From: Deltaproteobacteria bacterium
GTDB taxonomy: Bacteria; Myxococcota_A; Polyangia; DRWM01; JAAZOP01
DNA length: 62,006 nt
Assembly (NCBI GenBank): GCA_016218815.1
Contig: JACRCX010000031.1
Coordinates: 1 to 62,006, forward strand
Direction of reading: 5' to 3'
Shown piece after piece: positions 1 through 62,006 of the stretch. Numbering within the stretch: the first letter of the stretch is position 1; the number at the start of each line of letters is the position of its first letter. The notes under the pieces are model-generated. The model saw only the letters and a list, made by a program, of their open reading frames with translations. It had not been told where the DNA came from and made no database searches. The position numbers were made by a program, and so were the translations under genes.

Positions 1-49
1 CGCGCGCATGCTCCATGCCCTGCGCGCCAAGGTGGAGCAGAACAAGTAA
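1..49 (+). CDS. 3' end of an unidentified protein (truncated by window edge)
   Basis: An open frame runs from the window edge to a TAA at 47-49 and encodes a C-terminus reading ARMLHALRAKVEQNK. The helical, charged ending looks like a normal protein C-terminus, but too little is visible to name a family. It is followed by two short-repeat tracts and then the MBL-like gene on the same strand. Confidence 0.45.
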   Translation, partial: ARMLHALRAKVEQNK

Positions 50-61
50 CGGGTCGGTCGG

Positions 62-96
62 ACTCTCAACCCTCAGCGCTCGACCCTCGACCGCGG
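62..96. repeat. heptameric short tandem repeat (CCCTCGA-like)
   Basis: About five degenerate copies of a 7-nt unit close to CCCTCGA lie directly after the first stop codon. This is one of several 7-nt arrays with unrelated unit sequences in the window. Confidence 0.6.
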
Positions 97-130
97 CCAG
101 GGGCCGCTTTGGTTGCGGCCACTGGCCGCG

Positions 131-160
131 CTGTGTTCATCCGTGTTCATCTGTGGTTCA
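131..160. repeat. decameric dispersed repeat (GTGTTCATCC units)
   Basis: Three consecutive 10-nt units of the form GTGTTCATCY, the last degenerate. The reverse complement of the same unit (GATGAACACM) recurs at 22250-22280 just before recG, so this is a dispersed family. Reading through it gives the peptide MNTDEH on the opposite strand, so any start codon placed inside it is suspect. Confidence 0.7.
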
Positions 161-171
161 ATTCTCGCCGG

Positions 172-1269
172 ATGCCGGCGGCCATGCCAAGCACATCCGC
201 GCGGGACTGGGTGACCTGGGACGACGGGTTCCTCCTCCACCCGCTCGGCTTGCACCTCGACCCCCGCCGCCGCAAGCCGCTCGGCTTCGCCTCCGACGCC
301 TTCCGCGAGGCGCTCGCCCACAGGCTGATCGCGACGCCCGAGACCGTGCGCTTCCTGCGCCGCTGGCGCTCGGCGCCGAGCTTCCTGCCTTCGCCGTACG
401 GCCGCAGCGTCCAGCTCGGCCAATCGGAGCTTCGCCTCGTGCCGTCCGGCGCCCTGCCCGGCGCCGCGCAGCTCGAGCTCCGCTACCGCGGCGCGACGCT
501 GCTGTACGCACGGAGGATCCTGCCGGAGCCCGAGGGACTCGGCGGGTCGGCGGAGGCGCCGCGCGCCGACGTCGTGCTGCTCGACGCCCCTCCGGCCCCG
601 GCGCCGCAGGCGTGCGCGCGGCGCGCCGACACCGTGGCGGCGATCCGGGCCTGGGCCGAGCGGGTGGCGCAGCGCAACGGGATCCCGGTCGTGTTCGCCG
701 AGCCCCACGCTGCCGCCCCGGTGCTCGCCGCCCGGCTGGGCGGCGGGGAGCTGGAGCTGCGGCTCCACGGGACGATCTACGATCGCGTGCGGCTGTGCGC
801 CGCGGGCGGCGCCGCCTTCGAGCGCGCCTGGCCGCTGCGCACGGCGCCGCGGGTCGGGCAGCTCGTGATGTTGCCGTGGGGAGGCAGGGCGAGCGGGCGA
901 GCGGCCGAGCGGTCGAGCGGTCGAGAGGGGGGCGACGGCGACAACGGAGCGGGGGAAGCGGCGGCCAAGCTGCTCGCGGAGCTGCGGGAGCGGGGGGGCG
1001 GCGAAGGCGCGGCGGCCGAGCTGCGCACGGCGGTGGTGCACGACGGGTCGGAGCCGTTGCCCGGCGGCTTCCGTCCCGACGAGATCTTCCTGCTGGCGTT
1101 CTCGGCGGGCGTTTCGGAGCTGGTGGCGCACGTGCAGCGGACGGGTGCGCGCGAGGCGCTGCTGTCCCCGGGGACCCCGACGGTGGTAGGTAGCGTGTTG
1201 CGCGAGCTGGGGATCGCGGTGACCTCGCGCCTGGGACCCCCGGATCAGCTCGTGCTGGGAGGAAGCTGA
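172..1269 (+). CDS. Degenerate metallo-beta-lactamase-fold (exonuclease-like) protein without metal ligands
   Basis: 365 aa from the ATG at 172; an upstream in-frame start at 109 lies before the decameric repeat and is less likely. The layout follows MBL-fold exonucleases of the ligase-associated/beta-CASP type: an N-terminal strand, a segment ending in LIATPETVRFLRR, a PYGRSVQLGQSELRLVPSG strand, then ADVVLLDAP and a C-terminal LGPPDQLVL. The residues that should bind metal are gone: the SHAHSDH signature is SDAFREA (residues 41-47), the GHxLGSAQ segment reads GALPGAAQ, and the YTGD position reads YARR. It therefore looks like a pseudoenzyme, possibly structural or RNA/DNA-binding. A GAGCGGCC octamer array (890-928) is embedded in the frame and codes for a low-complexity GRASGRAAERSSGRE loop. 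The family assignment rests on motif-order resemblance recalled from the family and needs a profile search. Confidence 0.6.
   Translation: MPAAMPSTSARDWVTWDDGFLLHPLGLHLDPRRRKPLGFASDAFREALAHRLIATPETVRFLRRWRSAPSFLPSPYGRSVQLGQSELRLVPSGALPGAAQLELRYRGATLLYARRILPEPEGLGGSAEAPRADVVLLDAPPAPAPQACARRADTVAAIRAWAERVAQRNGIPVVFAEPHAAAPVLAARLGGGELELRLHGTIYDRVRLCAAGGAAFERAWPLRTAPRVGQLVMLPWGGRASGRAAERSSGREGGDGDNGAGEAAAKLLAELRERGGGEGAAAELRTAVVHDGSEPLPGGFRPDEIFLLAFSAGVSELVAHVQRTGAREALLSPGTPTVVGSVLRELGIAVTSRLGPPDQLVLGGS
890..928. repeat. octameric short tandem repeat (GAGCGGYC) inside a coding region
   Basis: Four to five copies of an 8-nt unit GAGCGGCC/GAGCGGTC in phase. The same octamer occurs at 41405-41520, 48808-48840 and (inverted) 49878-49910. 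Here it is translated as a Gly/Arg/Ser-rich insertion in the degenerate MBL protein. Confidence 0.75.
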
Positions 1270-1296
1270 GGGGAGGGGAGGGCGCTGAGTTCCGAC

Positions 1297-1340
1297 TCAC
1301 CGCTGAGACGCTGAGGGCGCTGAGACGAACGCTGAGAAGG
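1297..1340. repeat. nonameric short tandem repeat (GCTGAGACG-like)
   Basis: Degenerate 9-nt units containing CGCTGAG follow each other just upstream of tatB. The last copy supplies the purine-rich GAGAAGGCAAGGAG sequence that probably acts as the tatB ribosome binding site. Confidence 0.6.
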
Positions 1341-1347
1341 CAAGGAG

Positions 1348-1875
1348 ATGTTCGGACTCGGGTTCTGGGAGCTGGTCGTGATCGCCGTCGTGGCCCTGCT
1401 GTTCATCGGGCCCGATCGGCTGCCGAATTTCTTCCGCGCCCTGGGCCGGGCCACGCGCGAGTTCCAGCGCGCCTCGCGCGAGTTGCGCGAGAACCTCTCG
1501 ATCGACGAGCCGCCGCCGCGTCGGCCGCCGCCGTACCGCCCGCCGGTGCGGGACGTTCCCGTCGATGTTCCGGCCCCGCGGCCCCCGAGCCGGTCGGCCG
1601 AGCTGCCGCGCGTGCCCCCCGACGCCTGGCCCGAAGCTTCGCCGATCCGCGCCGAGTCGAAGCCCGCGGAGCCGTTCCCGGAGCTGGCGCGGACCCGGGT
1701 CGCGGAGGCGCCGCTTCCGCCGCCGCCGGGGCCCGCGCCCGGCGTGCCGCCCGTGGGGCCCGCGGCGCCCGCCGGAGCGGGGGCGCCATCTCCGGATGCG
1801 GCCGCGGCGGACGCGACCCCGGACGGCCCGGCGTCCGGGCCGTCGGCGGAGAGGAAGGGCGAGAAGCGTGGTTGA
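1348..1875 (+). CDS. tatB: Sec-independent protein translocase protein TatB
   Basis: 175 aa. The start MFGLGFWELVVIAVVALL is the typical Tat A/B-type N-terminus: a single membrane helix (about residues 5-20), the FIGPDRLP hinge and an amphipathic helix with FFRALGRATREFQRAS. TatB binds the twin-arginine substrate-receptor complex together with TatC in the inner membrane. After residue 55 the protein becomes a Pro-rich acidic tail (PPPRRPPPYRPP and similar), longer than usual, probably disordered and cytoplasmic. The Phe-Gly-Leu-Gly start and Glu near residue 8 favour TatB over TatA. It overlaps or abuts tatC, so the two are likely co-transcribed. Confidence 0.9.
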   Translation: MFGLGFWELVVIAVVALLFIGPDRLPNFFRALGRATREFQRASRELRENLSIDEPPPRRPPPYRPPVRDVPVDVPAPRPPSRSAELPRVPPDAWPEASPIRAESKPAEPFPELARTRVAEAPLPPPPGPAPGVPPVGPAAPAGAGAPSPDAAAADATPDGPASGPSAERKGEKRG

Positions 1876-1885
1876 AGCGAAGCGC

Positions 1886-2680
1886 ATGAGCTTCCTCGAC
1901 CACCTGCGCGAGCTGCGCAAGCGGCTCTGGATCGCCGCGTTGTTCTTCGCGGCGGCCGTGACCGTCTCCATCGTCTTCCGGGACGAGATCATGGCCTTCC
2001 TGGTCGATCCGCTCTTCCGGGCCTGGAGCTCGGTCCCGGCGTCGGCGCACCAGGACCTCAAGCTCCACTACGGCAGCATCGTGGCGCCGATGTTCGTCCA
2101 GCTCAAGCTGGCGATCTACGCCGGCCTGTTCTTTTCCGCTCCGATGGTCGTCTTCCAGCTCTGGAAGTTCGTCGCTCCCGGGCTGTATCCGCGCGAGCGG
2201 CGACACGTCTACCCGGCGCTCATCGGGACCTTCTTCTTCTTCGTCGGCGGCGGTCTCTTCGGCTACTACGTCGTCCTGCCGTTCGGCTTCGAGTTCCTGC
2301 TGCGCTACGGGGTGGATCTCAGCGGCTACTTCCCCATCGAGCCGACGATCATGATCGACCAGTACATGGATCTGGCGATCGGGCTGCTCTTCGCGTTCGG
2401 CCTGGTGTTCGAGCTGCCGCTGGCGATCGTCTTCCTGGCGCGCATCGGCCTCGTCGACCACAAGCAGCTCTTGCGCTTCTCGCGATACTTCGTCGTCATT
2501 GCCTTCGCCATCGGCGCCGTGCTCACGCCCACGCCCGACCCGCTGAACCAGACGCTGATGGCCGGTCCGCTCATCGTGCTGTACTTCCTCGGGACGCTCG
2601 TCGTCTTCGTGACCGGCAAGAAGCGCCGCAAGCAGGAGGAGGAGCCGCCCGAGCCGGACGACGAGCCGTCCGACTCTTGA
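1886..2680 (+). CDS. tatC: Sec-independent protein translocase protein TatC
   Basis: 264 aa from the ATG at 1886 (MSFLDHLRELRKRLW). A GTG at 1868 that overlaps the tatB stop would add six residues and may be the translationally coupled start. The conserved HLRELRKR amphipathic start, the SAPMVVFQLWKFVAPGLYPRERR loop region and six hydrophobic helices mark TatC, the multispanning Tat receptor that recognises twin-arginine signal peptides. The C-terminus ends in a charged Lys/Arg then Glu/Asp-rich tail. The presence of TatBC fits the window's many exported proteins. Confidence 0.95.
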   Translation: MSFLDHLRELRKRLWIAALFFAAAVTVSIVFRDEIMAFLVDPLFRAWSSVPASAHQDLKLHYGSIVAPMFVQLKLAIYAGLFFSAPMVVFQLWKFVAPGLYPRERRHVYPALIGTFFFFVGGGLFGYYVVLPFGFEFLLRYGVDLSGYFPIEPTIMIDQYMDLAIGLLFAFGLVFELPLAIVFLARIGLVDHKQLLRFSRYFVVIAFAIGAVLTPTPDPLNQTLMAGPLIVLYFLGTLVVFVTGKKRRKQEEEPPEPDDEPSDS

Positions 2681-2712
2681 CCCAAGTACGTCGAGCCTCT
2701 ATCTCTCCCGGC

Positions 2713-4194
2713 ATGACCTGGGAGGCCGTCATCGGGCTCGAGGTCCACGCGCAGCTTCGCACGCGGAGCAAGATGTTCTGCGGTTGCGCGACGCGCTTCG
2801 GCGACCGGCCGAACGCGAACGTCTGCGCCGTGTGCACCGGGCAGCCCGGCGCGCTGCCGGTGGTCAACCGCCGCGCCGTCGAGCTGGGGTGTGCCGCCGC
2901 GCTGGCGCTGGGCTGCGAGGTGCGCTCCGCGAGCCGCTTCGCGCGCAAGAGCTACTTCTACCCCGACCTGCCCAAGGGTTTTCAGATCTCGCAGTACGAG
3001 CGGCCGTTGGCCGAGCACGGCCGGCTGGAGTTCGTGTCGGGGACCGGGGAGCGTCAGGTCGGCATCGTGCGCGTGCACCTGGAGGAGGACGCCGGGCGGA
3101 GCGTGCACGACGCGGCGGCAGGGCGCACGCTGGTCGATCTCTCCCGCTGTGGCGTCCCGCTGGCCGAGATCGTCACGGCTCCCGACCTCCGGACGCCCGA
3201 GGAGGCGAGCGATTGCCTGCGTGCGCTGCGGCTGCTGCTCGTCCGGATCGGCGCCTGCGACGGGAGCCTGGAGCGGGGCTCGTTGCGCTGCGACGTCAAC
3301 GTGTCGGTGCGGCGCGCGGGCGAGACGGCGCTGGGGATCAGGGTGGAGGTGAAGAACCTCAATTCCTACCGCCACGTGCGCGACGCGCTGGCCCACGAGA
3401 TCGCGCGCCAGTCCGAGGCGCTGGAGCGGGGCGAGGCGGTGCGGCCGCAGACCCGTTCCTGGAACGACGCGGCGGGGAGGACCGAGGTGCTGCGCGACAA
3501 GGAGGAGGCGCCCGACTACCGCTACTTCCCCGAGCCCGATCTGCCGCCGTTGGTGCTGGAGGAGGGGTTCGTCGAGCGCGTGCGGGCGGAGCTGCCGGAG
3601 CTGCCGCTGGCGCGGCGTCGCCGGTTCGAGCGCGAGCTGGGGCTGCCGCCGCACGACGCGGCGGTGCTGGCGGCGCGCGGGGCCGCCGCGGACCTGTTCG
3701 AGGCGACGGCGTCCCTGCTCGCGGCGTCGGGCGTCGAGTCGCCGCAGCGGCGGGCGAGCGGGTTCGTCCTGAACGAGGTGTTGCGCGACCTGCCGGACGA
3801 GGGAGCGGAGGACGGGGACGACGCCCGGTCCCTCGTCGACGCCGGACGGCTGGCCGAGCTGCTGCGGCTGGTCGCCGACGGGACGATCTCCAGCCTGGCG
3901 GCCAAGGAGGTCTACCGCGAGCTGCCGGCGAGCGCGGAGCGGCCCGCGGCGATCGTGGACCGCAGGGGCCTGGCGCAGCGGAGCGACGCGGGGGCGATCG
4001 AGGAGGCGGCGCGGTGCGTGCTGGCGGAGCATCCGGATGCCGCGGCGCGGTTCCGCGGCGGCAACGCGCGCGTGCTCGGGTTCCTTGTCGCCGAGGTCGT
4101 CCGGCGCATGGAGGGGCGAGGGAATCCGCGGATGGCCGCCGAGACGCTGCGGCGGCTGCTGGAGGGGGAAGGCGAGGAGGGTTCGCATGGCTGA
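2713..4194 (+). CDS. gatB: Asp-tRNA(Asn)/Glu-tRNA(Gln) amidotransferase subunit B
   Basis: 493 aa. The ATG at 2713 is chosen because it gives the canonical start [15 protein letters not shown]. GatB is the kinase/amidotransferase component of GatCAB that turns misacylated Glu-tRNA(Gln) or Asp-tRNA(Asn) into the amidated form. Visible landmarks are the four-Cys zinc site (CGC and CAVC), [50 protein letters not shown], and the YqeY-like C-terminal tail with [13 protein letters not shown]. Length is normal. The final codons overlap the mtnA start by eight bases, so translation is probably coupled. gatA and gatC are not in the window. Confidence 0.96.
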
Positions 4195-5248
4195 GGCCGA
4201 CGGGGCGAAGAACGAGCTGACGCCGATCCGCTGGACCGGCGAGGCGCTCGAGGTCCTGGACCAGCGCGAGCTGCCGTGGCGCGAAACGTGGATCCGCTGC
4301 GCGTCGCCGGAGGAGGTCGCCGTGACGATCCGCTCGATGGCCGTGCGCGGGGCGCCGGCGATCGGGATCACCGCCGGCTACGGCATGGCGCTCGCGGTCC
4401 GCGGCCCGGGCGGGCCGGGGATGCTGCGCGAGGCGGCGGAGGCGGCGGCCCGGACGCTCGGGGCGACGCGCCCGACGGCGGTGAACCTGGCCTGGGCCAT
4501 CGACCGGATGCTGCGCGTCGTCGTCTCGTCGATCAGCGGCGGACGCGATGCGGCCACGATCCGGAGGCGGGCGGAGGCCGAGTCGGTGGCGATCCACGAG
4601 GAGGACGTCGCGATGAACAAGCGGCTCGGTCGCCATGGCGCCGAGCTGCTGCCGCACGAGTGCACCGTCCTGACGCACTGCAACGCCGGCGCGCTGGCCA
4701 CGGGCGGGTACGGCACGGCGCTGGGCATCATCCGGGCGGCGGTGGAGGCGGGCAAGGACGTGCGGGTGCTGGCGGACGAGACGCGGCCGTACCTGCAGGG
4801 TGCGCGGCTGACGGCCTGGGAGCTGGCGCGGGACGGGATCCCGGTGAGCGTGATCTGCGATTCGATGGCGGGGTCGATCCTGCGTACGGGCGAGGTCCAG
4901 GCGGTGATCGTGGGGGCGGACCGCATCGCGGCCAACGGGGACACGGCGAACAAGGTCGGGACCTACCCGCTCGCCGTGCTGGCCGCTCGCCACGGAGTGC
5001 CGTTCTACGTCGCCGCGCCGTCGTCCACGCTGGACCGTTGCACGGCGCGCGGCGAGGACATCCCGATCGAGGAGCGCTCGCCGGAGGAGGTGCACGTCAT
5101 CGCCGGGACCAGGATGACCCCGCCGGGCGTGCCGGCGCGCCATCCCGCGTTCGACGTGACGCCGGCCGAGCTGATCTCCGCCGTCGTGACGGAGGACGGC
5201 GTCTACCGCGCGCCGTACGTCTTCGACCGCCGCTGCGGGGAGCGCTGA
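4187..5248 (+). CDS. mtnA: S-methyl-5-thioribose-1-phosphate isomerase
   Basis: 353 aa beginning at the ATG that overlaps the end of gatB. MtnA isomerises the aldose methylthioribose-1-phosphate to methylthioribulose-1-phosphate in methionine salvage, and belongs to the family related to eIF2B. The proposed catalytic residues are present: Cys165 in [19 protein letters not shown] and Asp245 in [27 protein letters not shown] and [10 protein letters not shown] also match. No other salvage genes lie nearby, so the coupling to gatB is positional and not obviously functional. A ribose-1,5-bisphosphate isomerase-type activity is a less likely alternative. Confidence 0.93.
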
Positions 5249-5446
5249 GCGGGCGGATGCTCACCCGCGGTTCCCGCGGCGGTTGCACCACGGTTTTTCG
5301 GCGCGTACACTTCCGGTGAGCAGGGTGGTCGTCCGGATGCTTCGAACGCCGCACTCAACGCGGCGCCCGCGGGAGGGAAGCCATGACGAGACTGGATGGC
5401 GGAGTCGGTAGGTCTTCACGAAGCTGTGCGTGGGTCCGAGCGCGGC

Positions 5447-8400
5447 ATGGTACTGGCAGGGGGGGGGGCGAGGGCGGCTCGTGCCGGGTCTCGTCTGGCT
5501 CTGGCTTCGGCTGTCGGCCTTCTTGCGACCGGTCTGGTCGGTCCCGATGAGGCCGCGGCTCGAATGGCCGAATTCGATGGCTGCTTCCGGCGCGAGCCGG
5601 ATTTCGTCTGCTACGACGGCTGGGAGGGCACGGCGGAAGCGAACTGCGACGCCGGGGACGATTCGGAGCTGTGGGGCCTGAACGGCTCGGCGGGTCCCGG
5701 CGTCGAGCCGCCTGCTGTGCGCCTGCCTTCCGATCCTTTCGTCTCGCCGTCGGCGACCTATGGCCGGTGGCTGACGGACGTCGATGGGGACTACCTCGTC
5801 GACGACGCCGAGTTGAAGCTGGCCGAGGCGTTCGCCCCGTACGTAGTGCAAGCAGACGCGAGCGATCTCCCGCAGCCCGAGTTCACCCCGGTCCCTTGCG
5901 ACCTCGGCGCCTATCCTTGCTGGTGCAACTGCGCGCTGGAATCGCCGGACGGAACCTGCAGTGTGCATGGTGCGTGCTGGCGGTTGATCCGACCTCGCTC
6001 TTCGACCGACCCCGAGGTGGGAGAACCGACGATCCTCTTCCAAGTGCGACCTTTGGCCGATCTGGACAAGGTCGGCGACCTGCTGAACCTGCCCGATCTG
6101 TACGCCGATCGACTGACCCCGATCGAGCGGCGGATTACGCTGCAGTACGTGCTGCTGTGGGACCAGGACTTCGGGCAGCCGGGGTACGAATCCACGACCA
6201 GCCACATGGGTGATGACCAACCGGTGACCGTGGTCGTCGAGATGGATCCGGATGACGCGAGCCTGTGGCGCGTCGCGGCCGTTTCGGATGACGTCGATTG
6301 GCCATGGGCCGGCATCGCGTGGCCAAAGGGAAAGATGTGGTTCTACCATCCGGATGTGGACCCCGACGGCAACGCGCGGGGCGTCCACCCTGTGCTCTTC
6401 TTGTCCGATGGGAAGCATCACTACCAACGCGATCTGGATCACGAGGACAACTGGTACGACGTCCTCGCCTGCCCCTCGTCGGCGACGAGTCTGGTTCCGG
6501 ACGACGCCTACGCCGCCTGGGATGCGTTGGGGTACCTCGACCGGTGGCACGAGACCATGCGGTTCCTGCCGCCGGTCGTCGCCAACGCGGCGCGCGACGC
6601 CACGTACGCCAGGTTCTGGTACACGTCGGAAGGCAGAAAGTACGACTGGGAGCGGTACACCCTCGGCAACAACGTCGGCGAGCCCGAGCATCCGGGCGGG
6701 TTCCCGTTCGTCGATGACTTGAGTTTCCTCTGCGTCTGGATCGATGATCCCACCGCATCCGGTGGGGATCCGTACGGCTTGACGTTCGACATTTGCTTCG
6801 ACGACGAATTTGCGTGGGATAGTCGTCCGTTCGTCGGAGGTCATGGGGAGCACGAGGGAACGACTCCGGTACAGGACTACTGGTATGACCACGACATCTC
6901 GGACCTGGACGACGACGGCCGGCTGAACGACGCGGACTCGTGCTACCTCCAGGGAGCGTTGGAGGATTACGGCGACACGTGGGATGGTGACGGGGACGGC
7001 GTGATCGATGCGTGCGACAACTGCCCGGAAACGATCAACCCGGATCAACTCAATTCCGACGGTGACCTCGCCGGTGGCGACGCGTGCGATGCTTGTCCGT
7101 GGACCTCGAGCGGAGCCGGTGCGGGAGGGTACGATCTGGACGGGGACGAGGTGCCGGACTCCTGCGATCTCTGCCCGAGATCCTCATGCGCGGAGCGCGG
7201 AACCGACTGCTACCTCGAGTACGCCAAGCCCGCCTGGCTGCCACAGCTTCCGGATGACGACGGGGACACCGTCCCCGATATCTGCGACAACTGCCGCGCA
7301 GCCGACATCCCGTTCCTGGCGCGGTACAGGGACCTGCTGGATCCGGCCAATGCGGGCCAGGCCAACACCGACTGGCGCTGGGAGGTCGAGCACGGCATGC
7401 CCGAGCTGGGCGACGCGTGCGACCCGGAACCGACGACGGGCAGTCGTCCCTGGCCGGGAGCCGGCGTCCACTGGAACTCCCGGCGAGAGGGAGCCGCGGG
7501 CGTGGCCGAAGGTGCGGTCTACCCGGCGGACTTCACCATGGTGCCGAGGCCGGTGGTGGGCCTGGGGCGGGAGGCGACCTGCGACGAACTCGATCCGGAC
7601 GGCGACACCGTGGTGAACGACCGCGACTGGTACGTGCCGTTGGAGTTCAAGGTGCGAGGCTGGAACCAGGGCGAGTTGGGCATCGAGGCTCGCACGGAAT
7701 CCCTGCCGGTCATGGTCTCGCAGTGCCCGTGTTGGGACTACGAAACAGACACTCCGCTTGACGACGTCCATCGGTGCAACGAACTGGACCGCGCCTGCCC
7801 CCCGGATGGCGTCTGGGGCGCTCGCCGTCCAGCGGAGCGGCTGCGCTGGCTTCCGGCGACCATCGATCGGTGGGACGGCAGCTTGCGCAACCTCGGAATC
7901 GCGTTCCGTTGGGCGAGCGACCACGGCGAAGCGATGGACTTCGACTTCAGTCCGACCGCCCGCACCGAGTCGGTACGCTGGTTCCCGGCGGCCGAGGCGC
8001 TCCCGCCCGGCATCGGAGTGGACCCGCGATTCGCGATCTGGGTCCGGCCGGAGGTGACCCACCTGGAGGCGGCGCCCGGCGCGTGGTCCGAGCGGCTCCT
8101 GAGCGACTGGGGCCGGCCGAGCTTCAGATGGCCGTACGTCGCGAGGGCGTCGTCTGAGTGCCGGCCGGACGGGCCGATGGACTGCGACGAATACGACAAC
8201 GCCTACTCCTCCAGGCCGCTGCGCGGCCGCAAGCTCGACTGCTCTGCGGTCCCCGTCGATCCCCCGTGGTGGGCTGACGAAGTTGCCAGCACCGACACGA
8301 ACTACTTCCCTAGCGGCGATTGCCCGTTCTGCATGCGCCTCGAGGACGTGATCGGGCCATACCTCGACCCGGACAAGTGGGGTTGCCCGATGACCTCGAC

Positions 8401-10423
8401 GAATCCCTTCGTTCCCATCGTCAAGCCCATCAAGGCGACCGACGCCGTCTCCAACGACCTGAAGTTCGTGGGCTACTCGGCCAGCGCGCTGACGCAGGGG
8501 ATCCTGGTCGAGCTGGTCGGCCTGGACAAGACGACGCAGCCGCTGCTCGGAGTCGGACGGATGGCGAAGGGCCAAACCCCGATCGACGTGGACCGCTTCG
8601 CGTTCGCGGCGGACTTCGCCGGCGCCGCCGGGAAGGGCGGCGGAACGGTGGCCGGCGAGTTCTACCTCTTCGGCGGGATCACGAACGACGGCACGATCGA
8701 CGACCGACTGTGGCTCGGAACGGCGGGGGCGCCCGGCTCGATCGGTGGCGGCGGGTTCATCGGCACCTCCAGCGACGCCGGCGAGCCCGGCCCGCCTCTG
8801 GGCGACCGAATGTTCCCGATCGTCTGGTCCGAGGCGCCGGCAAGGAGTTGGCGGCCTGCCGGCACGGTCGGTTCCGTGCTCGTGCCGTCCGGCGACGGCG
8901 GCGTGTACCTCATCGGCGGCCAGACCGCGGCAGGCGTCAGCAATGTCGCCTACCGCTACTCCATCGCCGATCAGGAGTGGTCCCTCGTCCCCTTGCTCGG
9001 CGAGGCTCCGGCCTTCGGTTCCGCCGCCGGCGTAGCCACCGTCCCGGGAGGCACGTGGCTGTATGGCGGCTGGGATGGAGCTCCCTCCGCAGGGCTGTAC
9101 CGTTTTGACCCGGAGATTCCGCTGCTCGAGCGAGTGGATGGAGCCGAAGACTACTCTCCCGGTCCGCGAGCGAATGCGGCGATCACCGTCGCCCTCGACG
9201 GAACGGAGATCGTCCTGTTCGGCGGGTTCGACGGAACGAACTGGCGCAACGACCTGTGGTCCTTCGACACCGCGGAACGACGCTGGACGCTCGAAGCCGA
9301 GGACTGCCTCGTCGGAAGCTGCCCGCCCGCAGGCCCTGCGGCCGTGGTGACCGAGTTCTCGACCGGCCGCACGGCGGTGGTGCCGGCGCAGCCGTCGGAT
9401 CCGAGAGGCCAGTCATTCTGGGTCCGCTCGGGCAACCGGTGGTGGGCCGCCTCCGACTTCGGTTCAGCGCGAGGTCCCACGGACTGCAATGGGGACGGCC
9501 TGCCGGAAGATGGCGTCGGGGCGATCTGCCGGACGGCGACGGACTGGTGGACCGGGGTCGGGGAGATCCAGTGCGACTCCGTCACGGGCGCGCCGGTCTG
9601 CGTTGCTCCCGGGCCCGGCGAGGCCCCGAGCATCTCCCGCATTCCGCACCTGCGCGACGGCCGCTTCGTCCTTACCCAGGATCAGATGCTGTACGCCGTC
9701 CACGAGCGTCAACTCGCGGTCTACGACCTGGCCGACCCCGCTCGGCCGCACCCCGGCGTCGCGGGACGGCTGACGGACCATGGCCGCGAGGTGATCGCGC
9801 TCGGCGGCCTGCTGCTGGTTGCCACGGAGGGCGGCATCGACGCCTTCCGTCCCATCGACCGCCGGAGAGTCGAGCGGCTCTGGACATGGACCGCCGCCTC
9901 GGGTGTGGACGACGTCGTTGCGGCGGGGACCACGGTGATCGCGGTCGGTCCGTACGCCTTCGACGTGCTGCGGGTCTCGGGCGCGTCTCCTCCGGTGGTC
10001 ATCGGCTCCCACTTCCTGGTGCGGGTGTGGCCTGGCGCGTGGCTGCTGGACCCGCCGGTGCCGGTTCCCGACCTGGTCGGCGGCCTCGCGTCGGGGCGAA
10101 GGCACGCGCTCTTCGACGGCGTGCAACTGGTCATCGCCGACCGTGCCGACATCATCGCGTTCGACCTGCATGCGGGAGCGGTCACGCGCGAGTACCCCTC
10201 CGCGGTGCTGGACACGGCTGTAGCAGGCATGTGGAAAGACGGCACCCGCATCTACGCGACGGACGATGACGGGCTGTCGGGAGAGGTACTCGAGTTGTCG
10301 GACGCCGGTTTCACGGCAATCGGAACGCACGTCCTGGACAGCTTCGTCGATAACGTCGCCCGACAGGGCGACCTGACCGTTCGGCGGACGGGGCACGGGA
10401 TCGAGGTCGCGTACCATGAGTAG
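5447..10423 (+). CDS. Very large secreted protein with TSP type-3 repeats and Kelch-like propeller
   Basis: 1658 aa from ATG 5447, which gives a signal-peptide-like N-terminus (LALASAVGLLATGLVG) ending near an Ala-rich cleavage site. An upstream in-frame start exists at 5396, and the best ribosome binding site (GGGAGGGA) precedes an out-of-frame ATG at 5383. A run of ten G (5459-5468) between these starts could change the frame. Domains: an N-terminal module (to about residue 330) with HMGDDQPVTVVVE and HPVLFLSDGKHHYQ, vaguely Vps62-like; Asp-rich thrombospondin type-3 calcium repeats (about 480-620, e.g. DGDGDGVIDACDNCP); Kelch-type blades (about 1065-1290, e.g. IVLFGGFDGTNWRNDLWSF); and a C-terminal propeller-like region from about 1400. 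It is probably a surface or extracellular protein. Its stop overlaps the next gene by eight bases. Confidence 0.75.
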   Translation: MVLAGGGARAARAGSRLALASAVGLLATGLVGPDEAAARMAEFDGCFRREPDFVCYDGWEGTAEANCDAGDDSELWGLNGSAGPGVEPPAVRLPSDPFVSPSATYGRWLTDVDGDYLVDDAELKLAEAFAPYVVQADASDLPQPEFTPVPCDLGAYPCWCNCALESPDGTCSVHGACWRLIRPRSSTDPEVGEPTILFQVRPLADLDKVGDLLNLPDLYADRLTPIERRITLQYVLLWDQDFGQPGYESTTSHMGDDQPVTVVVEMDPDDASLWRVAAVSDDVDWPWAGIAWPKGKMWFYHPDVDPDGNARGVHPVLFLSDGKHHYQRDLDHEDNWYDVLACPSSATSLVPDDAYAAWDALGYLDRWHETMRFLPPVVANAARDATYARFWYTSEGRKYDWERYTLGNNVGEPEHPGGFPFVDDLSFLCVWIDDPTASGGDPYGLTFDICFDDEFAWDSRPFVGGHGEHEGTTPVQDYWYDHDISDLDDDGRLNDADSCYLQGALEDYGDTWDGDGDGVIDACDNCPETINPDQLNSDGDLAGGDACDACPWTSSGAGAGGYDLDGDEVPDSCDLCPRSSCAERGTDCYLEYAKPAWLPQLPDDDGDTVPDICDNCRAADIPFLARYRDLLDPANAGQANTDWRWEVEHGMPELGDACDPEPTTGSRPWPGAGVHWNSRREGAAGVAEGAVYPADFTMVPRPVVGLGREATCDELDPDGDTVVNDRDWYVPLEFKVRGWNQGELGIEARTESLPVMVSQCPCWDYETDTPLDDVHRCNELDRACPPDGVWGARRPAERLRWLPATIDRWDGSLRNLGIAFRWASDHGEAMDFDFSPTARTESVRWFPAAEALPPGIGVDPRFAIWVRPEVTHLEAAPGAWSERLLSDWGRPSFRWPYVARASSECRPDGPMDCDEYDNAYSSRPLRGRKLDCSAVPVDPPWWADEVASTDTNYFPSGDCPFCMRLEDVIGPYLDPDKWGCPMTSTNPFVPIVKPIKATDAVSNDLKFVGYSASALTQGILVELVGLDKTTQPLLGVGRMAKGQTPIDVDRFAFAADFAGAAGKGGGTVAGEFYLFGGITNDGTIDDRLWLGTAGAPGSIGGGGFIGTSSDAGEPGPPLGDRMFPIVWSEAPARSWRPAGTVGSVLVPSGDGGVYLIGGQTAAGVSNVAYRYSIADQEWSLVPLLGEAPAFGSAAGVATVPGGTWLYGGWDGAPSAGLYRFDPEIPLLERVDGAEDYSPGPRANAAITVALDGTEIVLFGGFDGTNWRNDLWSFDTAERRWTLEAEDCLVGSCPPAGPAAVVTEFSTGRTAVVPAQPSDPRGQSFWVRSGNRWWAASDFGSARGPTDCNGDGLPEDGVGAICRTATDWWTGVGEIQCDSVTGAPVCVAPGPGEAPSISRIPHLRDGRFVLTQDQMLYAVHERQLAVYDLADPARPHPGVAGRLTDHGREVIALGGLLLVATEGGIDAFRPIDRRRVERLWTWTAASGVDDVVAAGTTVIAVGPYAFDVLRVSGASPPVVIGSHFLVRVWPGAWLLDPPVPVPDLVGGLASGRRHALFDGVQLVIADRADIIAFDLHAGAVTREYPSAVLDTAVAGMWKDGTRIYATDDDGLSGEVLELSDAGFTAIGTHVLDSFVDNVARQGDLTVRRTGHGIEVAYHE
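5459..5468 (+). repeat. G10 homopolymer tract at the start of the giant gene
   Basis: Ten consecutive G residues lie four codons after the chosen ATG (5447). Loss of one G would bring the ATG at 5383, which has the better Shine-Dalgarno sequence, into frame with the large reading frame. The tract is therefore either a slippage-prone phase-variation site or a place where the assembly length is uncertain. Confidence 0.7.
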
Positions 10424-11972
10424 GTTCGCAACCCGCGCCGGGCCCCGAGCAGGCGCTGCCGGGGTGCTGGTGTTCGCCGTCGTCATCGTGGTGGAGGGCG
10501 AGGGCTGCAACGGCAACTCCGGGCGCGACGTGCCCGACGCGTGCTCGACGGAAGCATGCACCAGCCAATGCGGCGCCGACGATGCCTGCAACGGTGGGTG
10601 CGTCGATGGTGCGTGTCGCTGCGGTCCGTGCGACGCCAACGGCGATGCCGAAGGTGATGCCGACACCGATCGCCCCGATGTCGCCGACGTGGAGGATCAT
10701 GCGGGGGACGACGTGGAGGTGGACGCGGAGTCGGGCGAAGATGCGCGGGACGTCTGGGATGCGCCGCCCTGGGACGCGCCCGAGGGCTGCTGCGCCGAAT
10801 CGGACGCCGGGGGCGACTGCGTCGGCCCCGCAGACGAGCACCTCGCCGACCGGACCCTTGGGGAAAGCTGGTGCTTCGCGCTGCGTCTCGACGACCTGTC
10901 ATCGCAGTGGTACCAACCGGCGCCCGGCTGCGAACAGGTGACGTACGAGTCCTTCCTGTTCTTGGGAATGCCGGCCAACTGGCAGATCGTCGACGGGGAA
11001 GTCCTGACGACCGGCCGCGAAGGTGTCGCACGCACGGGTCCCACCTGCCGGTGTCGAGAGTTGCTCCACCTCGATTGCGACGGATGCCCCGCATCATACG
11101 CTGCGCGTGCGTCGCCGCGTGGGACGGTCTACGAAGCCGACGACGGACACGATCCCGGATGCCCACAAGACTTGGTCTTCTACGATCCCGCCATCCGCTC
11201 AAAGACCGTGGTATTTCTGCGCGAATCGAGACTGTGGGACGGTTCGTGCGATCCCCAGGGCTACCGCTTCCCTCAGGCCCTCATCGATACCGTCGGCGTC
11301 TTCTCGGTCGAGAACGGGCATGATGCCGATGGGAACTACCAGTTCATGACGATGGACGTGCTGACCGGGGCCGAGGTTGACCTGACGTCGGCCTCGTATC
11401 CGTCGGGGGTTTCGCTCCACGATGCCCACTCCTGGGATCGGTACGTGATCATCTCCGGCACCGGCGCGCGCCTCGTGCTGTTGGACGCAATCGCGGGCAC
11501 CGCGACGGACTTCACGCCGGCGGCTCCGGATCCGTCCTGCAAGTACTCCGCCGACATCAACGACGGGACGATTTGCTGGACCGATGGCTCGCGGCTGGAG
11601 CTGTGCGATCTGCGGATGGAGGTAGGGAACCGGATCCTGTGCAGCGACCTCACCGGCAATCCCGTCTGGCAGGCGTCCGACGACGCGACGGCGATGGTGG
11701 TAGATCCCAGCGTCTCGACCGACTGGGTGGCCTATGGCGTGAACTTCGGCGACGACATCCGACTCTACCACCGACGCCTGGGAGGCCACTACTGGCTCTT
11801 CGACCGGACGCCCGGGTTCCACCCGGCGGACATCCCCGACTCTGGAGCCTCGAATCCGCGGCTGTACGGCGACTACATCTACTTCCAGGTCGGCGGCCCC
11901 GATCCCGCTCGCGCGCAGGGCAACGTGTATCGCTGCAACCTGCGCGTCCTCTTCCCGGAGGCGTACGAGTAG
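10416..11972 (+). CDS. Cys-rich secreted protein, tandem paralogue 1 (CS-alpha/beta-like module plus sensor-like C-terminus)
   Basis: 518 aa. A hydrophobic N-terminus (VLVFAVVIVV) leads to Cys31. Cys43-48-52-62-67-69 follow the CX4CX3CX9CX4CXC spacing with an extra pair (Cys58, Cys72), then an Asp/Glu/Ala-rich linker to about residue 110. The remainder (about 390 aa) is unrecognised. It contains repeated beta-strand-like segments (DRYVIISGTGARLVLLD, KYSADINDGTICWTDG), suggesting a beta-propeller. It overlaps the upstream giant gene by eight bases (ATGAGTAG) and has a close paralogue immediately downstream. The DP..D acidic linker is a style shared with the lipoproteins at 16592 and 27294. Confidence 0.75.
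   Translation: MSRFATRAGPRAGAAGVLVFAVVIVVEGEGCNGNSGRDVPDACSTEACTSQCGADDACNGGCVDGACRCGPCDANGDAEGDADTDRPDVADVEDHAGDDVEVDAESGEDARDVWDAPPWDAPEGCCAESDAGGDCVGPADEHLADRTLGESWCFALRLDDLSSQWYQPAPGCEQVTYESFLFLGMPANWQIVDGEVLTTGREGVARTGPTCRCRELLHLDCDGCPASYAARASPRGTVYEADDGHDPGCPQDLVFYDPAIRSKTVVFLRESRLWDGSCDPQGYRFPQALIDTVGVFSVENGHDADGNYQFMTMDVLTGAEVDLTSASYPSGVSLHDAHSWDRYVIISGTGARLVLLDAIAGTATDFTPAAPDPSCKYSADINDGTICWTDGSRLELCDLRMEVGNRILCSDLTGNPVWQASDDATAMVVDPSVSTDWVAYGVNFGDDIRLYHRRLGGHYWLFDRTPGFHPADIPDSGASNPRLYGDYIYFQVGGPDPARAQGNVYRCNLRVLFPEAYE
10542..10631 (+). other. CS-alpha/beta-like eight-cysteine module (protein segment)
   Basis: Residues 43-72 of the protein at 10416. Spacing is CX4CX3CX5CX3CX4CXCX2C. 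Without the extra Cys58/Cys72 pair it has the six-Cys CX3C...GXC...CXC order of cysteine-stabilised alpha/beta peptides. Confidence 0.5.
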
Positions 11973-12029
11973 GTGGGGGCCAAGGGGGTCTGCGATTCGT
12001 GAGCGGGTGACGCTGCTTGGATGTTCACC

Positions 12030-12080
12030 GACCTCGCGGTCCGGCGAGCCGGGCACGGGATCGAGGTCGCGTACCATGAG
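12030..12080 (+). pseudogene. Remnant of the 3' end of the giant gene between the tandem paralogues
   Basis: Directly upstream of the second paralogue an in-frame relic reads DLAVRRAGHGIEVAYHE then stop, against DLTVRRTGHGIEVAYHE at the true end of the giant gene (10370-10423). About 35 bases around the second gene's ATG are identical to those around the first. This shows the tandem duplication unit began inside the 3' end of the upstream gene and carried the ATGAGTAG overlap with it. Confidence 0.85.
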
Positions 12081-13635
12081 TAGGTCGCCGACCTGTCCGA
12101 TGTGCGGAGTATGCGCCGCGCTGGCGCTGCTGCTCGCACTCGTCGTCCTGGTGGAGGGCGAGGGTTGCAACGGCAACTCCGGACGCGATGTGCCGGACGC
12201 GTGCATGGCGGATGCATGCGCGAGCCAATGCGCCGCCGACGGCTCTTGCAACGGCGGATGCGTCGATGGTGCGTGCCGCTGCGGTCCCTGCGATGCCGGC
12301 GGCGATGCCGAAGGTGATGCCGACACCGATCGCCCCGATGTCGCCGACGTGGAGGACCATGCGGGGGAGGAGGTGGAGGCGGACGCGGAAGCGGGCGAGG
12401 ACGCGGCGGACGTCTGGGATGCGCCGCCCTGGGACGCGCCCGAGGGCTGTTGCGCCGAGTCGGACGCCGGTGGCGACTGCGTCGGTCCCGCGGACGAACG
12501 ACTGGCCGACCGGGCCCTTGGGGAAAGCTGGTGCTTCGCACCCCGCATCGACAACCTGACCTCGCAGTGGTACGAACCGGCGCCTGGCTGCGAGCAGGTG
12601 ACGTACGAGTCGTTTCTGTACGGGGGAATGCCCGCCGTGTGGCAGATCCGTGACGACGGCATTCTGACCATAGGACAGGAAGGTGTCGCACGCACGGATC
12701 GCGGGTGCCGATGTCGTAAACTCCTGCACGGAAACTGCGATGGCTGCCCTCGCGCCCACCAAGGTCGTGAGTCAGGGTCATGGATCGTCTACGAGGCAGA
12801 CGACGCCAGGCCGGCAGGATGTGCCCAGCAACTCGTCCTCTTCGATGCGGCAGCGGAGTCCAAGACCATCTTGTTCGATCGTGAACCGCGTTTCTGGGAC
12901 AGCATGTGCGATCCGCAGGGGTTCCGCTACCCGCTGGCACTCATCGGCACCGTCGGCGTGTTCTCCGTCGAGAACGGCCACGATGCCGACGGGAATTACC
13001 AGTTCATGACGATGGACGTCTTGACCGGGGCCGAGGTTGACCTGACGTCGGCCTCGTACCCGGCGGGCGTCTCGCTCCACGATGCTCACTCCTGGGATCG
13101 GTATGTGATCATCTCCGGCACCGGCGTGCGCCTGGTGCTGTTGGACGCAATCGCGGGTACCGCTACGGACTTCACGCCTGCCGCCCCGGACCCGTCGTGC
13201 AAGTACTCCGCCGACATCAACGACGGGACGATCTGCTGGACCGATGGATCGCGGCTGGAGCTGTGCGATCTTCGCATGGAGGCAGGGAACCGGATCTTGT
13301 GCAGCGACCTCACCGGCGATCCCGTCTGGCAAGCATCGGACGACGCAACGGAGATCGTCGGCCGCCCGAGCGTTTCGGCGGAGTGGGTCGCCTGGGACGT
13401 GAACCTCCCCAGCAACGACATCCGGCTCCACCATCGGCGGCTCGGCACGCACTACTGGCTCTTTGATCGGACGTCCGGCTTTCATCCCGCGGAGATCCCG
13501 GGCAGCGGAGCCGCCAACCCCCGCCTGCAGGGGGACTACATCTACTTCCAGGTCGGTGGTCCCGACCCGGTTCACGCGCAGGGCAACGTCTACCGCTGCA
13601 ACCTGCGCGTGCTCTTCCCGGAGGCGTACGAGTAG
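12076..13635 (+). CDS. Cys-rich secreted protein, tandem paralogue 2
   Basis: 519 aa from ATG 12076, chosen because it matches the paralogue's start exactly (an upstream in-frame start at 12007 lies in the duplicated relic). A hydrophobic leader (AALALLLALVVLV) is followed by Cys31 and the same eight-Cys module (residues 43-72), acidic linker and long C-terminal region as the protein at 10416. The last about 225 residues are nearly identical to the paralogue. A block at about residues 170-275 is strongly diverged, giving a mosaic pattern. No enzymatic motif is visible. Function unknown; export to the cell surface or periplasm is inferred from the leader. Confidence 0.75.
   Translation: MSRSPTCPMCGVCAALALLLALVVLVEGEGCNGNSGRDVPDACMADACASQCAADGSCNGGCVDGACRCGPCDAGGDAEGDADTDRPDVADVEDHAGEEVEADAEAGEDAADVWDAPPWDAPEGCCAESDAGGDCVGPADERLADRALGESWCFAPRIDNLTSQWYEPAPGCEQVTYESFLYGGMPAVWQIRDDGILTIGQEGVARTDRGCRCRKLLHGNCDGCPRAHQGRESGSWIVYEADDARPAGCAQQLVLFDAAAESKTILFDREPRFWDSMCDPQGFRYPLALIGTVGVFSVENGHDADGNYQFMTMDVLTGAEVDLTSASYPAGVSLHDAHSWDRYVIISGTGVRLVLLDAIAGTATDFTPAAPDPSCKYSADINDGTICWTDGSRLELCDLRMEAGNRILCSDLTGDPVWQASDDATEIVGRPSVSAEWVAWDVNLPSNDIRLHHRRLGTHYWLFDRTSGFHPAEIPGSGAANPRLQGDYIYFQVGGPDPVHAQGNVYRCNLRVLFPEAYE
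12202..12291 (+). other. CS-alpha/beta-like eight-cysteine module (protein segment)
   Basis: Residues 43-72 of the protein at 12076, with the same Cys spacing as its paralogue and several changed residues between the cysteines. Retention of all eight Cys while loop residues vary suggests selection for a disulfide-bonded fold. Confidence 0.5.
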
Positions 13636-13717
13636 CGCGTCGGACCCGTCGCGGCGGCGGGAAGCGCCTACGAACGTCGTAGCGCCAATGCCGGGGCTTG
13701 GACCTTCCCTGCCCGAA

Positions 13718-13748
13718 GTCGAAACAATTTGGTCGAAACAATTTAGTC
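13718..13748 (+). repeat. 14-bp direct repeat upstream of the rplU promoter
   Basis: GTCGAAACAATTTG is followed at once by GTCGAAACAATTTA and a partial third GTC. The pair is AT-richer than its surroundings and lies just 5' of a promoter-like sequence, so it could be an operator or an UP-element-like site. Confidence 0.6.
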
Positions 13749-13776
13749 TTGCCTTGCGGCCCCCGATGAGTATGCT
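13749..13776 (+). promoter_or_regulatory. Predicted sigma-70-type promoter of rplU-rpmA
   Basis: TTGCCT (13749-13754), a 16-nt spacer and TATGCT (13771-13776) resemble -35 and -10 boxes. Transcription would start near 13783, placing the inverted repeat below at the very 5' end of the mRNA. Prediction by eye only. Confidence 0.4.
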
Positions 13777-13780
13777 CGCC

Positions 13781-13824
13781 AACCCGCGCGGGGTGGGAGC
13801 TCCCGGAAGCCCCGCGCGCGGGTT
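13781..13824 (+). promoter_or_regulatory. Leader hairpin of the rplU-rpmA mRNA
   Basis: AACCCGCGCGGGG (13781-13793) pairs with CCCCGCGCGCGGGTT (13810-13824) around a 16-nt loop, with a 2-nt bulge. The stem ends next to the Shine-Dalgarno sequence GAGGTG and the ATG at 13837. There is no T-run, so this is more likely a leader structure (ribosomal-protein autoregulation or mRNA stability) than a terminator. Confidence 0.5.
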
Positions 13825-13836
13825 GAGGTGCTGGCG

Positions 13837-14157
13837 ATGTATGCGATCATCGAGACGGGCGGGAAGCAGTACCGCGTGAAGACGGGCGACCGGGTGCAGG
13901 TCGAGAAGCTGCCCGGCGACGTCGGCGCGACGGTCAAGATCGACCGCGTGCTGCTCTTGGGCGGCACCGCGGACGCGCCGATCGTCGGCCGGCCGGTCGT
14001 CCAGGGTGCGGCCGTGGAGGGCGAGATCGTCGCCCAGGGCCGGGGACCGAAGCTCACGACCTTCAAGCTCAAGAAGCGGAAGTGGTACCGCCGGAAGATC
14101 GGGCACCGTCAGGCGTATACGGAGCTCAAGGTGACTGCGATCCACAAGGGCGCCTAG
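13837..14157 (+). CDS. rplU: 50S ribosomal protein L21
   Basis: 106 aa, normal for bL21. The ATG at 13837 ([18 protein letters not shown]) matches the universal bL21 N-terminus; GTG at 13828 would add three residues and overlaps the Shine-Dalgarno sequence. [24 protein letters not shown] near the C-terminus is the conserved rRNA-binding KKRRKxYxRxxGHRQ region. The protein binds 23S rRNA in the large subunit. It pairs with rpmA 19 bases downstream in the usual rplU-rpmA order. The upstream hairpin and promoter suggest the operon starts here. Confidence 0.97.
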
Positions 14158-14176
14158 GGCGCGGCGAGGGATTCCC

Positions 14177-14419
14177 ATGGGCAAGAGCAGAGCGGGAGTC
14201 AACGGACGCAACAGCCCCGGCCAACACCGGGGCGTCAAGATCCACGCCGGCCAGACGGTCGGCGCCGGCGCGATCATCGTCCGCCAGGTCGGATCGCACT
14301 TCCACGCCGGGGTCAACGTCGGCACCGGGCGCGACTTCACGCTGTTCGCGCTCAAGGCCGGCGTGGTCCACTTCCAGGTCGCCGGCGCCCGCCGCGTCGT
14401 CTCCATCGTTCCGGCTTGA
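14177..14419 (+). CDS. rpmA: 50S ribosomal protein L27
   Basis: 80 aa, the usual length of bL27. The conserved core [27 protein letters not shown] is intact. In bL27 the flexible N-terminal tail reaches the peptidyl-transferase centre; here it reads [20 protein letters not shown], without the usual MAHKKA start but still basic and Gly-rich. Obg and the other genes that often follow rpmA are not present; an unrelated lipoprotein comes next. Confidence 0.95.
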
Positions 14420-14530
14420 CGCGCCTCTGATTCCATCGTACAGCGCGCCCATTCGCAGCCCCGGGGGGGGCTGGAGTCCGCGCTCACGGACGCATCGGCG
14501 ATCCGCGATCCGGCGGACGGGAGGTGGAGA

Positions 14531-15613
14531 ATGACTCGCTTCGTCGGTCTCTCGGCAATCGTTCTGCTCGCGGGCGCCTGCGAGGAAGGCGCCACGACGC
14601 CCGAGGAAATCACCTGCGCGATCCTGTCGCCCGCGGACGGGACGCTGGTCCACGACCGCCAGGCCGTCGAAATCGGCCACACCGGCCCGGTCGTGCGGGT
14701 CGAGCTCCTGGCCGGCGACGAGGTCGTCGCCTCCGCCGACGTTCTCGACGAGGCCGCCGAGTCGGTCACCCTGGAGTGGGACTCCGCCGCGTCGGCGGAC
14801 GGCTCCGTCACCCTCACCGCCCGCGCGCTCGGCGACGGCGAGACCTCCACGACCAGCGAGCCGCTCCCGGTCGACGTCGACAACACCGCCCCCGTCGTCC
14901 GGCTCGGGCTCGACCGCTTCGGCCTCGTCCGCGGCGACGCCGACGTCGCGCTGGACCTCGTCGAGGCGCACCCGGCGACGGTGCGCGTGGTCGACCAGTT
15001 CGGGACCGTCTACGACGGGCCGGCCGACGCCTCGGGGTCCTTCCCCTGGGATGCGACCGCCGCCGAGGAGCGGGTGCACTGGCTGGACGTCGAGGTGGTC
15101 GACGCGGCGGGGCACTCCGGCTCGCTGCTCCAGTTCCCGGTGATCGTCGTCAACCACGGCGACGCCTACGAGGTCGAGTACGACCCGGCGGCGCGGTTGT
15201 TCGTCCCGGCGGACTACGCGACGGTCGAGTACCACACGCGCGGCATGGTGCCGACCCACGCCGGCGTCAAGCGGCTCATCTCGTGGATCACGTGGGACCC
15301 GGAGGCGGACTGGCTGGTGGAGTACTCGATCGGCGAGGGCCTCTGCCCGCACCGCGGCATCTCCTTCATCTCGGAAGAGTCGCGCAGCGGCGAGATCGTC
15401 CTGGAGCTGGGACGCGACGAGCTGCCGTCGTCGATCATCACGCTCTTCCCCGCCGAGGACCGGGCCAGCTCGAGCTTCCCGACCAACGACGATCCGCTGA
15501 CCTTCGGCATGTTCTTCGGCCACGCCTCGCCGCTCGAGCCGGCCGAGCACGTCGAGGAGACGCTGCCGATCGAGATGCACTACGTGCTGATCGACGAGCC
15601 GCCCGCGCCGTAG
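14531..15613 (+). CDS. Lipoprotein with Ig-like domains, function unknown
   Basis: 360 aa. The leader MTRFVGLSAIVLLAGAC has a near-lipobox (AGAC), so export and lipid anchoring are likely. Residues about 25-220 contain two Ig-like beta-sandwich segments (PADGTLVHDRQAVEIGHTGP; PVDVDNTAPVVRLGLDRFG), a pattern common in myxobacterial surface lipoproteins. The C-terminal about 150 residues (HTRGMVPTHAGVKRLISWI onward, with GHASPLEPAEHVEE) are unrecognised. A GGAGGTG Shine-Dalgarno sequence lies six bases upstream of the ATG. It is followed 29 bases later by the cytochrome-like gene, so a shared transcript is possible. Confidence 0.75.
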   Translation: MTRFVGLSAIVLLAGACEEGATTPEEITCAILSPADGTLVHDRQAVEIGHTGPVVRVELLAGDEVVASADVLDEAAESVTLEWDSAASADGSVTLTARALGDGETSTTSEPLPVDVDNTAPVVRLGLDRFGLVRGDADVALDLVEAHPATVRVVDQFGTVYDGPADASGSFPWDATAAEERVHWLDVEVVDAAGHSGSLLQFPVIVVNHGDAYEVEYDPAARLFVPADYATVEYHTRGMVPTHAGVKRLISWITWDPEADWLVEYSIGEGLCPHRGISFISEESRSGEIVLELGRDELPSSIITLFPAEDRASSSFPTNDDPLTFGMFFGHASPLEPAEHVEETLPIEMHYVLIDEPPAP

Positions 15614-15642
15614 CGCGCGGCGCGTCGCAGCCGTCCCAGGAC

Positions 15643-16548
15643 ATGGACGCGGAAACTCCCGGCAGGGCCGACGGCGGCCGACGGGCCCCCGGACGGGGCG
15701 CGCGGCGCCCGACCGCCCTTCTCCCGGCCGTTGCATGGCTCGCGCTCGGCGCCGTGAGCTGTGGCGACGACGGCGCTCTGGCGGACGTTCCCGGCGACCG
15801 GGCCGAGGCGGGCGGCGGCGACGGGATGCCGGACGTTTCCGGCGACGAGTCGGGCGACGGCGGGCCGGAGACGTGCGACGGTTGCCACGGTGCGAGCGGG
15901 AATCCCGCCCCGCCCCCCGCGCTCGACGGCGCCACGGACGTCGCCTCGCGGGGCGTGGGCGCGCACGCGGCGCACCTGGGGGCCTCGTCGCAGCACTCCG
16001 AGGTCCGTTGCGCCCACTGCCATCCCGTCCCGGCCTCCGTGGACGCCCCCGGCCACGTCGACGACGGCCGGCCCGCGGACGTTGCCTTCACCGGCCTCGC
16101 CGCCATCGGGGTCGCGGCCGACTGGGACGGCGAGACGTGCGAGGTCTACTGCCACGGTGGGGCGATGCGTTTCGCTCCGCGACGGAGCGACTCCTGGACG
16201 TCCGGGACGGCGGCGGGCTGCACGTCGTGCCACGGACTTCCGCCGGGCGCCCCGCATCCGCCCGCCGCCGACTGCGGCCGCTGCCACCTCCAGGTGGCCG
16301 ACGCGGACGGTGCGATCGTGCGAGGCGTGCTGCACATCGACTCGATCGTCGCGGCGCCGCACGGGGCGCACCTGCGGCACCTGGGGGGCGCCGGCGGCCC
16401 CGACCTGCCGTGCTCGACCTGCCATCCCGACGGCGGCGTGCACGGCCCGCTGCGGGACGGCGAGCCGCTGGAGACGACCTCCGTCTGCGACCCGTGCCAC
16501 GTCGCGGGCTCGGTCGACGCCGCCGCCTGGCGCGACGATCGCCCGTGA
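15643..16548 (+). CDS. Multiheme c-type cytochrome-like lipoprotein (seven heme motifs, one CX3CH)
   Basis: 301 aa. An Arg-rich start leads to the hydrophobic PAVAWLALGAVSC, a lipobox-like signal. Heme-binding motifs in order are CDGCH, CAHCH, CEVYCH, CTSCH, CGRCH, CSTCH and CDPCH: six CXXCH and one CX3CH. The segment around CEVYCH and CTSCHGLPPGAPHP resembles the Geobacter-type CxxxxCH...CXXCH domain, but here the first motif has only three residues between the cysteines. GAHAAHL and GAHLRHL could provide distal His ligands. It probably sits in the periplasm or outer membrane as an electron carrier or binding protein. Cytochrome maturation genes and redox partners are not in the window. Confidence 0.85.
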   Translation: MDAETPGRADGGRRAPGRGARRPTALLPAVAWLALGAVSCGDDGALADVPGDRAEAGGGDGMPDVSGDESGDGGPETCDGCHGASGNPAPPPALDGATDVASRGVGAHAAHLGASSQHSEVRCAHCHPVPASVDAPGHVDDGRPADVAFTGLAAIGVAADWDGETCEVYCHGGAMRFAPRRSDSWTSGTAAGCTSCHGLPPGAPHPPAADCGRCHLQVADADGAIVRGVLHIDSIVAAPHGAHLRHLGGAGGPDLPCSTCHPDGGVHGPLRDGEPLETTSVCDPCHVAGSVDAAAWRDDRP

Positions 16549-16591
16549 ACGCGCTACACTGCGTCGCCGGGAGGGAAAGGGGGCGCGAACG

Positions 16592-17638
16592 ATGAGGCTC
16601 GCTCCACTGGTGTTCCTGGGACTGGTCGGTGCGTGCGCGCAGGCCGAGCAGGCGACGGAGTGCTCGCCGGTCCAGTGCCGGGCGTCGTGCGCACCGTCGT
16701 CCGGCTCGTGCGCCGACGGCCGCTGCACGTGCTCGCGGCCCGACGGGGGCGGCGACGGGGACGCGGGCTCGTGCGAGACCGCGGCGTGCGACGCGATGTG
16801 CCGGACCCTCGGGTACACCGCCGGCGGCGCCTGCGTCGGCACCAACTGCCAGTGCGCCGGGACGCTGCCCGACGGGGGCGGCGAAGCCGACGCCTTCGAC
16901 GAGGGGGCGGTCGAGGACGCGGCGGCGGACGATGGACCACGGGACGAAGCGGGAGCGGAGGACGCGGCGGACGAGGCGCCGGCGTTGGAGGTCGGCGATC
17001 CGTGCACGGTCGACGACCTCGTGGAGCAGGAGCTGTGCGGGCCGGACCTGAAGTGCGCCTTCTCGGAGCTGGACGGGGTGCGGCCCGCCCCGGTCTGCGA
17101 CCGCGCCGGCGTCCGCGCGCTCAACCAGCCGTGCGCCGGCTTCTCGCTCACCGATAGTTGCAGCGCGGGGATGATGTGCCTCAACGACGGTTCGGGGAGC
17201 CGCTGCCGCAGGCTCTGCCGCGACGACGCCGACTGCGCGTCGCTCGGCCCCAACGCCGGCTGCCTGATCCAGATGAACATCTCCGGCACCGTCGTCGACG
17301 GGATCAAGGCCTGCACGCTGCACTGCGACGTCCTCCTGGGCAGCGGTTGCGACACGACCCAGGCCTGCCGCCCGAGCTTCGTCGACCTCACCGGCGGCGG
17401 AGTCTACGAAGCCTACACCGACTGTTCGGGGCGCGGCTCCGGCACGCAGGGCTCGGACTGCTCGTCCGGCGGCGCCTCCGACTGCGCCTCCCGCTACCAG
17501 TGCTTCACCCTCGGCACCGGCGAGAGCCAGTGCCTCTACATCTGCGAAACCTCCCGCGTGGGCACCGACTGCCCCGCCCCCGCCTACTCCTGCAACGACA
17601 TCCACGACCCCACGGGTCGGCTGGGGGCCTGTCTCTAG
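16592..17638 (+). CDS. Cys-rich lipoprotein with two CS-alpha/beta-like modules
   Basis: 348 aa with a strong GAGGGAAAGGGG Shine-Dalgarno sequence. The signal MRLAPLVFLGLVGAC ends in a lipobox (VGAC15). Two six-Cys modules follow: Cys24-29-33-40-45-47 and Cys61-66-70-81-86-88, then an acidic Asp/Glu/Ala linker (about 95-135). The C-terminal about 210 residues are Cys-rich in the style of myxobacterial secreted proteins (CRRLCRDDADCASLG, ECxLYIC-type spacing). The second module has CX4CX3CX10CX4CXC with GAC before Cys81, the spacing of scorpion-type CS-alpha/beta peptides. The stop shares the bases CTAG with the stop of the convergent transglycosylase gene. Confidence 0.8.
   Translation: MRLAPLVFLGLVGACAQAEQATECSPVQCRASCAPSSGSCADGRCTCSRPDGGGDGDAGSCETAACDAMCRTLGYTAGGACVGTNCQCAGTLPDGGGEADAFDEGAVEDAAADDGPRDEAGAEDAADEAPALEVGDPCTVDDLVEQELCGPDLKCAFSELDGVRPAPVCDRAGVRALNQPCAGFSLTDSCSAGMMCLNDGSGSRCRRLCRDDADCASLGPNAGCLIQMNISGTVVDGIKACTLHCDVLLGSGCDTTQACRPSFVDLTGGGVYEAYTDCSGRGSGTQGSDCSSGGASDCASRYQCFTLGTGESQCLYICETSRVGTDCPAPAYSCNDIHDPTGRLGACL
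16661..16732 (+). other. CS-alpha/beta-like six-cysteine module 1 (protein segment)
   Basis: Residues 24-47 of the lipoprotein at 16592, spacing CX4CX3CX6CX4CXC, reading CSPVQC...SCADGRCTC. The short CX6C loop makes this the most compact of the six modules in the window. Confidence 0.5.
16772..16855 (+). other. CS-alpha/beta-like six-cysteine module 2 (protein segment)
   Basis: Residues 61-88 of the lipoprotein at 16592, spacing CX4CX3CX10CX4CXC with a Gly two residues before the fourth Cys. CX3C, GXC and CXC are the three signature elements of the cysteine-stabilised alpha/beta fold. Confidence 0.55.
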
Positions 17639-19965
17639 TAGCTCGGCTCCGGCAGGTAGTCCCGGCGCAGTTCCATCGGCAGGTCGACGGGCCATTCGTT
17701 CTCGTCGGTCTCGTAGAGGTACAGGTAGCGGGCGTAGGACGTGAGCACCCGGCGGACGTAGTTGCGCGTCTGCTCGAACGGGATACGCTCGACGAAGTAG
17801 TCCAGCCGGGACTCCGCCATGTCGTCCAGCCACCGGGCGACGTTGTGCGGGCCGCCGTTGAACCCGGCCGCCTGCAGCGGCATCTGGGCGTGGAACTTCT
17901 CGCCGATGCGCGCGATGTACTCGACGCCCAGGTCGATGTTGCGCTCGGGATCGTAGAGCACGGCGTCGTCGTAGGTCTCCCCGCGCGCCTCGAGCATCCG
18001 CGCCGTCGTCGGGGGGATCATCTGCAAGAGGCCGATCGCGTCGGCTTGCGAGACGACGTCGGGGTCGAACGAGCTCTCCTGCCGCATGATGGCCCAGATG
18101 AGGTACGGCGAGCTGGATTCCCGCGCGGACGCGGCCTCGACCCGCTCGCGCCACGCCTTCGGGTAGGCCGCCTCCCAGTACGGGAGCGCAGTCGCGTCCA
18201 GGCGCAGGCCCCAGTCGTCGGTGTGCGCGGCCGAGCGCACGTGATCGTGGACCAGGTCGACCGCCTCGACGCACAGCAGCCGGCCCACCACGTCCCGCAG
18301 CTCGTCGCCCTCGGCCGGAGCGATCAGCGGGCGCAGGGCGGGAAGGGCGAGCGCGCGGGCGTCGTCGAGCAGCCCTGCGTCGCGCAGTGCCCGCACCTCC
18401 GGCGGCAGCTCGTCGCAGCGCTCGCGCAGGTCGCTGCGCCCGACCGTGCGCTCGGGGTACGGCGGCGGCACCTCCGCGCCGAGGCCGGCGAGGCGGTGGC
18501 GGGCGAGCAGGGCGTACCAGTGCAGCGGCGAGGCGGCGATGACCTTGCGCAGCATCGCCGTCGCCTCGTCGGTCCGTCCCAGGTCGAGGCGCGCCACGGC
18601 GCCCCAATAGGTCGCGCGCGTCTCGCCGTAGGCGTCGTCGTCGTCGTCCAGCGTGCCGTCGATCAGCTCGAGCGCGTCGGCGGGGCGGTCGGCCAGGAGG
18701 TAGGCCAATCCGAGCGACCAGCGGGTCTGGGGCCGGCCGGGGCCGGAGCGGTCGCGCCCGACGAGCGCCTCGAGGGCCTCGATCGCCCTGTCGAAACGCC
18801 CGTGGTACATGTCGAGGGTCGCGGGCAGGTACTTTGCGTCGGTGGCATGCGCGTCCCGCGGGTGCTTTTGGGCGAACTCGCGGTACGCGGCGATCGCTTC
18901 GTCGTCGAGGTTGGCGCGTGCGAGCGACCGGGCGCGCAAGAACTCGGCCTCGACCGCGTGGCGCCCTCCCATCTCGACGACGACGGCGAACGCCTGCGCC
19001 GCCTCCTCGTAGCGGCGCCGGTGCTTGTAGATCGCGTTGGCGCGCTCCCACGCCACGTCCTCCGGCGAGGGGCTCGTGGTGCCGGCGGGGACGAGGTCCA
19101 GCTCCGCGATCGCCTCGGCCCAGTCCCGGCGGCGCACGAGGGTCCGCGCGCGTTCCAGGCGCCACGCCGGGGGTACGGTGAAGGCGGGGTCGATGGCGCG
19201 CAGGCGGGCCTCGGCCTCCGCCGCCGCGGGCGAGTCGGGCTCGTGCCGCACCAGGTCCTCGTAGCTGCGCCGCGCCTCCCGCCCGTCTCCCGCCTCCTCC
19301 CGGCAGCGCGCGATGCGGAAGCGCACGACCGCGCCGTCAACGCCGCGCGGCAGGTCCTCCCCCAGGGACTCGTAGCGCGCGACCGCATCGGCCCACCGTT
19401 GCTGCTCGTACGCAATGTCGCCCAGGCGCAGCACGGCGTCGCGCAGGTGCGGCCCGTCCTTCGCCGCCAGGAGCTCGGCGTCCGGAAGCGCCGCGTCGAG
19501 CCGCCCGCCGCGCCACGCCGCCTCCATTGCCCAGTACCGCAGCACGTCGTCGATCGCCTGCCATTCGCCCAGCAGCCCCCGGAACCCGTTCTCGGCCTCC
19601 GCCCACCGCTCCGTGCGGAAGGCGTCCACCGCCGCCCGCAGCCGTTCCACCGGCGTGGGTGTCGCCGTCGCCGCGTCCGTCGCCCCTTCCGCGGAAGACG
19701 CCGTGTCGGCGCAGCCGCCCGCGACCGGCGTTGCGCCCCCATCGGTCCCCTGGCACGCCTCGCCACCCGCGTGGTCGTCGTCGTGGTCGTGGTCGTCGTC
19801 GGCTTCTCCCCCGGCGCCGCACCCGTTCGCCCCCTCCGTCGCATCCTCCTCCGCCTCGGTCGACCCGCCCTCCGCCGCCCCGCGCGACACCGGCTCGTCC
19901 CCGCTCGGCGGGCAGCGCGGGCCACAGAGGGCGAGGACGACGGAACCGACGAGGAGCTTCGGCAC
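17635..19965 (-). CDS. Soluble lytic murein transglycosylase (Slt family)
   Basis: 776 aa from a GTG at 19965. A hydrophobic leader (LLVGSVVLALC) is followed by a low-complexity Asp/His-rich stretch (EADDDHDHDDDHAGGEA). A long alpha-helical superhelical region with TPR-like repeats (about 100-600) comes next, then the SLT catalytic domain: YLIWAIMRQESSFDP with catalytic Glu630, GLLQMIPPTTARM and AGFNGGPHNVARW. The enzyme cleaves peptidoglycan beta-1,4 bonds to 1,6-anhydro products in the periplasm. It is longer than E. coli Slt70 because of the acidic N-terminal insert, which might bind metal. The end overlaps the convergent lipoprotein gene by four bases. It lies downstream of the TonB-like genes on the same strand. 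Confidence 0.92.
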   Translation of the reverse strand: MPKLLVGSVVLALCGPRCPPSGDEPVSRGAAEGGSTEAEEDATEGANGCGAGGEADDDHDHDDDHAGGEACQGTDGGATPVAGGCADTASSAEGATDAATATPTPVERLRAAVDAFRTERWAEAENGFRGLLGEWQAIDDVLRYWAMEAAWRGGRLDAALPDAELLAAKDGPHLRDAVLRLGDIAYEQQRWADAVARYESLGEDLPRGVDGAVVRFRIARCREEAGDGREARRSYEDLVRHEPDSPAAAEAEARLRAIDPAFTVPPAWRLERARTLVRRRDWAEAIAELDLVPAGTTSPSPEDVAWERANAIYKHRRRYEEAAQAFAVVVEMGGRHAVEAEFLRARSLARANLDDEAIAAYREFAQKHPRDAHATDAKYLPATLDMYHGRFDRAIEALEALVGRDRSGPGRPQTRWSLGLAYLLADRPADALELIDGTLDDDDDAYGETRATYWGAVARLDLGRTDEATAMLRKVIAASPLHWYALLARHRLAGLGAEVPPPYPERTVGRSDLRERCDELPPEVRALRDAGLLDDARALALPALRPLIAPAEGDELRDVVGRLLCVEAVDLVHDHVRSAAHTDDWGLRLDATALPYWEAAYPKAWRERVEAASARESSSPYLIWAIMRQESSFDPDVVSQADAIGLLQMIPPTTARMLEARGETYDDAVLYDPERNIDLGVEYIARIGEKFHAQMPLQAAGFNGGPHNVARWLDDMAESRLDYFVERIPFEQTRNYVRRVLTSYARYLYLYETDENEWPVDLPMELRRDYLPEPSY

Positions 19966-20017
19966 GCCGCCGATGATTGCGGCTGGAGGAGCCCGAGTCC
20001 AGAAAGAAGCTCCCCCC

Positions 20018-20062
20018 CCTCTTTGCGCTCTTTGCGTCCCTTTGCGTCCTTTGCGCGAAATC
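20018..20062 (+). repeat. TTTGCG dispersed repeat element, copy 1
   Basis: A run of C residues, four CTTTGCGNN units and a closing TTTGCGCGAAA lie between the transglycosylase and TonB-like genes. The same architecture recurs at 42382-42429 and 55652-55696, always in a non-coding gap. Confidence 0.75.
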
Positions 20063-20106
20063 CGGATCCGGAAACTCCCACGGCCTTCGCTCGCAGCTCG
20101 CGTCCT

Positions 20107-21243
20107 TCACTCCCGACCGTACCGGACCTGGAGCGACGGACCCTGATCGGCCTCGACGTAGAAGCCGAACGTGAAGGTGATGATGTCGCGATCGGTGTCG
20201 CACAGCTCCCGCGGCGGATTGTGGAACGGCGCAGCCTGGGCGATGGAGTCCACGGCCAGCTCGTCCAGGAAGCGGGCGCCGGAGTCCTCGAGCAGGATGG
20301 AGCCGTCGAGGTTGCCGTCGCAGTCGAGCGTCACCAGGACGACCGTTTCGCGGTCACGGTAGCCGTAGACCGTGCCCAGCGGGTCGTTGTAGGAAAAAGC
20401 CCCGCGCACGTCCCAGTACTGCGCGACGCGGTCCTTCACGCGGCGGAAGAAACCGGCGTGGGCGAAGGGACGGGTCGAGACCGCCGTCTCGTCGCCGGAC
20501 GCGACGCCTTCCAAATGGTCGATGCCGCTGCCGGCCACCGCCGCGGACATCTCCTCGAACCCCGGCAGAAGCGGATCGCCGGGCGGGAGGGGCGAGCTGC
20601 CCGTACCGGCGGTGAAGGGGCTGCGCGCCGACGGGGGCTCCGGGCGCGCGGCCTGCGCCTGCCCGTCCGACTCCGCCGGGGTTCCCGGGGCGCCGCCCGC
20701 GGTCGGCGGGCCGGGCGGGGCGTGCACCGCGTCCGGACCGTTCGGCGCGGGGCTCGCCTCCGCACCGAGGCCCGTCACGCCCGGGCCGGCCTGCCCCGGG
20801 AGCCGCCGGCCGGCGCGGGCGCTCCCCGGACCGGAGATCGTCGAGCCGACGTGGTGGGGGCCCGCGAGGCGGATGTGCGCCTGACTTTCCTGCGCCACGG
20901 TCTGCGCGTGCTCGGACAGGAATCGCGCGTCCGGCGACGCCTCGCGTGACGCCCCCGCAACCTCGGGCGCGTCGACGACCTGCCCCTCCGGGATCGGCTC
21001 GGACGGGTGATAGAACAACGGCGCCAGCGACTGCAGGCTGCGTGCGTAGAAATCGATCGACACCGACCGACCCGGGTCACCCGAACCCGAGGAGCCGGGC
21101 AGGAGGTAGCCGATCGGTATCAGGAGGACCGGGTGCAGGAGTACCGCGACGCCGAGGGCGATGAGCAGCCGCCGGGGGGTGGGGTCCTCGCGCGCGGAGC
21201 GACGCCCGCGATTCCGCCCGGCCACCGGTGCCTTCGCCGCCAT
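20107..21243 (-). CDS. TonB-like energy-transducer protein 1
   Basis: 378 aa from ATG 21243 (MAAKAPVAGRNRGRR). A cytoplasmic basic N-terminus, one membrane helix (LLIALGVAVLLHPVLLIPIGYLL), a long Pro/Ala/Gly-rich periplasmic spacer and a C-terminal TonB-type domain (FFRRVKDRVAQYWDVRGAF, then VVLVTLDCDGNLDGSILLEDSG) are visible. TonB proteins pass proton-motive force from ExbBD to outer-membrane receptors. No ExbBD or TonB-dependent receptor is in the window, so the substrate is unknown. A second TonB-like gene lies 40 bases upstream on the same strand. The spacer lacks the usual XP repeats. Confidence 0.75.
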   Translation of the reverse strand: MAAKAPVAGRNRGRRSAREDPTPRRLLIALGVAVLLHPVLLIPIGYLLPGSSGSGDPGRSVSIDFYARSLQSLAPLFYHPSEPIPEGQVVDAPEVAGASREASPDARFLSEHAQTVAQESQAHIRLAGPHHVGSTISGPGSARAGRRLPGQAGPGVTGLGAEASPAPNGPDAVHAPPGPPTAGGAPGTPAESDGQAQAARPEPPSARSPFTAGTGSSPLPPGDPLLPGFEEMSAAVAGSGIDHLEGVASGDETAVSTRPFAHAGFFRRVKDRVAQYWDVRGAFSYNDPLGTVYGYRDRETVVLVTLDCDGNLDGSILLEDSGARFLDELAVDSIAQAAPFHNPPRELCDTDRDIITFTFGFYVEADQGPSLQVRYGRE

Positions 21244-21283
21244 CGTCGTCCTTCCGTCTCTCGCCTTCCGCCTCCCGCCGCCG

Positions 21284-22177
21284 CTAGTCGAACATGGGGT
21301 TGTCGTAGCGGTGCTGGTGCAGTATGCGCACCGGCAACGGCATCGTCGGGGGCGGCCGCGGGAATCGCCGCGCCGCGCGCCGGAAGCCGTCGAGCACGTT
21401 CCGGTCGAACGGCGAGACGCCCGATGGTCGCACGACCTTGGGCTCGCTGATCGAGCCATCCGCACCGATCGTCCATTCGAAAACGATTTCGCCCTGTTGC
21501 ATCAACAGCGCACGCTCCCGCGGAAACGCGTCCCGCAGCTCGCGCTCCAGCAGCGGGGCGATCATGCCGAAGTAGCCGGAATATCGCGAGTCACCCGTGT
21601 CGAACGAGACCGTCATCGGGCTCTCGGCCGGTCCCACCGTCATCGTCGGATGCCCCGGCTCCGCGTTCGCGACGCCGTCACCGGCCACGCCGGATGGCTG
21701 TACCGTTCCGTCCACCACGCCCGCCTGGGCCAGCTCCCCGTCCCACGCGCTGACCACGACCAGCGTCCTGGCCGGCATCCCCGCCGGTGCCCTCGCTCCC
21801 GGGCCCGCCGTCGGGCCGCTCGCCCGGTGCGCCGGCGTCGCGGCGGCCGCCGAGGTTTCCGGCTGCACGATCTCGAACGACGGCGTCGGCAGGTTCGACT
21901 CGAGACCCGAGCTGCCTTCCGACGTCGCTGGAGGCCGGCCGGTCGCCGGAGACCGGGGCGCCGCGGGGGGAGGGGGTTCGGCGAGGGCGAGGTAGGCCAG
22001 ATCCACCGCGCGCGGACGACCGCTGCGCGTCGTGCTCCAGTCCGGTGGGCCGGCCAGAAGCGCGAACAGCGCGACAAGCGCGACCGCGCCGGCGTGCACC
22101 CCGACCGACGCCGCGACGAATGCCCGCCACGGCGACCTGTCGTCCGACCCGGTCCACCGTGCCGCTCCAACGCTCAC
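21284..22177 (-). CDS. TonB-like energy-transducer protein 2
   Basis: 297 aa from GTG 22177, chosen because upstream sequence is low-complexity and crosses the recG-side repeat. One N-terminal membrane helix (FVAASVGVHAGAVALVALFALLAG), a Pro/Ala-rich spacer and a TonB-type C-terminal domain (GEIVFEWTIGADGSISEPKVV, FDRNVLDGFRRAARRFPRPP) are present. It is only distantly similar to its neighbour at 20107. The tandem arrangement suggests two adaptors sharing one ExbBD motor, or gliding/adventurous-motility-type TonB relatives. Divergently oriented from recG. Confidence 0.75.
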   Translation of the reverse strand: MSVGAARWTGSDDRSPWRAFVAASVGVHAGAVALVALFALLAGPPDWSTTRSGRPRAVDLAYLALAEPPPPAAPRSPATGRPPATSEGSSGLESNLPTPSFEIVQPETSAAAATPAHRASGPTAGPGARAPAGMPARTLVVVSAWDGELAQAGVVDGTVQPSGVAGDGVANAEPGHPTMTVGPAESPMTVSFDTGDSRYSGYFGMIAPLLERELRDAFPRERALLMQQGEIVFEWTIGADGSISEPKVVRPSGVSPFDRNVLDGFRRAARRFPRPPPTMPLPVRILHQHRYDNPMFD

Positions 22178-22249
22178 CCGGGTATGATAACGCGGTGGAT
22201 GGCCGAAGGCCACATGCGGGGGGGGGGAGGGCGCGGAGGGGGAAGAAGA

Positions 22250-22280
22250 AACCACCGATGAACACCGATGAACACAGATA
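22250..22280. repeat. decameric dispersed repeat (GATGAACACM units) before recG
   Basis: Reverse complement of the family at 131-160. Its ATGAACACAG gives an apparent MNTDKGK start to the recG frame, which is most likely an artefact of the repeat. Confidence 0.75.
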
Positions 22281-22321
22281 AGGGGAAGGGAGGGGAGGGG
22301 CAGGGGAAGGACGGCGGAGAC

Positions 22322-24763
22322 GTGCCGAGGGCGCGGGTGCGAACGCTGCCGACGTTGCCCGAGCAGCTCGAGGCGGTCGACCGGGCCGCGAGGGCGCTTG
22401 GGGACGGCGAGACGGCCGACGACCTTCTTGCGCTGCTGCGTGGTCTGGCGGTGTTGTACCGTGGCCCCCTGCGGGAACGGCTCGTGGAGTTGGGGACGCG
22501 CGCGGCGGAGGGCCTCCCGAGTGCGGTCGCGGGCGACCTCACCGACCTGGTGGGGGAGATCCGGAAGGGGTCACGCTCGAAGGTGCGGGGGACCGGGCGG
22601 GCGAAGGCGGAGGCGAAACGTCCCGCCGTGGCGGCCGAGCCGGCCGACCCGCTGACCGCGCCGGCAGGCTCGATCCGGGGCGTGGGGCCGCGATTGGCGG
22701 AACGCCTGGCGGCGCAGGGCGTGCGGACGGTCGAGGACCTCGCCTTGTGGCCGCCGCGCGGCTACCGCGATCGGCGGCGAGTGCTGCCGATCTCCGGCCT
22801 GCGGGAGGGACAGTACGCCGTCACGAGCGGTGTCGTCGTCGGCACGAAGACCGGCGGGCCGTTCTGGCGCAGGCGAGTGGTGGTGAAACTGCGGGAGGAC
22901 ACGAACGAATTGAGCCTGGTGTGGTTCAGGGCGTATCCGGGGCAGGCGGACAAGTTTTCCGCGGGGGCGCCCGTGCGGGTGGCGGGGACGCCGATCGTCT
23001 ACGAGGGTGCGTTGCAGATGGTGCACCCGGAGATCATCGCGATCGACGACGAGGACCGCGACGGGGCGTCGTCCGAGCCGATCGTGCCGCTGTACACCAA
23101 GGTCGCGGGCTTCGATCAGAGGCGGTTGCGGCGGGTGGTCGGGGCGGCCCTGGCTGCCGTGCGGGAGCTTTTTCCCGATCCCGTGCCCGCGGCGTTGCGG
23201 GTCGAGCGGGGCCTGCGTCCTTTGGCCGAGGCGGCGTGGTTGCTGCACCACCCGTCCGAGCTGCTGGGTCCGCACGACGACTGCGACGGGTTGCGCGACC
23301 ATCCCACGGGGCCGTGGCGGCGGCTGGCCTACGGCGAGGCCCTGACGCTCGGCGTCGCCGTCGCACGGGCGCGGGCGGAGGAGGCGCAACGCCCGGCGGC
23401 CGCTCTAGCGGTGGAAGACCCCGCCTTCGCCGCGATCGCCGGGAGGCTGGGGTTCGAGCCGACCGGGGCGCAGCAGCGGGCCTTCGCGACGCTCCGGGCG
23501 GACCTGAAGGCGGAACGGCCGATGCGACGGCTGCTGCAGGGCGACGTCGGCGCGGGGAAGACCGCCGTCGCGATGGTCGGCGCCGTGCTCGCCGCGACGG
23601 CCGGGCGCCAGGCGGCGATCCTCGCCCCGACCGAGATCCTCGCGGACCAGCACGCGGACCGGCTTCTTGGGATCTACGGTCCCGCCGGCATCCGCGTCGC
23701 GCGGCTCTCCGGCGGCATGCGCAAGCGCGAGCGGCACGCGGTGGTGCACGGCCTGGCGCTCGGGACGCCGCAGATCGTGGTCGGCACCCACGCGCTGCTC
23801 GAGGATCCCGTCGTCCTGCCGCGGCTGGCCTTCGTGGTCGTCGACGAGCAGCAGCGCTTCGGGGTGCACCAGCGCTTCCTGCTCGCGCGCTCGAAGACCG
23901 AGGCGGCGGGAACGACGCCGCACCTGCTGGTGATGACGGCGACGCCCATCCCGCGCACCCTGGCCCTGGCGCTCTACGGCGAGCTGGACCTCACGGTGCT
24001 GGACGAGCTGCCGCCGGGACGGAAGCCGATTCGCACCGAAGCCGTGGAGCCGGGGCGACGCGCAGAGGCGTACGAGCGTCTTGCCGCGCGGGTGGAGGCC
24101 GGCGATCAGATTTTCGTGGTCTGCCCGCTGGTCGAGCCGTCCGAGGACGTGCCGCTGCCGTCGGCGACCGGGACGCACGCGGAGCTGGCTGCGCGGCTGG
24201 GGTCCGGGCGCGTCGCCCTGCTCCACGGGCGGCTCCTGCCCGAGGAGAAGTCTTCCGCGATCGGGCGGTTCCGCGACGGCTCCGCGCGCGTGCTGGTCTC
24301 GACGACGGTCGTGGAGGTCGGCATCGACGTTCCCGCGGCGTCTGGCGTGCTGATCGATGGCGCCGACCGCTTCGGCCTCTCGCAGCTCCACCAGATCCGC
24401 GGGCGCGTCGGGCGCGCGGGCCAGGAATCCTGGTGCCTGCTGGTGCGGGCCACGGAAGGGGAGGCGGCGCGGCAGCGCTGCGAGGTGGTGGCCTCGACGA
24501 ACGACGGCTTCCGCATCGCGGAGGCGGACCTCGAGCTGCGCGGCGCCGGTGATCTGTTCGGCGCGCGGCAGTCGGGCTTGTCGAGCTTCCGGTTCGCCGA
24601 CCCGCTGCGCGACGCGGCGTGGATCGCCGAGGCGTCGGCGGACGCCCGCCGCATCGTCAGCGGCGCCGTCCCCCTGGAGCCCGACGAGGCGCGACGCCTG
24701 GACGACGCCGTCGCCCGGTTCTCGCGCTCGTGGGGCCGGACCTACGACGAAGGAGCGGGGTGA
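22322..24763 (+). CDS. recG: ATP-dependent DNA helicase RecG
   Basis: 813 aa from GTG 22322 (preceded by GGCGGAG); an ATG at 22268 lies inside the decameric repeat and is rejected as the start. RecG remodels stalled replication forks and Holliday junctions. An N-terminal extension of about 120 residues precedes the wedge/OB domain (GVGPRLAERLAAQGVRTVEDL; PPRGYRDRR). The helicase domains carry Walker A GDVGAGKT, APTEILADQH, Walker B VVDEQQRFG (DEQQ where DEQH is usual), MTATPIPRT, and the C-terminal QIRGRVGRAGQ motif VI. The LELRGAGDLFGARQSG segment is RecG-specific. Length is somewhat above E. coli RecG (693 aa) because of the N-terminus. Confidence 0.95.
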   Translation: MPRARVRTLPTLPEQLEAVDRAARALGDGETADDLLALLRGLAVLYRGPLRERLVELGTRAAEGLPSAVAGDLTDLVGEIRKGSRSKVRGTGRAKAEAKRPAVAAEPADPLTAPAGSIRGVGPRLAERLAAQGVRTVEDLALWPPRGYRDRRRVLPISGLREGQYAVTSGVVVGTKTGGPFWRRRVVVKLREDTNELSLVWFRAYPGQADKFSAGAPVRVAGTPIVYEGALQMVHPEIIAIDDEDRDGASSEPIVPLYTKVAGFDQRRLRRVVGAALAAVRELFPDPVPAALRVERGLRPLAEAAWLLHHPSELLGPHDDCDGLRDHPTGPWRRLAYGEALTLGVAVARARAEEAQRPAAALAVEDPAFAAIAGRLGFEPTGAQQRAFATLRADLKAERPMRRLLQGDVGAGKTAVAMVGAVLAATAGRQAAILAPTEILADQHADRLLGIYGPAGIRVARLSGGMRKRERHAVVHGLALGTPQIVVGTHALLEDPVVLPRLAFVVVDEQQRFGVHQRFLLARSKTEAAGTTPHLLVMTATPIPRTLALALYGELDLTVLDELPPGRKPIRTEAVEPGRRAEAYERLAARVEAGDQIFVVCPLVEPSEDVPLPSATGTHAELAARLGSGRVALLHGRLLPEEKSSAIGRFRDGSARVLVSTTVVEVGIDVPAASGVLIDGADRFGLSQLHQIRGRVGRAGQESWCLLVRATEGEAARQRCEVVASTNDGFRIAEADLELRGAGDLFGARQSGLSSFRFADPLRDAAWIAEASADARRIVSGAVPLEPDEARRLDDAVARFSRSWGRTYDEGAG

Positions 24764-24783
24764 AAGGGCAGGGTGAAGGCGGA

Positions 24784-24820
24784 AGTCCTTGGTCCTTGGT
24801 TGTTGGTTATTGGTTCCGGA
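24784..24820. repeat. heptameric short tandem repeat (TCCTTGG / TTGTTGG)
   Basis: Five 7-nt units in register, TCCTTGG TCCTTGG TTGTTGG TTATTGG TTCCGGA. It is followed by a CT-rich ACCTCTCC tract (24826-24865) between the convergent recG and purC genes. No other feature is seen in this 144-nt gap. Confidence 0.75.
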
Positions 24821-24907
24821 CCTTCCCCACCTCTCCAGCCGACCTCTCCACCTCTCCCCCCGTCCGGAACAGGCCCGCATGCCCTCACGGACCGCACGCC
24901 CGGTACT

Positions 24908-25876
24908 TCAGCTCGCGAACGGCTTGAGGTTCCGTTCAAGGCGCACGGCGGGGTCCTCCCGATCGGGGACGAACGCGGTGCCGGTGATGCGCTCGAAGGC
25001 CTCGAGGTAGCGCCGCGCGGCCTCCACGCGCACCTCGTCGGGAAGCGCCGGCGGCTCGCCGTCGCCGCGGAAGTTCCGGGCGGCGTACCAGCGGCGCACG
25101 TACTCCTTGTCCAGCGCGTCGGGGTCGCCGCCCTCCGCCAGGCGCTTCTCGTACGTGTCGGCGACCCAGAAGCGCGACGAGTCCGGCGTGTGCACCTCGT
25201 CGATGACCACGATCGTCCCGTCCTTCGCCCGGCCGAACTCGTACTTGGTGTCGACCAGCAGGAGGCCGTTCCTCGCGCAGTGCTCCTGCCCGATCCGGAA
25301 CAGGGTCAGGGCGTGCTCGGCCATGGCGTCGAACGTCGTCGCGTCGCACGCGCCCATCGCAATCAGCTCCTCGCGGCTGGCCAGCGCGTCGTGCGCCCCC
25401 CCCTCGGCCTTCGTCGTCGGGGTGATCAGCGGGCGCTCGAGCCGCTGGTGCTTGCGCAGCCCGTCGGGCAGCTTGTGGCCGCAGTACAGCCGGTCGCCCT
25501 TCTCGTAGCGGTACCAGATCGAGGTCGTCGTCGTGCCGGTCATGTACGAGCGGACGACCATCTCGACGGGGATGAGGGCGCACTCGGTGACCACCATCGC
25601 GCTGGGATCCGGCACGGAGAGCACGTGGTTGGGCACGACGTCGCGCGTCTTGTCGAACCAGAATGCGGCGCAGCGGTTGAGCACCTGGCCCTTGAACGGC
25701 AGCGTCGTGAGCACGCGGTCGAAGGCCGAAAGGCGGTCCGTGGTCACGATGACGCGGCGCTCCCGTCCCACGTAGGAGTCGCGGACCTTGCCGCGGCGCA
25801 GGGCGCCGAGCCCCGCGAGATCCGTGGAATGCAGGGTCCGGTCCAGTCCTTCGCGCAACGTCTTCTCGTCCACCAT
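24908..25876 (-). CDS. purC: Phosphoribosylaminoimidazole-succinocarboxamide synthase
   Basis: 322 aa from ATG 25876. PurC ligates aspartate to CAIR in step 8 of purine synthesis using ATP. Hallmarks are RRGKVRDSYVG (nucleotide loop), TTDRLSAFDRVL, PVEMVVRSYMTGTTTTS, LLLVDTKYEFG, VIDEVHTPDSSRFW and EYVRRWYAARNF. Longer than the E. coli enzyme (237 aa) and matching the roughly 300-residue yeast/delta-type class. The gene lies 28 bases downstream of purB on the same strand, so the two consecutive steps are probably co-transcribed. Confidence 0.96.
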   Translation of the reverse strand: MVDEKTLREGLDRTLHSTDLAGLGALRRGKVRDSYVGRERRVIVTTDRLSAFDRVLTTLPFKGQVLNRCAAFWFDKTRDVVPNHVLSVPDPSAMVVTECALIPVEMVVRSYMTGTTTTSIWYRYEKGDRLYCGHKLPDGLRKHQRLERPLITPTTKAEGGAHDALASREELIAMGACDATTFDAMAEHALTLFRIGQEHCARNGLLLVDTKYEFGRAKDGTIVVIDEVHTPDSSRFWVADTYEKRLAEGGDPDALDKEYVRRWYAARNFRGDGEPPALPDEVRVEAARRYLEAFERITGTAFVPDREDPAVRLERNLKPFAS

Positions 25877-25904
25877 CTGCGTCTCCTTCCCGCGGAACGA
25901 CGCG

Positions 25905-27209
25905 CTACTTGTCCTTGTCGGCCAGCGCGCGGTCGATGATCGTCGCGGCGTGGCGCAGCGCGTGCGCCGGGTCGAACAGCTCGTCGATCGTCTTCGCCGG
26001 GAGCCGCCGGGTGATGTCGACCGACGCCCGGGCCGCGTCGGCGAACGCCAGCCCCTCGTCCCACACCCGCATCGCCGCCTTCTGCACGTACCCGTAGGCT
26101 TCCTGCCGCGGCGTGCCGGCGTCGACCAGCGCGAGCAGCAGACCCTCGGAATAGACCAGGCCGCGCGTGCTCTCCAGGTTCGCGCGGATGCGGTCCTCGT
26201 GCACGACCAGGCCGCGGACCAGGCCCGCGGCGCGGCGGAGCATGAAGTCCACGAGCGTCGCGGCGTCGGCCAGCGCCACCCGCTCCACCGACGAGTGGCT
26301 GATGTCCCGCTCGTGCCACAGCGCGACGTTCTCCAGGCCCGTGCCGGCGTAGGCCCGCACGAGCCGCGACAGGCCGCAGAGGTTCTCCGAGAGGATCGGA
26401 TTGCGCTTGTGCGGCATCGCGGACGAGCCGCGCTGCCCCTTGCCGAACGGCTCCTCGACCTCGCGCACCTCGGTCCGCTGCCAGTGCCGGACCGCGAGCG
26501 CGATGCGCTCGATCGCGGCCGCGACCAGCGCCAGGGCGCCGAGGTACGCGGCGTGGCGGTCGCGCTGCACGATCTGCGTCGGCACGGTCTCCGGACGCAG
26601 GCCGAGCTTTCCGAGCGCGGCGGCCTCGAGGTCGGGCGAGAGATGGGCGTAGGTACCGACGGCGCCGGCCAGCTTGCCGGTCTTGACCTCGTCCCACGCC
26701 GCGCAGAAACGCTTCCGTGCCCGGCCCAGCTCGGCGTACCAGCCGGCGAAGACCAGGCCGAGCGTGATCGGCTCGGCATGGATGCCGTGCGTCCGGCCGA
26801 TCATCGGCAGCGCCCTGTGGCGCAAGGCCTGTTCGCGCGCCGCCGCGCGAAGCTCGACGAGGCCCTCGTCGATCAGGCGCGAGGCGCGGTCGAGCTGCAG
26901 GGCGAGAGCGGTGTCCAGGACGTCCGACGAGGTCATCCCGCGGTGCAGGTGGCGCGCCGGCTCGCCGGCCAGCTCCTCGACGTGGGTCAGGAACGCGATG
27001 ACGTCGTGCCGGGTCTGCTCCTCGATCTCGAGGATGCGCGTCTCGTCGAGCTGCGCCTTGGCGCGAACGGCGGCGGCGGTGCCGCGGGGCACGGTGCCCG
27101 CGTCCTCCATCGCCTCGCACGCCGCCAGCTCGACCTCGAGCCACGTCTCGTAGCGCATCCGATCGGACCACACAGCCGTCATCGCGGGACGCGAGTAGCG
27201 CGGGATCAT
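25905..27209 (-). CDS. purB: Adenylosuccinate lyase
   Basis: 434 aa, [16 protein letters not shown] at the start. PurB releases fumarate from SAICAR and from adenylosuccinate. Family landmarks are [14 protein letters not shown], the catalytic-loop signature [12 protein letters not shown], the conserved His in [10 protein letters not shown], and [11 protein letters not shown]. Length is normal for the bacterial short form. It is the first gene of a purB-purC pair; the 84-nt upstream gap to the Cys-rich lipoprotein gene holds no visible feature. Confidence 0.97.
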
Positions 27210-27293
27210 CGCTCACCTCTCCGGGCGGCAGCGCGGTCCGGCCGCCGCGACCACGCGCGGACGGTACGGGGGAGGGCCGGGGGAGGTCAAGCC

Positions 27294-28310
27294 CTACAGC
27301 CGGCACACGCCGCTGACGGTGTAGCTCCACGAGCCGTCGTTCATGCTGTAGGTGGAGGCGCAGATGTTCGCGTCGCCGTCGGACGTCGCGGTGCAGGTGC
27401 ACTCGGAGCACAGGCCGCTGCACCCGTCGTCGTCCTCGCAGGAGCACGCGCCGCTGACGACCAGGTAGGTGTCGCCGGAGCACGAGGCGCAGGTGGAGAT
27501 CGTGTACGTGTTCCCGGCGATCGCGCGGAAGCTGTAGTCGCCCAGGCAGTACGTGCCGCTGTAGCCCTCGCTGCCGCTTCCGGAGAACGGTCCGCCGCAG
27601 GGACCGGTCGGAGGGGCGGCGTCCTCGGGCGCGCCGGCGTCCTCGGGCGTCGACGTCTCGTCGGCGACGGCCTCGTCCGCGACGGCCTCGTCGGGCGTCG
27701 CCGCGTCGTCGATCGCCACGTCCTCGGCCGGCGTCGCCTCGTCGACCGCGCCGTCGTCCCGCGCCTCGTCCGGCGCCCCGGCGTCGTCGACCACGGTCCC
27801 GTCGTCCCGCGGCGACTCGTCGGCCGCTCCGTCGTCGACCGGGGTGTCGGCGTCGGCGTCCCCGCCGCCCGAGCAGACGCAGGAGTCGGCCTCGCAGCGG
27901 CCGGTGGCCGAGCCCAGGCCGGCGCAGATCGAGGTGCAGGTGGCCGGATCGCAGGTCGGCGTCTCGTCCGGCCCCGCGTCGCCGGGCTCCGCATCCTCGG
28001 CGCCGGCGTCGGGGGAACCGCTGCACGTGCAGCTTCCCGAGGCACAGGAGCCGGCCGCGTAGCCGGAACCGCGGCACGAGCCGTCGCACGCGGTCTGGTC
28101 GCACGAGCCCGTGTCGATGCGCGCGTCGGCCACGAAGACGCAAGTGTTGCTCAGGATGTCGCACCGGCCGCCGACGCAGTCCCGGTCGCTTTCGCAGAAC
28201 GTCGGCCCCTGCACGGCGCAGGAGGCGGCCGCGGCCAGGAAAACGACGGGGGTGAGGAGCGCGAGGCTTCGCCGACGCCTACCGGGTCCCCGTGTTCGTG
28301 GGTGGTTCAT
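27294..28310 (-). CDS. Cys-rich lipoprotein with two CS-alpha/beta-like modules and a PPC-like C-terminus
   Basis: 338 aa. A basic N-terminus and PVVFLAAAASC give a lipobox-like site at Cys31. After a small Cys cluster (Cys39-57), two modules follow: Cys70-75-79-89-94-96 and Cys120-125-129-139-144-146, both exactly CX4CX3CX9CX4CXC. A roughly 80-residue Asp/Glu/Ala/Thr linker leads to a C-terminal Cys-rich beta domain (TYTISTCASCSGDTYLVV) resembling pre-peptidase C-terminal folds. The module-linker-domain plan parallels the lipoprotein at 16592, so the modules were probably shuffled. Divergent from the MmeI-like gene. Function unknown. Confidence 0.8.
   Translation of the reverse strand: MNHPRTRGPGRRRRSLALLTPVVFLAAAASCAVQGPTFCESDRDCVGGRCDILSNTCVFVADARIDTGSCDQTACDGSCRGSGYAAGSCASGSCTCSGSPDAGAEDAEPGDAGPDETPTCDPATCTSICAGLGSATGRCEADSCVCSGGGDADADTPVDDGAADESPRDDGTVVDDAGAPDEARDDGAVDEATPAEDVAIDDAATPDEAVADEAVADETSTPEDAGAPEDAAPPTGPCGGPFSGSGSEGYSGTYCLGDYSFRAIAGNTYTISTCASCSGDTYLVVSGACSCEDDDGCSGLCSECTCTATSDGDANICASTYSMNDGSWSYTVSGVCRL
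27873..27953 (-). other. CS-alpha/beta-like six-cysteine module B (protein segment)
   Basis: Residues 120-146 of the lipoprotein at 27294: CX4CX3CX9CX4CXC with GRC at the fourth Cys and CVC at the end. Confidence 0.55.
28023..28103 (-). other. CS-alpha/beta-like six-cysteine module A (protein segment)
   Basis: Residues 70-96 of the lipoprotein at 27294: CX4CX3CX9CX4CXC, with CDGSC, GSC and CTC as the CX3C, GXC and CXC elements. Confidence 0.55.
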
Positions 28311-28486
28311 CCCCGCTCCGTCCTCCGGGAAGTGTACGAGCGAGTACGGAAGGACGCAATCCCGGCAAGTTCGGTTGCCGGCGCATGCCCGGGCATGCCC
28401 CTTCGCCCTTTCGAGCGGGGGTGCGCCGGCCGGGCGGGTCGTGGGGGTCGTTGACGACGGCGGGCTCGTTGGATACCGTCCATCCA

Positions 28487-31231
28487 GTGCGGCTGTCGTG
28501 GAACGAGATTCGTGACCGGGCGGTACGGTTCACCGCCCGGTGGGCAGAGGTCCGGAGCGAGCGTACCGAGGCCCAGACGTTCTGGAACGAGTTCTTCGAG
28601 GTGTTCGGGGTTTCCCGCCGCCGGGTGGCGTTGTTCGAGGAGCCGATCCGACGCCGAGATGCCGGTGCGGGTTCCGGCTTCGCGGACCTGCTGTGGAAGG
28701 GGGTCCTGGTCGTCGAGCACAAGTCGCGCGGCTCGGATCTCGACCGGGCAGCGGAACAGGCATTCGACTACTGCCGGGATCTGGACGAGGAGGACCTGCC
28801 GCGCTTCGTCCTGGTCTCCGACTTCGAACGGTTGAGGCTTCGCGAGCTCGAAACGGGCGACGTCCATGAGATCCGGTTGCGGGACTTCCCGCGCGAGGTA
28901 CGGCGTTTCGCCTTCATGGTCGGTCAGTCCGTGCCCGCGCAGCAGCCCGAGAGCCCGGTCAACCTGAAGGCCGCGCAGTTGATGGGGCGATTGCACGACG
29001 CGCTGGCGGCCAACGGCTACACCGGTCATCCGTTGGAACGGTTGTTGGTTCGGCTCATGTTCTGTTTCTTCGCCGACCACACCGGGATCTTCCAGCCGCG
29101 CGGCCATTTCCGGGCGTTCGTCCAGACGGCCACCCGGCCGGACGGGAGCGACCTGGGATCGCGTCTGGCGCAGGTGTTCGACGTTCTGGACACGCCGGAG
29201 GACCGCCGGCAGCGCAATCTGGACGAGGATCTTGCCGCGTTGCCCTACGTCGATGGTCTGCTGTTTGCGGAGCAGATAAAGCAGGCGGCTTTCGACCGGC
29301 GGACGCGCGAACTGCTGCTGGACTGCTGCGGGTTCGACTGGAGCGTCGTTTCGCCGGCGGTGTTCGGCGCGATGTTCCAGGCGGTGATGGATCGGGAGAA
29401 GCGTCGCAACCTGGGTGCGCACTACACGTCCGAGGCGAACATCCTCAAGACGATCGGACCGTTGATCCTCGACGAACTGCGTGCCGACTTCCGCGCCAAG
29501 CGATCCAACCTCCGAGGCCTGGAGCGGCTGCTCGGCCGCATCGCGCGGTTGCGGATCGTCGATCCGGCCTGCGGCTGCGGCAACTTCCTGGTCGTCGCCT
29601 ACCGTGAGCTTCGCCGGCTGGAACTGGACATCCGGAAGGAGATCGCGCGGCTGCGACGAGGGGGGCTGCAGCGTTGGCTGGACATCGATTGGGACAAGGG
29701 CATCGACGTGGACGCCATGTGCGGCATCGAGATCGAAGAATTTCCCGCTCGCATCGCCGAAACCGCGCTCTGGCTGGTCGACCACCAGATGAACCTGGAG
29801 GTATCCGCGACGATCGGCGAGTACTACGCGCGCCTTCCCTTGCGCAAGGCGCCGAGCATCCACAACCGTAACGCGCTTGAGCTCGACTGGTCGAGCATCG
29901 CGGGGGAACGTCCCTTCGATTTCATCCTCGGCAATCCGCCATTCGTCGGGAAGAAGCGGCGCAGTCCGGCCCAAGCGCGCGACATGGAGACCGTTTGTGT
30001 CAGCATCGGCCTCTCCGGCGAGTTGGACTACGTCTGCTGCTGGTACGTGAAGGCGGCGGATTACCTCGCGCGGAATCCCGCCACGCGCTGCGCGTTCGTA
30101 TCCACGAATTCAATCACTCAAGGTGAGCAGGTCGGCATCTTGTGGCCGGCGCTTCGCGCGCGCGGCGTCCGGATCCCGTTCGCCCATCGCACGTTCCGTT
30201 GGGACAACCAGGCGCCGGGAACCGCACACGTCCACGTGGTGATCATCGGATTGGCCGGCCATCCGCCGGCGGCCTGCCGCTTGTTCGACTATGAGAACCC
30301 GACGGGGGAGCCCACGGAGGTCAAGGCGCGGCGCATCAATCCGTACCTCGTCGACGCGGAGGACGTGTTCGTTGCAGCGCGGCGGGAACCGCTGTGCGCC
30401 GACGCACCGCGGGCGGTTTTCGGCAGCATGCCCAACGACGGCGGCCATCTGCTTCTGAGCGGCGAAGAACGGACCGAGTTGCTTCGGGCGGAACCGGCGG
30501 CGATGCCGCTGCTGCGCCGGTTCGTCGGTGCGAGGGAGGCGATCGGCGGCAACGACCGCTGGTGTCTCTGGTTGGCGGATGTCGAGCCGGCGGAGCTTCG
30601 CTCGCTGTCCCTGGTCCGCCAGCGAATCGCGCGCGTGCGAGACTACCGTCTGCACAGCGAACGCCCCGCGACGAGCAGGCTCGCCGAAGTGCCGCACCTG
30701 TTCGGCGAAAACCGGCAGCCCACGAGGTCCTACATCGCGATTCCCCGGCATTCGTCCGAGTTGCGCCGGTACCTCCCGTTGCAGTACCTCCCGCCGGACG
30801 TGATCGCCGGAGATGCCTGCTGCGTCGTGGAATCCGACGAGCTGTTCCACTTCGGTGTGCTGTCGTCCGCAATGCACATGGCGTGGGTGCGCCACGTCGC
30901 CGGGCGGATCAAGAGCGATCTGCGGTATTCCAACGAGATCGTCTACAACAATTTCCCCTGGCCCCGGCGAGTTGTATCCGGGCACCTGATGGCGGTCCGG
31001 CGAGCGGCGAAGGCGGTGCTGGCAACGCGGCAGCGGGAGGGCCACCCTTCGCTCGCCGCGCTGTACGATCCCTTCGCCATGCCGCGGGAACTTGTGACGG
31101 CGCATCGGACGCTCGACCGCGCCGTCGATCGCTATTACGCGCGCCGGGGGTTTCGCAGCGACCTGGATCGGGTGCGCTTCCTCTTCGGCGAGTACGCCGC
31201 GCTCGCGACCTCGCCCTCCAATTCCAGGTAG
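28487..31231 (+). CDS. MmeI-like Type IIL restriction-modification enzyme
   Basis: 914 aa. GTG 28487 is chosen because it gives MRLSWNEIRDRA, aligning with the known MmeI start; TTG 28469 is an alternative. One polypeptide should both cut and methylate DNA. Residues 60-80 hold a PD-(D/E)XK nuclease site (Asp67, Glu77, Lys79 in FADLLWKGVLVVEHKSRG), as in MmeI. A helical connector follows, then an N6-adenine methyltransferase domain with motif I DPACGCGNF (Asp359) and motif IV NPPF (Asn483), GAHYTSEANILK and STNSITQGEQVG. The target-recognition domain is at about 600-820 and a helical C-terminus ends the protein. No separate methylase or specificity subunit lies nearby, as expected for Type IIL. 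All catalytic motifs look intact. Confidence 0.93.
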   Translation: MRLSWNEIRDRAVRFTARWAEVRSERTEAQTFWNEFFEVFGVSRRRVALFEEPIRRRDAGAGSGFADLLWKGVLVVEHKSRGSDLDRAAEQAFDYCRDLDEEDLPRFVLVSDFERLRLRELETGDVHEIRLRDFPREVRRFAFMVGQSVPAQQPESPVNLKAAQLMGRLHDALAANGYTGHPLERLLVRLMFCFFADHTGIFQPRGHFRAFVQTATRPDGSDLGSRLAQVFDVLDTPEDRRQRNLDEDLAALPYVDGLLFAEQIKQAAFDRRTRELLLDCCGFDWSVVSPAVFGAMFQAVMDREKRRNLGAHYTSEANILKTIGPLILDELRADFRAKRSNLRGLERLLGRIARLRIVDPACGCGNFLVVAYRELRRLELDIRKEIARLRRGGLQRWLDIDWDKGIDVDAMCGIEIEEFPARIAETALWLVDHQMNLEVSATIGEYYARLPLRKAPSIHNRNALELDWSSIAGERPFDFILGNPPFVGKKRRSPAQARDMETVCVSIGLSGELDYVCCWYVKAADYLARNPATRCAFVSTNSITQGEQVGILWPALRARGVRIPFAHRTFRWDNQAPGTAHVHVVIIGLAGHPPAACRLFDYENPTGEPTEVKARRINPYLVDAEDVFVAARREPLCADAPRAVFGSMPNDGGHLLLSGEERTELLRAEPAAMPLLRRFVGAREAIGGNDRWCLWLADVEPAELRSLSLVRQRIARVRDYRLHSERPATSRLAEVPHLFGENRQPTRSYIAIPRHSSELRRYLPLQYLPPDVIAGDACCVVESDELFHFGVLSSAMHMAWVRHVAGRIKSDLRYSNEIVYNNFPWPRRVVSGHLMAVRRAAKAVLATRQREGHPSLAALYDPFAMPRELVTAHRTLDRAVDRYYARRGFRSDLDRVRFLFGEYAALATSPSNSR

Positions 31232-31239
31232 CGACCGGA

Positions 31240-31917
31240 TCACACGCCGCGCCACCGCCGGTAGTCGGGATCGTCGAGGCCCAGGACGTCGAGGACCTTG
31301 CCCACGGTCTGGTCGACCAGGTCGGCGACGGAGCGCGGGCGGGCGTAGAAGGCGGGGACGGGGGGAAGGATCACGGCGCCGGCCTGCGCCGCCTCGAGCA
31401 TGCAGCGCAGGTGGCCGACGTGCAGCGGCGTCTCGCGGACCAGCAGCACCAGCGGGCGGCGCTCCTTGAGGGTCACGTCGGCGGCGCGGGACACGAGGTC
31501 CGCGGCGTGGCAGCCGGCGACGGCGGCGAGGGTCTTGATCGAGCAGGGGGCGATCGCCATCCCGGAGGTGCGGAACGAGCCGCTGGCGATCGGCGCCGCC
31601 AGCTCGCCGGGATCCCAGCAGCGGTCCGCCAGCTTCCGGATGCGCGCCGGCGTCCAGTCGGTCTCCAGCGCGATGACCTTCTCCGCGTTGCGCGAGATGA
31701 CCAGGTGCGTCTCGATCGCGGGGAAGGCGCGCAGCCGCTGGAGCAGGCGGATGCCGTAGATCGAGCCCGAGGCGCCGGTGAGGGCGACGATCAGGGGGAG
31801 TTTTTGGTTTTTGGTTTTTGGTTTTTGGTTTTTGGTTTCCGGACCCGGACTTGCCGCTGCCGGGAACTGCCGCTGGTGGCTCCGGGATCGTGGCTTGCGG
31901 TTCGTGGCGGGGGACAA
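31240..31917 (-). CDS. ubiX: Flavin prenyltransferase UbiX (prenyl-FMN supplier)
   Basis: 225 aa if started at TTG 31917, which has AGGA eight bases upstream (overlapping the kinase stop); no ATG or GTG precedes the conserved core. UbiX attaches dimethylallyl from DMAP to FMN, making the cofactor of UbiD enzymes. The core reads LTGASGSIYGIRLL, SRNAEKV, APCSIKTLA, RAADVTLKERRPLVLL, RETPLHVGHL and PPVPAFYARP. The first 40 residues are an extension encoded partly by a TTTTTGG repeat (KTKNQK peptide repeats) and absent from typical UbiX. It is the last gene of the operon that includes a UbiD-family decarboxylase, which supports a direct cofactor-supply role. Confidence 0.92.
   Translation of the reverse strand: MSPATNRKPRSRSHQRQFPAAASPGPETKNQKPKTKNQKLPLIVALTGASGSIYGIRLLQRLRAFPAIETHLVISRNAEKVIALETDWTPARIRKLADRCWDPGELAAPIASGSFRTSGMAIAPCSIKTLAAVAGCHAADLVSRAADVTLKERRPLVLLVRETPLHVGHLRCMLEAAQAGAVILPPVPAFYARPRSVADLVDQTVGKVLDVLGLDDPDYRRWRGV
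31801..31842 (+). repeat. perfect heptamer array (TTTTTGG)5 within the ubiX 5' coding region
   Basis: Five perfect TTTTTGG units plus TTTCCGG. On the coding (minus) strand it reads as KTKNQK-type repeats in the UbiX N-terminal extension. It is strikingly AT-rich for its surroundings. Confidence 0.85.
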
Positions 31918-31927
31918 CGTGAGAATC

Positions 31928-32716
31928 CTACCAGGAGACGAGCGTGCCGACGGGTTTGGCGCGCAGGGCGTCGCGCAGGCGGTCCGGGACGTTGGCGTCG
32001 ATGATGCGGCCGCGCACCCCGCGCCGGGCCCAGCGCACCAGCTCGCCGACCTTGGTCAGCATGCCCCCCGTGACGTCGATCGCCGCGGAACGGCGCAGAG
32101 CGCGGCGGACCAGCGGCCAGGTCTTGCGGCTGACCAGCGGAAACGCCGCCGCCTCGGGGTCCGCGTGCGGGTCCGCGTCGTACACGCCGTTGACGTCGGT
32201 CGCGTGGACGACGAAGTCGAGGCCGAGCTTGTGCGCGATGTAGGGGGCGAGAACGTCGCCGGAGAGGATCGAGCACCCCTGGGCCGTGTCCCAGGCGGGC
32301 GTGCCGTACAGGACCGGGATCATGCCGGCCTCGAGCAGCCCGCGCAGGACGGTGAGGTCGAGCCGACGCAGCCGGCCGGCGGACATCACGGCGATCGCCG
32401 ATGCCTGCAACGGCACCGCGGGGAGACCGGCGCGCCCCAGCGTGGCGGCGATCTCGACGTTGAGCACGTTCTGCCAGCACTGCGTCTCGGCCCAGGCCAG
32501 CCGCCCGCGCAGATCGCGAACCCCCTTGTCAATCCCGGTGCGGGCGACGATCGGGTGACCGAAGCTCCCCGCGCCGTGGACCACGACGAGCTGGTCGGGA
32601 TGCACCGCGGCAATCTCCCGCGCCAGGCGCGTCAGCGCCGAAGAACGCACCTTCGGGTATTCCGCCGAGCGGTCGGTGATCACCGAACCGCCCAGCTTCA
32701 GCAGCACTCTACTCAC
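31928..32716 (-). CDS. Isopentenyl phosphate kinase
   Basis: 262 aa from GTG 32716, overlapping the end of the upstream AcnX small-subunit gene by eight bases (GTGAGTAG). It is an amino-acid-kinase-fold enzyme that phosphorylates isopentenyl phosphate to IPP. Landmarks match archaeal IPKs: LLKLGGSVITDR, VVHGAGSFGHPIVA with the catalytic His of HGAGSFGH, SGDVLAPYIAHKLG, VVHATDVNGVYDADP and IDVTGGMLTKV. Acetylglutamate kinase, UMP kinase and glutamate 5-kinase lack this HGAGSFGHP segment. IPK is uncommon in bacteria; its place between phosphomevalonate-dehydratase and UbiX genes fits the archaeal-type mevalonate pathway. Confidence 0.9.
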   Translation of the reverse strand: MSRVLLKLGGSVITDRSAEYPKVRSSALTRLAREIAAVHPDQLVVVHGAGSFGHPIVARTGIDKGVRDLRGRLAWAETQCWQNVLNVEIAATLGRAGLPAVPLQASAIAVMSAGRLRRLDLTVLRGLLEAGMIPVLYGTPAWDTAQGCSILSGDVLAPYIAHKLGLDFVVHATDVNGVYDADPHADPEAAAFPLVSRKTWPLVRRALRRSAAIDVTGGMLTKVGELVRWARRGVRGRIIDANVPDRLRDALRAKPVGTLVSW

Positions 32717-33095
32717 CGATCACGACCTCCTCCCCCCGCACCGAAACCACGACGCCATCCCCGATCCCCGACGGATCCAGGCGGTCGACACAGGGAATGT
32801 CCCCCAGAATGGCCCCGACCGCAACCACCGTGTCGCACGTCCCGCACAGGATCGCCGCCGGCGCCGTTCCCTGCTTCGCCATCCGGTACAGGACGTACGA
32901 CCCCACCGTGGAGCCCTTCCCCGTCGGCATCACCAGCACCCGACCCGCCAGCGACCGCCCCTCCAGCGGGTGCCCCTTCTCGATCACCTTCCCCGTGTCC
33001 GGGTCGACCCCCCCGTAGAACGAAATCGCCGCGGAGCTGACCAACGCCACTCCCCGCGCTTCGCCTCCCCGGATGACCCGTCCCCGCACGATCAT
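32709..33095 (-). CDS. Aconitase X swivel domain / phosphomevalonate dehydratase small subunit
   Basis: 128 aa. The DUF126/AcnX-swivel signature is clear: ISFYGGVDPDTGKVIEKGHP, LAGRVLVMPTGKGSTVGSYV and DPSGIGDGVVVSV. In archaea this small subunit joins the AcnX catalytic subunit to dehydrate mevalonate 5-phosphate to trans-anhydromevalonate 5-phosphate. The stop overlaps the IPK start. A 162-nt gap full of heptameric repeats separates it from the large-subunit gene, the only sizeable gap in the operon. A different AcnX substrate (for example hydroxyproline-pathway cis-4-hydroxyproline) is possible for the family but does not fit the neighbours. Confidence 0.9.
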   Translation of the reverse strand: MIVRGRVIRGGEARGVALVSSAAISFYGGVDPDTGKVIEKGHPLEGRSLAGRVLVMPTGKGSTVGSYVLYRMAKQGTAPAAILCGTCDTVVAVGAILGDIPCVDRLDPSGIGDGVVVSVRGEEVVIGE

Positions 33096-33120
33096 CAGCC
33101 CTTCTCCGCCTCCCCCCTCG

Positions 33121-33264
33121 TTCCCCGTTCCCCGTTCCCCGTTCCGTGTCCCGTGTTCCTAGTTCCTAGTCCCTAGTTCCTTGTTCCCATCCCCCATTCC
33201 GTGTTCCGTGTCCCCGGTTCCTGGTTTCTGGTTCCTACTCCCCGTTCCCCATTCCCCCTACCCC
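33121..33264. repeat. long heptameric short tandem repeat array (TTCCCCG, TTCCTAG, TTCCTGG variants)
   Basis: About twenty 7-nt units keep register across 144 nt with one 6-nt slip near 33202. Units drift from TTCCCCG through TTCCTAG to TTCCTGG and TCCCCAT. The array fills the gap between the two AcnX genes and runs into the stop codon of the large-subunit gene (33258-33260). Confidence 0.85.
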
Positions 33265-34457
33265 AACGCCGCCTCGACGCACTCCTCCAACGTCGCCAGC
33301 CGCACCTTCATCGCATTCGGCCCCCGCGCATAGAAACACCCCTTCGCGCTGTCCGTCACCGCCGAGCGGAACCGTCCCGCCAGCGGCGCCACGACGAAGC
33401 ACGTGTCGGCCACGACCAGCCCGCCGCTCGCCTCGATCGCGGCGACCAGTCCTTCGCGCGCGGCCTGCTCCCGCACCGCGCGCGAGGTCGCGACCCACAG
33501 CGTGCGCCGCACCGGCCGGCCGCCCAGCAGCCCGGCCACGCGCCGCAGCGTCGGAAGCGAGGCGTGCGGGCAGCCGACGAACACGAGCTCCGGCTCGGCC
33601 CCGTCGTCCAGCGAGGCGAACGCCTCGTCGATCTCCCGCGGGCCGACCGCCGCCCCGTCCGCCGGCCGCGGATACCGCCCGGCCTCCGGCGTCACGCCGG
33701 CGACGTGGAAAATCGACGGACCGCCGAACGTGGGCAGCGCCGCCGCAAGCGCCATGAGGTGCTCCTCGGCCGGCGCACCGGCACTCCCCGGCGCCTCGCC
33801 GCGCAGCTCGACGAGCGGCACCCGGCCGGGGGCGAGCCTGCCGAGCGCGACGCCCAGCGCTCCCCAGTGGGCGGCGGAGGGAAGCACGGTCTCCACGCGC
33901 ACGAGGACCTGGGGCGCCCGCGGCTCGTCCAGGTGCAGGCCGTACTCGGGCGTGCGCCCGCAGAGCGCGGCCGCCAGCGCCGACGGCCCGCCCTCGCGGT
34001 TCGTGCGGGCGCCGAGCACCGAGTTGGCGAAGGTGACGGCGGAGGACTCGGACCAGGCGACGTGCTCCCCCGGCGCGGGACGGTTGCCGGCGAAGTACGG
34101 CGTGCAGGTGCACGACGGCACGACGCCCATCCGCTCGTACGCGCGCACGATGCGGAGTTGCCGGTCGGCGAATTCTTGCGGGATGCCCATCGCGCGCCAG
34201 GCCACCAGGTCCATGCCGGCCGGGTTGAGGGTCGAGGGGCAGGCGACCCGCCCGTCCCGCGCCCAGTCCTCGAGCAGCTCCAGGCCCGCGTCGCCGAGGT
34301 TGGCGTACGAGACGCCGGAGATCTGCGCCGAGCGGACGGGGATGAGGCGTCCGGCGTCGTAGATCGTGCCCAGGGCGACGAGGATCTCCATCGACTTGCG
34401 GGCGGCGTCGCCGCCGGCGCCGTCGAGCAGGCGGCGAGCGTCGTCGTCCAGGTGCAC
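33258..34457 (-). CDS. Aconitase X catalytic subunit / phosphomevalonate dehydratase large subunit
   Basis: 399 aa from GTG 34457, two bases after the stop of the UbiD-family gene. The AcnX (DUF521) signature is very strong: RSAQISGVSYANLG, CPSTLNPAGMDLVAW, GVVPSCTCTPYFAGN, HVAWSESSAVTFANSVLG, ARTNREGGPSALAAAL and YGLHLDE. Well-separated cysteines in CTCTPY, VGCPHAS and ADTCFVV are candidate [4Fe-4S] ligands. In the archaeal mevalonate pathway this enzyme removes water from mevalonate 5-phosphate. The frame stays open far upstream without a stop, but homology ends at this GTG. Likely co-translated with the decarboxylase. Confidence 0.92.
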   Translation of the reverse strand: MHLDDDARRLLDGAGGDAARKSMEILVALGTIYDAGRLIPVRSAQISGVSYANLGDAGLELLEDWARDGRVACPSTLNPAGMDLVAWRAMGIPQEFADRQLRIVRAYERMGVVPSCTCTPYFAGNRPAPGEHVAWSESSAVTFANSVLGARTNREGGPSALAAALCGRTPEYGLHLDEPRAPQVLVRVETVLPSAAHWGALGVALGRLAPGRVPLVELRGEAPGSAGAPAEEHLMALAAALPTFGGPSIFHVAGVTPEAGRYPRPADGAAVGPREIDEAFASLDDGAEPELVFVGCPHASLPTLRRVAGLLGGRPVRRTLWVATSRAVREQAAREGLVAAIEASGGLVVADTCFVVAPLAGRFRSAVTDSAKGCFYARGPNAMKVRLATLEECVEAALG

Positions 34458-34459
34458 GG

Positions 34460-35746
34460 CTACACCGGTCCGGGGACGACGCGCACGAAGTCGCGGCGAG
34501 GCCGGCCGAGCGGGATGGTCGCGTCGAGGATCCACTTGGCGGTGGTCTCGGTGGCGAGCTCGCGGGACGGGTCGAGGCTGGAGCCGCGGGCGCCGGCGAT
34601 GACGAACAGGTCGCGGTCCGGCTGGAAGCGCGTCGCGACGGCCCACTCCACGTCGTCGGGGTTCCACGGGTCGACGTCGTCGTCCACGACGACAACGCGC
34701 TTGAGCGAGGGGTGCGCGGCCAGCGCGGCGAGGCCCGCGTTGCGGCCGTCGCCTTCGGCCCGCTTGCGGATGGACACGACGGCGTGGAGCCAGGAACAGC
34801 CGCCCGTGGTCAGGGCGACGGCGACGACGCCCGGGACGGCGTTGGCGACGATGCGCAGGATGCGCGGCTCCTGGGGGATGCCCATCAGCGCCCGATGCTC
34901 GGCGCCGCCGGGGAGGATCGTGCGGTAGATCCAGTCGTCGCGGTGGTAGAGGCGGTCGACCTCCAGCACCGGCTGGCGGCGGATGCCGTCGTAGGTGCCC
35001 GTGAGGTCGACGAACGGCCCTTCCTGGGCGAGGGCGCCCGTGAACCGACCGCGCAGGACCAGCTCCGTGTGCGCGGGGATGCGGAAGCCGTCGAGGTCGA
35101 CGCAGTCGAGCTTGCCGTGGAGGAGGGCGGAGGCGAGGCGCAGCTCGTCCAGTTCCGGCGGGCCCGACGTGGCGGCGGCCAGCTCGACGGCCGGGTGCAC
35201 CCCGCAGATCACGGCGACCTCGGCCTTGCCGCCGCCTTCGGCGAGCACGGCATGAAGGTGGCGGGGGACGACGCGCACCGAGAGGCGGTTGCGGCCCAGC
35301 AGCATCATGCGGTGGAAGGAGAGGTTCATGCCCGACCGGGTGCGGACGATGACGATGGTGCCGGTGAGGAAGCGGCGGCGTTTCTCGGGGTAGAAGCGGA
35401 CGATCGGAACGATGCGTCCGAGGTCGGGCTTCCCGACGACGTGAGCGAGGAACGCGGCGTCCCGGACCGTACGGCACGGACGGGTGGCGTCGAGGGCGGC
35501 GGCGACGGTGCGGACCAGGGCCTCCGGCGAGGTGCCGAGCGTGCGGGCGAGAAGGGCGCGGGAGGCGGCGACGCCGCCCACGATGGGCGTCGCGTAGCCG
35601 CGCACGCGGTCGAAGCGGACGATGCGCTCGCCCGCCTCGTGGAGCCTGCGCGCCAGGGGTTCGGACGGGGGCAGGGACTCCGGGACCCGGTCCAACAGCC
35701 CGGCCCGTTCGGCTTCCTCGAGGTAGGATCGAAGATCCGCGCTCAT
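34460..35746 (-). CDS. UbiD-family decarboxylase (candidate anhydromevalonate phosphate decarboxylase)
   Basis: 428 aa from ATG 35746 (MSADLRSYLEEAERAGLLDRV). The family fold is shown by GRFTGALAQEGPFVDLTGTYD, YHRDDWIYRTILPGGAEH, LMGIPQEPRI, SLKRVVVVDDDVDPWNPDDVEWA and GSSLDPS; the Glu-Arg-Glu type catalytic residues should lie within these conserved blocks. UbiD enzymes use prenyl-FMN; the UbiX gene at the end of this operon can supply it. In archaea a UbiD homologue decarboxylates trans-anhydromevalonate phosphate to isopentenyl phosphate. It is the first gene of a five-gene operon and divergent from the FrzS-like gene. An aromatic-acid decarboxylase role is the alternative but lacks contextual support. 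Confidence 0.9.
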   Translation of the reverse strand: MSADLRSYLEEAERAGLLDRVPESLPPSEPLARRLHEAGERIVRFDRVRGYATPIVGGVAASRALLARTLGTSPEALVRTVAAALDATRPCRTVRDAAFLAHVVGKPDLGRIVPIVRFYPEKRRRFLTGTIVIVRTRSGMNLSFHRMMLLGRNRLSVRVVPRHLHAVLAEGGGKAEVAVICGVHPAVELAAATSGPPELDELRLASALLHGKLDCVDLDGFRIPAHTELVLRGRFTGALAQEGPFVDLTGTYDGIRRQPVLEVDRLYHRDDWIYRTILPGGAEHRALMGIPQEPRILRIVANAVPGVVAVALTTGGCSWLHAVVSIRKRAEGDGRNAGLAALAAHPSLKRVVVVDDDVDPWNPDDVEWAVATRFQPDRDLFVIAGARGSSLDPSRELATETTAKWILDATIPLGRPRRDFVRVVPGPV

Positions 35747-35834
35747 GACGGGCGATGCTGCCCGAGACGCGGGTGGAAGTCCATCGGGCCGGATCCCGGC
35801 CAATCATCCCGCGCCCTTGCCGCCCGTCGGCCGT

Positions 35835-35864
35835 TTGACTCCCCCGACCGGCGTGGGATACCAT
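35835..35864 (+). promoter_or_regulatory. Predicted promoter of the FrzS-like gene
   Basis: TTGACT (35835-35840), an 18-nt spacer and TACCAT (35859-35864) resemble a housekeeping promoter, about 70 nt upstream of the predicted GTG start. Prediction by eye. Confidence 0.45.
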
Positions 35865-35936
35865 GACGCCCCGAACCCGGACACACCGGGCGAGGGAACA
35901 ACGCGTCCCACGAGCGGGATGAAGGAGCGGCGGCCG

Positions 35937-37754
35937 GTGGATACCGTCCTGATCATCGAAACCGACTCGGACACGATTTCCTCCCTTTCCGAATTCCTCG
36001 GATCGCACGGCTACCTCGCCGACGCGGTGGACGACATCGAGGCCGCGCGGCAGAAGGTGGCGAGCCATGCGCCGAAGCTGGTGGTCATCGGCCCCCAGCT
36101 CGGCAAGTCGACCGGCTTCCTCGCCTGCTCGCTGATCAAGAAGACCCCGCAGGCCAAGGGCATCCCGTGCGTGCTCCTGTACACCGACCGCGAGGAAGGA
36201 CAGGTGCAGCGCCACCAGGGACTGGCCGGCCGGGCCGAGGTGTACCTGCGCAAGCCGTTCAGCCTGGACGATTTCCGCAGCGCCGTGTCCGAGTACCTGC
36301 CTTTGGCGGCGGCGGCTGCGGGCGGGGCCGAGATGCTGGTCGAGGAAGAGGTCGTCGAGGCTTCGGCGGCGCCCGCGGGCCACATGAGCGAAGAAGTGGT
36401 CGAGGAGGTGTTCGAGACGGCGCCGGCGGTTTCCGCCGAGACGGAGGCCGAGCTGGCGAAGCTGAGGGTGGACGTCGGACGGCTGGAGCGGGAGGCCGAG
36501 CAGTCGCGCAAGGAGGCCGACAAGGCGCGCGAGGACGCGAAGAAGGCGCGCGACGAGGCCCGCGCGGCCAAGGATACGCCGCCCGAGGTGCAGGTCGAGG
36601 CGGAGAAGCTGCGCGACGAGGTGTCGCGACTGGAGAAGCAGCTCGGGCTGGCGCAAAAGCAGATCAAGGACGCGGCGGAAGCGGCGCCGGCCAAGGCCAA
36701 GGGCGGCGGCGAGACCCGCCAGATCCTCGAGCTGAAGCAGTCGATCAACAAGCGCGATGCCGAGCTGGTCGACCTCCAGGAGTCCACGCTCAAGAAGGAC
36801 AAGCAGCTCCTCGAGCTGAAGAGCAAGATCAACGAAGCCGAGACGAAGCATCTTGATCTGGAAGACACGATCGCCGAGCGGGATCGCGAGATCACCGGAC
36901 TCAAGGGCCAGCTCGAGTCCGTGGGCGCGGACAAGGACGTCGCGACCAAGCGCGCCGACGACCTGGGCCGGCGGCTGAAGACGACCGAGGACAATCTCAA
37001 GAAGGCCAAGGAAGAGGCCGAGGCGCAGCGCGTCGCGCACGAGCAGGCGCTCAAGGACCGCGACACCGCCGCTGCCGCCGCGCTCGAAAGCGCCAGGTCG
37101 GAGCTGACGCAGGCCAAGGATTCCGAGCGCGGCGAGGCGCTGGAGAAGCTGCGCGCCGAGCTGATCGCGGAGAAGGAGACGGCCATCTCGGCCGCGAACG
37201 CCGAGCACGAAAGCTCCCATGCGGCGCAGCAGGAGCGGCACGACAACGAGGTCTTCGAAATGCAGGAGCGGTTCCGCCGCTCCATGAACCAGCAGGAGGA
37301 GAAGCTCACCGCCGAGAAGGCCAAGGCGGTGGAAGAGCTGCAGCAGAAGCACGACGGGCAGGTGGCCGAGCTGGTGACCGCGCACGAGGCCGAGGTCGGA
37401 GGGCTGCGCGGGGAAATCGCGGATCGCGACGGCAAGCTCGCCGATGCGGAGGCGCTGCGCGAGAAGCACGTGGCGCAGATCGCGAAGCTGACCGAGGAGC
37501 GGGACGAGGTGACCCGTCGCGCGGAGATGCTGGACGGAGAGCTGAAGACCAGCCAGGTGGCGGCCGAACACCTGCGCATGGAACAGGAGAAGGCCACCGG
37601 GCGCATCGCCGAGCTGGAGCAGAAGCTCGCGGACACCGAGGGGACCCGCGATCAGCTCCGCGCCAAGCTGGAAGGCGACCTCGCCCGCGTCGACAAGACC
37701 AAGCAGGCCCTCGCCGTCGCCCTCGAGCTGCTCAACGAAGTCGAACCGCTGTAG
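35937..37754 (+). CDS. FrzS-like protein: pseudo-receiver domain plus long coiled coil
   Basis: 605 aa from GTG 35937, preceded by AAGGAGC; ATG 35919 is the alternative. The N-terminal about 120 residues have a receiver fold (TVLIIETDSD, LLYTDREE, VYLRKPFSLDDF), but the phospho-acceptor Asp is missing: the strand reads KLVVIGPQLGKSTGF with Gly in its place. SLIKKTPQAKGIPCVLL resembles the FrzS pseudo-receiver of Myxococcus. An acidic hinge leads to an unbroken Glu/Lys/Ala heptad coiled coil to the C-terminus. FrzS is a polar protein that promotes type IV pilus-driven S-motility. No pilus genes lie nearby, so a motility role is inferred from architecture alone; another polar scaffold is possible. 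Confidence 0.8.
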   Translation: MDTVLIIETDSDTISSLSEFLGSHGYLADAVDDIEAARQKVASHAPKLVVIGPQLGKSTGFLACSLIKKTPQAKGIPCVLLYTDREEGQVQRHQGLAGRAEVYLRKPFSLDDFRSAVSEYLPLAAAAAGGAEMLVEEEVVEASAAPAGHMSEEVVEEVFETAPAVSAETEAELAKLRVDVGRLEREAEQSRKEADKAREDAKKARDEARAAKDTPPEVQVEAEKLRDEVSRLEKQLGLAQKQIKDAAEAAPAKAKGGGETRQILELKQSINKRDAELVDLQESTLKKDKQLLELKSKINEAETKHLDLEDTIAERDREITGLKGQLESVGADKDVATKRADDLGRRLKTTEDNLKKAKEEAEAQRVAHEQALKDRDTAAAAALESARSELTQAKDSERGEALEKLRAELIAEKETAISAANAEHESSHAAQQERHDNEVFEMQERFRRSMNQQEEKLTAEKAKAVEELQQKHDGQVAELVTAHEAEVGGLRGEIADRDGKLADAEALREKHVAQIAKLTEERDEVTRRAEMLDGELKTSQVAAEHLRMEQEKATGRIAELEQKLADTEGTRDQLRAKLEGDLARVDKTKQALAVALELLNEVEPL

Positions 37755-37914
37755 CCGTGGGCCGCTCCGCGATCCGGACGGACGTCGCCGGATCGCGCGG
37801 GCAGCCTTGCGAGATCCATCACCAAGGCCCGCACGTACCCTCGCCCGCCGCGCGCGTCCGGGGGCCGGGAGCGTCCGAATCGCCGCACGCGGACGCGCGG
37901 AACGGAGGTGATCC

Positions 37915-38430
37915 ATGAACCGCTCGCGAATCCTGCTCGCCCTCGGAATGGCCTTCCCCCTCACCGCCTGGCTCGGTTGCTCGGCCGCGGGACCCGGGCC
38001 GAGCGGTCCGCCGCCGCAGGACCCGGCGACGTCGGCCGCCCCCGTCGAGCCCGGCACGCCGCCCGCCTCGGATGAAGCGCTCGGCCCCCCGGCGATGGTT
38101 CTGCAGGATGCTCCGCCCATCTGCATCGCTCTCGCCGTCTGCGGCTGCTTCGATGCCCAGCGCTGCGTCACCGCGCGCAGGTACGAGGATGGCTCCACCG
38201 TGCAGATCGTCGACGGGGAGCACGCCGGGGAGACGGGGTACATCCAGGAGGCCTGCTCGCCGGTGCAGAGCGAGCCGATGCCCTGCGTCGACTACGTCGA
38301 CCCCGCGATGCTCTGCCGCGCGCTCCGGCCCGCGGACGACACCGCGGCCAAGTACCTCTGCTCCATGGACAACATCTACCCGGATTACGGCTGCGCGTTC
38401 GTCGATGGCGTCTGCCGCGTCGTGGAGTGA
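37915..38430 (+). CDS. Small Cys-containing lipoprotein, function unknown
   Basis: 171 aa with GGAGGTG directly upstream of the ATG. The signal MNRSRILLALGMAFPLTAWLGC carries a lipobox (WLGC). A Pro/Ala-rich linker (about 25-60) is followed by a compact domain with at least ten Cys (CIALAVCGCFDAQRC, ACSPVQ, CVDYVDPAMLC, YLCSMDN, CAFVDGVC), likely disulfide-bonded in the periplasm. It matches no family that I recognise. The 160-nt gap upstream holds no clear signal. Convergent with the Zn-ribbon gene 14 bases downstream. Confidence 0.75.
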   Translation: MNRSRILLALGMAFPLTAWLGCSAAGPGPSGPPPQDPATSAAPVEPGTPPASDEALGPPAMVLQDAPPICIALAVCGCFDAQRCVTARRYEDGSTVQIVDGEHAGETGYIQEACSPVQSEPMPCVDYVDPAMLCRALRPADDTAAKYLCSMDNIYPDYGCAFVDGVCRVVE

Positions 38431-38444
38431 AGTACAACGACCCG

Positions 38445-39878
38445 CTACCGAACGCGCCGCTTGGTCGGCGGCGGCGGCGGCTCGACCACCGCCTCCACCC
38501 GTAGCGTGAACTCGCCCTCCGAGATCGAGTAGTCGTCGCCGGTGACGATGATGCGGTATTCCCCCGCCGCCAGCGGCAGGTTGGGCGCCACCCGCGCCCG
38601 CTCCCGCGCGCTCTCCTCGCCGCTGCTCGCCACCGACACGCCGTCCGCACGCCGCAGCTCCACCGCGTGATCGAACGATGACGAGTTGAGGGTCACGGAA
38701 ATCCTGCTCTCCGCGCCCAGCGTGAAGGCGTAGGTCACGTTCGGGACCCATCGCGAGAGCACGCCGTTGACGTCGGTGTCCATCGGAATCGGCTCCGGCG
38801 CCGCCGCGGTCAGCGCGACGGTGACCTGGATCTTCTGGCTGGCGGCCGAGGAGCGCAGGGCCTGGATCAGGTACGGCACGTTCTGCAGGTCGGCCTCGAG
38901 GACGGCGCGGTGCGTGGAGGAGTCGACGTCGGCCTTGCCCACCAGCGCGTCCCGCTCGCCGAGCACCTGGAGCGAAGTGTTGACGTCGTCGCAGAGCAGC
39001 GCGATGGCGTAGTGCCCCGCCTCGGCGGGCACGACGGCCGCCCCGGCCGACTCCATCCCCGGCTCGATCACGAACGCCGCCTGCTCGCCCGTGGTCAGGA
39101 TCGGCAGCGGACGCGCCAGGACGTACACGCTGCGCTCGCCGGGGTAGCTGTCGCAATCGACGATGATGGAGGACTTGCCCTTGGGCAGCGGCGCGTAGAT
39201 CTGCGCGTGGTCGTCGTCGGTGACGCTCTTGGCCAGGGCCTTGTCGGAGGCGTCCAGGGCCTTGACCCGGCACTGGATGTACGCCGCGCCGCCCCGCAGG
39301 GAGATCTCGTGGGCCTGCTCCTCCGGCAGGTCCATCGTCAGCGTGGTCACCACGCGGCCGCCGGGACCGTTCATCGAGGAGGGCAGGTTGATCTCCAGCT
39401 CTTCGCCCGCGACGAGCGGCATGGGACCGATTCTCACCTGGGCCGTGCGCTCCTCGGCCGCCTGGGTCGCCGCCTGCGTCGCCTGTTCGGCGGTCTGCTG
39501 CACCTGCCGCTGCATGAAGTACACGCCGATGCCGATGCCGCCGAAGACGACGAACGAGATGACGATCGAGACGAGGGCGCCGGCCGAGGACCGCTTGCGC
39601 GTGTGGAACACCGGCATCGGCGGGAGGGGCATCGGCGCGGAGGGCGGGTAGGCGCCGGGAGCACCGACGGCGGGAGTCCCCCAGCCCTGGCCCGCGGCGG
39701 GCGGGTAGGGCACGCCGCCCGGGGGGACGCCCAGCACCGGTCCGGGCGCGGCGGCAGGCGACGGCATGTAGGTCGTGGCGAGCAGCGTGGCGTTGCAGTA
39801 CGGGCACTTCGAATCGGGGCCGCCGGGAGCCTTGTCCAGCGGGCCGTTGCAGTTGGGACACTTGGCGACGACGGGCAT
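38445..39878 (-). CDS. Zinc-ribbon, single-pass membrane protein with beta-rich C-terminus
   Basis: 477 aa. It begins MPVVAKCPNCNGPLDKAP...CPYC, a four-Cys zinc ribbon of rubredoxin knuckle type. A Pro/Ala/Gly-rich linker comes next, then a membrane helix (ALVSIVISFVVFGGIGIGVYF) and an external region of about 330 residues with pre-peptidase C-terminal-like beta segments (VTYAFTLGAESRISVTL, AGEYRIIVTGDDY). The plan suggests a cytoplasmic Zn module linked to an extracytoplasmic sensor or binding domain. It lies 10 bases downstream of the TGS GTPase gene and is probably co-transcribed with it. No homologue is recognised by name. Confidence 0.7.
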   Translation of the reverse strand: MPVVAKCPNCNGPLDKAPGGPDSKCPYCNATLLATTYMPSPAAAPGPVLGVPPGGVPYPPAAGQGWGTPAVGAPGAYPPSAPMPLPPMPVFHTRKRSSAGALVSIVISFVVFGGIGIGVYFMQRQVQQTAEQATQAATQAAEERTAQVRIGPMPLVAGEELEINLPSSMNGPGGRVVTTLTMDLPEEQAHEISLRGGAAYIQCRVKALDASDKALAKSVTDDDHAQIYAPLPKGKSSIIVDCDSYPGERSVYVLARPLPILTTGEQAAFVIEPGMESAGAAVVPAEAGHYAIALLCDDVNTSLQVLGERDALVGKADVDSSTHRAVLEADLQNVPYLIQALRSSAASQKIQVTVALTAAAPEPIPMDTDVNGVLSRWVPNVTYAFTLGAESRISVTLNSSSFDHAVELRRADGVSVASSGEESARERARVAPNLPLAAGEYRIIVTGDDYSISEGEFTLRVEAVVEPPPPPTKRRVR

Positions 39879-39888
39879 GCGGTCCTCC

Positions 39889-40878
39889 CTAGACGTGCAG
39901 CTCGACCACGTCCTTGTCGTGCAGCGCGTAGTCCGCGATGACGCGCTGGCCGTCGAAGGTGTGCGCGCCCCAGACACGCGCGAACTTGAGCGTCTGGGCC
40001 AGGTCCTTGTGGATGCGCTCGGCCAGCATCCCCACCGTCGCACCGCCCCGCAGGACGAACGGCGCGTTCAGGTCGGGCGGCTTGCCGGGCTGCTTGGCGT
40101 ACACGCGCAGCAGCCGGCAAACCTCGAAGATGTGGGCCGGAATCGCAGCCACGGCGTCGCCGGTAGCAGCCGAAACGGGCAGCAGCGGCAGGTCGCCTTC
40201 GTACAGCTCGCGGAACGCGCCGAGGTTGTCGCGGGCGCCCGGGACGTCGAGCTTGTTGCCGACGAGGGCGGCGCGCTTGGCGCGGGGCCGCAGCTCCTCG
40301 GGCGCGGCGTCGGGGTCGCGGCGCGGGTAGAGCTTGGCCTCCTCCAGCAGCGCGAGCATGTCGTGCAGCTCGGTCAGGGGATCGAGCGACAGGTCGACGA
40401 CGAGGAGCAGGACGTCGGCGTTGCGCGCCTGGCCGATGACCCACGGCTGCGGGCGCTCGGCGCTCAGCGCGGGCAGGTCGACGATCTGGATCGGGACGTC
40501 CTCGTGGTGCGCGATGCCCGAGCACGGGATCTGCGTCGTGAACGGGTACGGCGCGACCTCGGGCTGCGCCTTGGACAGCGCGCGCAGCAGGCTGGACTTC
40601 CCGGCGTTGGGCGGGCCAAGCAGCATCGCCATCGCCTCGGTCTGGCGGTCCACCGTGATCAGGGCCGACTTTCCGCCGCCGGCCTTCGGACCCTTGTCCC
40701 CTTCCTCGCGCAGGCGCGCGATGCGGGTCTTGAGGTCCGCCTGCATCTTCTCGGTCCCCTTGTGCTTGGGGATCCAGGAGTACATGTCCTCCAGGGCGCG
40801 CAGGCGCTCCTCGAAGGTCGTGGCCTTCCTGTACCGGCCTTCGGCTTCCTTGTACTCCGGGGACAGATTCGCCGTCAT
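39889..40878 (-). CDS. DRG/Obg-like GTPase with C-terminal TGS domain
   Basis: 329 aa from ATG 40878. A helical N-terminus (IPKHKGTEKMQADLKTRIAR) resembles the helix-turn-helix arm of DRG GTPases. G-motifs: GPPNAGKSSLL (G1), a conserved Thr in PYPFTTQIP (G2), DLPAL (G3) and NKLD (G4). A TGS domain (GGATVGMLAERIHKDLAQTL to VVELHV) closes the protein. This is the architecture of archaeal/eukaryotic DRG proteins and of some bacterial relatives that bind ribosomes. It sits between a TerB-like gene and the Zn-ribbon protein on the same strand with 10-26-nt gaps. Role in translation is inferred from the family only. Confidence 0.85.
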   Translation of the reverse strand: MTANLSPEYKEAEGRYRKATTFEERLRALEDMYSWIPKHKGTEKMQADLKTRIARLREEGDKGPKAGGGKSALITVDRQTEAMAMLLGPPNAGKSSLLRALSKAQPEVAPYPFTTQIPCSGIAHHEDVPIQIVDLPALSAERPQPWVIGQARNADVLLLVVDLSLDPLTELHDMLALLEEAKLYPRRDPDAAPEELRPRAKRAALVGNKLDVPGARDNLGAFRELYEGDLPLLPVSAATGDAVAAIPAHIFEVCRLLRVYAKQPGKPPDLNAPFVLRGGATVGMLAERIHKDLAQTLKFARVWGAHTFDGQRVIADYALHDKDVVELHV

Positions 40879-40903
40879 CGTCGCGCCTTGCGGGCGGGCG
40901 GGC

Positions 40904-41356
40904 CTAGAACATCGAACGCCGGTGGGGTGCGAGCGTCCCGACCATCTCGTCCCCGCGCTCGATCCACGCCAGCCCCTCGCGGACCCAGCCTTCCGCCGCG
41001 GCGGCCTCGGACTCGGGCAGCCGCAGCGCACGGCGCACGGACTCCAGCCGCTCGCGTTCCGGGTCGCTCACTCGTCCGTCCATGTAGGCCATCAGCCACG
41101 CATCGCGCAGGAACAGCCGCCGCACGGGGCCGTCCTCGAGCCGCCGCAGCTCGCCGTCAATCGAGGGCGGCGCGTCCAGGCAGGAACGGACCTGGCGCCG
41201 CGCGTCGTCCGGCAGCCCGTAGTCCGCCATCGTCGCCTCGAACATCGCCCGCTCCGCCTCCGAGACCTCGCCGTCCGCCGCCGCCACCCCCGATAGGAGC
41301 TTCAAGTACAGCAACACCTGATCGGTGTTCAGCGGCTGGATGCGCAGGCGCAGCAT
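40904..41356 (-). CDS. TerB-like protein
   Basis: 150 aa from ATG 41356. Two helical halves each carry the TerB-type acidic Asp-Gly-x-(I/V) turn: LLSGVAAADGEVSEAERAMF and WLMAYMDGRVSDPERERLE. TerB proteins are cytoplasmic or membrane-associated all-helical modules linked to tellurite resistance and stress signalling and may bind divalent metal. No other Ter genes (terC, terD) are nearby, so resistance is not implied. The octamer array lies upstream of its start. Probable operon with the GTPase 25 bases downstream. Confidence 0.75.
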   Translation of the reverse strand: MLRLRIQPLNTDQVLLYLKLLSGVAAADGEVSEAERAMFEATMADYGLPDDARRQVRSCLDAPPSIDGELRRLEDGPVRRLFLRDAWLMAYMDGRVSDPERERLESVRRALRLPESEAAAAEGWVREGLAWIERGDEMVGTLAPHRRSMF

Positions 41357-41404
41357 GGACGGCAGGTGTACCCGAAAGGGGGGGGCGGGGCAAGCAGGGG
41401 CTTG

Positions 41405-41520
41405 CGAGCGGTCGAGGGGGGCGAGCGGCCGAGCGGCCGAGCGGCCGAGCGGCCGAGCGATCGAACGGTCGAACGTCCGTTCGTCCGGTCTGCCGCTCGT
41501 CCGCTCGCTTGTCCGCTTCG
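41405..41520. repeat. octameric short tandem repeat array (GAGCGGCC)
   Basis: About 13 octamers in register: GAGCGGTC, four GAGCGGCC, GAGCGATC, GAACGGTC, then drifting to GCTCGTCC and GCTCGCTT, an inverted version of the unit. The array fills the gap between the lipoprotein stop (41521) and the TerB-like start and contains self-complementary halves that can fold into a hairpin. Confidence 0.8.
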
Positions 41521-42246
41521 CTAGCCGGTGACGCCGGCGGAGACGGAGGCGGTGATGTTGGCCGAGGCTTCGACCGTGCCGCCGGCCGACCCGCTGAAGG
41601 AAACCATGAAGTCGATGCGGGCGTTGAACTTCGGGGTGTACTCGGCGATCTTCGCGGCCAGGAGGCCGGTGAGGTCGTCGGGCATCGAGACGATGAGGGC
41701 GCGGCCCTCGCTGAGCACGGTCTCCAGGTTCGCGACGATCGCCTCGAGGCGCGGCTTGATCCCCGCGACGCGCTCCAGGCACAGCTTGACCGCGTCGACG
41801 ACCTGCTGCGCCTCGGCGTTCAGCTCGATCCCGGCGGCGGCCACGATCCGCACCTCGACCGACGCATGTGCTTCGCCCTGCGCCGACGCGCCGCCCGAGC
41901 CCGCCTCCGCGCTGCCGGACGCGCCCGCCTCGGCGTTGATCTCGACCGTCAGCGAGCCGGACGCCGTGATGCCGGCGGCCGCCAGGTTGGCGCGGATCTT
42001 CGCCTGGATCTCGTCCAGCGTCGCCGTCTCGGGCAGACCGAGCGTGACCGCCAGCTCCTTCGGGGCGTCGATGACCCACCGCTGGGCCTCCTCGACCGAC
42101 GCCTGCAGCTCGTCGACATGGGCGAGCCAGCGGTCGTACTTCGCGACGATCTCGTCGCCGCCACCGACGCCGCCCGGCACCGGGATCGCGCCGCTGCAAG
42201 CCGACACGCCAACCGCAAACACCACGGACCACAGCAGATTCCTCAT
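41521..42246 (-). CDS. Lipoprotein with Ala/Gly/Ser-rich central segment
   Basis: 241 aa. MRNLLWSVVFAVGVSACSG gives a lipobox (VSAC17). A helical N-terminal region (YDRWLAHVDELQASVEEAQR) is followed by a low-complexity AGASGSAEAGSGGASAQGEA tract, a second helical region (about 140-200) and a C-terminal beta-like, Ser/Ala/Val-rich tail (FSGSAGGTVEASANITASVS). It is probably an outer-membrane or periplasmic lipoprotein; no family is recognised. It is first in a minus-strand series with the TerB-like, GTPase and Zn-ribbon genes. Confidence 0.75.
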   Translation of the reverse strand: MRNLLWSVVFAVGVSACSGAIPVPGGVGGGDEIVAKYDRWLAHVDELQASVEEAQRWVIDAPKELAVTLGLPETATLDEIQAKIRANLAAAGITASGSLTVEINAEAGASGSAEAGSGGASAQGEAHASVEVRIVAAAGIELNAEAQQVVDAVKLCLERVAGIKPRLEAIVANLETVLSEGRALIVSMPDDLTGLLAAKIAEYTPKFNARIDFMVSFSGSAGGTVEASANITASVSAGVTG

Positions 42247-42381
42247 GACTTCTCCTCCATTCCTCGGATGTTCTTCGGCCCGCCCGACACGGCGTTCGTC
42301 CTCCCGCCGCCGGACCCGGGCGGACCCTTACTTCGGAACGGTGCCACCGTCAACCCCCCCATTTTCCCCCCGACTTCCCCT

Positions 42382-42429
42382 CCCCCCCCCTTTGCGGGCT
42401 TCGCCTCTTCGCGCCCTTTGCGCGAAACC
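42382..42429 (+). repeat. TTTGCG dispersed repeat element, copy 2
   Basis: A C-run, degenerate CTTTGCG units and the closing TTTGCGCGAAA occupy most of the divergent gap between the lipoprotein and the REC-HD-GYP gene. TTGCGC within it, 18 nt before TATGCT (42442-42447), could serve as a promoter for the downstream gene. Confidence 0.7.
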
Positions 42430-42455
42430 CCGCTTTGACGGTATGCTCCGCCCGC

Positions 42456-43979
42456 GTGGTCCTCGGGGGGCCCGGGAGGCGCCGCGGGCGAGCGGCGGCC
42501 TTGGCGTTGGTCGAGCGAGAAGCATCTCAGATCCTTGTGGTGGACGACGAGCTCGTCATCCGGCAGATTCTGGCCGACTTCCTGTCGATGGAGGGGTACC
42601 AGGTCGAGACGGCGGAGGACGGCAAGGCGGCGCTGGAGAAGCTCGATTCGACCACGTTCGACATCGTGATCTCCGACATGAAAATGCCGCGAATCGGCGG
42701 CATCGAGCTGATCGAGACGATCCGCGAGCGGGGCGTCGACGTCCTCACGGTGATCATGACCGCCTACGGCACCGTGGAGACCGCGATCGATGCGATGAAG
42801 AAGGGCGCGTACGACTACCTGCTCAAGCCGTTCAAGATGGAGGAGGTGATCCGGGTCGTCGAGCGTGGCCTGCAGAACCGCAAGCTCCAGCGCGAGAACA
42901 TGATCCTGCGCGAGACCATCGCCCTGTACCGTGCGTCGGAGGAGATCTCGACGTCCCTGTCGCTCTCCGACGTGCTGGACCAGCTCACCGGGACGACGCT
43001 GCGCGAGCTGCCCGCGGACGAGGTGATCATCCACCTCACCGCCGAGGGCGGCTCGGTCACGCTCTGCACGCGTGCGTCGCGGAACGGCCACAAGTACCAG
43101 CCGGAGCACCTGGAGCTGTCGGCGCTGCTGCACGCGCACAGCGAGGGACAGCTCGTGCTGGCCCACGGCGAGCGCTGTCCCCAGTATCTGACCGCGGACG
43201 CTCCCGCCGTGACCTCGCTGCTGTCGGTGCCGCTGAAGGTGCCCCAGCGGCTCGTGGGGCTGGTGACCGCGGTCTCGGTGACGCCGGGGAACCGGTTCTC
43301 GGAAGGGCAGCGCAAGCTGCTGTCGGTGCTCGGAGGCCGCGCCGCGGCGGCGGTGGACAACATCCGGCTGTTCGAGAACCTGCAGCTGACCTTCCGCGAG
43401 ACGATCCAGGGCTTCGCGCGCGCCCTGGAGGCGATGGACCGCTACACCGCGGGCCATTCCGACCGGGTCACGCGCCTCTCGCGGCTCATCGCGCTCGAGC
43501 TGGACCTGCCGCTGGAAGAGGTCGAGACGGTGACGCAGGCGGCGCTGATGCACGACATCGGCAAGATCGGCTGCCAGGCCAATCTGAACAAGCCCGGCAA
43601 GCTCTCGGCGCAGGAGTACGAGATCTTCAAGGCCCACCCCACCTTCGGACGGCAGATCCTGGAGCCGATCTCGTTCCTGCGCCCCATCGTCTCCGGCGTC
43701 CTCTCCCACCACGAACGCTGGGACGGCACCGGCTATCCGGACGGGCTGAAAGGGGAGGACATCCCCCTGGCCGCGCGCATCCTGGCCGTCGCCGATACGT
43801 ACGACGCGATGACCTCGAGCCGCGCGTACCGCAAGGCGCTGGGCCACGAGGTGACGATGCGCGAGATCCAGCGCTGCGCCGGCTCGCAGTTCGATCCCGC
43901 CGTCGTGTCCGCGTTCGAGCGGGCGATCGAGCGGTACCGCGAGGAGTGCCGCCAGCGCGGCGTCGCGGTCCCGGAGTGA
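42456..43979 (+). CDS. Response regulator with REC, GAF and HD-GYP domains (c-di-GMP phosphodiesterase)
   Basis: 507 aa from GTG 42456; TTG at 42501 or 42507 are alternative starts closer to the REC domain and cannot be excluded. REC: ILVVDDE, phospho-acceptor Asp in DIVISDMKMPRIGG, and KPF. A coiled linker leads to a GAF-like domain (about 165-300, SLSLSDVLDQLTG to AAAVDNIRLFENLQ). The HD-GYP domain has HSDRV, MHDIGKIG and RWDGTGYPDG, with HHE preceding. HD-GYP enzymes hydrolyse cyclic di-GMP; here phosphorylation would control the output. No histidine kinase is adjacent, but a Ser/Thr kinase starts nine bases downstream and is probably co-transcribed. Confidence 0.93.
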   Translation: MVLGGPGRRRGRAAALALVEREASQILVVDDELVIRQILADFLSMEGYQVETAEDGKAALEKLDSTTFDIVISDMKMPRIGGIELIETIRERGVDVLTVIMTAYGTVETAIDAMKKGAYDYLLKPFKMEEVIRVVERGLQNRKLQRENMILRETIALYRASEEISTSLSLSDVLDQLTGTTLRELPADEVIIHLTAEGGSVTLCTRASRNGHKYQPEHLELSALLHAHSEGQLVLAHGERCPQYLTADAPAVTSLLSVPLKVPQRLVGLVTAVSVTPGNRFSEGQRKLLSVLGGRAAAAVDNIRLFENLQLTFRETIQGFARALEAMDRYTAGHSDRVTRLSRLIALELDLPLEEVETVTQAALMHDIGKIGCQANLNKPGKLSAQEYEIFKAHPTFGRQILEPISFLRPIVSGVLSHHERWDGTGYPDGLKGEDIPLAARILAVADTYDAMTSSRAYRKALGHEVTMREIQRCAGSQFDPAVVSAFERAIERYREECRQRGVAVPE

Positions 43980-43988
43980 CGCCGGGCC

Positions 43989-45968
43989 ATGGATCGGCCC
44001 AGCCGGATCGGCAAGTACGATCTCGAGGAGACGCTCGGCTCCGGCGGCATGGCGACCGTCTACCGCGGCCGCGACCCCGACCTGCAGCGCGACGTCGCGG
44101 TCAAGGTCCTTCATCCCCACCTGTGCTCGCGCGAGGAATCGCGGATGCGGTTCCGGCGCGAGGCGCGGGCGGTCGCGCGGCTCAAGCACCCCGCGGTGCT
44201 CGAGGTCTACGAGGCCGGTGAGGACGGGGGGCGCCCGTTCATCGTCAGCGAGCTGATCCGCGGCGGTAGCCTCGACTCCTGGGCCACCGCGCGCCGCCCC
44301 ATCCCGGCCGAGGTGGTCGCGGTCATCGGACTGCGGACGGCGGAGGGCCTGCACGCGGCCCACCAGGCCGGGATCATCCACCGCGACCTCAAGCCGGGCA
44401 ACATCCTGATGGGCACCGGCGGCAAGGTGAAGGTCGCCGACTTCGGCATCGCCCAGATCATCGATATCGAGCACCTCACCTCCACCGGACAGATCCTCGG
44501 CTCGCCCGCCTTCATGAGCCCTGAGCATCTCGAGGGCGCGCGCCTCGACGCCCGCGCCGACATCTTCTCCCTCGGCACCCTGCTGTACTGGCTGGCGACC
44601 GGCGACTTGCCCTTCAGCGGCCCCAACCCCCACGCGGTCCTGCGCAAGGTGCTGGAGGTCGATTACCCCGACCCGGCGCGCGTGCGCCCCGACATCGGCG
44701 AGGTGCTGGCCGGCGTCATCCGTGTCTGCCTCGAGCGGCGTCCCGAGAACCGCTACGCCTCGATGGCCGACGTCGCCTCCGCCCTGCGCTCCGTGCTCAC
44801 GGTCGCCGGAGCGGGCAGCCCGGACGAGCTGATTGCCGCGTTCGAACGCGAGCCGGAGCAGGCGCGCGCGGCGATCCTGGCGCACCGGGAGCAGGCGCTG
44901 CTCGAGCGTTGCCGCGGCCTGCTGCAGACTCCGGGAGGCGCCGCCGAGGTCCGCAAGCTCTGCTCCTGGATCCTCGCCTGGCAGCCCGAGCACAAGGACG
45001 CGTTGCGCCTCGTCGAGACCACGATGGTCCGCCGCTCGAGACGCCGCCTGGCCGTGGTCGCGCTCGCCGCCGCCCTCGCCGCCGCCGTGGTCGCCGTGTG
45101 GCTCTCGCTGCCGCCCACGCAGCCGGATCGGACCGACGCCGCCGACTCGGGCGTCGCCGCCGTGCACGAGACCCCGCGCCGCCGCGATGCCGGCGCGGGC
45201 GGGCAGCCCACGCCCGCGGCCGTCGAGACGACCCGCGAGGACGGCGGCGCCCGGGAGATCCCCGCGGACCAGGGTCAGGATCCGGGGCCCGCAGGGAACG
45301 ACTCGACGGCGGCCGGCGACGCGGCCGACGAGGTCGCGGCCGTGGGGACCGGCGAGCCTCCGGGGGACGCATCGGGCGACGTGGTCGCTTATCCGCCGCC
45401 GCTCGCCGACGCGCACGACGGCGGACGCACGGACGGCTCCGGACACGCTCCGCCGCCCCGGCTGCGGACGGTTTCCTTCCAGCCCGCCGCTCCCTGCCGG
45501 AACTTCGAGATCTGGGTCGATGGTGCGCGTCTCGGGGTCTACGGTCCACCCGTCGGCCCGAACCCGGGCATCCTCTCCGCCGAGCTGGAGCCGGGAGAGC
45601 ATCGATTCGGGTGGCGCACCTCCAAGCCGGAATGCTACTCGGCCGAATGGACCGAGACGATTCCGGCCGGGGAGGCCGCCTACCTCCTCTCGCGCCGGCT
45701 GCGCCTGCGTCCCGGCACGGTGATCGTCGACACGGGCGGCGTCGAGGCGAAGGTGGACATCGCCAACCGCGCGAACGGTCGTGCCAACGTGCCCCTCGAG
45801 GGTCCCTTCGAGGCGCAGGACGACGCCGAGATATCGATCCGAGTGGTGGTGACCTTCGACGGGCACGACCCGGTCCGATACGACCGGGACTTGCGGGCCG
45901 GCGGGTCGCTGACGATCCGCGTCGAGCCGCCGGCGGGGGAGTTGGCGGCGGCGGGCGACGCGGGGTGA
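43989..45968 (+). CDS. PknB-type Ser/Thr protein kinase with membrane helix and extracytoplasmic domain
   Basis: 659 aa. The kinase domain (about 10-275) has the Gly loop LGSGGMATVYRG, Lys in VAVKVL, catalytic HRDLKPGN, DFG and GSPAFMSPEHL. A helical region with AHREQALLERC follows, a membrane helix (LAVVALAAALAAAVVAVWLSL, about residue 355-375) and a Pro/Asp/Ala-rich stalk. The outer part (about 490-659) is beta-rich and PEGA-like (FEIWVDGARLGVYGPP, ELEPGEHRFGW). Such kinases sense the envelope and phosphorylate cytoplasmic targets. It is probably an operon partner of the HD-GYP regulator. Convergent with the FKBP gene four bases away. Confidence 0.93.
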   Translation: MDRPSRIGKYDLEETLGSGGMATVYRGRDPDLQRDVAVKVLHPHLCSREESRMRFRREARAVARLKHPAVLEVYEAGEDGGRPFIVSELIRGGSLDSWATARRPIPAEVVAVIGLRTAEGLHAAHQAGIIHRDLKPGNILMGTGGKVKVADFGIAQIIDIEHLTSTGQILGSPAFMSPEHLEGARLDARADIFSLGTLLYWLATGDLPFSGPNPHAVLRKVLEVDYPDPARVRPDIGEVLAGVIRVCLERRPENRYASMADVASALRSVLTVAGAGSPDELIAAFEREPEQARAAILAHREQALLERCRGLLQTPGGAAEVRKLCSWILAWQPEHKDALRLVETTMVRRSRRRLAVVALAAALAAAVVAVWLSLPPTQPDRTDAADSGVAAVHETPRRRDAGAGGQPTPAAVETTREDGGAREIPADQGQDPGPAGNDSTAAGDAADEVAAVGTGEPPGDASGDVVAYPPPLADAHDGGRTDGSGHAPPPRLRTVSFQPAAPCRNFEIWVDGARLGVYGPPVGPNPGILSAELEPGEHRFGWRTSKPECYSAEWTETIPAGEAAYLLSRRLRLRPGTVIVDTGGVEAKVDIANRANGRANVPLEGPFEAQDDAEISIRVVVTFDGHDPVRYDRDLRAGGSLTIRVEPPAGELAAAGDAG

Positions 45969-45972
45969 GCGG

Positions 45973-46296
45973 CTACTTCACCTCGAGCAGTTCGACCTCG
46001 AAGACGAGAGTGGAGTTGGGCGGGATGACGGGCGGGAAGCCGCGCGCGCCGTAGGCCAGCTCGGGCGGAATGGTCAGCTTGCGGAGCTGGCCGACTTTCA
46101 TCCCGGCCACGCCCTGGTCCCAGCCCTTGATCACCTGGCCCGCGCCGAGCTTGAAGCTGAAGCCCTCGCCGCGATCGCGCGAGCTGTCGAACTTCGTCCC
46201 GTCCGTGAGCGTGCCCACGTAGTGCACCGTCACGCGGTTCCCCGCTCGCGCCTCGGCCCCGGTTCCGGGGCGAAGATCCTCGACCTGCATTGCCAT
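45973..46296 (-). CDS. FKBP-type peptidyl-prolyl cis-trans isomerase
   Basis: 107 aa from ATG 46296, chosen for its AAGGAGG Shine-Dalgarno sequence. A single FKBP domain: [47 protein letters not shown] and [10 protein letters not shown]. Active-site residues typical of FKBP12 (Tyr, Phe, Asp, Val-Ile, Trp, Tyr) are all recognisable. No signal peptide, so cytoplasmic folding of prolyl bonds is expected. Confidence 0.96.
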
Positions 46297-46377
46297 CGCG
46301 ACCCTCCTTCCCGGACCGCCCAAAGCGGCCCCGCCCGCGCACTTCATCACGCCGCGCCGCCCAAGGGCAAGGGAAGG

Positions 46378-48201
46378 TCAGCGGGTGGGAGGCACGACCA
46401 CGACCAGGAGATGGCGATCGAGATACGTGACGTGGTCGCCGCGGACGATGAGCCAGGCGCGGAAGACGCGCCACTGGTCGTCGCCGCCGAAGCAGCCGTG
46501 GTTCTGGAATACGACGGAGAACTCGACCAGCGACCCGGGCGACACCCCGTAGAACGTCGAGTCGTCCATCCCGTCGCACGCCTCGGGGTCGTTCTCGATG
46601 TCCGTCGGACCGATCCAGCGGTAGGGCCGCAGCTCGCGCACGAAGCACGTCGCGTCGATACCCAGGGCGTCGCCCTGGTCGTCCTGGGCGAAGGCGTCGA
46701 CGTCCAGCGGCATGCGCGAGACCATCGTCTCGATCGCGTCCACCACGCTCGTCGTCAGCGCGGAGCCGTTCGTGCCGATTTCGAACAGGAACGGCTGGCC
46801 GTCGAGATCGATCGTGTCCGTGGCCCGGACGGTCGCCTCCATGTCGTTCCATGCATACCGGCCCCACTGGTCGCTCGCTCGATCGCCCCCGGAGTACATC
46901 CCGATGACCTTCGCGTGGCGCTCGTTCAGCGCGGCAACCGCCTGCTCCCAGGTATGGGGCGGCGGGTCGATCCCGGTGTACGCGTCGCCGAACGTCCCCG
47001 GCGGCCCGTTGTGCATCGGCGCATCGGTGAACATCACGATGATCGGCAGCGCCCCTTCGCGGAAGCACGGCGCGCCGACGCAGTCCGGTCCCGCGTAGGC
47101 CGGGACCCACGAGCCGAGGCCCTCGCCCGTGGCGATCTGGTACAGCGACTCGACCTGCGATTCCGGCCCGTCGGCGCCTCCGTTGCTCGGCAGCGCGTTC
47201 ACCGCGGCCTGGGCGGCCTCGGCGTCCCAGGTCATCGTCTGGAGCAGCTCGAACGCCACGTCCGTGCCGCCGCCGTAGCTCCCGGTGGGGAAGTCGGCGT
47301 GCTGGCCCACGCCGAAGGCGGCGTCGGGGATCCGGTCGCGGATCTCGGGGATGATCACGCTCGTCAGGTTGGCCTGGATGTTGTCGGCCTCCTCGTACAT
47401 GCTGCCGGTGGTGTCCACGAGGAAGAAGATGTCCCCGATGACCAGCGTCGTCTGGAACTGGATCACATCGCCGACCGGCGGACCGCCCGGCGGCAGCAGG
47501 AGCACGAAGTCGTCCTCCGGGACCGTGCGCCCCGGATCCAGCCGGTCGCCCGCAGGGTGGTACTCCTCGCGGAAGTCGCTCGACCCGTCCCCGTCGCTGT
47601 CCTCGTCGAGGAAGTCGGGCGTGCCGTCGCCGTCGGTGTCGCCGTCGCCCTCGACCGCGTCCGGTACGGTGTCGCCGTCCGAGTCGTCGTCGAGGTAGTT
47701 CGGGACGGTGTCGCCGTCAACGTCGCTCCCGCCCTCGACGAGGTCGGTGATGCCGTCGCCGTCGCTGTCCGGGTCGAGGACATCGGGGATCGTGTCGCCG
47801 TCGGTATCGTCGGGCGGGGTCTCGGGATCGTCGTCTCCGGCCTCGACGTCGTCGGGGATGGTGTCGCCGTCGCTGTCCGGATCCTCGAAATCGGGGACCG
47901 TATCGCCGTCGGAGTCGTCGGGCGGGGTCTCGGGATCGTCGTCTCCGGCCTCGACGTCGTCGGGGATGGTGTCGCCGTCGCTGTCGGGGTCCTCGAAGTC
48001 GGGGACCGTGTCCCCGTCGAGGTCCTCGGGACCCTCGACGTCGTCGGGGATGGTGTCCCCGTCGCTGTCGGTGAGATCCGCGTCGGCCCGCACGCCGTCG
48101 TCGTCGCCGTTGTCGCCGACGTCGCCCGCGGCCCGCGTCCCGCCGTCGCAGGCCGCGAGTGCCCCGCACACGCCGAGCACCATCCAGAAGCGCGTCTTCA
48201 T
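46378..48201 (-). CDS. Lipoprotein with TSP3 calcium repeats and a von Willebrand factor A domain
   Basis: 607 aa from ATG 48201. [18 protein letters not shown] carries a lipobox (LAAC). Residues about 40-200 are Asp-rich thrombospondin type-3-like repeats ([21 protein letters not shown]) likely to bind calcium. A 36-residue block is repeated almost exactly, reflecting a roughly 108-nt duplication (47813-48013). The VWA domain follows with the MIDAS-like [17 protein letters not shown] and [17 protein letters not shown] lies near the end. It probably acts as a calcium-stabilised surface adhesion or scaffold protein. No partner genes are adjacent. Confidence 0.85.
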
Positions 48202-48274
48202 GGCTTCCTCCGACCGGCGCTCATTGTGACACGCCCCGGGGAAGACGTCCAACGCGCCCACGCGCCCCTTCGCC

Positions 48275-48303
48275 TTGACATCCACCCCGTCCCGCGGTTG
48301 CAT
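48275..48303 (+). promoter_or_regulatory. Predicted promoter of the 48351 lipoprotein gene
   Basis: A consensus -35 TTGACA (48275-48280), a 17-nt spacer and a weak -10 TTGCAT (48298-48303), 48 nt upstream of the ATG. Predicted by eye. Confidence 0.45.
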
Positions 48304-48350
48304 CGGGCCGTCCGCAAGAGCGGCAGCCGCAAGGCTCGAGGAGGTGGCAG

Positions 48351-48806
48351 ATGAAGCGAGTCCTTGGTTACGCCTGCGTGGTGTTCGCCGCGGCCCTGGC
48401 CGGGTGCAGCGGTCCCGGCCCCAACGCGCAGTCGCCGTTCCCGGAGTGCCCGATGCCCGAGGGCGGCAGCTACACCGGGCGCTGGGTCACGAACATGGGC
48501 GACATGGAGCTGTCGCAGGACGGCGCCACGGTCGTCGGCACCTGGAAGGACGTGGAGTGGCACAAGAGCGGGCATATCGAGGGGACCGTCCGGGGCTGCC
48601 TGCTCCTTTTCGCCTGGACCCAGATCGATGAGCGGATCCCGAGCGTGCCGCGGGAGACCAGCGGCCACGGCGCCTTCCAGTACATCGTCGACCCGCCCGT
48701 CGGCACGGGACTCCCGGTCCACCGCTTCGACGGCACGTGGGGCAACGACCAGGACCTGCAGGGAGGCGGCGCCTGGACCGGCCGCAAGCGCCGCGGCAAC
48801 AACTGA
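48351..48806 (+). CDS. Small lipoprotein, function unknown
   Basis: 151 aa with a GAGGAGGTGG Shine-Dalgarno sequence. [19 protein letters not shown] has a perfect lipobox (LAGC). The mature part is short and beta-rich: [56 protein letters not shown]. This up-down pattern with TVVGTW suggests a lipocalin-like or beta-barrel binding module, though no signature is decisive. It stands alone between divergent and convergent neighbours. Confidence 0.75.
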
Positions 48807-48807
48807 C

Positions 48808-48840
48808 GAGGCGAGCGGTCGAGCGGCCGATCGGCCGACC
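48808..48840. repeat. octameric short tandem repeat (GAGCGGTC)
   Basis: Four degenerate octamers of the GAGCGGYC family in the 39-nt gap between two convergent genes. Confidence 0.65.
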
Positions 48841-48845
48841 GGACC

Positions 48846-49814
48846 TCACACCCCATTGGCGAGCAGGCGCGAGCGGTTCCAGGTCCTTCCGCCGTCCTCC
48901 GTCCACAGCGCCACGCCGTCCTCACCGACCACGAATCCGCGGGCCTCGTCGGCGAACGCCGCCGCGTGCAGCTCCGTCTCTACCCCGGTGGCGATCGGGC
49001 GGAAGGTGCGCCCCGCGTCGTCGGTGCGCATCATCCGGCCGTCGCAGCCGAGCACGTAGGCGGTCGAACGCCCCAGCGGCACGGCGAAGTTGAAGTCGGA
49101 CGGTGCGCCGGACGGCACGCCCGTCCACGACCGTCCCCCGTCGTCCGTGCGCAGGAACAGCCCGTCCGGGCCGCAGAGCAGACCCGTCCGCTCGTCCCAG
49201 AACGCACAGGCCGCGACGTCCAGGCGGAGCGGCTCGCCGTCGAGCGTGTCGCCGAGCGGCGCGAAGGTGCCGCCGGCGTCGAGCGTCAGGAAGTGCTGCG
49301 TGCGCAGGATGCCCAGGTCCTCGTCGAGGGTCTGCGAGAGCACCCACCCGCGGCCGGTGCCGTCGAGGAAGAAGATCCCGTGCGCGGACATCTCGGAGGA
49401 AGTCGCCGGCCGCCAGGTGCGCCCGGCGTCGGTGGTGCGCCACAACGCGTCGCCGGCGGCGACCACGAGCCCGCGGCGGTCGTCGGCGAACACGACCTGC
49501 GTGAGCGGCGTGGCGAAGGCCTGGTCGGTCACCGCCGTGACCGGCTCCCACGACAGCCCGCCGTCCCGCGTCGCCAGCAGCGTCCCGTCGCCGTCCTCGT
49601 CCTCCCCGCAAACGAAGCCGCACCGCTCGTCGAGGAACCACGTGCCGAAGAAGCGCAGCTTCTCCCCGAGCAGCCGGCGGTCCAGGAGCGGGTGAAAGGT
49701 CCTCCCCAGGTCGTCCGTGCGCCACAGCGCGACGTGCGGCTCGCCGCTCGCCTCCGTCACGAATGCCGGTCCGCCCGGCAGGAGCTGCGCGTCGGACAGG
49801 ACCGGCGGGATCAT
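48846..49814 (-). CDS. BNR/Ycf48-like beta-propeller protein
   Basis: 322 aa from ATG 49814, whose ATGA overlaps the stop of the permease gene. No signal peptide is visible, which is odd for the family. At least six blades carry the BNR/Ycf48 repeat with the LWRTTDAGRTWRPA form: ALWRTDDLGRTFHPLLD, LLATRDGGLSWEPV, LFLRTDDGGRSWTGV, RMMRTDDAGRTFRP, ALWTEDGGRTWNRS. Such propellers bind ligands or assist complex assembly (Ycf48 in photosystem II). Here it is the third gene of a protease-permease-propeller operon. Its role is unknown. Confidence 0.8.
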   Translation of the reverse strand: MIPPVLSDAQLLPGGPAFVTEASGEPHVALWRTDDLGRTFHPLLDRRLLGEKLRFFGTWFLDERCGFVCGEDEDGDGTLLATRDGGLSWEPVTAVTDQAFATPLTQVVFADDRRGLVVAAGDALWRTTDAGRTWRPATSSEMSAHGIFFLDGTGRGWVLSQTLDEDLGILRTQHFLTLDAGGTFAPLGDTLDGEPLRLDVAACAFWDERTGLLCGPDGLFLRTDDGGRSWTGVPSGAPSDFNFAVPLGRSTAYVLGCDGRMMRTDDAGRTFRPIATGVETELHAAAFADEARGFVVGEDGVALWTEDGGRTWNRSRLLANGV

Positions 49815-51196
49815 GAGCCGCCACCTGCAGGCTTGCCCGCCCCGGATGTCTCCGTGGATTGTGCTTCCGCCGGTCCGCCCGTCCGCTCGGCCGCTCGACC
49901 GCTCGCCTCCCCGCCCCCCCGTTCGCTCCCCCGCCCCGCCCCCTCCGCGTCCACCTGCGCGCGCCAGGCCATCAGGCGGCCGAACGAGACGCGGAAGACT
50001 GCCCCCAGCGGCACGGCCAGGAGGACGCCGACGAAGCCGAGGGTCGCGCCGAAGACGATGATCGCGACCAGCACGCCGACCATGCCCATGCCCAGGCGCC
50101 GGCCGATGAGCTGCGGCGTGAGCACGAGGCCTTCCAGCACCTGCACGCCGGTGAAGACGGCCACGATGCCGACGTACATCCAGACGCCCTCGAAGGTCAC
50201 CAGCGCCATGAGCAATGCCAGCGCGATGCCGACCGCGAAACCGGCGTAGGGGATGAAGGCCAGCACGCCGGCCAGGAGGCCGATGGCGACCCCGAGGCGC
50301 AGCCCGAGGAGCGCGAGGCCGAGGGCGTACAGCGCGCCGAGACACAGCACCACCAGGAGCTGGCCTCGCAGGTAGGCGGACATGATGCGGTCGACCTCGG
50401 TGAAGTACGACTCCACGCCCGGCCGGTAGCGCGCCGGCAGCTCCTTGCGCACGCCCGCGACGAGCTGCGGGAAGTCGCGCAGGAAGAAGAAGGTCAGGAT
50501 CGGAACGAGCAGCACGGTGAACAAGGCCGAGAGGAACGCCGCCGCTCCCCGCAGGACGTGCGCCGCCACGCTCGCCAGCGGACCCAGCGCGTCCGGGGAG
50601 GTCCCGCGCACCTTCTCGGCGAGCAGCGCCAGGGCCGTGTCCAGGTCGTTGGGCAAATCGACGCCCAGCGTCCGCTCGATCGCGGGAATCGTCTCCGTCG
50701 AAAGCCGCTGCAGGAGGTCGGGCAGCTTCTCCACGAAACGCTGGAACTCGCCGAACACCGCGGGCAAGACCACGAGTGCGACGCCGACGAGACCGCCGAT
50801 GGTGACCAGCAGCACCAGGAACGTGCCGAGGCCGCGCGGGATCCCCCACTTCTTGAGCCGGTCGACCGCGGGCGACAGGGCGTAGGCCAGGAACAGCGCC
50901 GCGACGATCGGCGTGAGCACGTCTCGCAGGAAGTAGGCGGCGGCGAGCAGGCCCAGGGGAAGGGCGAGGTGGGCCAGGAACCAGCGGCGGGAGGGAGTTG
51001 CTGGTTGTTGGTTGCTGGTTGGGCGAACGGGTGGAGTCGCTGGTCCGGAGGTGCAGAGCGGGTCCGACTCGGCTCCTGGCCCCGGGCGCGGGGGAGGCTG
51101 TGAGCTGTGAGCTGTGAGCTGTGAGCCCTGAGTCGCGGCGGCGGGCGCGGCTGCGGGCGCGGCGGAGGGGTCGGGAGGCGTCGCGGGATCGGTCAT
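49811..51196 (-). CDS. AI-2E/PerM-family permease with repeat-encoded terminal extensions
   Basis: 461 aa from ATG 51196. The core has six to eight membrane helices and the family's HVLRGAAAFLSALFTVLLVP, FFFLRDFP, YLRGQLLVVLCLGALYALGL, LAGVLAFIPYAGFAVG and GATLGFVGVLLAVPLGAV segments. The family is named for autoinducer-2 export but has broad or unknown substrates. The first about 65 residues and last about 40 are low-complexity and coded largely by short tandem repeats: a CTGTGAG heptamer giving QLTAHSSQ, a TTGCTGG heptamer giving SNQQPATPS, and the GAGCGGCC octamer giving GRAAERT. It overlaps the upstream protease gene and the downstream propeller gene by ATGA. Confidence 0.88.
   Translation of the reverse strand: MTDPATPPDPSAAPAAAPAAATQGSQLTAHSSQPPPRPGPGAESDPLCTSGPATPPVRPTSNQQPATPSRRWFLAHLALPLGLLAAAYFLRDVLTPIVAALFLAYALSPAVDRLKKWGIPRGLGTFLVLLVTIGGLVGVALVVLPAVFGEFQRFVEKLPDLLQRLSTETIPAIERTLGVDLPNDLDTALALLAEKVRGTSPDALGPLASVAAHVLRGAAAFLSALFTVLLVPILTFFFLRDFPQLVAGVRKELPARYRPGVESYFTEVDRIMSAYLRGQLLVVLCLGALYALGLALLGLRLGVAIGLLAGVLAFIPYAGFAVGIALALLMALVTFEGVWMYVGIVAVFTGVQVLEGLVLTPQLIGRRLGMGMVGVLVAIIVFGATLGFVGVLLAVPLGAVFRVSFGRLMAWRAQVDAEGAGRGSERGGGEASGRAAERTGGPAEAQSTETSGAGKPAGGGS
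49878..49910. repeat. octameric short tandem repeat (CCGCTCGR) inside the permease 3' coding region
   Basis: Inverted copy of the GAGCGGYC family (units CCGCTCGG, CCGCTCGA, CCGCTCGC), translated on the minus strand as GEASGRAAERT near the C-terminus of the permease. Confidence 0.7.
50998..51026. repeat. heptameric short tandem repeat (TTGCTGG/TTGTTGG) in the permease 5' coding region
   Basis: Four 7-nt units TTGCTGG TTGTTGG TTGCTGG TTGGGCG, related to the array at 24784. Encodes SNQQPATPS on the coding strand. Confidence 0.75.
51098..51133. repeat. heptameric short tandem repeat (CTGTGAG) in the permease 5' coding region
   Basis: Four perfect CTGTGAG units then CCCTGAG. Read on the minus strand it gives the SQLTAHSSQ peptide near the permease N-terminus. 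Confidence 0.8.
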
Positions 51197-53265
51197 CGTT
51201 TCCGCCGGAAGGTCATGCCGCGGACGGCGAGGAGGATGCCGAGGAGCGCGGCGGCGAGGAAGCCGCCATGGGGTCCGGGGCCGCCGGGGGCGGAGCAGCT
51301 GCAACCGTCGTCGCCGCCGCCGGTCGGCGCCCAGCAGTCGGGGTCGTCGACGTCGAAGAGCCCGTCGCAGTCGTAGTCCGCGCCGAAGCCGCAGGCCTCG
51401 AGGGCGCCCGGGTGGACGTCGGGGTTGCCGTCGTCGCAGTCGTCCGCGGCGCACCAGCCGTCGCCGTCGGCGTCCGTGCAGGTGCAGGTCTCGTCGGTCG
51501 TGCCGTTGCAGTTGTTGTCGATGGAGTCGCCGCAGATGTCGGCGACCGAGGGGTTCATCAGCGGATCGGCGTCGTTGCAGTCCTCGGGCGGACAGACCCC
51601 GTCACCGTCGGCGTCCGTGCAGCCGCACCCGTCGTCGGGTCCGCCGGCGCAGTTCTCGTCGATGCCGTTGCCGCAAACCTCCGTCGCGCCGGGGTGGATC
51701 GCGCCGTTGCCGTCGTCGCAGTCGTCGGGCGGGCAGTAGCCGTCCCCGTCGGCGTCGGCGCACCCGCAGCCCTCGTCGGTCGCGCCGTCGCAGTCGTTGT
51801 CCAGCCCGTCGCCGCAGCGTTCGGCGAGACCCGGGTTGGCGTCGGTGCTGGCGTCGTTGCAGTCGTCGGGAACGCACCAGCCGTCGCCGTCGCGATCGGC
51901 GCAGACGCAGGCGCCGACGTCGGGGATGTCGCGGAAGACGGGAACGCGGCACATCTCGTCGGAGCCGCAGCCGCCGTCGCCGCGGCAGTAGGGCGAGCAG
52001 ACGCCGTAGTGGACGCCTGAGGTGCGGACGCAGGAGAGGCCGTCGGCGCAAGGTACGGGGCCGCTGGAGCCCACGGCGGGGTCGCAGTCGGCGCCGTCGC
52101 CGAGGCCGTTGCTGGCCCGGCACGAGGTCCAGGCGCCGTCCGCTGGGTAGCAGGCGGTGCCGCCGCCGCAGGTGCCGCCCACCAGGTCGCAGGTCGGCAT
52201 GCACGCGCCGACCGTGGAGTCGTCGACGAGGATCGGCAGCACGCAGCGATCACCGCCGCCGCAGTCGCCGTCGCCGCGGCAGAACGACACGCAACGGCCG
52301 GTCGTCGAGCCTGCCGCGTCCTCCATGCAGATGAGCCCGTCCGCGCACGGCAGCGTGTCGCCCCACGTGCTCGCGTCCGGATTGCACGCCGTCCCCTCCC
52401 CCCGCCGGCCGCTGGGGATGCACGCCCACCACGCCGTGTCGACCAGCCAGCACGCGTCGGCGCCGCACGAGCCGCCGAGCGGGTTGCAGTCGGTGTGGCC
52501 GCCGCCGGCGGCCATCGTGGCGGCGATCCACGAGGACCAGACGTCGACGCGCGTGTCGAAGCCGTACGAGGTGCAATCCACGTCGCCCGTGGAGACGATG
52601 CCGGCGATCCGCGACGAACCGGAGACCGTGAGGAACGAAGGGCCGCCCGAGTCGCCGCTGCACGGCATCACGCCGGCGAAGTCGTAGGCCAGGCGCCCGG
52701 TCCGGACCTGGGCGATCGTGCCGGTCCCCGAGCGCTTGATGCCCGAGCCCGTGTCGCGCACGCCGTCGTTCTCGCCGAATCCCACCCAGAGGATCGGATC
52801 GCCCTCGTAGGCCGTGGAGAGGGCCGTGGTGTTGTACGTGTAGGGCGAGACGCCGGTGACGGCGCGGGCGAGGTGCACCAGGCCGATGTCGCCGGTGCCG
52901 GCCGAGGGGTCGTAGGACGGGTTGGCATGGAACGAATCGGCCTCGACCAGCGTGCAGCCGGAGCGCACCGTGGCGTCGGAGCCGATGCAGAAGCTCGTCT
53001 GGTAGGGCTCGGGGATGTCCGCCCCGGTGACGCAGTGCGCGGCGGTCAGCACCCACTGCGACGCGATGAGCGAGCCCGAGCAGAACTGGCCGAAGGCGGT
53101 GCCGTAGTCGACGACCAACGCGCCGACGCCGGGATAGCCGGATTCCGGCGTGCCGCCGACGATGGGCAGCCGTGACGCCCCGCGGTCGTCGCCCACCTCG
53201 CACCCCAGGGCGGCCGCGAACGTCCCCACGAGCAGGATCGTGCTGGGGCTCGTGAACCTGCGCAT
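51193..53265 (-). CDS. Trypsin-like serine protease with MopE-like repeats and MYXO-CTERM-like tail
   Basis: 690 aa from ATG 53265. A leader STILLVGTFAAALGC with a lipobox-like LGC precedes IVGGTPESGYPG, the activation site of S1 peptidases. The triad is complete: LTAAHC (His), TGDIGLVHL (Asp), CSGDSGGP (Ser). Next comes a Cys-rich region (about 285-470), then about four MopE-like metal-binding repeats (DGDGYCPPDDCDDGNGAIHP, PGATEVCGNGIDENC). The C-terminus CSCSAPGG... with a hydrophobic stretch (FLAAALLGILLAV) and RRKR resembles the MYXO-CTERM surface-sorting signal. It is probably an activated surface protease. It overlaps the permease start by four bases (ATGA). Confidence 0.93.
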   Translation of the reverse strand: MRRFTSPSTILLVGTFAAALGCEVGDDRGASRLPIVGGTPESGYPGVGALVVDYGTAFGQFCSGSLIASQWVLTAAHCVTGADIPEPYQTSFCIGSDATVRSGCTLVEADSFHANPSYDPSAGTGDIGLVHLARAVTGVSPYTYNTTALSTAYEGDPILWVGFGENDGVRDTGSGIKRSGTGTIAQVRTGRLAYDFAGVMPCSGDSGGPSFLTVSGSSRIAGIVSTGDVDCTSYGFDTRVDVWSSWIAATMAAGGGHTDCNPLGGSCGADACWLVDTAWWACIPSGRRGEGTACNPDASTWGDTLPCADGLICMEDAAGSTTGRCVSFCRGDGDCGGGDRCVLPILVDDSTVGACMPTCDLVGGTCGGGTACYPADGAWTSCRASNGLGDGADCDPAVGSSGPVPCADGLSCVRTSGVHYGVCSPYCRGDGGCGSDEMCRVPVFRDIPDVGACVCADRDGDGWCVPDDCNDASTDANPGLAERCGDGLDNDCDGATDEGCGCADADGDGYCPPDDCDDGNGAIHPGATEVCGNGIDENCAGGPDDGCGCTDADGDGVCPPEDCNDADPLMNPSVADICGDSIDNNCNGTTDETCTCTDADGDGWCAADDCDDGNPDVHPGALEACGFGADYDCDGLFDVDDPDCWAPTGGGDDGCSCSAPGGPGPHGGFLAAALLGILLAVRGMTFRRKR

Positions 53266-53375
53266 CACCGCAACCTCCCGACCGGGCCGCACCCGTGTGC
53301 CCTCGCCTGCCGGCGGCGCCTGTCGCCGTCGCCGCAGTTGTAGCACGGCGTCTTCGGGTCAGGTAGGGTCACGGC

Positions 53376-54170
53376 ATGTTGATGGAGAGGTTCCGGCTGG
53401 ACGGGAAGGCGGCGATCGTCACGGGGGCGGGGCGGGGGATCGGGCGGGCGATTGCCGCGGCCCTCGGAGAAGCAGGCGCCGCCGTCGCCTGCGCGGCGCG
53501 CACCGAAGCCGAGATCGCCGCCGCGGCGGCGGAGATCGTCCGCGCCGGCGGGAAGGCGGTCGCGATCCCCTGCGACGTGGACGACGACGCGCAGCTCGAG
53601 CGGCTCGTCGCGGAGACGGTCCGCGCCTTCGGTCGCCTCGACGTCGTGGTCAACAACGCCGGCGGCGCGCCGCCGTGCCTGGCGCTGGCGGTGACGCGCC
53701 AGGAGTTCGAGGCCGCGTTCCGCTTCAACGTCGGCTCGGCGTTCTCGCTCAGCCGCCTCGCGCTGCCGCACCTGCTGGAGCACGAGGGCGCCTCGATCGT
53801 CAACGTCTCTTCCGCGATGTCGCACCTGGTCGACTCCGGGTTCGTCTCGTACGGCACGGCGAAGGCGGCGCTGAACCACATGACGCGGCTCCTGGCCTGC
53901 GAGTTCGCGCCGCGCGTGCGCTTCAACGCCATCGCGCCGGGCGCGGTGCTGACCGAGGCACTCTCGCTGTTCGTGACGGGCGAGCTGCGCGAGCAGATGG
54001 AGGCGCGCACGCCGATGCGGCGGCTGGGGACGCCCGAGGACATCGCCGCGACGGCCCTGTTCCTCGCGTCGCCCGCGTCCTCCTGGGTCACCGGCAAGGT
54101 CCTCGAAATCGACGGCGGAACGGTCGACTCCAACTGGCCCATCAAGTTCAACGCCCTGGACGCCTTGTGA
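53376..54170 (+). CDS. Short-chain dehydrogenase/reductase
   Basis: 264 aa. Classical SDR: cofactor motif TGAGRGIGRAIA near the N-terminus, CDVDDDAQ, NNAGG, catalytic Ser in NVSSAMSHL and YGTAK (Tyr-x-x-x-Lys), and GKVLEIDGGTVDS near the end. The Arg after the Gly motif favours NADP(H). Substrate unknown; 7alpha-hydroxysteroid dehydrogenase-like or a 3-oxoacyl reductase are typical guesses. It lies 23 bases upstream of the porin gene but in a separate functional class. Confidence 0.92.
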   Translation: MLMERFRLDGKAAIVTGAGRGIGRAIAAALGEAGAAVACAARTEAEIAAAAAEIVRAGGKAVAIPCDVDDDAQLERLVAETVRAFGRLDVVVNNAGGAPPCLALAVTRQEFEAAFRFNVGSAFSLSRLALPHLLEHEGASIVNVSSAMSHLVDSGFVSYGTAKAALNHMTRLLACEFAPRVRFNAIAPGAVLTEALSLFVTGELREQMEARTPMRRLGTPEDIAATALFLASPASSWVTGKVLEIDGGTVDSNWPIKFNALDAL

Positions 54171-54193
54171 GCCTCGGACTAGCATCCGGCCCC

Positions 54194-55645
54194 ATGCTGC
54201 CGCCGAGGTTCGCCTGGCTCGCGATCGTGTGCGCACCGTTCGTCGCCGCGCCGGTCTTCGCTCAGACGGCGGCCGGGCCTGCGCCCCTCCCGACCGGGCA
54301 GGCAACGGCGGACGCTCCCGTCGAGTCGGCGGACGAGACGGCGGGCGCGGCGGCGCCGGAGTCCGGCGACGGCTTCCGGTTCGGGACGTACGGCCGGGTC
54401 GGCATCGGCTGGGACGGGCGCGGCGGCACGTCGCAGCCCTTCTCCGTCGTCGCCCACGGACCGCGCCTGGAGCAGCCCGCGTACCTCGAGCTGGATCTGG
54501 GCTACGCCCTCCACCCGACCGAGGACGTCGGCCTGCGCATCCTGACGACCATCGCCGTCTTCGAGGAGCTGTTCCACTTCACGGGCAATCCGCTGGAGTC
54601 GATCGCGATCCGCAACCTCTATGTCGAGTCCACCTGGAAGGATTGGCTGGCGCTCTGGGCCGGCTCCCGGATGTACCGCGGCGACGACGTCTACCTCTTC
54701 GACTGGTGGCCGCTGGACAATCTCAACACCGTCGGCGGCGGCCTGTCCGTCGCCTTCGACGCCTACCGCATCGCCGCCCAGGTCGGGATGAACCGGCTCG
54801 ACGACGAGTGGCAGACGCAGTGGTTCGAGTCGCCCGATCCGATCCACGGCACGCGCTCCTCCCTGACGCTCGACCGCCCGCGCACCCTGGTCAGCCTGAA
54901 GGCCGAGCGCCTCTCGCTGCCGGAAGGGCCCGACGACCTGGGGTGGAAGGTGGCGCTGTACGGCGAAGGACACTTCATCTCGTCGGGCACCTTGATCCAT
55001 CCCGACCGCACGGAGGAGGAGCTCCCGGACGACCAGGGCTGGGTGGCGGGCGCGCAGGGCGGGCTGTGGGACGACGACGGCGACTTCCTCAACCTGTGGG
55101 TGCGTACCTCGGGGGGGTTGGCGGCGTACGGCGAGCTGTCGATCCCGTTCGGCGTCGACGAGGACAAGCGCGCCCTGGACGCAAGGGAGTTCGCGCTGGT
55201 CGCCGCCGGGAACCTCGAGGTCGGAGAGATCTTCGGGCTCCTGGGGGGCGGCTACGCGCGCTGGTTCCGCGACGCCGACCGCAACGTGTACGACCTGGAC
55301 GACGCCTGGGAAGTGGCGCTGGCCGTGCGCCCGCACTTCTACATCACCGAGCAGTTCCACGTGGCGGCGGAGATCTCCTGGCAGATGAGGGCGTCGGCGG
55401 GGCTGGCGCCGGAGTCGGAACAGCCCGAGACGCCGCAGATCTGGAAGTTCGCGGTGATGCCTATGTGGGTGCCGTTCGGGCCCGGGACGCTCAGCCGCCC
55501 GCAGATCCGGCTCGTGTACCAGATCTCGGTCCCCAACGACGCCGCGCGCCACACGCTGGCGGAGGACGACCCCCGTCGCGACCACTCCGTCGAGCACATG
55601 CTCGGGATCCAGGTCGAGTGGTGGTACAACTCCTCCTACCGCTGA
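54194..55645 (+). CDS. Maltoporin/carbohydrate-porin-like outer membrane protein
   Basis: 483 aa from ATG 54194 (MLPPRFAWLAIVCAPFVAAPVFAQ), a clear Sec signal peptide with AQT after the cleavage site. The mature protein is beta-barrel-like. FGTYGRVGIGWDGRGG, EQPAYLELDLGY, LWAGSRMYRGDDVYLFDWW and the C-terminal EWWYNSSYR (ending in an aromatic-Arg rather than Phe) resemble LamB-type porins. An internal loop rich in Asp/Glu (EEELPDDQGW) could be extracellular. LamB porins usually pass sugars or small anionic compounds; the substrate cannot be told here. Confidence 0.75.
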   Translation: MLPPRFAWLAIVCAPFVAAPVFAQTAAGPAPLPTGQATADAPVESADETAGAAAPESGDGFRFGTYGRVGIGWDGRGGTSQPFSVVAHGPRLEQPAYLELDLGYALHPTEDVGLRILTTIAVFEELFHFTGNPLESIAIRNLYVESTWKDWLALWAGSRMYRGDDVYLFDWWPLDNLNTVGGGLSVAFDAYRIAAQVGMNRLDDEWQTQWFESPDPIHGTRSSLTLDRPRTLVSLKAERLSLPEGPDDLGWKVALYGEGHFISSGTLIHPDRTEEELPDDQGWVAGAQGGLWDDDGDFLNLWVRTSGGLAAYGELSIPFGVDEDKRALDAREFALVAAGNLEVGEIFGLLGGGYARWFRDADRNVYDLDDAWEVALAVRPHFYITEQFHVAAEISWQMRASAGLAPESEQPETPQIWKFAVMPMWVPFGPGTLSRPQIRLVYQISVPNDAARHTLAEDDPRRDHSVEHMLGIQVEWWYNSSYR

Positions 55646-55651
55646 ATCCGC

Positions 55652-55696
55652 CCCCCCTTTGCGTCCTTTGCGTTTCTTTGCGCTCTTTGCGCGAAA
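55652..55696 (+). repeat. TTTGCG dispersed repeat element, copy 3
   Basis: C-run, four CTTTGCG-type units, closing TTTGCGCGAAA, in the gap between the convergent porin and lipoprotein genes. Confidence 0.75.
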
Positions 55697-55709
55697 TTCC
55701 CTCCCCCGA

Positions 55710-56630
55710 CTACGGGCAAGCGACCTTCACCCCGAAGCGGACGTAGGCCACGCTCATCAGCGTGCAGCCCTCGGGGAGCGCTTCGGTGGGCATCTTCGCG
55801 TCGAGCGGCGCGGTCGCGGCGGTGAGGCATTCGAGGAGCGACGCGGAATCGCCGTCGAGATCGCGCAGCTCGATCTTGCGCTCCCAGCTCCCGTTCCAGT
55901 TGGACATCCGGAGGTCGAAGGTCGGCGTCTTGCCTTGCCGGGCGGGGTCGGCGGCGACCGCCTGGACCCAGCATGCTTCCAGCGCGGCGGAGACTTCGGT
56001 CGACTTGGCGGCGTCCAGGAACGCCTGGCCCAGGTCCATGGTGCCGTCCGGGCACTGGCCGCCGGTGCTGTTGCTGCTGGTGATGTTGTCCAGGCCCGGG
56101 ACCATGGGCGGGGGCGCGGTCTCGATCGACTTGCAGATCATGGCGCCGGCGTCGGCGACCTCGGAGACGTACCACCCCTCCGGCTTCTCGACCGTGCAGC
56201 GGACCAGGTCGCAGTCGGTCTGGATGACCTGGGTGTTGCCGTCCCAGGTCGTGCCCTTCCCAAGCTGCGGGACGCCGTCGACCTCGACCTTGAGGGCCGC
56301 GTTCTCCAGTGTGAGCTTCTCCACGGTGATCGTGACGGGGTAGAAGCCTTCGGCGGTGAACTTCGCCGTCTTGCCCTCGACGGCGAGCGCGACGTTCTCC
56401 GGGTGGTCGACCTTGATCCCGAGCGCCGGGATCGCGACGTCTTCCCGGATGGCGCCCGGGCTCCAGGTCGACTCGACGTCGGGGAGCCCCATCGCCTGCG
56501 TGAGGAGCTGCGCCTGGGCCGCGACCGCGTCGAGCGACCCGCCGGATTCCCCACCTCCCGTCCCGGTCGTGTTCTTCTTGCAGCCGAGGGAGAGGGCGAG
56601 GGCGGCGGCGACGAGCACCAGCTTGTTCAT
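55710..56630 (-). CDS. Lipoprotein, function unknown
   Basis: 306 aa from ATG 56630. The signal MNKLVLVAAALALSLGC has a lipobox (SLGC). A Gly/Thr/Glu-rich linker leads to an N-terminal region (LLTQAMGLPDVESTWSPGA), a beta-rich domain (FYPVTITVEKLTLENAALKV), and a C-terminal domain with several Cys (CDLVRC, CPDG, CW, LLECL, GC, VACP) that may be paired. The family is unrecognised. Its ATGA overlaps the end of the Uma2-like gene, so the two are translationally coupled, an unusual pairing. Confidence 0.75.
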   Translation of the reverse strand: MNKLVLVAAALALSLGCKKNTTGTGGGESGGSLDAVAAQAQLLTQAMGLPDVESTWSPGAIREDVAIPALGIKVDHPENVALAVEGKTAKFTAEGFYPVTITVEKLTLENAALKVEVDGVPQLGKGTTWDGNTQVIQTDCDLVRCTVEKPEGWYVSEVADAGAMICKSIETAPPPMVPGLDNITSSNSTGGQCPDGTMDLGQAFLDAAKSTEVSAALEACWVQAVAADPARQGKTPTFDLRMSNWNGSWERKIELRDLDGDSASLLECLTAATAPLDAKMPTEALPEGCTLMSVAYVRFGVKVACP

Positions 56631-57196
56631 GGTCCTTCCCCGATCCACAGCGTGGCCAGCGGAATCCCGACTTCTCCGAACGGCTCGACTCGGACGGTTT
56701 GGTCTTCGCCGAAGGCGGCGACGACGACCCACGAGCCGGCCTGGAGGCGCAGGACCTCCAGCGTCCGCGCGGCCGGGTCGATGAGCCAGGCGTGCGCCAC
56801 GCCGGCCCGGGCGTAGATCGGCAGTTTCCGCACGCGGTCGAGTCCGGCGGTGGCCGGGGAGAGCACTTCGCATACCCAGTCGGGCGCGACCTCGCAGAAG
56901 GGCACGTCGGGGAACACCGGCATCCTCTCCCGCCGCCAGCCGGCGAGGTCGGGAACCAGGACGTTCTCGCCGAAGTGCAGCTCGGGCTCATCCAGGATCC
57001 ACCATCCGCCGGGTCCGCCCGTTCCGAGGTCGTACGGTCCCACGAGGCTTCCACCGATGATCGAGGACGCCCGGGCGTGTCGGAACGCGGGGCGAGGGCT
57101 GGTCACGACTTCGCCGTCGATCAGCTCGGCGACCCAATGGGGCGGAACGCCCAGGAGATCCTGGTACGTGGCACGCCGCCGAGCAGGCGAACTCAT
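56627..57196 (-). CDS. Uma2-family (DUF820) putative nuclease-fold protein
   Basis: 189 aa from ATG 57196 (MSSPARRRATYQDLLG); an earlier start at 57232 is possible. The Uma2 pattern is visible: ELIDGEVVTSPRPAFRH, GWWILDEPELHFG, VLVPDLAGWRRER, PDWVCEVLSPATAGLDRVRK and YARAGVAHAWLIDP. These match the PD-(D/E)XK-like fold with D...ExLSP...K. Family members are abundant in cyanobacteria and some myxobacteria, and their biological role is poorly defined. Coupled to the downstream lipoprotein gene by a four-base overlap. Confidence 0.85.
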   Translation of the reverse strand: MSSPARRRATYQDLLGVPPHWVAELIDGEVVTSPRPAFRHARASSIIGGSLVGPYDLGTGGPGGWWILDEPELHFGENVLVPDLAGWRRERMPVFPDVPFCEVAPDWVCEVLSPATAGLDRVRKLPIYARAGVAHAWLIDPAARTLEVLRLQAGSWVVVAAFGEDQTVRVEPFGEVGIPLATLWIGEGP

Positions 57197-57583
57197 GGAC
57201 GAATGCATAACATGCAGCGCGCCGGTCGACAACCGCTCGATGACGCCGGCGACGAGCAGGCCCGCGTTCGCCCCACGATCCGCAACGGCGGCGTGCGAGT
57301 TCGTACAGCGGATTGTCGCGGCTTGTCGCGCGTCTTGACTATCGGACGCGGCCCGGTCATCGTCGACTCGTTCGCGTTGAACGGATCGGAGTCAGAGGAG
57401 GCCGTGCCCCATCTCATCTGCCCGGGTTCGGGATCCCCCCCCCCTGATTTCGCACACTTGCGGAATTCATGGTGTGCCGCGTGCTCGTCCCCCGGCCGTC
57501 GGCAAGCGACGTCGTTGGGTCGGGTCGGTTTGCCGATGGGAATCCGGGTCGACGACGACAGGTCCGTGGAGAGGACACGCAGC
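57197..57583. other. 387-nt divergent intergenic region (Uma2-like / TetR)
   Basis: No gene is recognised here. A C10 homopolymer lies at 57435-57444 and a TTGACT at 57335-57340 could be a -35 box for the TetR gene, but no good -10 follows at normal spacing. No hairpin, tRNA or repeat of the dispersed families was seen. Confidence 0.5.
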
Positions 57584-58291
57584 ATGACCAGAGCAAGGCC
57601 GGAGGAGATGCGTCGGACGCCGGCGAGAGGTACCGCACGTCGGAGCACGGGAGTCGCCGACGACGGCTGCGATCCGATCATCGAGGCGGCGGCGAGGCTG
57701 TTCGAGCGGAAGGGCTACGACGAAGCGACGGTGGAGGAGATCGCGATCCTGGCCGGCGGGTGCCGGCAGGTGATTCACGCGAGGTACGGCACGAAGGACG
57801 GCATCCTGGTCGCCATCGTGCTGGAGTTCTTCCGCGGGTTCGGACTGCATGTCGTGGCGTGGGAGGCGGAGCGGGCCCGGCAGGCGCCGCAGGGTGCTCT
57901 GGGACCCGCCCGCGAGCCGGTCCGGATCGAGCATCTGGTCGGGGCGCTGCAGGACTATCTCCCCCGTCGCGGTGCGGTCGCGCGGGTAGGCCTGGCCTCC
58001 CGCAATCTGCCGTGGTTGGCCGCCGCCACGCGTCCCGCACGGCAGGAGATGGCGCAGATCGTCCGGTACCATCTGCCGGACGTGCCGGTGACGACGATCG
58101 TGGTCCAGCTCGTGTTCGAGCTGCTGGGGTGCGTGGCGTTGGCGGGCGCACCTGGCGCCCCCGCCGGCGCCGACGGCGTGGCAGACCAAGTGGCAGCCGC
58201 CCTGCAGGAACTGGCACGCGTCCTCCGCCCGTCGCCCGTCAATCGTCCCCTGTCGAACGTGCTGCTGCGAAACCCCGACGGACTGTTGTGA
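57584..58291 (+). CDS. TetR/AcrR-family transcriptional regulator
   Basis: 235 aa from ATG 57584; ATG 57537 is an in-frame alternative. The N-terminal helix-turn-helix reads DPIIEAAARLFERKGYDEATVEEIAILAGG followed by RYGTKDGILV, the TetR pattern, though the recognition helix is unusual (GCRQVIHARYG instead of S.GTLYYYF). The C-terminal ligand domain (FFRGFGLHVVAWEAER onward) is helical and unassigned. No adjacent transporter or enzyme is an obvious target. The N-terminal about 25 residues are low-complexity and may be disordered. Confidence 0.8.
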   Translation: MTRARPEEMRRTPARGTARRSTGVADDGCDPIIEAAARLFERKGYDEATVEEIAILAGGCRQVIHARYGTKDGILVAIVLEFFRGFGLHVVAWEAERARQAPQGALGPAREPVRIEHLVGALQDYLPRRGAVARVGLASRNLPWLAAATRPARQEMAQIVRYHLPDVPVTTIVVQLVFELLGCVALAGAPGAPAGADGVADQVAAALQELARVLRPSPVNRPLSNVLLRNPDGLL

Positions 58292-58327
58292 TGCGGTCGG
58301 CGTCGAAGCGGGGTTGCGGCTCGACCG

Positions 58328-59839
58328 CTACTCCGCGCTCTCGAACAGCCGGAGGTAGAGCGGATCGCCCGGCAAGCCCGGTGAGTAGATCACGGCGAAG
58401 CCGTCGTTCGCCCAGGTCGTACCGAACATGTACGGCGGTTCTGAGCCAGGCGACGGCTCGACGTTCCGGAGATCGGAACTCGCGACGCCGTGACGGTCCG
58501 CCCGCATGTACGACAGGCGCCGCGCCCAGGTGGTGACCAGCGACAGGCCACCCCCACCCGGCGCGATGGCAACGACGTGTCCTCCGTCATGCTCCCCGAA
58601 CAACGGGTTTCGGACGGGGGGCCCAGCTAGGCTCCCGTCCGTAGTGAAGAACGCGACGCGAAGTTCCGCAGCTCCGTCGGTGTCAGAAACCGACATCCAC
58701 GACGTGACCCACCTGGACTCCGATCCGAACCACTTCACGTGACCGACGCCGTAGTTGCCGAGGACGCCTGAGTAGACCGGATGATCGAGGCTGGCGTCGA
58801 GCTTCTCGAAACGCAGTGCCCTGAACCAACCCACCAAGCCTGGCGGTTCGACTTGGACCGGGACCACCAGTCCGTACCCCTCTGTGCCGGCCGCGAGGTC
58901 GGCCGGGCCCCACGCGGACTCATCCACGACGTAGACGGCGCCAATCCGATTGCCGTCAAAATCGATCCGGCGAACGCGGACCGTGAGCCCGCCCCGCCCC
59001 TCCGGGTCGGAACATTGATTGGACCAAGTCACCGCGATGGTACCGTCAGGTGAAACGTCGGCGGCCGGTGCGAACGGGATTTCGTCGCCTTCGACCAGGA
59101 CGGGAGAACCCATCGGCTTCCCCGTGGCGTCGAGTCGGAGGTACCACAGGCCCGACTCGTCCGTGAAGAACAGCCCGAATCCGTCACCGAGCCAAACCAC
59201 CTCTGCGGCAGACGGGCCTACGATCGTCGGCAGCCGCCACTCAGCATCTATCCGTCGACCAGCGCTGTCGAACCGCCAGAATCGGATTCGCGCACCGTGC
59301 AGGTCGTCAGGGCTGGGGTCTTCGAGCCAAGCCGTCGCAAATTCGCTTCCCGTCCACACCAGCGGAAGTTCCCAAACGCATCCGTATCCGGCGCGAGCGC
59401 CAGACAACGGAACGGGATCGGCGGTGGGGACATAGTCGCCGCCGCCCGGCTCGGGTGCGGGAGGCGGGTCGCCGTCCCCCAGGCGGCATTGCCAGTCGCA
59501 CCCGTCGCCGTTCATCCGGTTCCAGTCGTCGCACTCCTCGCCCGGACCCAGCATGCCGTCTCCACAAACCGGGTAGGTCGGAAGCACGACGACCTCGGAC
59601 GCCTCCCAGCCCGCGCCGTCCAGCTCGAAACCGTCGCCCAGGAGTTCGGTCGTCCCGTCCTCCGACGGCCCGCCGTCGGGGACGGTTCCGTCGGCGTTCT
59701 CGCCGCCGACATCGACTCCGTCCGCAGAGTCGGAACCGCCCCCTCCGACGCCGGTCCCGTCGCACGCGCCCAGCACGGAGACCAGCAAGAACGCCGCCAC
59801 CGAAACGGGGGCCGTCTTCGTTCGAATCAAAGCGATCAT
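58328..59839 (-). CDS. Myxococcal Cys-repeat lipoprotein, tandem paralogue A
   Basis: 503 aa from ATG 59839 with GGAGG upstream. The signal FLLVSVLGAC has a lipobox (LGAC). An acidic Gly/Asp spacer precedes a myxococcal Cys-rich repeat (VCGDGMLGPGEECDDWN then GDGCDWQC). The remaining about 350 residues look like a beta-propeller with WD/FG-type strands (EFATAWL, VWLGDGFGLFFTDESGLWYL, GLVVPV, RWVTSWM). A close paralogue sits immediately upstream on the same strand. Probably a surface protein of unknown ligand; no enzyme motif is visible. Confidence 0.8.
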   Translation of the reverse strand: MIALIRTKTAPVSVAAFLLVSVLGACDGTGVGGGGSDSADGVDVGGENADGTVPDGGPSEDGTTELLGDGFELDGAGWEASEVVVLPTYPVCGDGMLGPGEECDDWNRMNGDGCDWQCRLGDGDPPPAPEPGGGDYVPTADPVPLSGARAGYGCVWELPLVWTGSEFATAWLEDPSPDDLHGARIRFWRFDSAGRRIDAEWRLPTIVGPSAAEVVWLGDGFGLFFTDESGLWYLRLDATGKPMGSPVLVEGDEIPFAPAADVSPDGTIAVTWSNQCSDPEGRGGLTVRVRRIDFDGNRIGAVYVVDESAWGPADLAAGTEGYGLVVPVQVEPPGLVGWFRALRFEKLDASLDHPVYSGVLGNYGVGHVKWFGSESRWVTSWMSVSDTDGAAELRVAFFTTDGSLAGPPVRNPLFGEHDGGHVVAIAPGGGGLSLVTTWARRLSYMRADRHGVASSDLRNVEPSPGSEPPYMFGTTWANDGFAVIYSPGLPGDPLYLRLFESAE

Positions 59840-59905
59840 GAAGGTCGCCGTCCTCCGGGTAGTGATCGGTGCGACCATCGCTGCGCTGCCGCCATCCCGC
59901 ACCCG

Positions 59906-61408
59906 CTACTCGGCGCTCTCAAACAGCCGCAGGTACAGAGGCGCTCCCACGCCACCCGAGTAGATCACGGCGAAGCCATCGTCGGCCCACGTCGTACCGA
60001 ACAAGAACGGCGGCTCGGCGCCCGGATCGACGTCGCGGAGCCCGGAGATCGCGACACCGTGACGGTCGGTGCGCAGGTACGACAGGCGACGTGCCCATTC
60101 CGTGAACAGTGTCAATCCGCCACCGCCCGCTGCGATGGAAACCGAGAGTCCGTCGTCGTCCCCCTCCAGCGGGTTTCGGACCGGCGGGCCGGCCAAGGTC
60201 CCGTCGGCAGCGAAAAACGCGACTCGGATGTTCGCGAAACCATCAATCTCGGGGGCGGCCAACCACGACGTGACCCACCTGGACTCGGATTTCAGCCACT
60301 TCACGTGACCGAGGCCGTAGTTCCCCAGGACGCCGGAGTAGACCGGATGATCGAGACCGGTGTCGAGCTTCTCGAAGCGCAGTGCCCTGAATTCACCTCG
60401 CCCATCTGGCCACCCGGCCTCGACGGGGACCACCAGTCCGTACCCTTCCGTCCCGGCCGCGATGTCGGCCGGACCCCACGCGGTCTCATCCACGACGTAC
60501 ACGGGACCGATCCGGTTGCCGTCGAAATCGATCCGGCGGACGCGGATCGTGAACCACCCGTGCGCCTCGGCTCCGTCGCAGCCGGAGGACCAGGTCACCG
60601 CGATCGTTCCGTCCGGCGCGACGTCAGCGGCTGGCGCAAACACGGTCCAGGCCGCTTCGACAAGAACGGGCGAGCCCAATGGCTTGCCGGCGGTGTCGAG
60701 CCGGAGGTACCACAGGCCTGACCGGTCCGTGAAGAAGAGCCCGAAGCCGCCTCCGAGCCAAACCACCTCCGCGGAAGCGGGAAGAGCAAGGACCGTGGGC
60801 AGCCTCCATTCCGCATCGATGCGCCGTCCAGCCCTGTCGAACCTCCAGAACCTGACCCGCGCACCGAATCCTTCCCCGGGATCGAGTTGCTGGAGCCAGA
60901 CCGTCGCGAACTCGCTCCCGGTCCACACCAGGGGATGCTCCCAGATGCACCCGTTACTAACCCGCGCGTCGGACAACGGAACGGGATCTCCGGAAGGGAC
61001 GTAGTCGGCGACGCCTGGCTCAGGCGCCGGCGGGGGATCCCCGTCCCCGAGACGGCACAGCCAGTCGCATCCGTCGTCGTTCATCCGGTTCCAGTCGTCG
61101 CACTCCTCCCCCGGATCCAGCACCCCGTCGCCGCAGGCAGGGGCGGTGGGCAGAATGATGACCTCGGAAGCCTCCCAGCCCGCGCCGTCCAGCTCGAAAC
61201 CGTCCCCCAAGAGGTCCGTCGCCGCGTCCTCCGACCGGTCGCCGTCGGGGACGGTTCCGTCGCCGCTCTCGCCGCCGACATCGGCTCCGTCCGCAGGATC
61301 GGAGCCGCCCCCTCCGACACCGGTCCCGTCGCAAGCGCCCAGCGCGCAGACCAGCAAGAACGCCGCCGCCGAAACGGGGGCCGTCGCAGTCCGGCCGGAA
61401 GCGGTCAT
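59906..61408 (-). CDS. Myxococcal Cys-repeat lipoprotein, tandem paralogue B
   Basis: 500 aa from ATG 61408, preceded by GGAGG. The same plan as the protein at 58328: lipobox signal (CALGAC), acidic spacer, Cys repeat (ACGDGVLDPGEECDDWN, DGCDWLC) and propeller-like C-terminus. Long stretches are shared (DHPVYSGVLGNYG, VRRIDFDGNRIG, AAGTEGYGLVVPV). Loops differ, e.g. in the AWTVFAPAADV and QQLDPGEGFG regions. This second tandem duplicated pair of secreted proteins parallels the pair at 10.4-13.6 kb. Confidence 0.8.
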   Translation of the reverse strand: MTASGRTATAPVSAAAFLLVCALGACDGTGVGGGGSDPADGADVGGESGDGTVPDGDRSEDAATDLLGDGFELDGAGWEASEVIILPTAPACGDGVLDPGEECDDWNRMNDDGCDWLCRLGDGDPPPAPEPGVADYVPSGDPVPLSDARVSNGCIWEHPLVWTGSEFATVWLQQLDPGEGFGARVRFWRFDRAGRRIDAEWRLPTVLALPASAEVVWLGGGFGLFFTDRSGLWYLRLDTAGKPLGSPVLVEAAWTVFAPAADVAPDGTIAVTWSSGCDGAEAHGWFTIRVRRIDFDGNRIGPVYVVDETAWGPADIAAGTEGYGLVVPVEAGWPDGRGEFRALRFEKLDTGLDHPVYSGVLGNYGLGHVKWLKSESRWVTSWLAAPEIDGFANIRVAFFAADGTLAGPPVRNPLEGDDDGLSVSIAAGGGGLTLFTEWARRLSYLRTDRHGVAISGLRDVDPGAEPPFLFGTTWADDGFAVIYSGGVGAPLYLRLFESAE

Positions 61409-61558
61409 CAGGACCTCCATCCACTCGCCGGTGAGGTTCGGGGCGGCCCAGCCTGGACGCTCGCGAACCAGTCGCCGGCATGAAAAGGATAGCACTCCGC
61501 TCCAACGTCGGCCACGCACGTCGGACGGGACGATGCCCGAGATCATGCGCCGTTGTCG

Positions 61559-62006
61559 CTAGGTCGCGGGCCGCGCCCCGATCGCGCCATCGGTATCGTC
61601 CAGGTCGAAGACCGCCTGGATCCCGTCTCCATCTCGATCGCAGTCGTCGTAGCCGTTGCAGTTCTGGTCCAAGCCGTCGCACAGGACATCGATCGCGTTC
61701 GGCGAGAAGTCCGCATTCGCATCGTCGCAGTCGAACGCCTGCGCGATGCCGTCACCGTCGGCGTCCGTCCGGCATTCCGGCACGGGGTTGATGCTGCCCG
61801 GGATGCCGCACTCGGCCGGATCGTACCCGACCACATCGATGGTCAGGGGCTTGTCGGCCGGATACGTCCGGGTCTGGGCGGGCTGCGGATCCATCGGGAC
61901 GAGCGGCCCGGGGGGCGCCTCCGTCGTCAACCCGGCGCGCTCCCTCCCCGCCGTCACGTCCTCCGCGCTGCACGCGACGACCGAACCGCCCAACGCCACG
62001 CAAATC
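61559..62006 (-). CDS. Lipoprotein with MopE-like repeat, 5' end outside the window
   Basis: The frame is open to the right edge; the visible part codes 149 residues. The first residues read ICVALGGSVVACSAED, so the signal peptide and true start lie beyond 62006 (a GTG at 61999 would leave too short a leader). Mature part: a Pro/Thr-rich linker, then a MopE-like metal-binding repeat (DADGDGIAQAFDCDDANAD, CDGLDQNCNGYDDCD). Likely a surface-exposed lipoprotein like others in this window. Confidence 0.7.
   Translation of the reverse strand, partial: ICVALGGSVVACSAEDVTAGRERAGLTTEAPPGPLVPMDPQPAQTRTYPADKPLTIDVVGYDPAECGIPGSINPVPECRTDADGDGIAQAFDCDDANADFSPNAIDVLCDGLDQNCNGYDDCDRDGDGIQAVFDLDDTDGAIGARPAT

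What the first reader, a model, noticed from the sequence alone, without database searches (positions are those of the whole stretch)
31240..35746. Five-gene operon for the lower archaeal-type mevalonate pathway in a bacterium
On one strand and mostly overlapping or nearly touching lie a UbiD-family decarboxylase, AcnX large subunit, AcnX small subunit, isopentenyl phosphate kinase and UbiX. In archaea such as Aeropyrum pernix, AcnX subunits act as phosphomevalonate dehydratase, the UbiD homologue (with prenyl-FMN from UbiX) decarboxylates anhydromevalonate phosphate to isopentenyl phosphate, and IPK makes IPP. All family signatures are readable here. Finding them as one operon in a Myxococcota-like genome suggests transfer of, or an ancient bacterial version of, this pathway. 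UbiX also uses DMAP, so cofactor synthesis and IPK draw on related monophosphates.
Basis: partly seen in the sequence, partly recalled or inferred. Interest (0 to 1): 0.93.

Follow-up and report, generated by a model that had tools for sequence, protein, structure and literature searches.

The report
Archaeal-style isoprenoid operon in a bacterium
A bacterium, likely of the phylum Myxococcota, carries five adjacent genes of the families that archaea use to turn phosphomevalonate into the isoprenoid building block IPP, and searches of its incomplete genome found no key gene of the two usual bacterial routes, so it likely makes isoprenoids the archaeal way.

Summary
Confirmed. On the minus strand of window 31240-35746 lie UbiD, AcnX large, AcnX small, isopentenyl phosphate kinase (IPK) and UbiX. 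AcnX large keeps all 13 residues that hold the Fe-S cluster and mevalonate 5-phosphate in the Thermococcus enzyme. In trees, AcnX and UbiD fall among archaeal sequences. The rest of the genome (83% complete) holds HMG-CoA reductase, mevalonate kinase, type 2 IPP isomerase and an HMG-CoA synthase-like gene; no diphosphomevalonate decarboxylase, Dxr or IspH was found. Of 59 genomes of the class, the 12 with AcnX are the 12 with IPK, and all 12 have this UbiD. Flanking genes are shared by four species, so binning error is unlikely. A bacterium with this pathway is not a first: a 2024 paper on a Chloroflexota member is cited in print (I saw its title only). Further here: another phylum, at least two acquisitions within it, apparent displacement of the classical pathway in nine genomes, one genome with both routes on one contig, and relatives whose large and small AcnX are fused, swivel domain last. 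No activity has been tested.

The parts
34460..35746 (-). UbiD-family decarboxylase, likely anhydromevalonate phosphate decarboxylase (AMPD)
   Evidence: PF01977, PF20696, PF20695; TIGR00148 309 bits; Arg146 and EGPFVD 242-247; inside the archaeal UbiD group with bacterial UbiDs as outgroup
33258..34457 (-). AcnX large subunit, likely phosphomevalonate dehydratase large subunit
   Evidence: PF04412 455 bits; 7cnr 303 bits against 226 or less for type I; 13 of 13 TkAcnX large-subunit site residues identical; tree
33096..33257 (-). 162-nt spacer between AcnX large and small, mostly GTTCCTA/CGTTCCC-type repeats (array called at 33115-33255)
   Evidence: spacing
32709..33095 (-). AcnX small (swivel) subunit
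   Evidence: PF01989 120 bits; best PDB match 7cnr_B, 116 bits, GKGST segment identical
31928..32716 (-). isopentenyl phosphate kinase
   Evidence: NF040647 200 bits, cut-off 120; best PDB match 3ll9; HGAGSFGH at residues 47-54
31240..31917 (-). UbiX flavin prenyltransferase (domain from residue 42; N-terminal extension partly repeat-encoded), likely supplies prenyl-FMN to UbiD
   Evidence: TIGR00421 240 bits, PRK06029 241 bits, both over cut-off; GTTTTTG x5.6 at 31800-31838

Best explanation
The five genes are of the families of the archaeal-type lower mevalonate pathway and likely make IPP for this bacterium: AcnX large plus small are predicted to dehydrate mevalonate 5-phosphate to trans-anhydromevalonate phosphate, UbiD with prenyl-FMN from UbiX would decarboxylate it to isopentenyl phosphate, and IPK would phosphorylate that to IPP. 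Mevalonate 5-phosphate would come from an HMG-CoA synthase-like enzyme, HMG-CoA reductase and mevalonate kinase encoded elsewhere in the genome, and a type 2 isomerase and polyprenyl synthase beside the last two would use the IPP. Shown here: the genes, their order, the conserved ligand residues, the gene complement and the tree positions. Inferred: every catalytic step, the cofactors, and acquisition from archaea (directly or through another bacterium).
For: Family matches. All 13 large-subunit residues that bind the cluster or MVA5P in TkAcnX (PMC8184944) are identical in the window; the GKGST segment of the small subunit is identical. AcnX over cut-off is in 12 of 59 class genomes; IPK is over cut-off in 10 of these and just under it in the other two, and over cut-off in none of the remaining 47; all 12 have a UbiD like the window's. 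Nine of the 12 have mevalonate kinase as the only mevalonate-pathway GHMP kinase found. Own genome: HMGR and MVK, type 2 IDI, polyprenyl synthase and HMGS-like, no DPMD, no Dxr, no IspH. Among 104 class genomes (hand count of the listing), 4 of 4 with archaeal-type AcnX lack DPMD, against 3 of 100 others (Fisher p 7.6e-6; not corrected for kinship). Gene order recurs, with HMGR-MVK-UbiD-AcnXL-AcnXS-IPK in one stretch in G056. Flanks shared with G001, G002 and G003 argue against contamination.
Against: No enzyme, metabolite or mutant was tested. The genome is 83% complete, so an absent gene may be unassembled; phosphomevalonate kinase was sought only through PF00288. G004 (MVK, DPMD) and G005 (MVK, DPMD, PMK-like) keep classical genes beside the archaeal ones, and G026 has Dxr, IspE and IspH, so the module need not be the sole route. 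AcnX and UbiD of the window clade have different nearest archaeal groups, against a simple one-step operon transfer. G004's IPK has NGAGSFAH in place of HGAGSFGH. Small-subunit numbering in the PDB chain differs by one from the paper. Desulfosporosinus and Synergistaceae have AcnX, UbiD and UbiX near each other without IPK in the locus, so AcnX plus UbiD alone is not diagnostic.
Confidence: 0.9

Rival explanations
1. The AcnX and UbiD/UbiX genes serve a catabolic route (hydroxyproline-like or other hydroxy-acid dehydration followed by decarboxylation) and IPK is a neighbour by chance or salvages isopentenyl phosphate.
For: AcnX of types I and IIa act on cis-3-hydroxyproline (PMC10040528, PMC8184944, passages and one section read). 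AcnX, UbiD and UbiX also lie near each other in Desulfosporosinus L085 and Synergistaceae L089 without IPK in the locus.
Against: C3LHyp dehydratase model scored 278 of 700; type I Cys-x-Cys absent and phosphate-contact Asn53 present, while L085 and L089 have Val there. IPK and AcnX share the same 12 of 59 genomes. Nine carriers would then have no complete isoprenoid route among the genes found.
Confidence: 0.04
2. IPP is made by the haloarchaeal/Chloroflexi alternative route (mevalonate phosphate decarboxylase of the GHMP family plus IPK), or by the classical route with genes missing from the assembly; the AcnX/UbiD genes are accessory.
For: Genome 83% complete; G004 and G005 carry DPMD beside the archaeal genes; MPD plus IPK is shown in Roseiflexus (PMC3857490, passages).
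Against: No TIGR01240 match in G000, G003 (99% complete), G010 (92%) or G018 (97%); the only mevalonate-pathway GHMP kinase found in nine carriers is MVK.
Confidence: 0.05
3. Archaeal DNA binned or assembled into a bacterial MAG by mistake.
For: The three carriers whose titles I saw (G001, G002, a Polyangiaceae) are MAGs.
Against: GC of 0.69-0.73 over the cluster lies within the window's range of 0.66-0.76. purB and purC on one side and a response-regulator and a GTPase gene on the other flank the cluster in G001, G002 and the two G003 contigs; G001 and G002 have different project titles.
Confidence: 0.01

Closest known systems
Archaeal modified mevalonate pathway of Aeropyrum pernix (phosphomevalonate dehydratase, anhydromevalonate phosphate decarboxylase, IPK)
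   Same: Same gene families; same ligand residues in AcnX; AcnX and UbiD fall among archaeal homologues.
   Different: In a bacterium; one compact cluster; HMGR matches the TIGR00532 (degradative, NAD) model. PMC10040528 calls the pathway unique to archaea (passages).
Archaeal mevalonate pathway in Candidatus Promineifilum breve, Chloroflexota (Kanno et al. 2024, title seen only in the reference list of PMC13001223)
   Same: Archaeal-type lower pathway in a bacterium; the better-scoring Anaerolineae AcnX hits are 44-63% identical to the window's.
   Different: Other phylum; the window AcnX clade is separate from the two large Anaerolineae clades. One Anaerolineae fragment (L100) is the closest non-Myxococcota sequence by identity (62% over 190 aa) and branches near, with weak support.
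Alternative mevalonate pathway of Roseiflexus castenholzii (MPD plus IPK; PMC3857490)
   Same: Ends with IPK in a bacterium.
   Different: Decarboxylates mevalonate 5-phosphate with a GHMP-family enzyme; none found here.
Classical mevalonate pathway of other genomes of this class (for example G044: MVK by its sequence only, DPMD by model, PMK-like under its cut-off)
   Same: Same upper part and mevalonate kinase.
   Different: PMK and DPMD appear replaced by AcnX, UbiD and IPK.

Membership tests
Phosphomevalonate dehydratase (AcnX type IIb) | Separate large (domains 1-3) and small (swivel) subunits | tested here: met
   PF04412 and PF01989 on two genes
Phosphomevalonate dehydratase (AcnX type IIb) | Cluster cysteines Cys110, Cys283, Cys342 and Glu129, Lys361 (TkAcnX numbers) | tested here: met
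   Window Cys118, Cys296, Cys353, Glu137, Lys372
Phosphomevalonate dehydratase (AcnX type IIb) | MVA5P-contact residues Gly48, Val49, Ser50, Asn53, Asn79, Ser130, Ser131, Tyr365 of the large and Thr63 of the small subunit | tested here: met
   All identical for the large subunit; GKGST segment of the small subunit identical, chain numbering off by one
Phosphomevalonate dehydratase (AcnX type IIb) | Groups with archaeal AcnX | tested here: met
   100/100 branch with archaea against two bacterial type II sequences; only two outgroup rows
Phosphomevalonate dehydratase (AcnX type IIb) | Dehydratase activity on mevalonate 5-phosphate | not testable with these tools
   needs enzyme assay
Anhydromevalonate phosphate decarboxylase (UbiD family) | UbiD fold domains and catalytic Arg and EGPFxD segment (catalytic role recalled) | tested here: met
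Anhydromevalonate phosphate decarboxylase (UbiD family) | Groups with archaeal homologues | tested here: met
   (bacterial outgroup of 5 rows of unknown function, joined at 92/84); best PDB match 6h6v, 252 bits
Anhydromevalonate phosphate decarboxylase (UbiD family) | Branches apart from UbiDs of known aromatic-acid function | not tested
   no such sequence was in the tree
Anhydromevalonate phosphate decarboxylase (UbiD family) | Activity on anhydromevalonate phosphate | not testable with these tools
   needs enzyme assay
Isopentenyl phosphate kinase | Over the curated NCBIfam cut-off and IPK histidine signature (mentioned in PMC3857490; its exact position recalled) | tested here: met
   NF040647 200 of 120 bits; HGAGSFGH
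Flavin prenyltransferase UbiX | Over curated cut-offs | tested here: met
   TIGR00421, PRK06029
Archaeal-type mevalonate pathway (whole) | HMGR and MVK present | tested here: met
Archaeal-type mevalonate pathway (whole) | No PMK/DPMD and no MEP pathway in the genome | tested here: met
   genome 83% complete; PMK sought only through PF00288, MEP through Dxr and IspH
[quoted passage not shown]
   278 of 700 bits; Val at the second Cys
Classical mevalonate pathway | Diphosphomevalonate decarboxylase and phosphomevalonate kinase | tested here: not met

The most novel reading that the evidence does not exclude
Myxococcota took up the archaeal lower mevalonate module at least twice. In the window's lineage it displaced the bacteria's own phosphomevalonate kinase and decarboxylase entirely; in the G004/G005 lineage the swap is caught half-way, with classical and archaeal genes side by side on one contig. 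Close relatives went further and fused phosphomevalonate dehydratase into one chain with the swivel domain last, the aconitase order, which the two AcnX papers read here do not describe.
Probability: 0.6. Interest if true: 0.75.

Novelty: new member of a known kind. Interest (0 to 1): 0.62.

Why it matters
Papers whose passages I read describe the anhydromevalonate route as archaeal, with some Chloroflexota as a bacterial exception. A second bacterial phylum, with related genomes that have the classical genes only, both sets, or the archaeal set only, gives a natural series for testing how an essential pathway is swapped and why. The route should save one ATP per IPP compared with the classical one (pathway stoichiometry, recalled), and a [4Fe-4S] dehydratase raises the question of oxygen tolerance. 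The fused dehydratase may be a handier enzyme for isoprenoid engineering.

Tried and rejected
Rejected: hydroxyproline dehydratase (model score 278 of 700; site residues). Rejected: contamination (flanks; GC). Rejected: one single acquisition for all carriers (AU test p 2.7e-6 for AcnX, and 0.0053 for UbiD; the groups were the taxon label, the split into two was seen in the trees first). Not rejected: one origin for the 11 AcnX without G004/G005 (p 0.349). Not supported: Anaerolineae as the immediate donor of the window's AcnX (31 rows); the L100 fragment leaves a Chloroflexota link open.

Led nowhere: donor identification. The window clade's AcnX sits with DPANN/Bathyarchaeia/Thorarchaeota, its UbiD with Euryarchaeota/Thermococcus, and the IPK tree has no outgroup. 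Long branches (family f8, L101) make deep placement unsure.

Rows dropped: all trees left out duplicate loci of the same genes, among them L062 and L063 (G001, G002). The UbiD tree left out L085, L089, L091, L100 as duplicates of other loci, and rows under 80 bits or half coverage (such as L173); UbiDs of G042, G017, G055, G045, G015 came later and were not added. The IPK tree left out the partial G005 gene and has no Anaerolineae rows. The first AcnX tree left out L100 (under half coverage); one search added it and the 30 loci returned of 133 matching genomes. In one search the pattern for the UbiD Arg segment matched in 7 of 12 carriers; the other five were not looked at further.

Literature: I saw listings (one search listed 30 of 54) and opened passages of six papers; none seen reports the route in Myxococcota. 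The library holds open-licence papers only, so this is weak.
Full report
What is there. The minus strand of window 31240-35746 holds five genes in one direction: UbiD (35746-34460), AcnX large (34457-33258), AcnX small (33095-32709), IPK (32716-31928) and UbiX (31917-31240). Spacings are 2 nt, 162 nt, an 8-nt overlap and 10 nt. Pfam and NCBIfam matches are strong for all five; IPK, UbiX and UbiD pass curated NCBIfam cut-offs. The AcnX small subunit scores 152.7 bits on the DUF126 model, just under its cut-off of 163.

The dehydratase. The nearest solved structure of AcnX large is Thermococcus kodakarensis AcnX (7cnr, 303 bits), ahead of the type I hydroxyproline enzymes (226 bits or less). PMC8184944 (passages and one section read) lists the residues that hold the cluster and mevalonate 5-phosphate. 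All 13 in the large subunit are identical in the window (Gly48, Val49, Ser50, Asn53, Asn78, Cys118, Glu137, Ser138, Ser139, Cys296, Cys353, Lys372, Tyr376). The GKGST segment of the small subunit is identical. In the Myxococcota set 12 of 13 sequences show all three cysteines; the 13th (G003) is cut by a contig end. Asn53, which touches the phosphate, is Asn in 11 of 13 Myxococcota and 23 of 40 archaeal sequences (Thr in 14), Ser in G004 and G005, and Val in both bacterial outgroup sequences. NCBI's hydroxyproline dehydratase model gives 278 bits against a cut-off of 700.

The other enzymes. UbiD has Arg146 and an EGPFVD segment at 242. EGPF[VIL]D is present in the cluster's UbiD in all 12 carrier genomes (window plus 11) and in 37 of 41 UbiD rows from loci L064-L101 and L150-L170, a set with duplicates and a few bacterial rows; the Arg pattern matched in 7 of the 12. 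IPK has HGAGSFGH; G004's IPK has NGAGSFAH instead. The catalytic roles of these residues are recalled.

The rest of the pathway in this genome. The genome (7.3 Mb, 161 contigs, 83.4% complete, 3.2% contamination) has one match to PF00288, the GHMP kinase family. It is mevalonate kinase (TIGR00549, 203 of 163 bits) and directly follows HMG-CoA reductase (TIGR00532, 364 bits). Before them lies type 2 IPP isomerase (TIGR02151, 351 bits) and after them a polyprenyl synthase. An HMG-CoA synthase-like gene is on another contig: PF01154 and PF08540 are over cut-off, while TIGR01835 at 337 bits is under 360. No DPMD (TIGR01240), Dxr (PF02670) or IspH (PF02401) was found. The PF00288 search found a homoserine kinase in G001 but none in G000, so it may miss members; for DPMD the TIGR01240 search is the stronger test, and PMK was sought only through PF00288.

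Relatives. Of 59 genomes of the class (own included), 12 have AcnX over cut-off. IPK is over cut-off in 10 of 59 and just under it in two more, one of them cut by a contig end; these 12 are the same 12. A UbiD like the window's (E up to 1e-20) is in 17 of 59: the 12, plus G042, which has only an AcnX fragment below cut-off, and G017, G055, G045 and G015 with weaker matches. Of the 12, nine have MVK as the only mevalonate-pathway GHMP kinase found: eight with a single GHMP match and G001, whose second match is homoserine kinase (three of the nine MVKs score 152-159 against a cut-off of 163). The exceptions are G004 (MVK and DPMD), G005 (MVK, DPMD and a PMK-like kinase, 102 bits against a cut-off of 166) and G026 (MVK plus IspE, IspH and Dxr). 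IspH and Dxr were each found in 3 of 59 genomes, the same three. In a sample of 377 genomes of the phylum, DPMD matches in 256 (248 over cut-off). By my count of the listing, 104 of these are of the class and 97 of them match; the seven without are G000, G003, G010, G018, G288, G346 and G058. The first four are all the class members of the sample with archaeal-type AcnX; a fifth AcnX carrier of the class, G248, has a distant AcnX (29% identity) and DPMD (Fisher p 7.6e-6, without correction for kinship). The other eight carriers were not in that sample.

Gene order. UbiD-AcnXL-AcnXS-IPK runs in one stretch in G000, G001, G002, G056, G010, G049, G018 and G034. In G004 the order is UbiD-AcnXL-AcnXS-UbiX-IPK. 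G003 is split by contig ends. G005 reads MVK-DPMD-PMK-HMGR-UbiD-AcnXL-AcnXS-UbiX up to a contig end, with part of an IPK at another contig's end. G026 has UbiD-AcnXL and AcnXS-IPK on two contigs. G056 has HMGR-MVK directly before the cluster. Several DPANN archaea have UbiX-UbiD-AcnXL-AcnXS with IPK near, some with MVK too, and four Thorarchaeota have MVK-UbiD-AcnXL-AcnXS.

Not contamination. Both, and the two G003 contigs, carry window flanking genes around the cluster (purB and purC on one side, the response-regulator and GTPase genes on the other).

Trees. AcnX large, 55 rows: with two bacterial type II sequences as outgroup, all 13 Myxococcota sequences lie among archaea. The window's group lies with DPANN, Bathyarchaeia and Thorarchaeota (100/98), and G004 plus G005 with a Thermoplasmata sequence (100/99). 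One clade for all 13 is rejected (p 2.7e-6); one clade for the other 11 is not (p 0.349). UbiD, 54 rows: again two groups. The window's lies with Euryarchaeota and Thermococcus (95/94), and G004 plus G005 with DPANN, Thorarchaeota and Thermoplasmata (99/99); one clade is rejected (p 0.0053). The UbiD outgroup is joined at 92/84 only. IPK, 29 rows and no outgroup: G004 lies with Aenigmatarchaeota (100/99), the others elsewhere. AcnX and UbiD of the window thus point to different archaeal relatives, which fits neither a single recent donor nor a simple operon transfer. With 31 Anaerolineae rows added, the window's seven-row clade (98/93) stays apart from both large Anaerolineae clades; the L100 fragment branches near it with weak support. 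AcnX-like genes at E up to 1e-30 are in 133 of 298 Anaerolineae-class genomes, some of them of a distant type (34-41% identity).

Fusion. Eleven of the 120 AcnX matches listed are single chains of 547-587 aa with the large part first and the swivel last; G002's locus reads through from one to the other. The AcnX papers read here describe the swivel first (type I) or separate (type II). AlphaFold2 gives the G002 chain mean pLDDT 85 with a low-confidence linker at 402-446, and its two parts match the large (TM 0.93) and small (TM 0.92) subunits of 7cnr.

Literature. PMC10040528 (passages) calls the pathway unique to archaea. PMC11052028 (passages) treats the archaea-type as archaeal. PMC13001223 (passages) says some Chloroflexota encode an archaeal-type route and cites Kanno et al. 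2024 on Candidatus Promineifilum breve, which I could not open. PMC3857490 (passages) shows another IPK route in Chloroflexi. PMC12872458 (passages) did not bear on this. So the kind is known; this is a new member in another phylum with unusual evolutionary detail.

Verdict. Observation confirmed and interpretation supported; function is inferred, not tested. The finding is less novel than first rated because of the Chloroflexota precedent.

Noticed in passing
L020:6735-8470 (G002); P0128-P0138: AcnX large and small are fused in one chain with the swivel domain at the C-terminus, in 11 of the 120 AcnX matches listed; in the window the two genes are split by a repeat-rich spacer.
   Followed up: partly
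L023 (G005:C209): Classical MVK, DPMD and PMK-like genes sit directly before HMGR-UbiD-AcnXL-AcnXS-UbiX on one contig: both lower pathways in one genome.
   Followed up: partly
G026: L024, L140, L133, L134, L179: Archaeal-type genes and mevalonate kinase together with low-scoring Dxr and IspH and an IspE: two isoprenoid routes, or contamination (4%).
   Followed up: no
window 33115-33255 and 31800-31838: 7-nt-type repeats (GTTCCTA/CGTTCCC and GTTTTTG) fill most of the AcnX spacer and encode part of an N-terminal extension of UbiX.
   Followed up: no
window 28394-31231 (+): MmeI-type fused restriction-modification enzyme next to the cluster; no match to it was found in the G001 locus L019, where the neighbouring genes are kept.
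   Followed up: partly
L085, L089: Desulfosporosinus and Synergistaceae AcnX with UbiD and UbiX nearby but no IPK in the locus, and Val in place of the phosphate-contact Asn53: possibly another AcnX-UbiD pathway of unknown substrate.
   Followed up: no
L191-L220: AcnX-like genes are widespread in the Anaerolineae-class genomes searched (133 of 298); the 30 best fall in two clades among archaeal sequences.
   Followed up: partly
G042:C181:1240-2139: A UbiD like the window's with only a below-cut-off AcnX fragment in the genome: perhaps a 13th carrier broken by assembly.
   Followed up: no
window 39892-40878 (-): Small GTPase with a C-terminal TGS domain that scores far below the Obg and YchF model cut-offs.
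   Followed up: no
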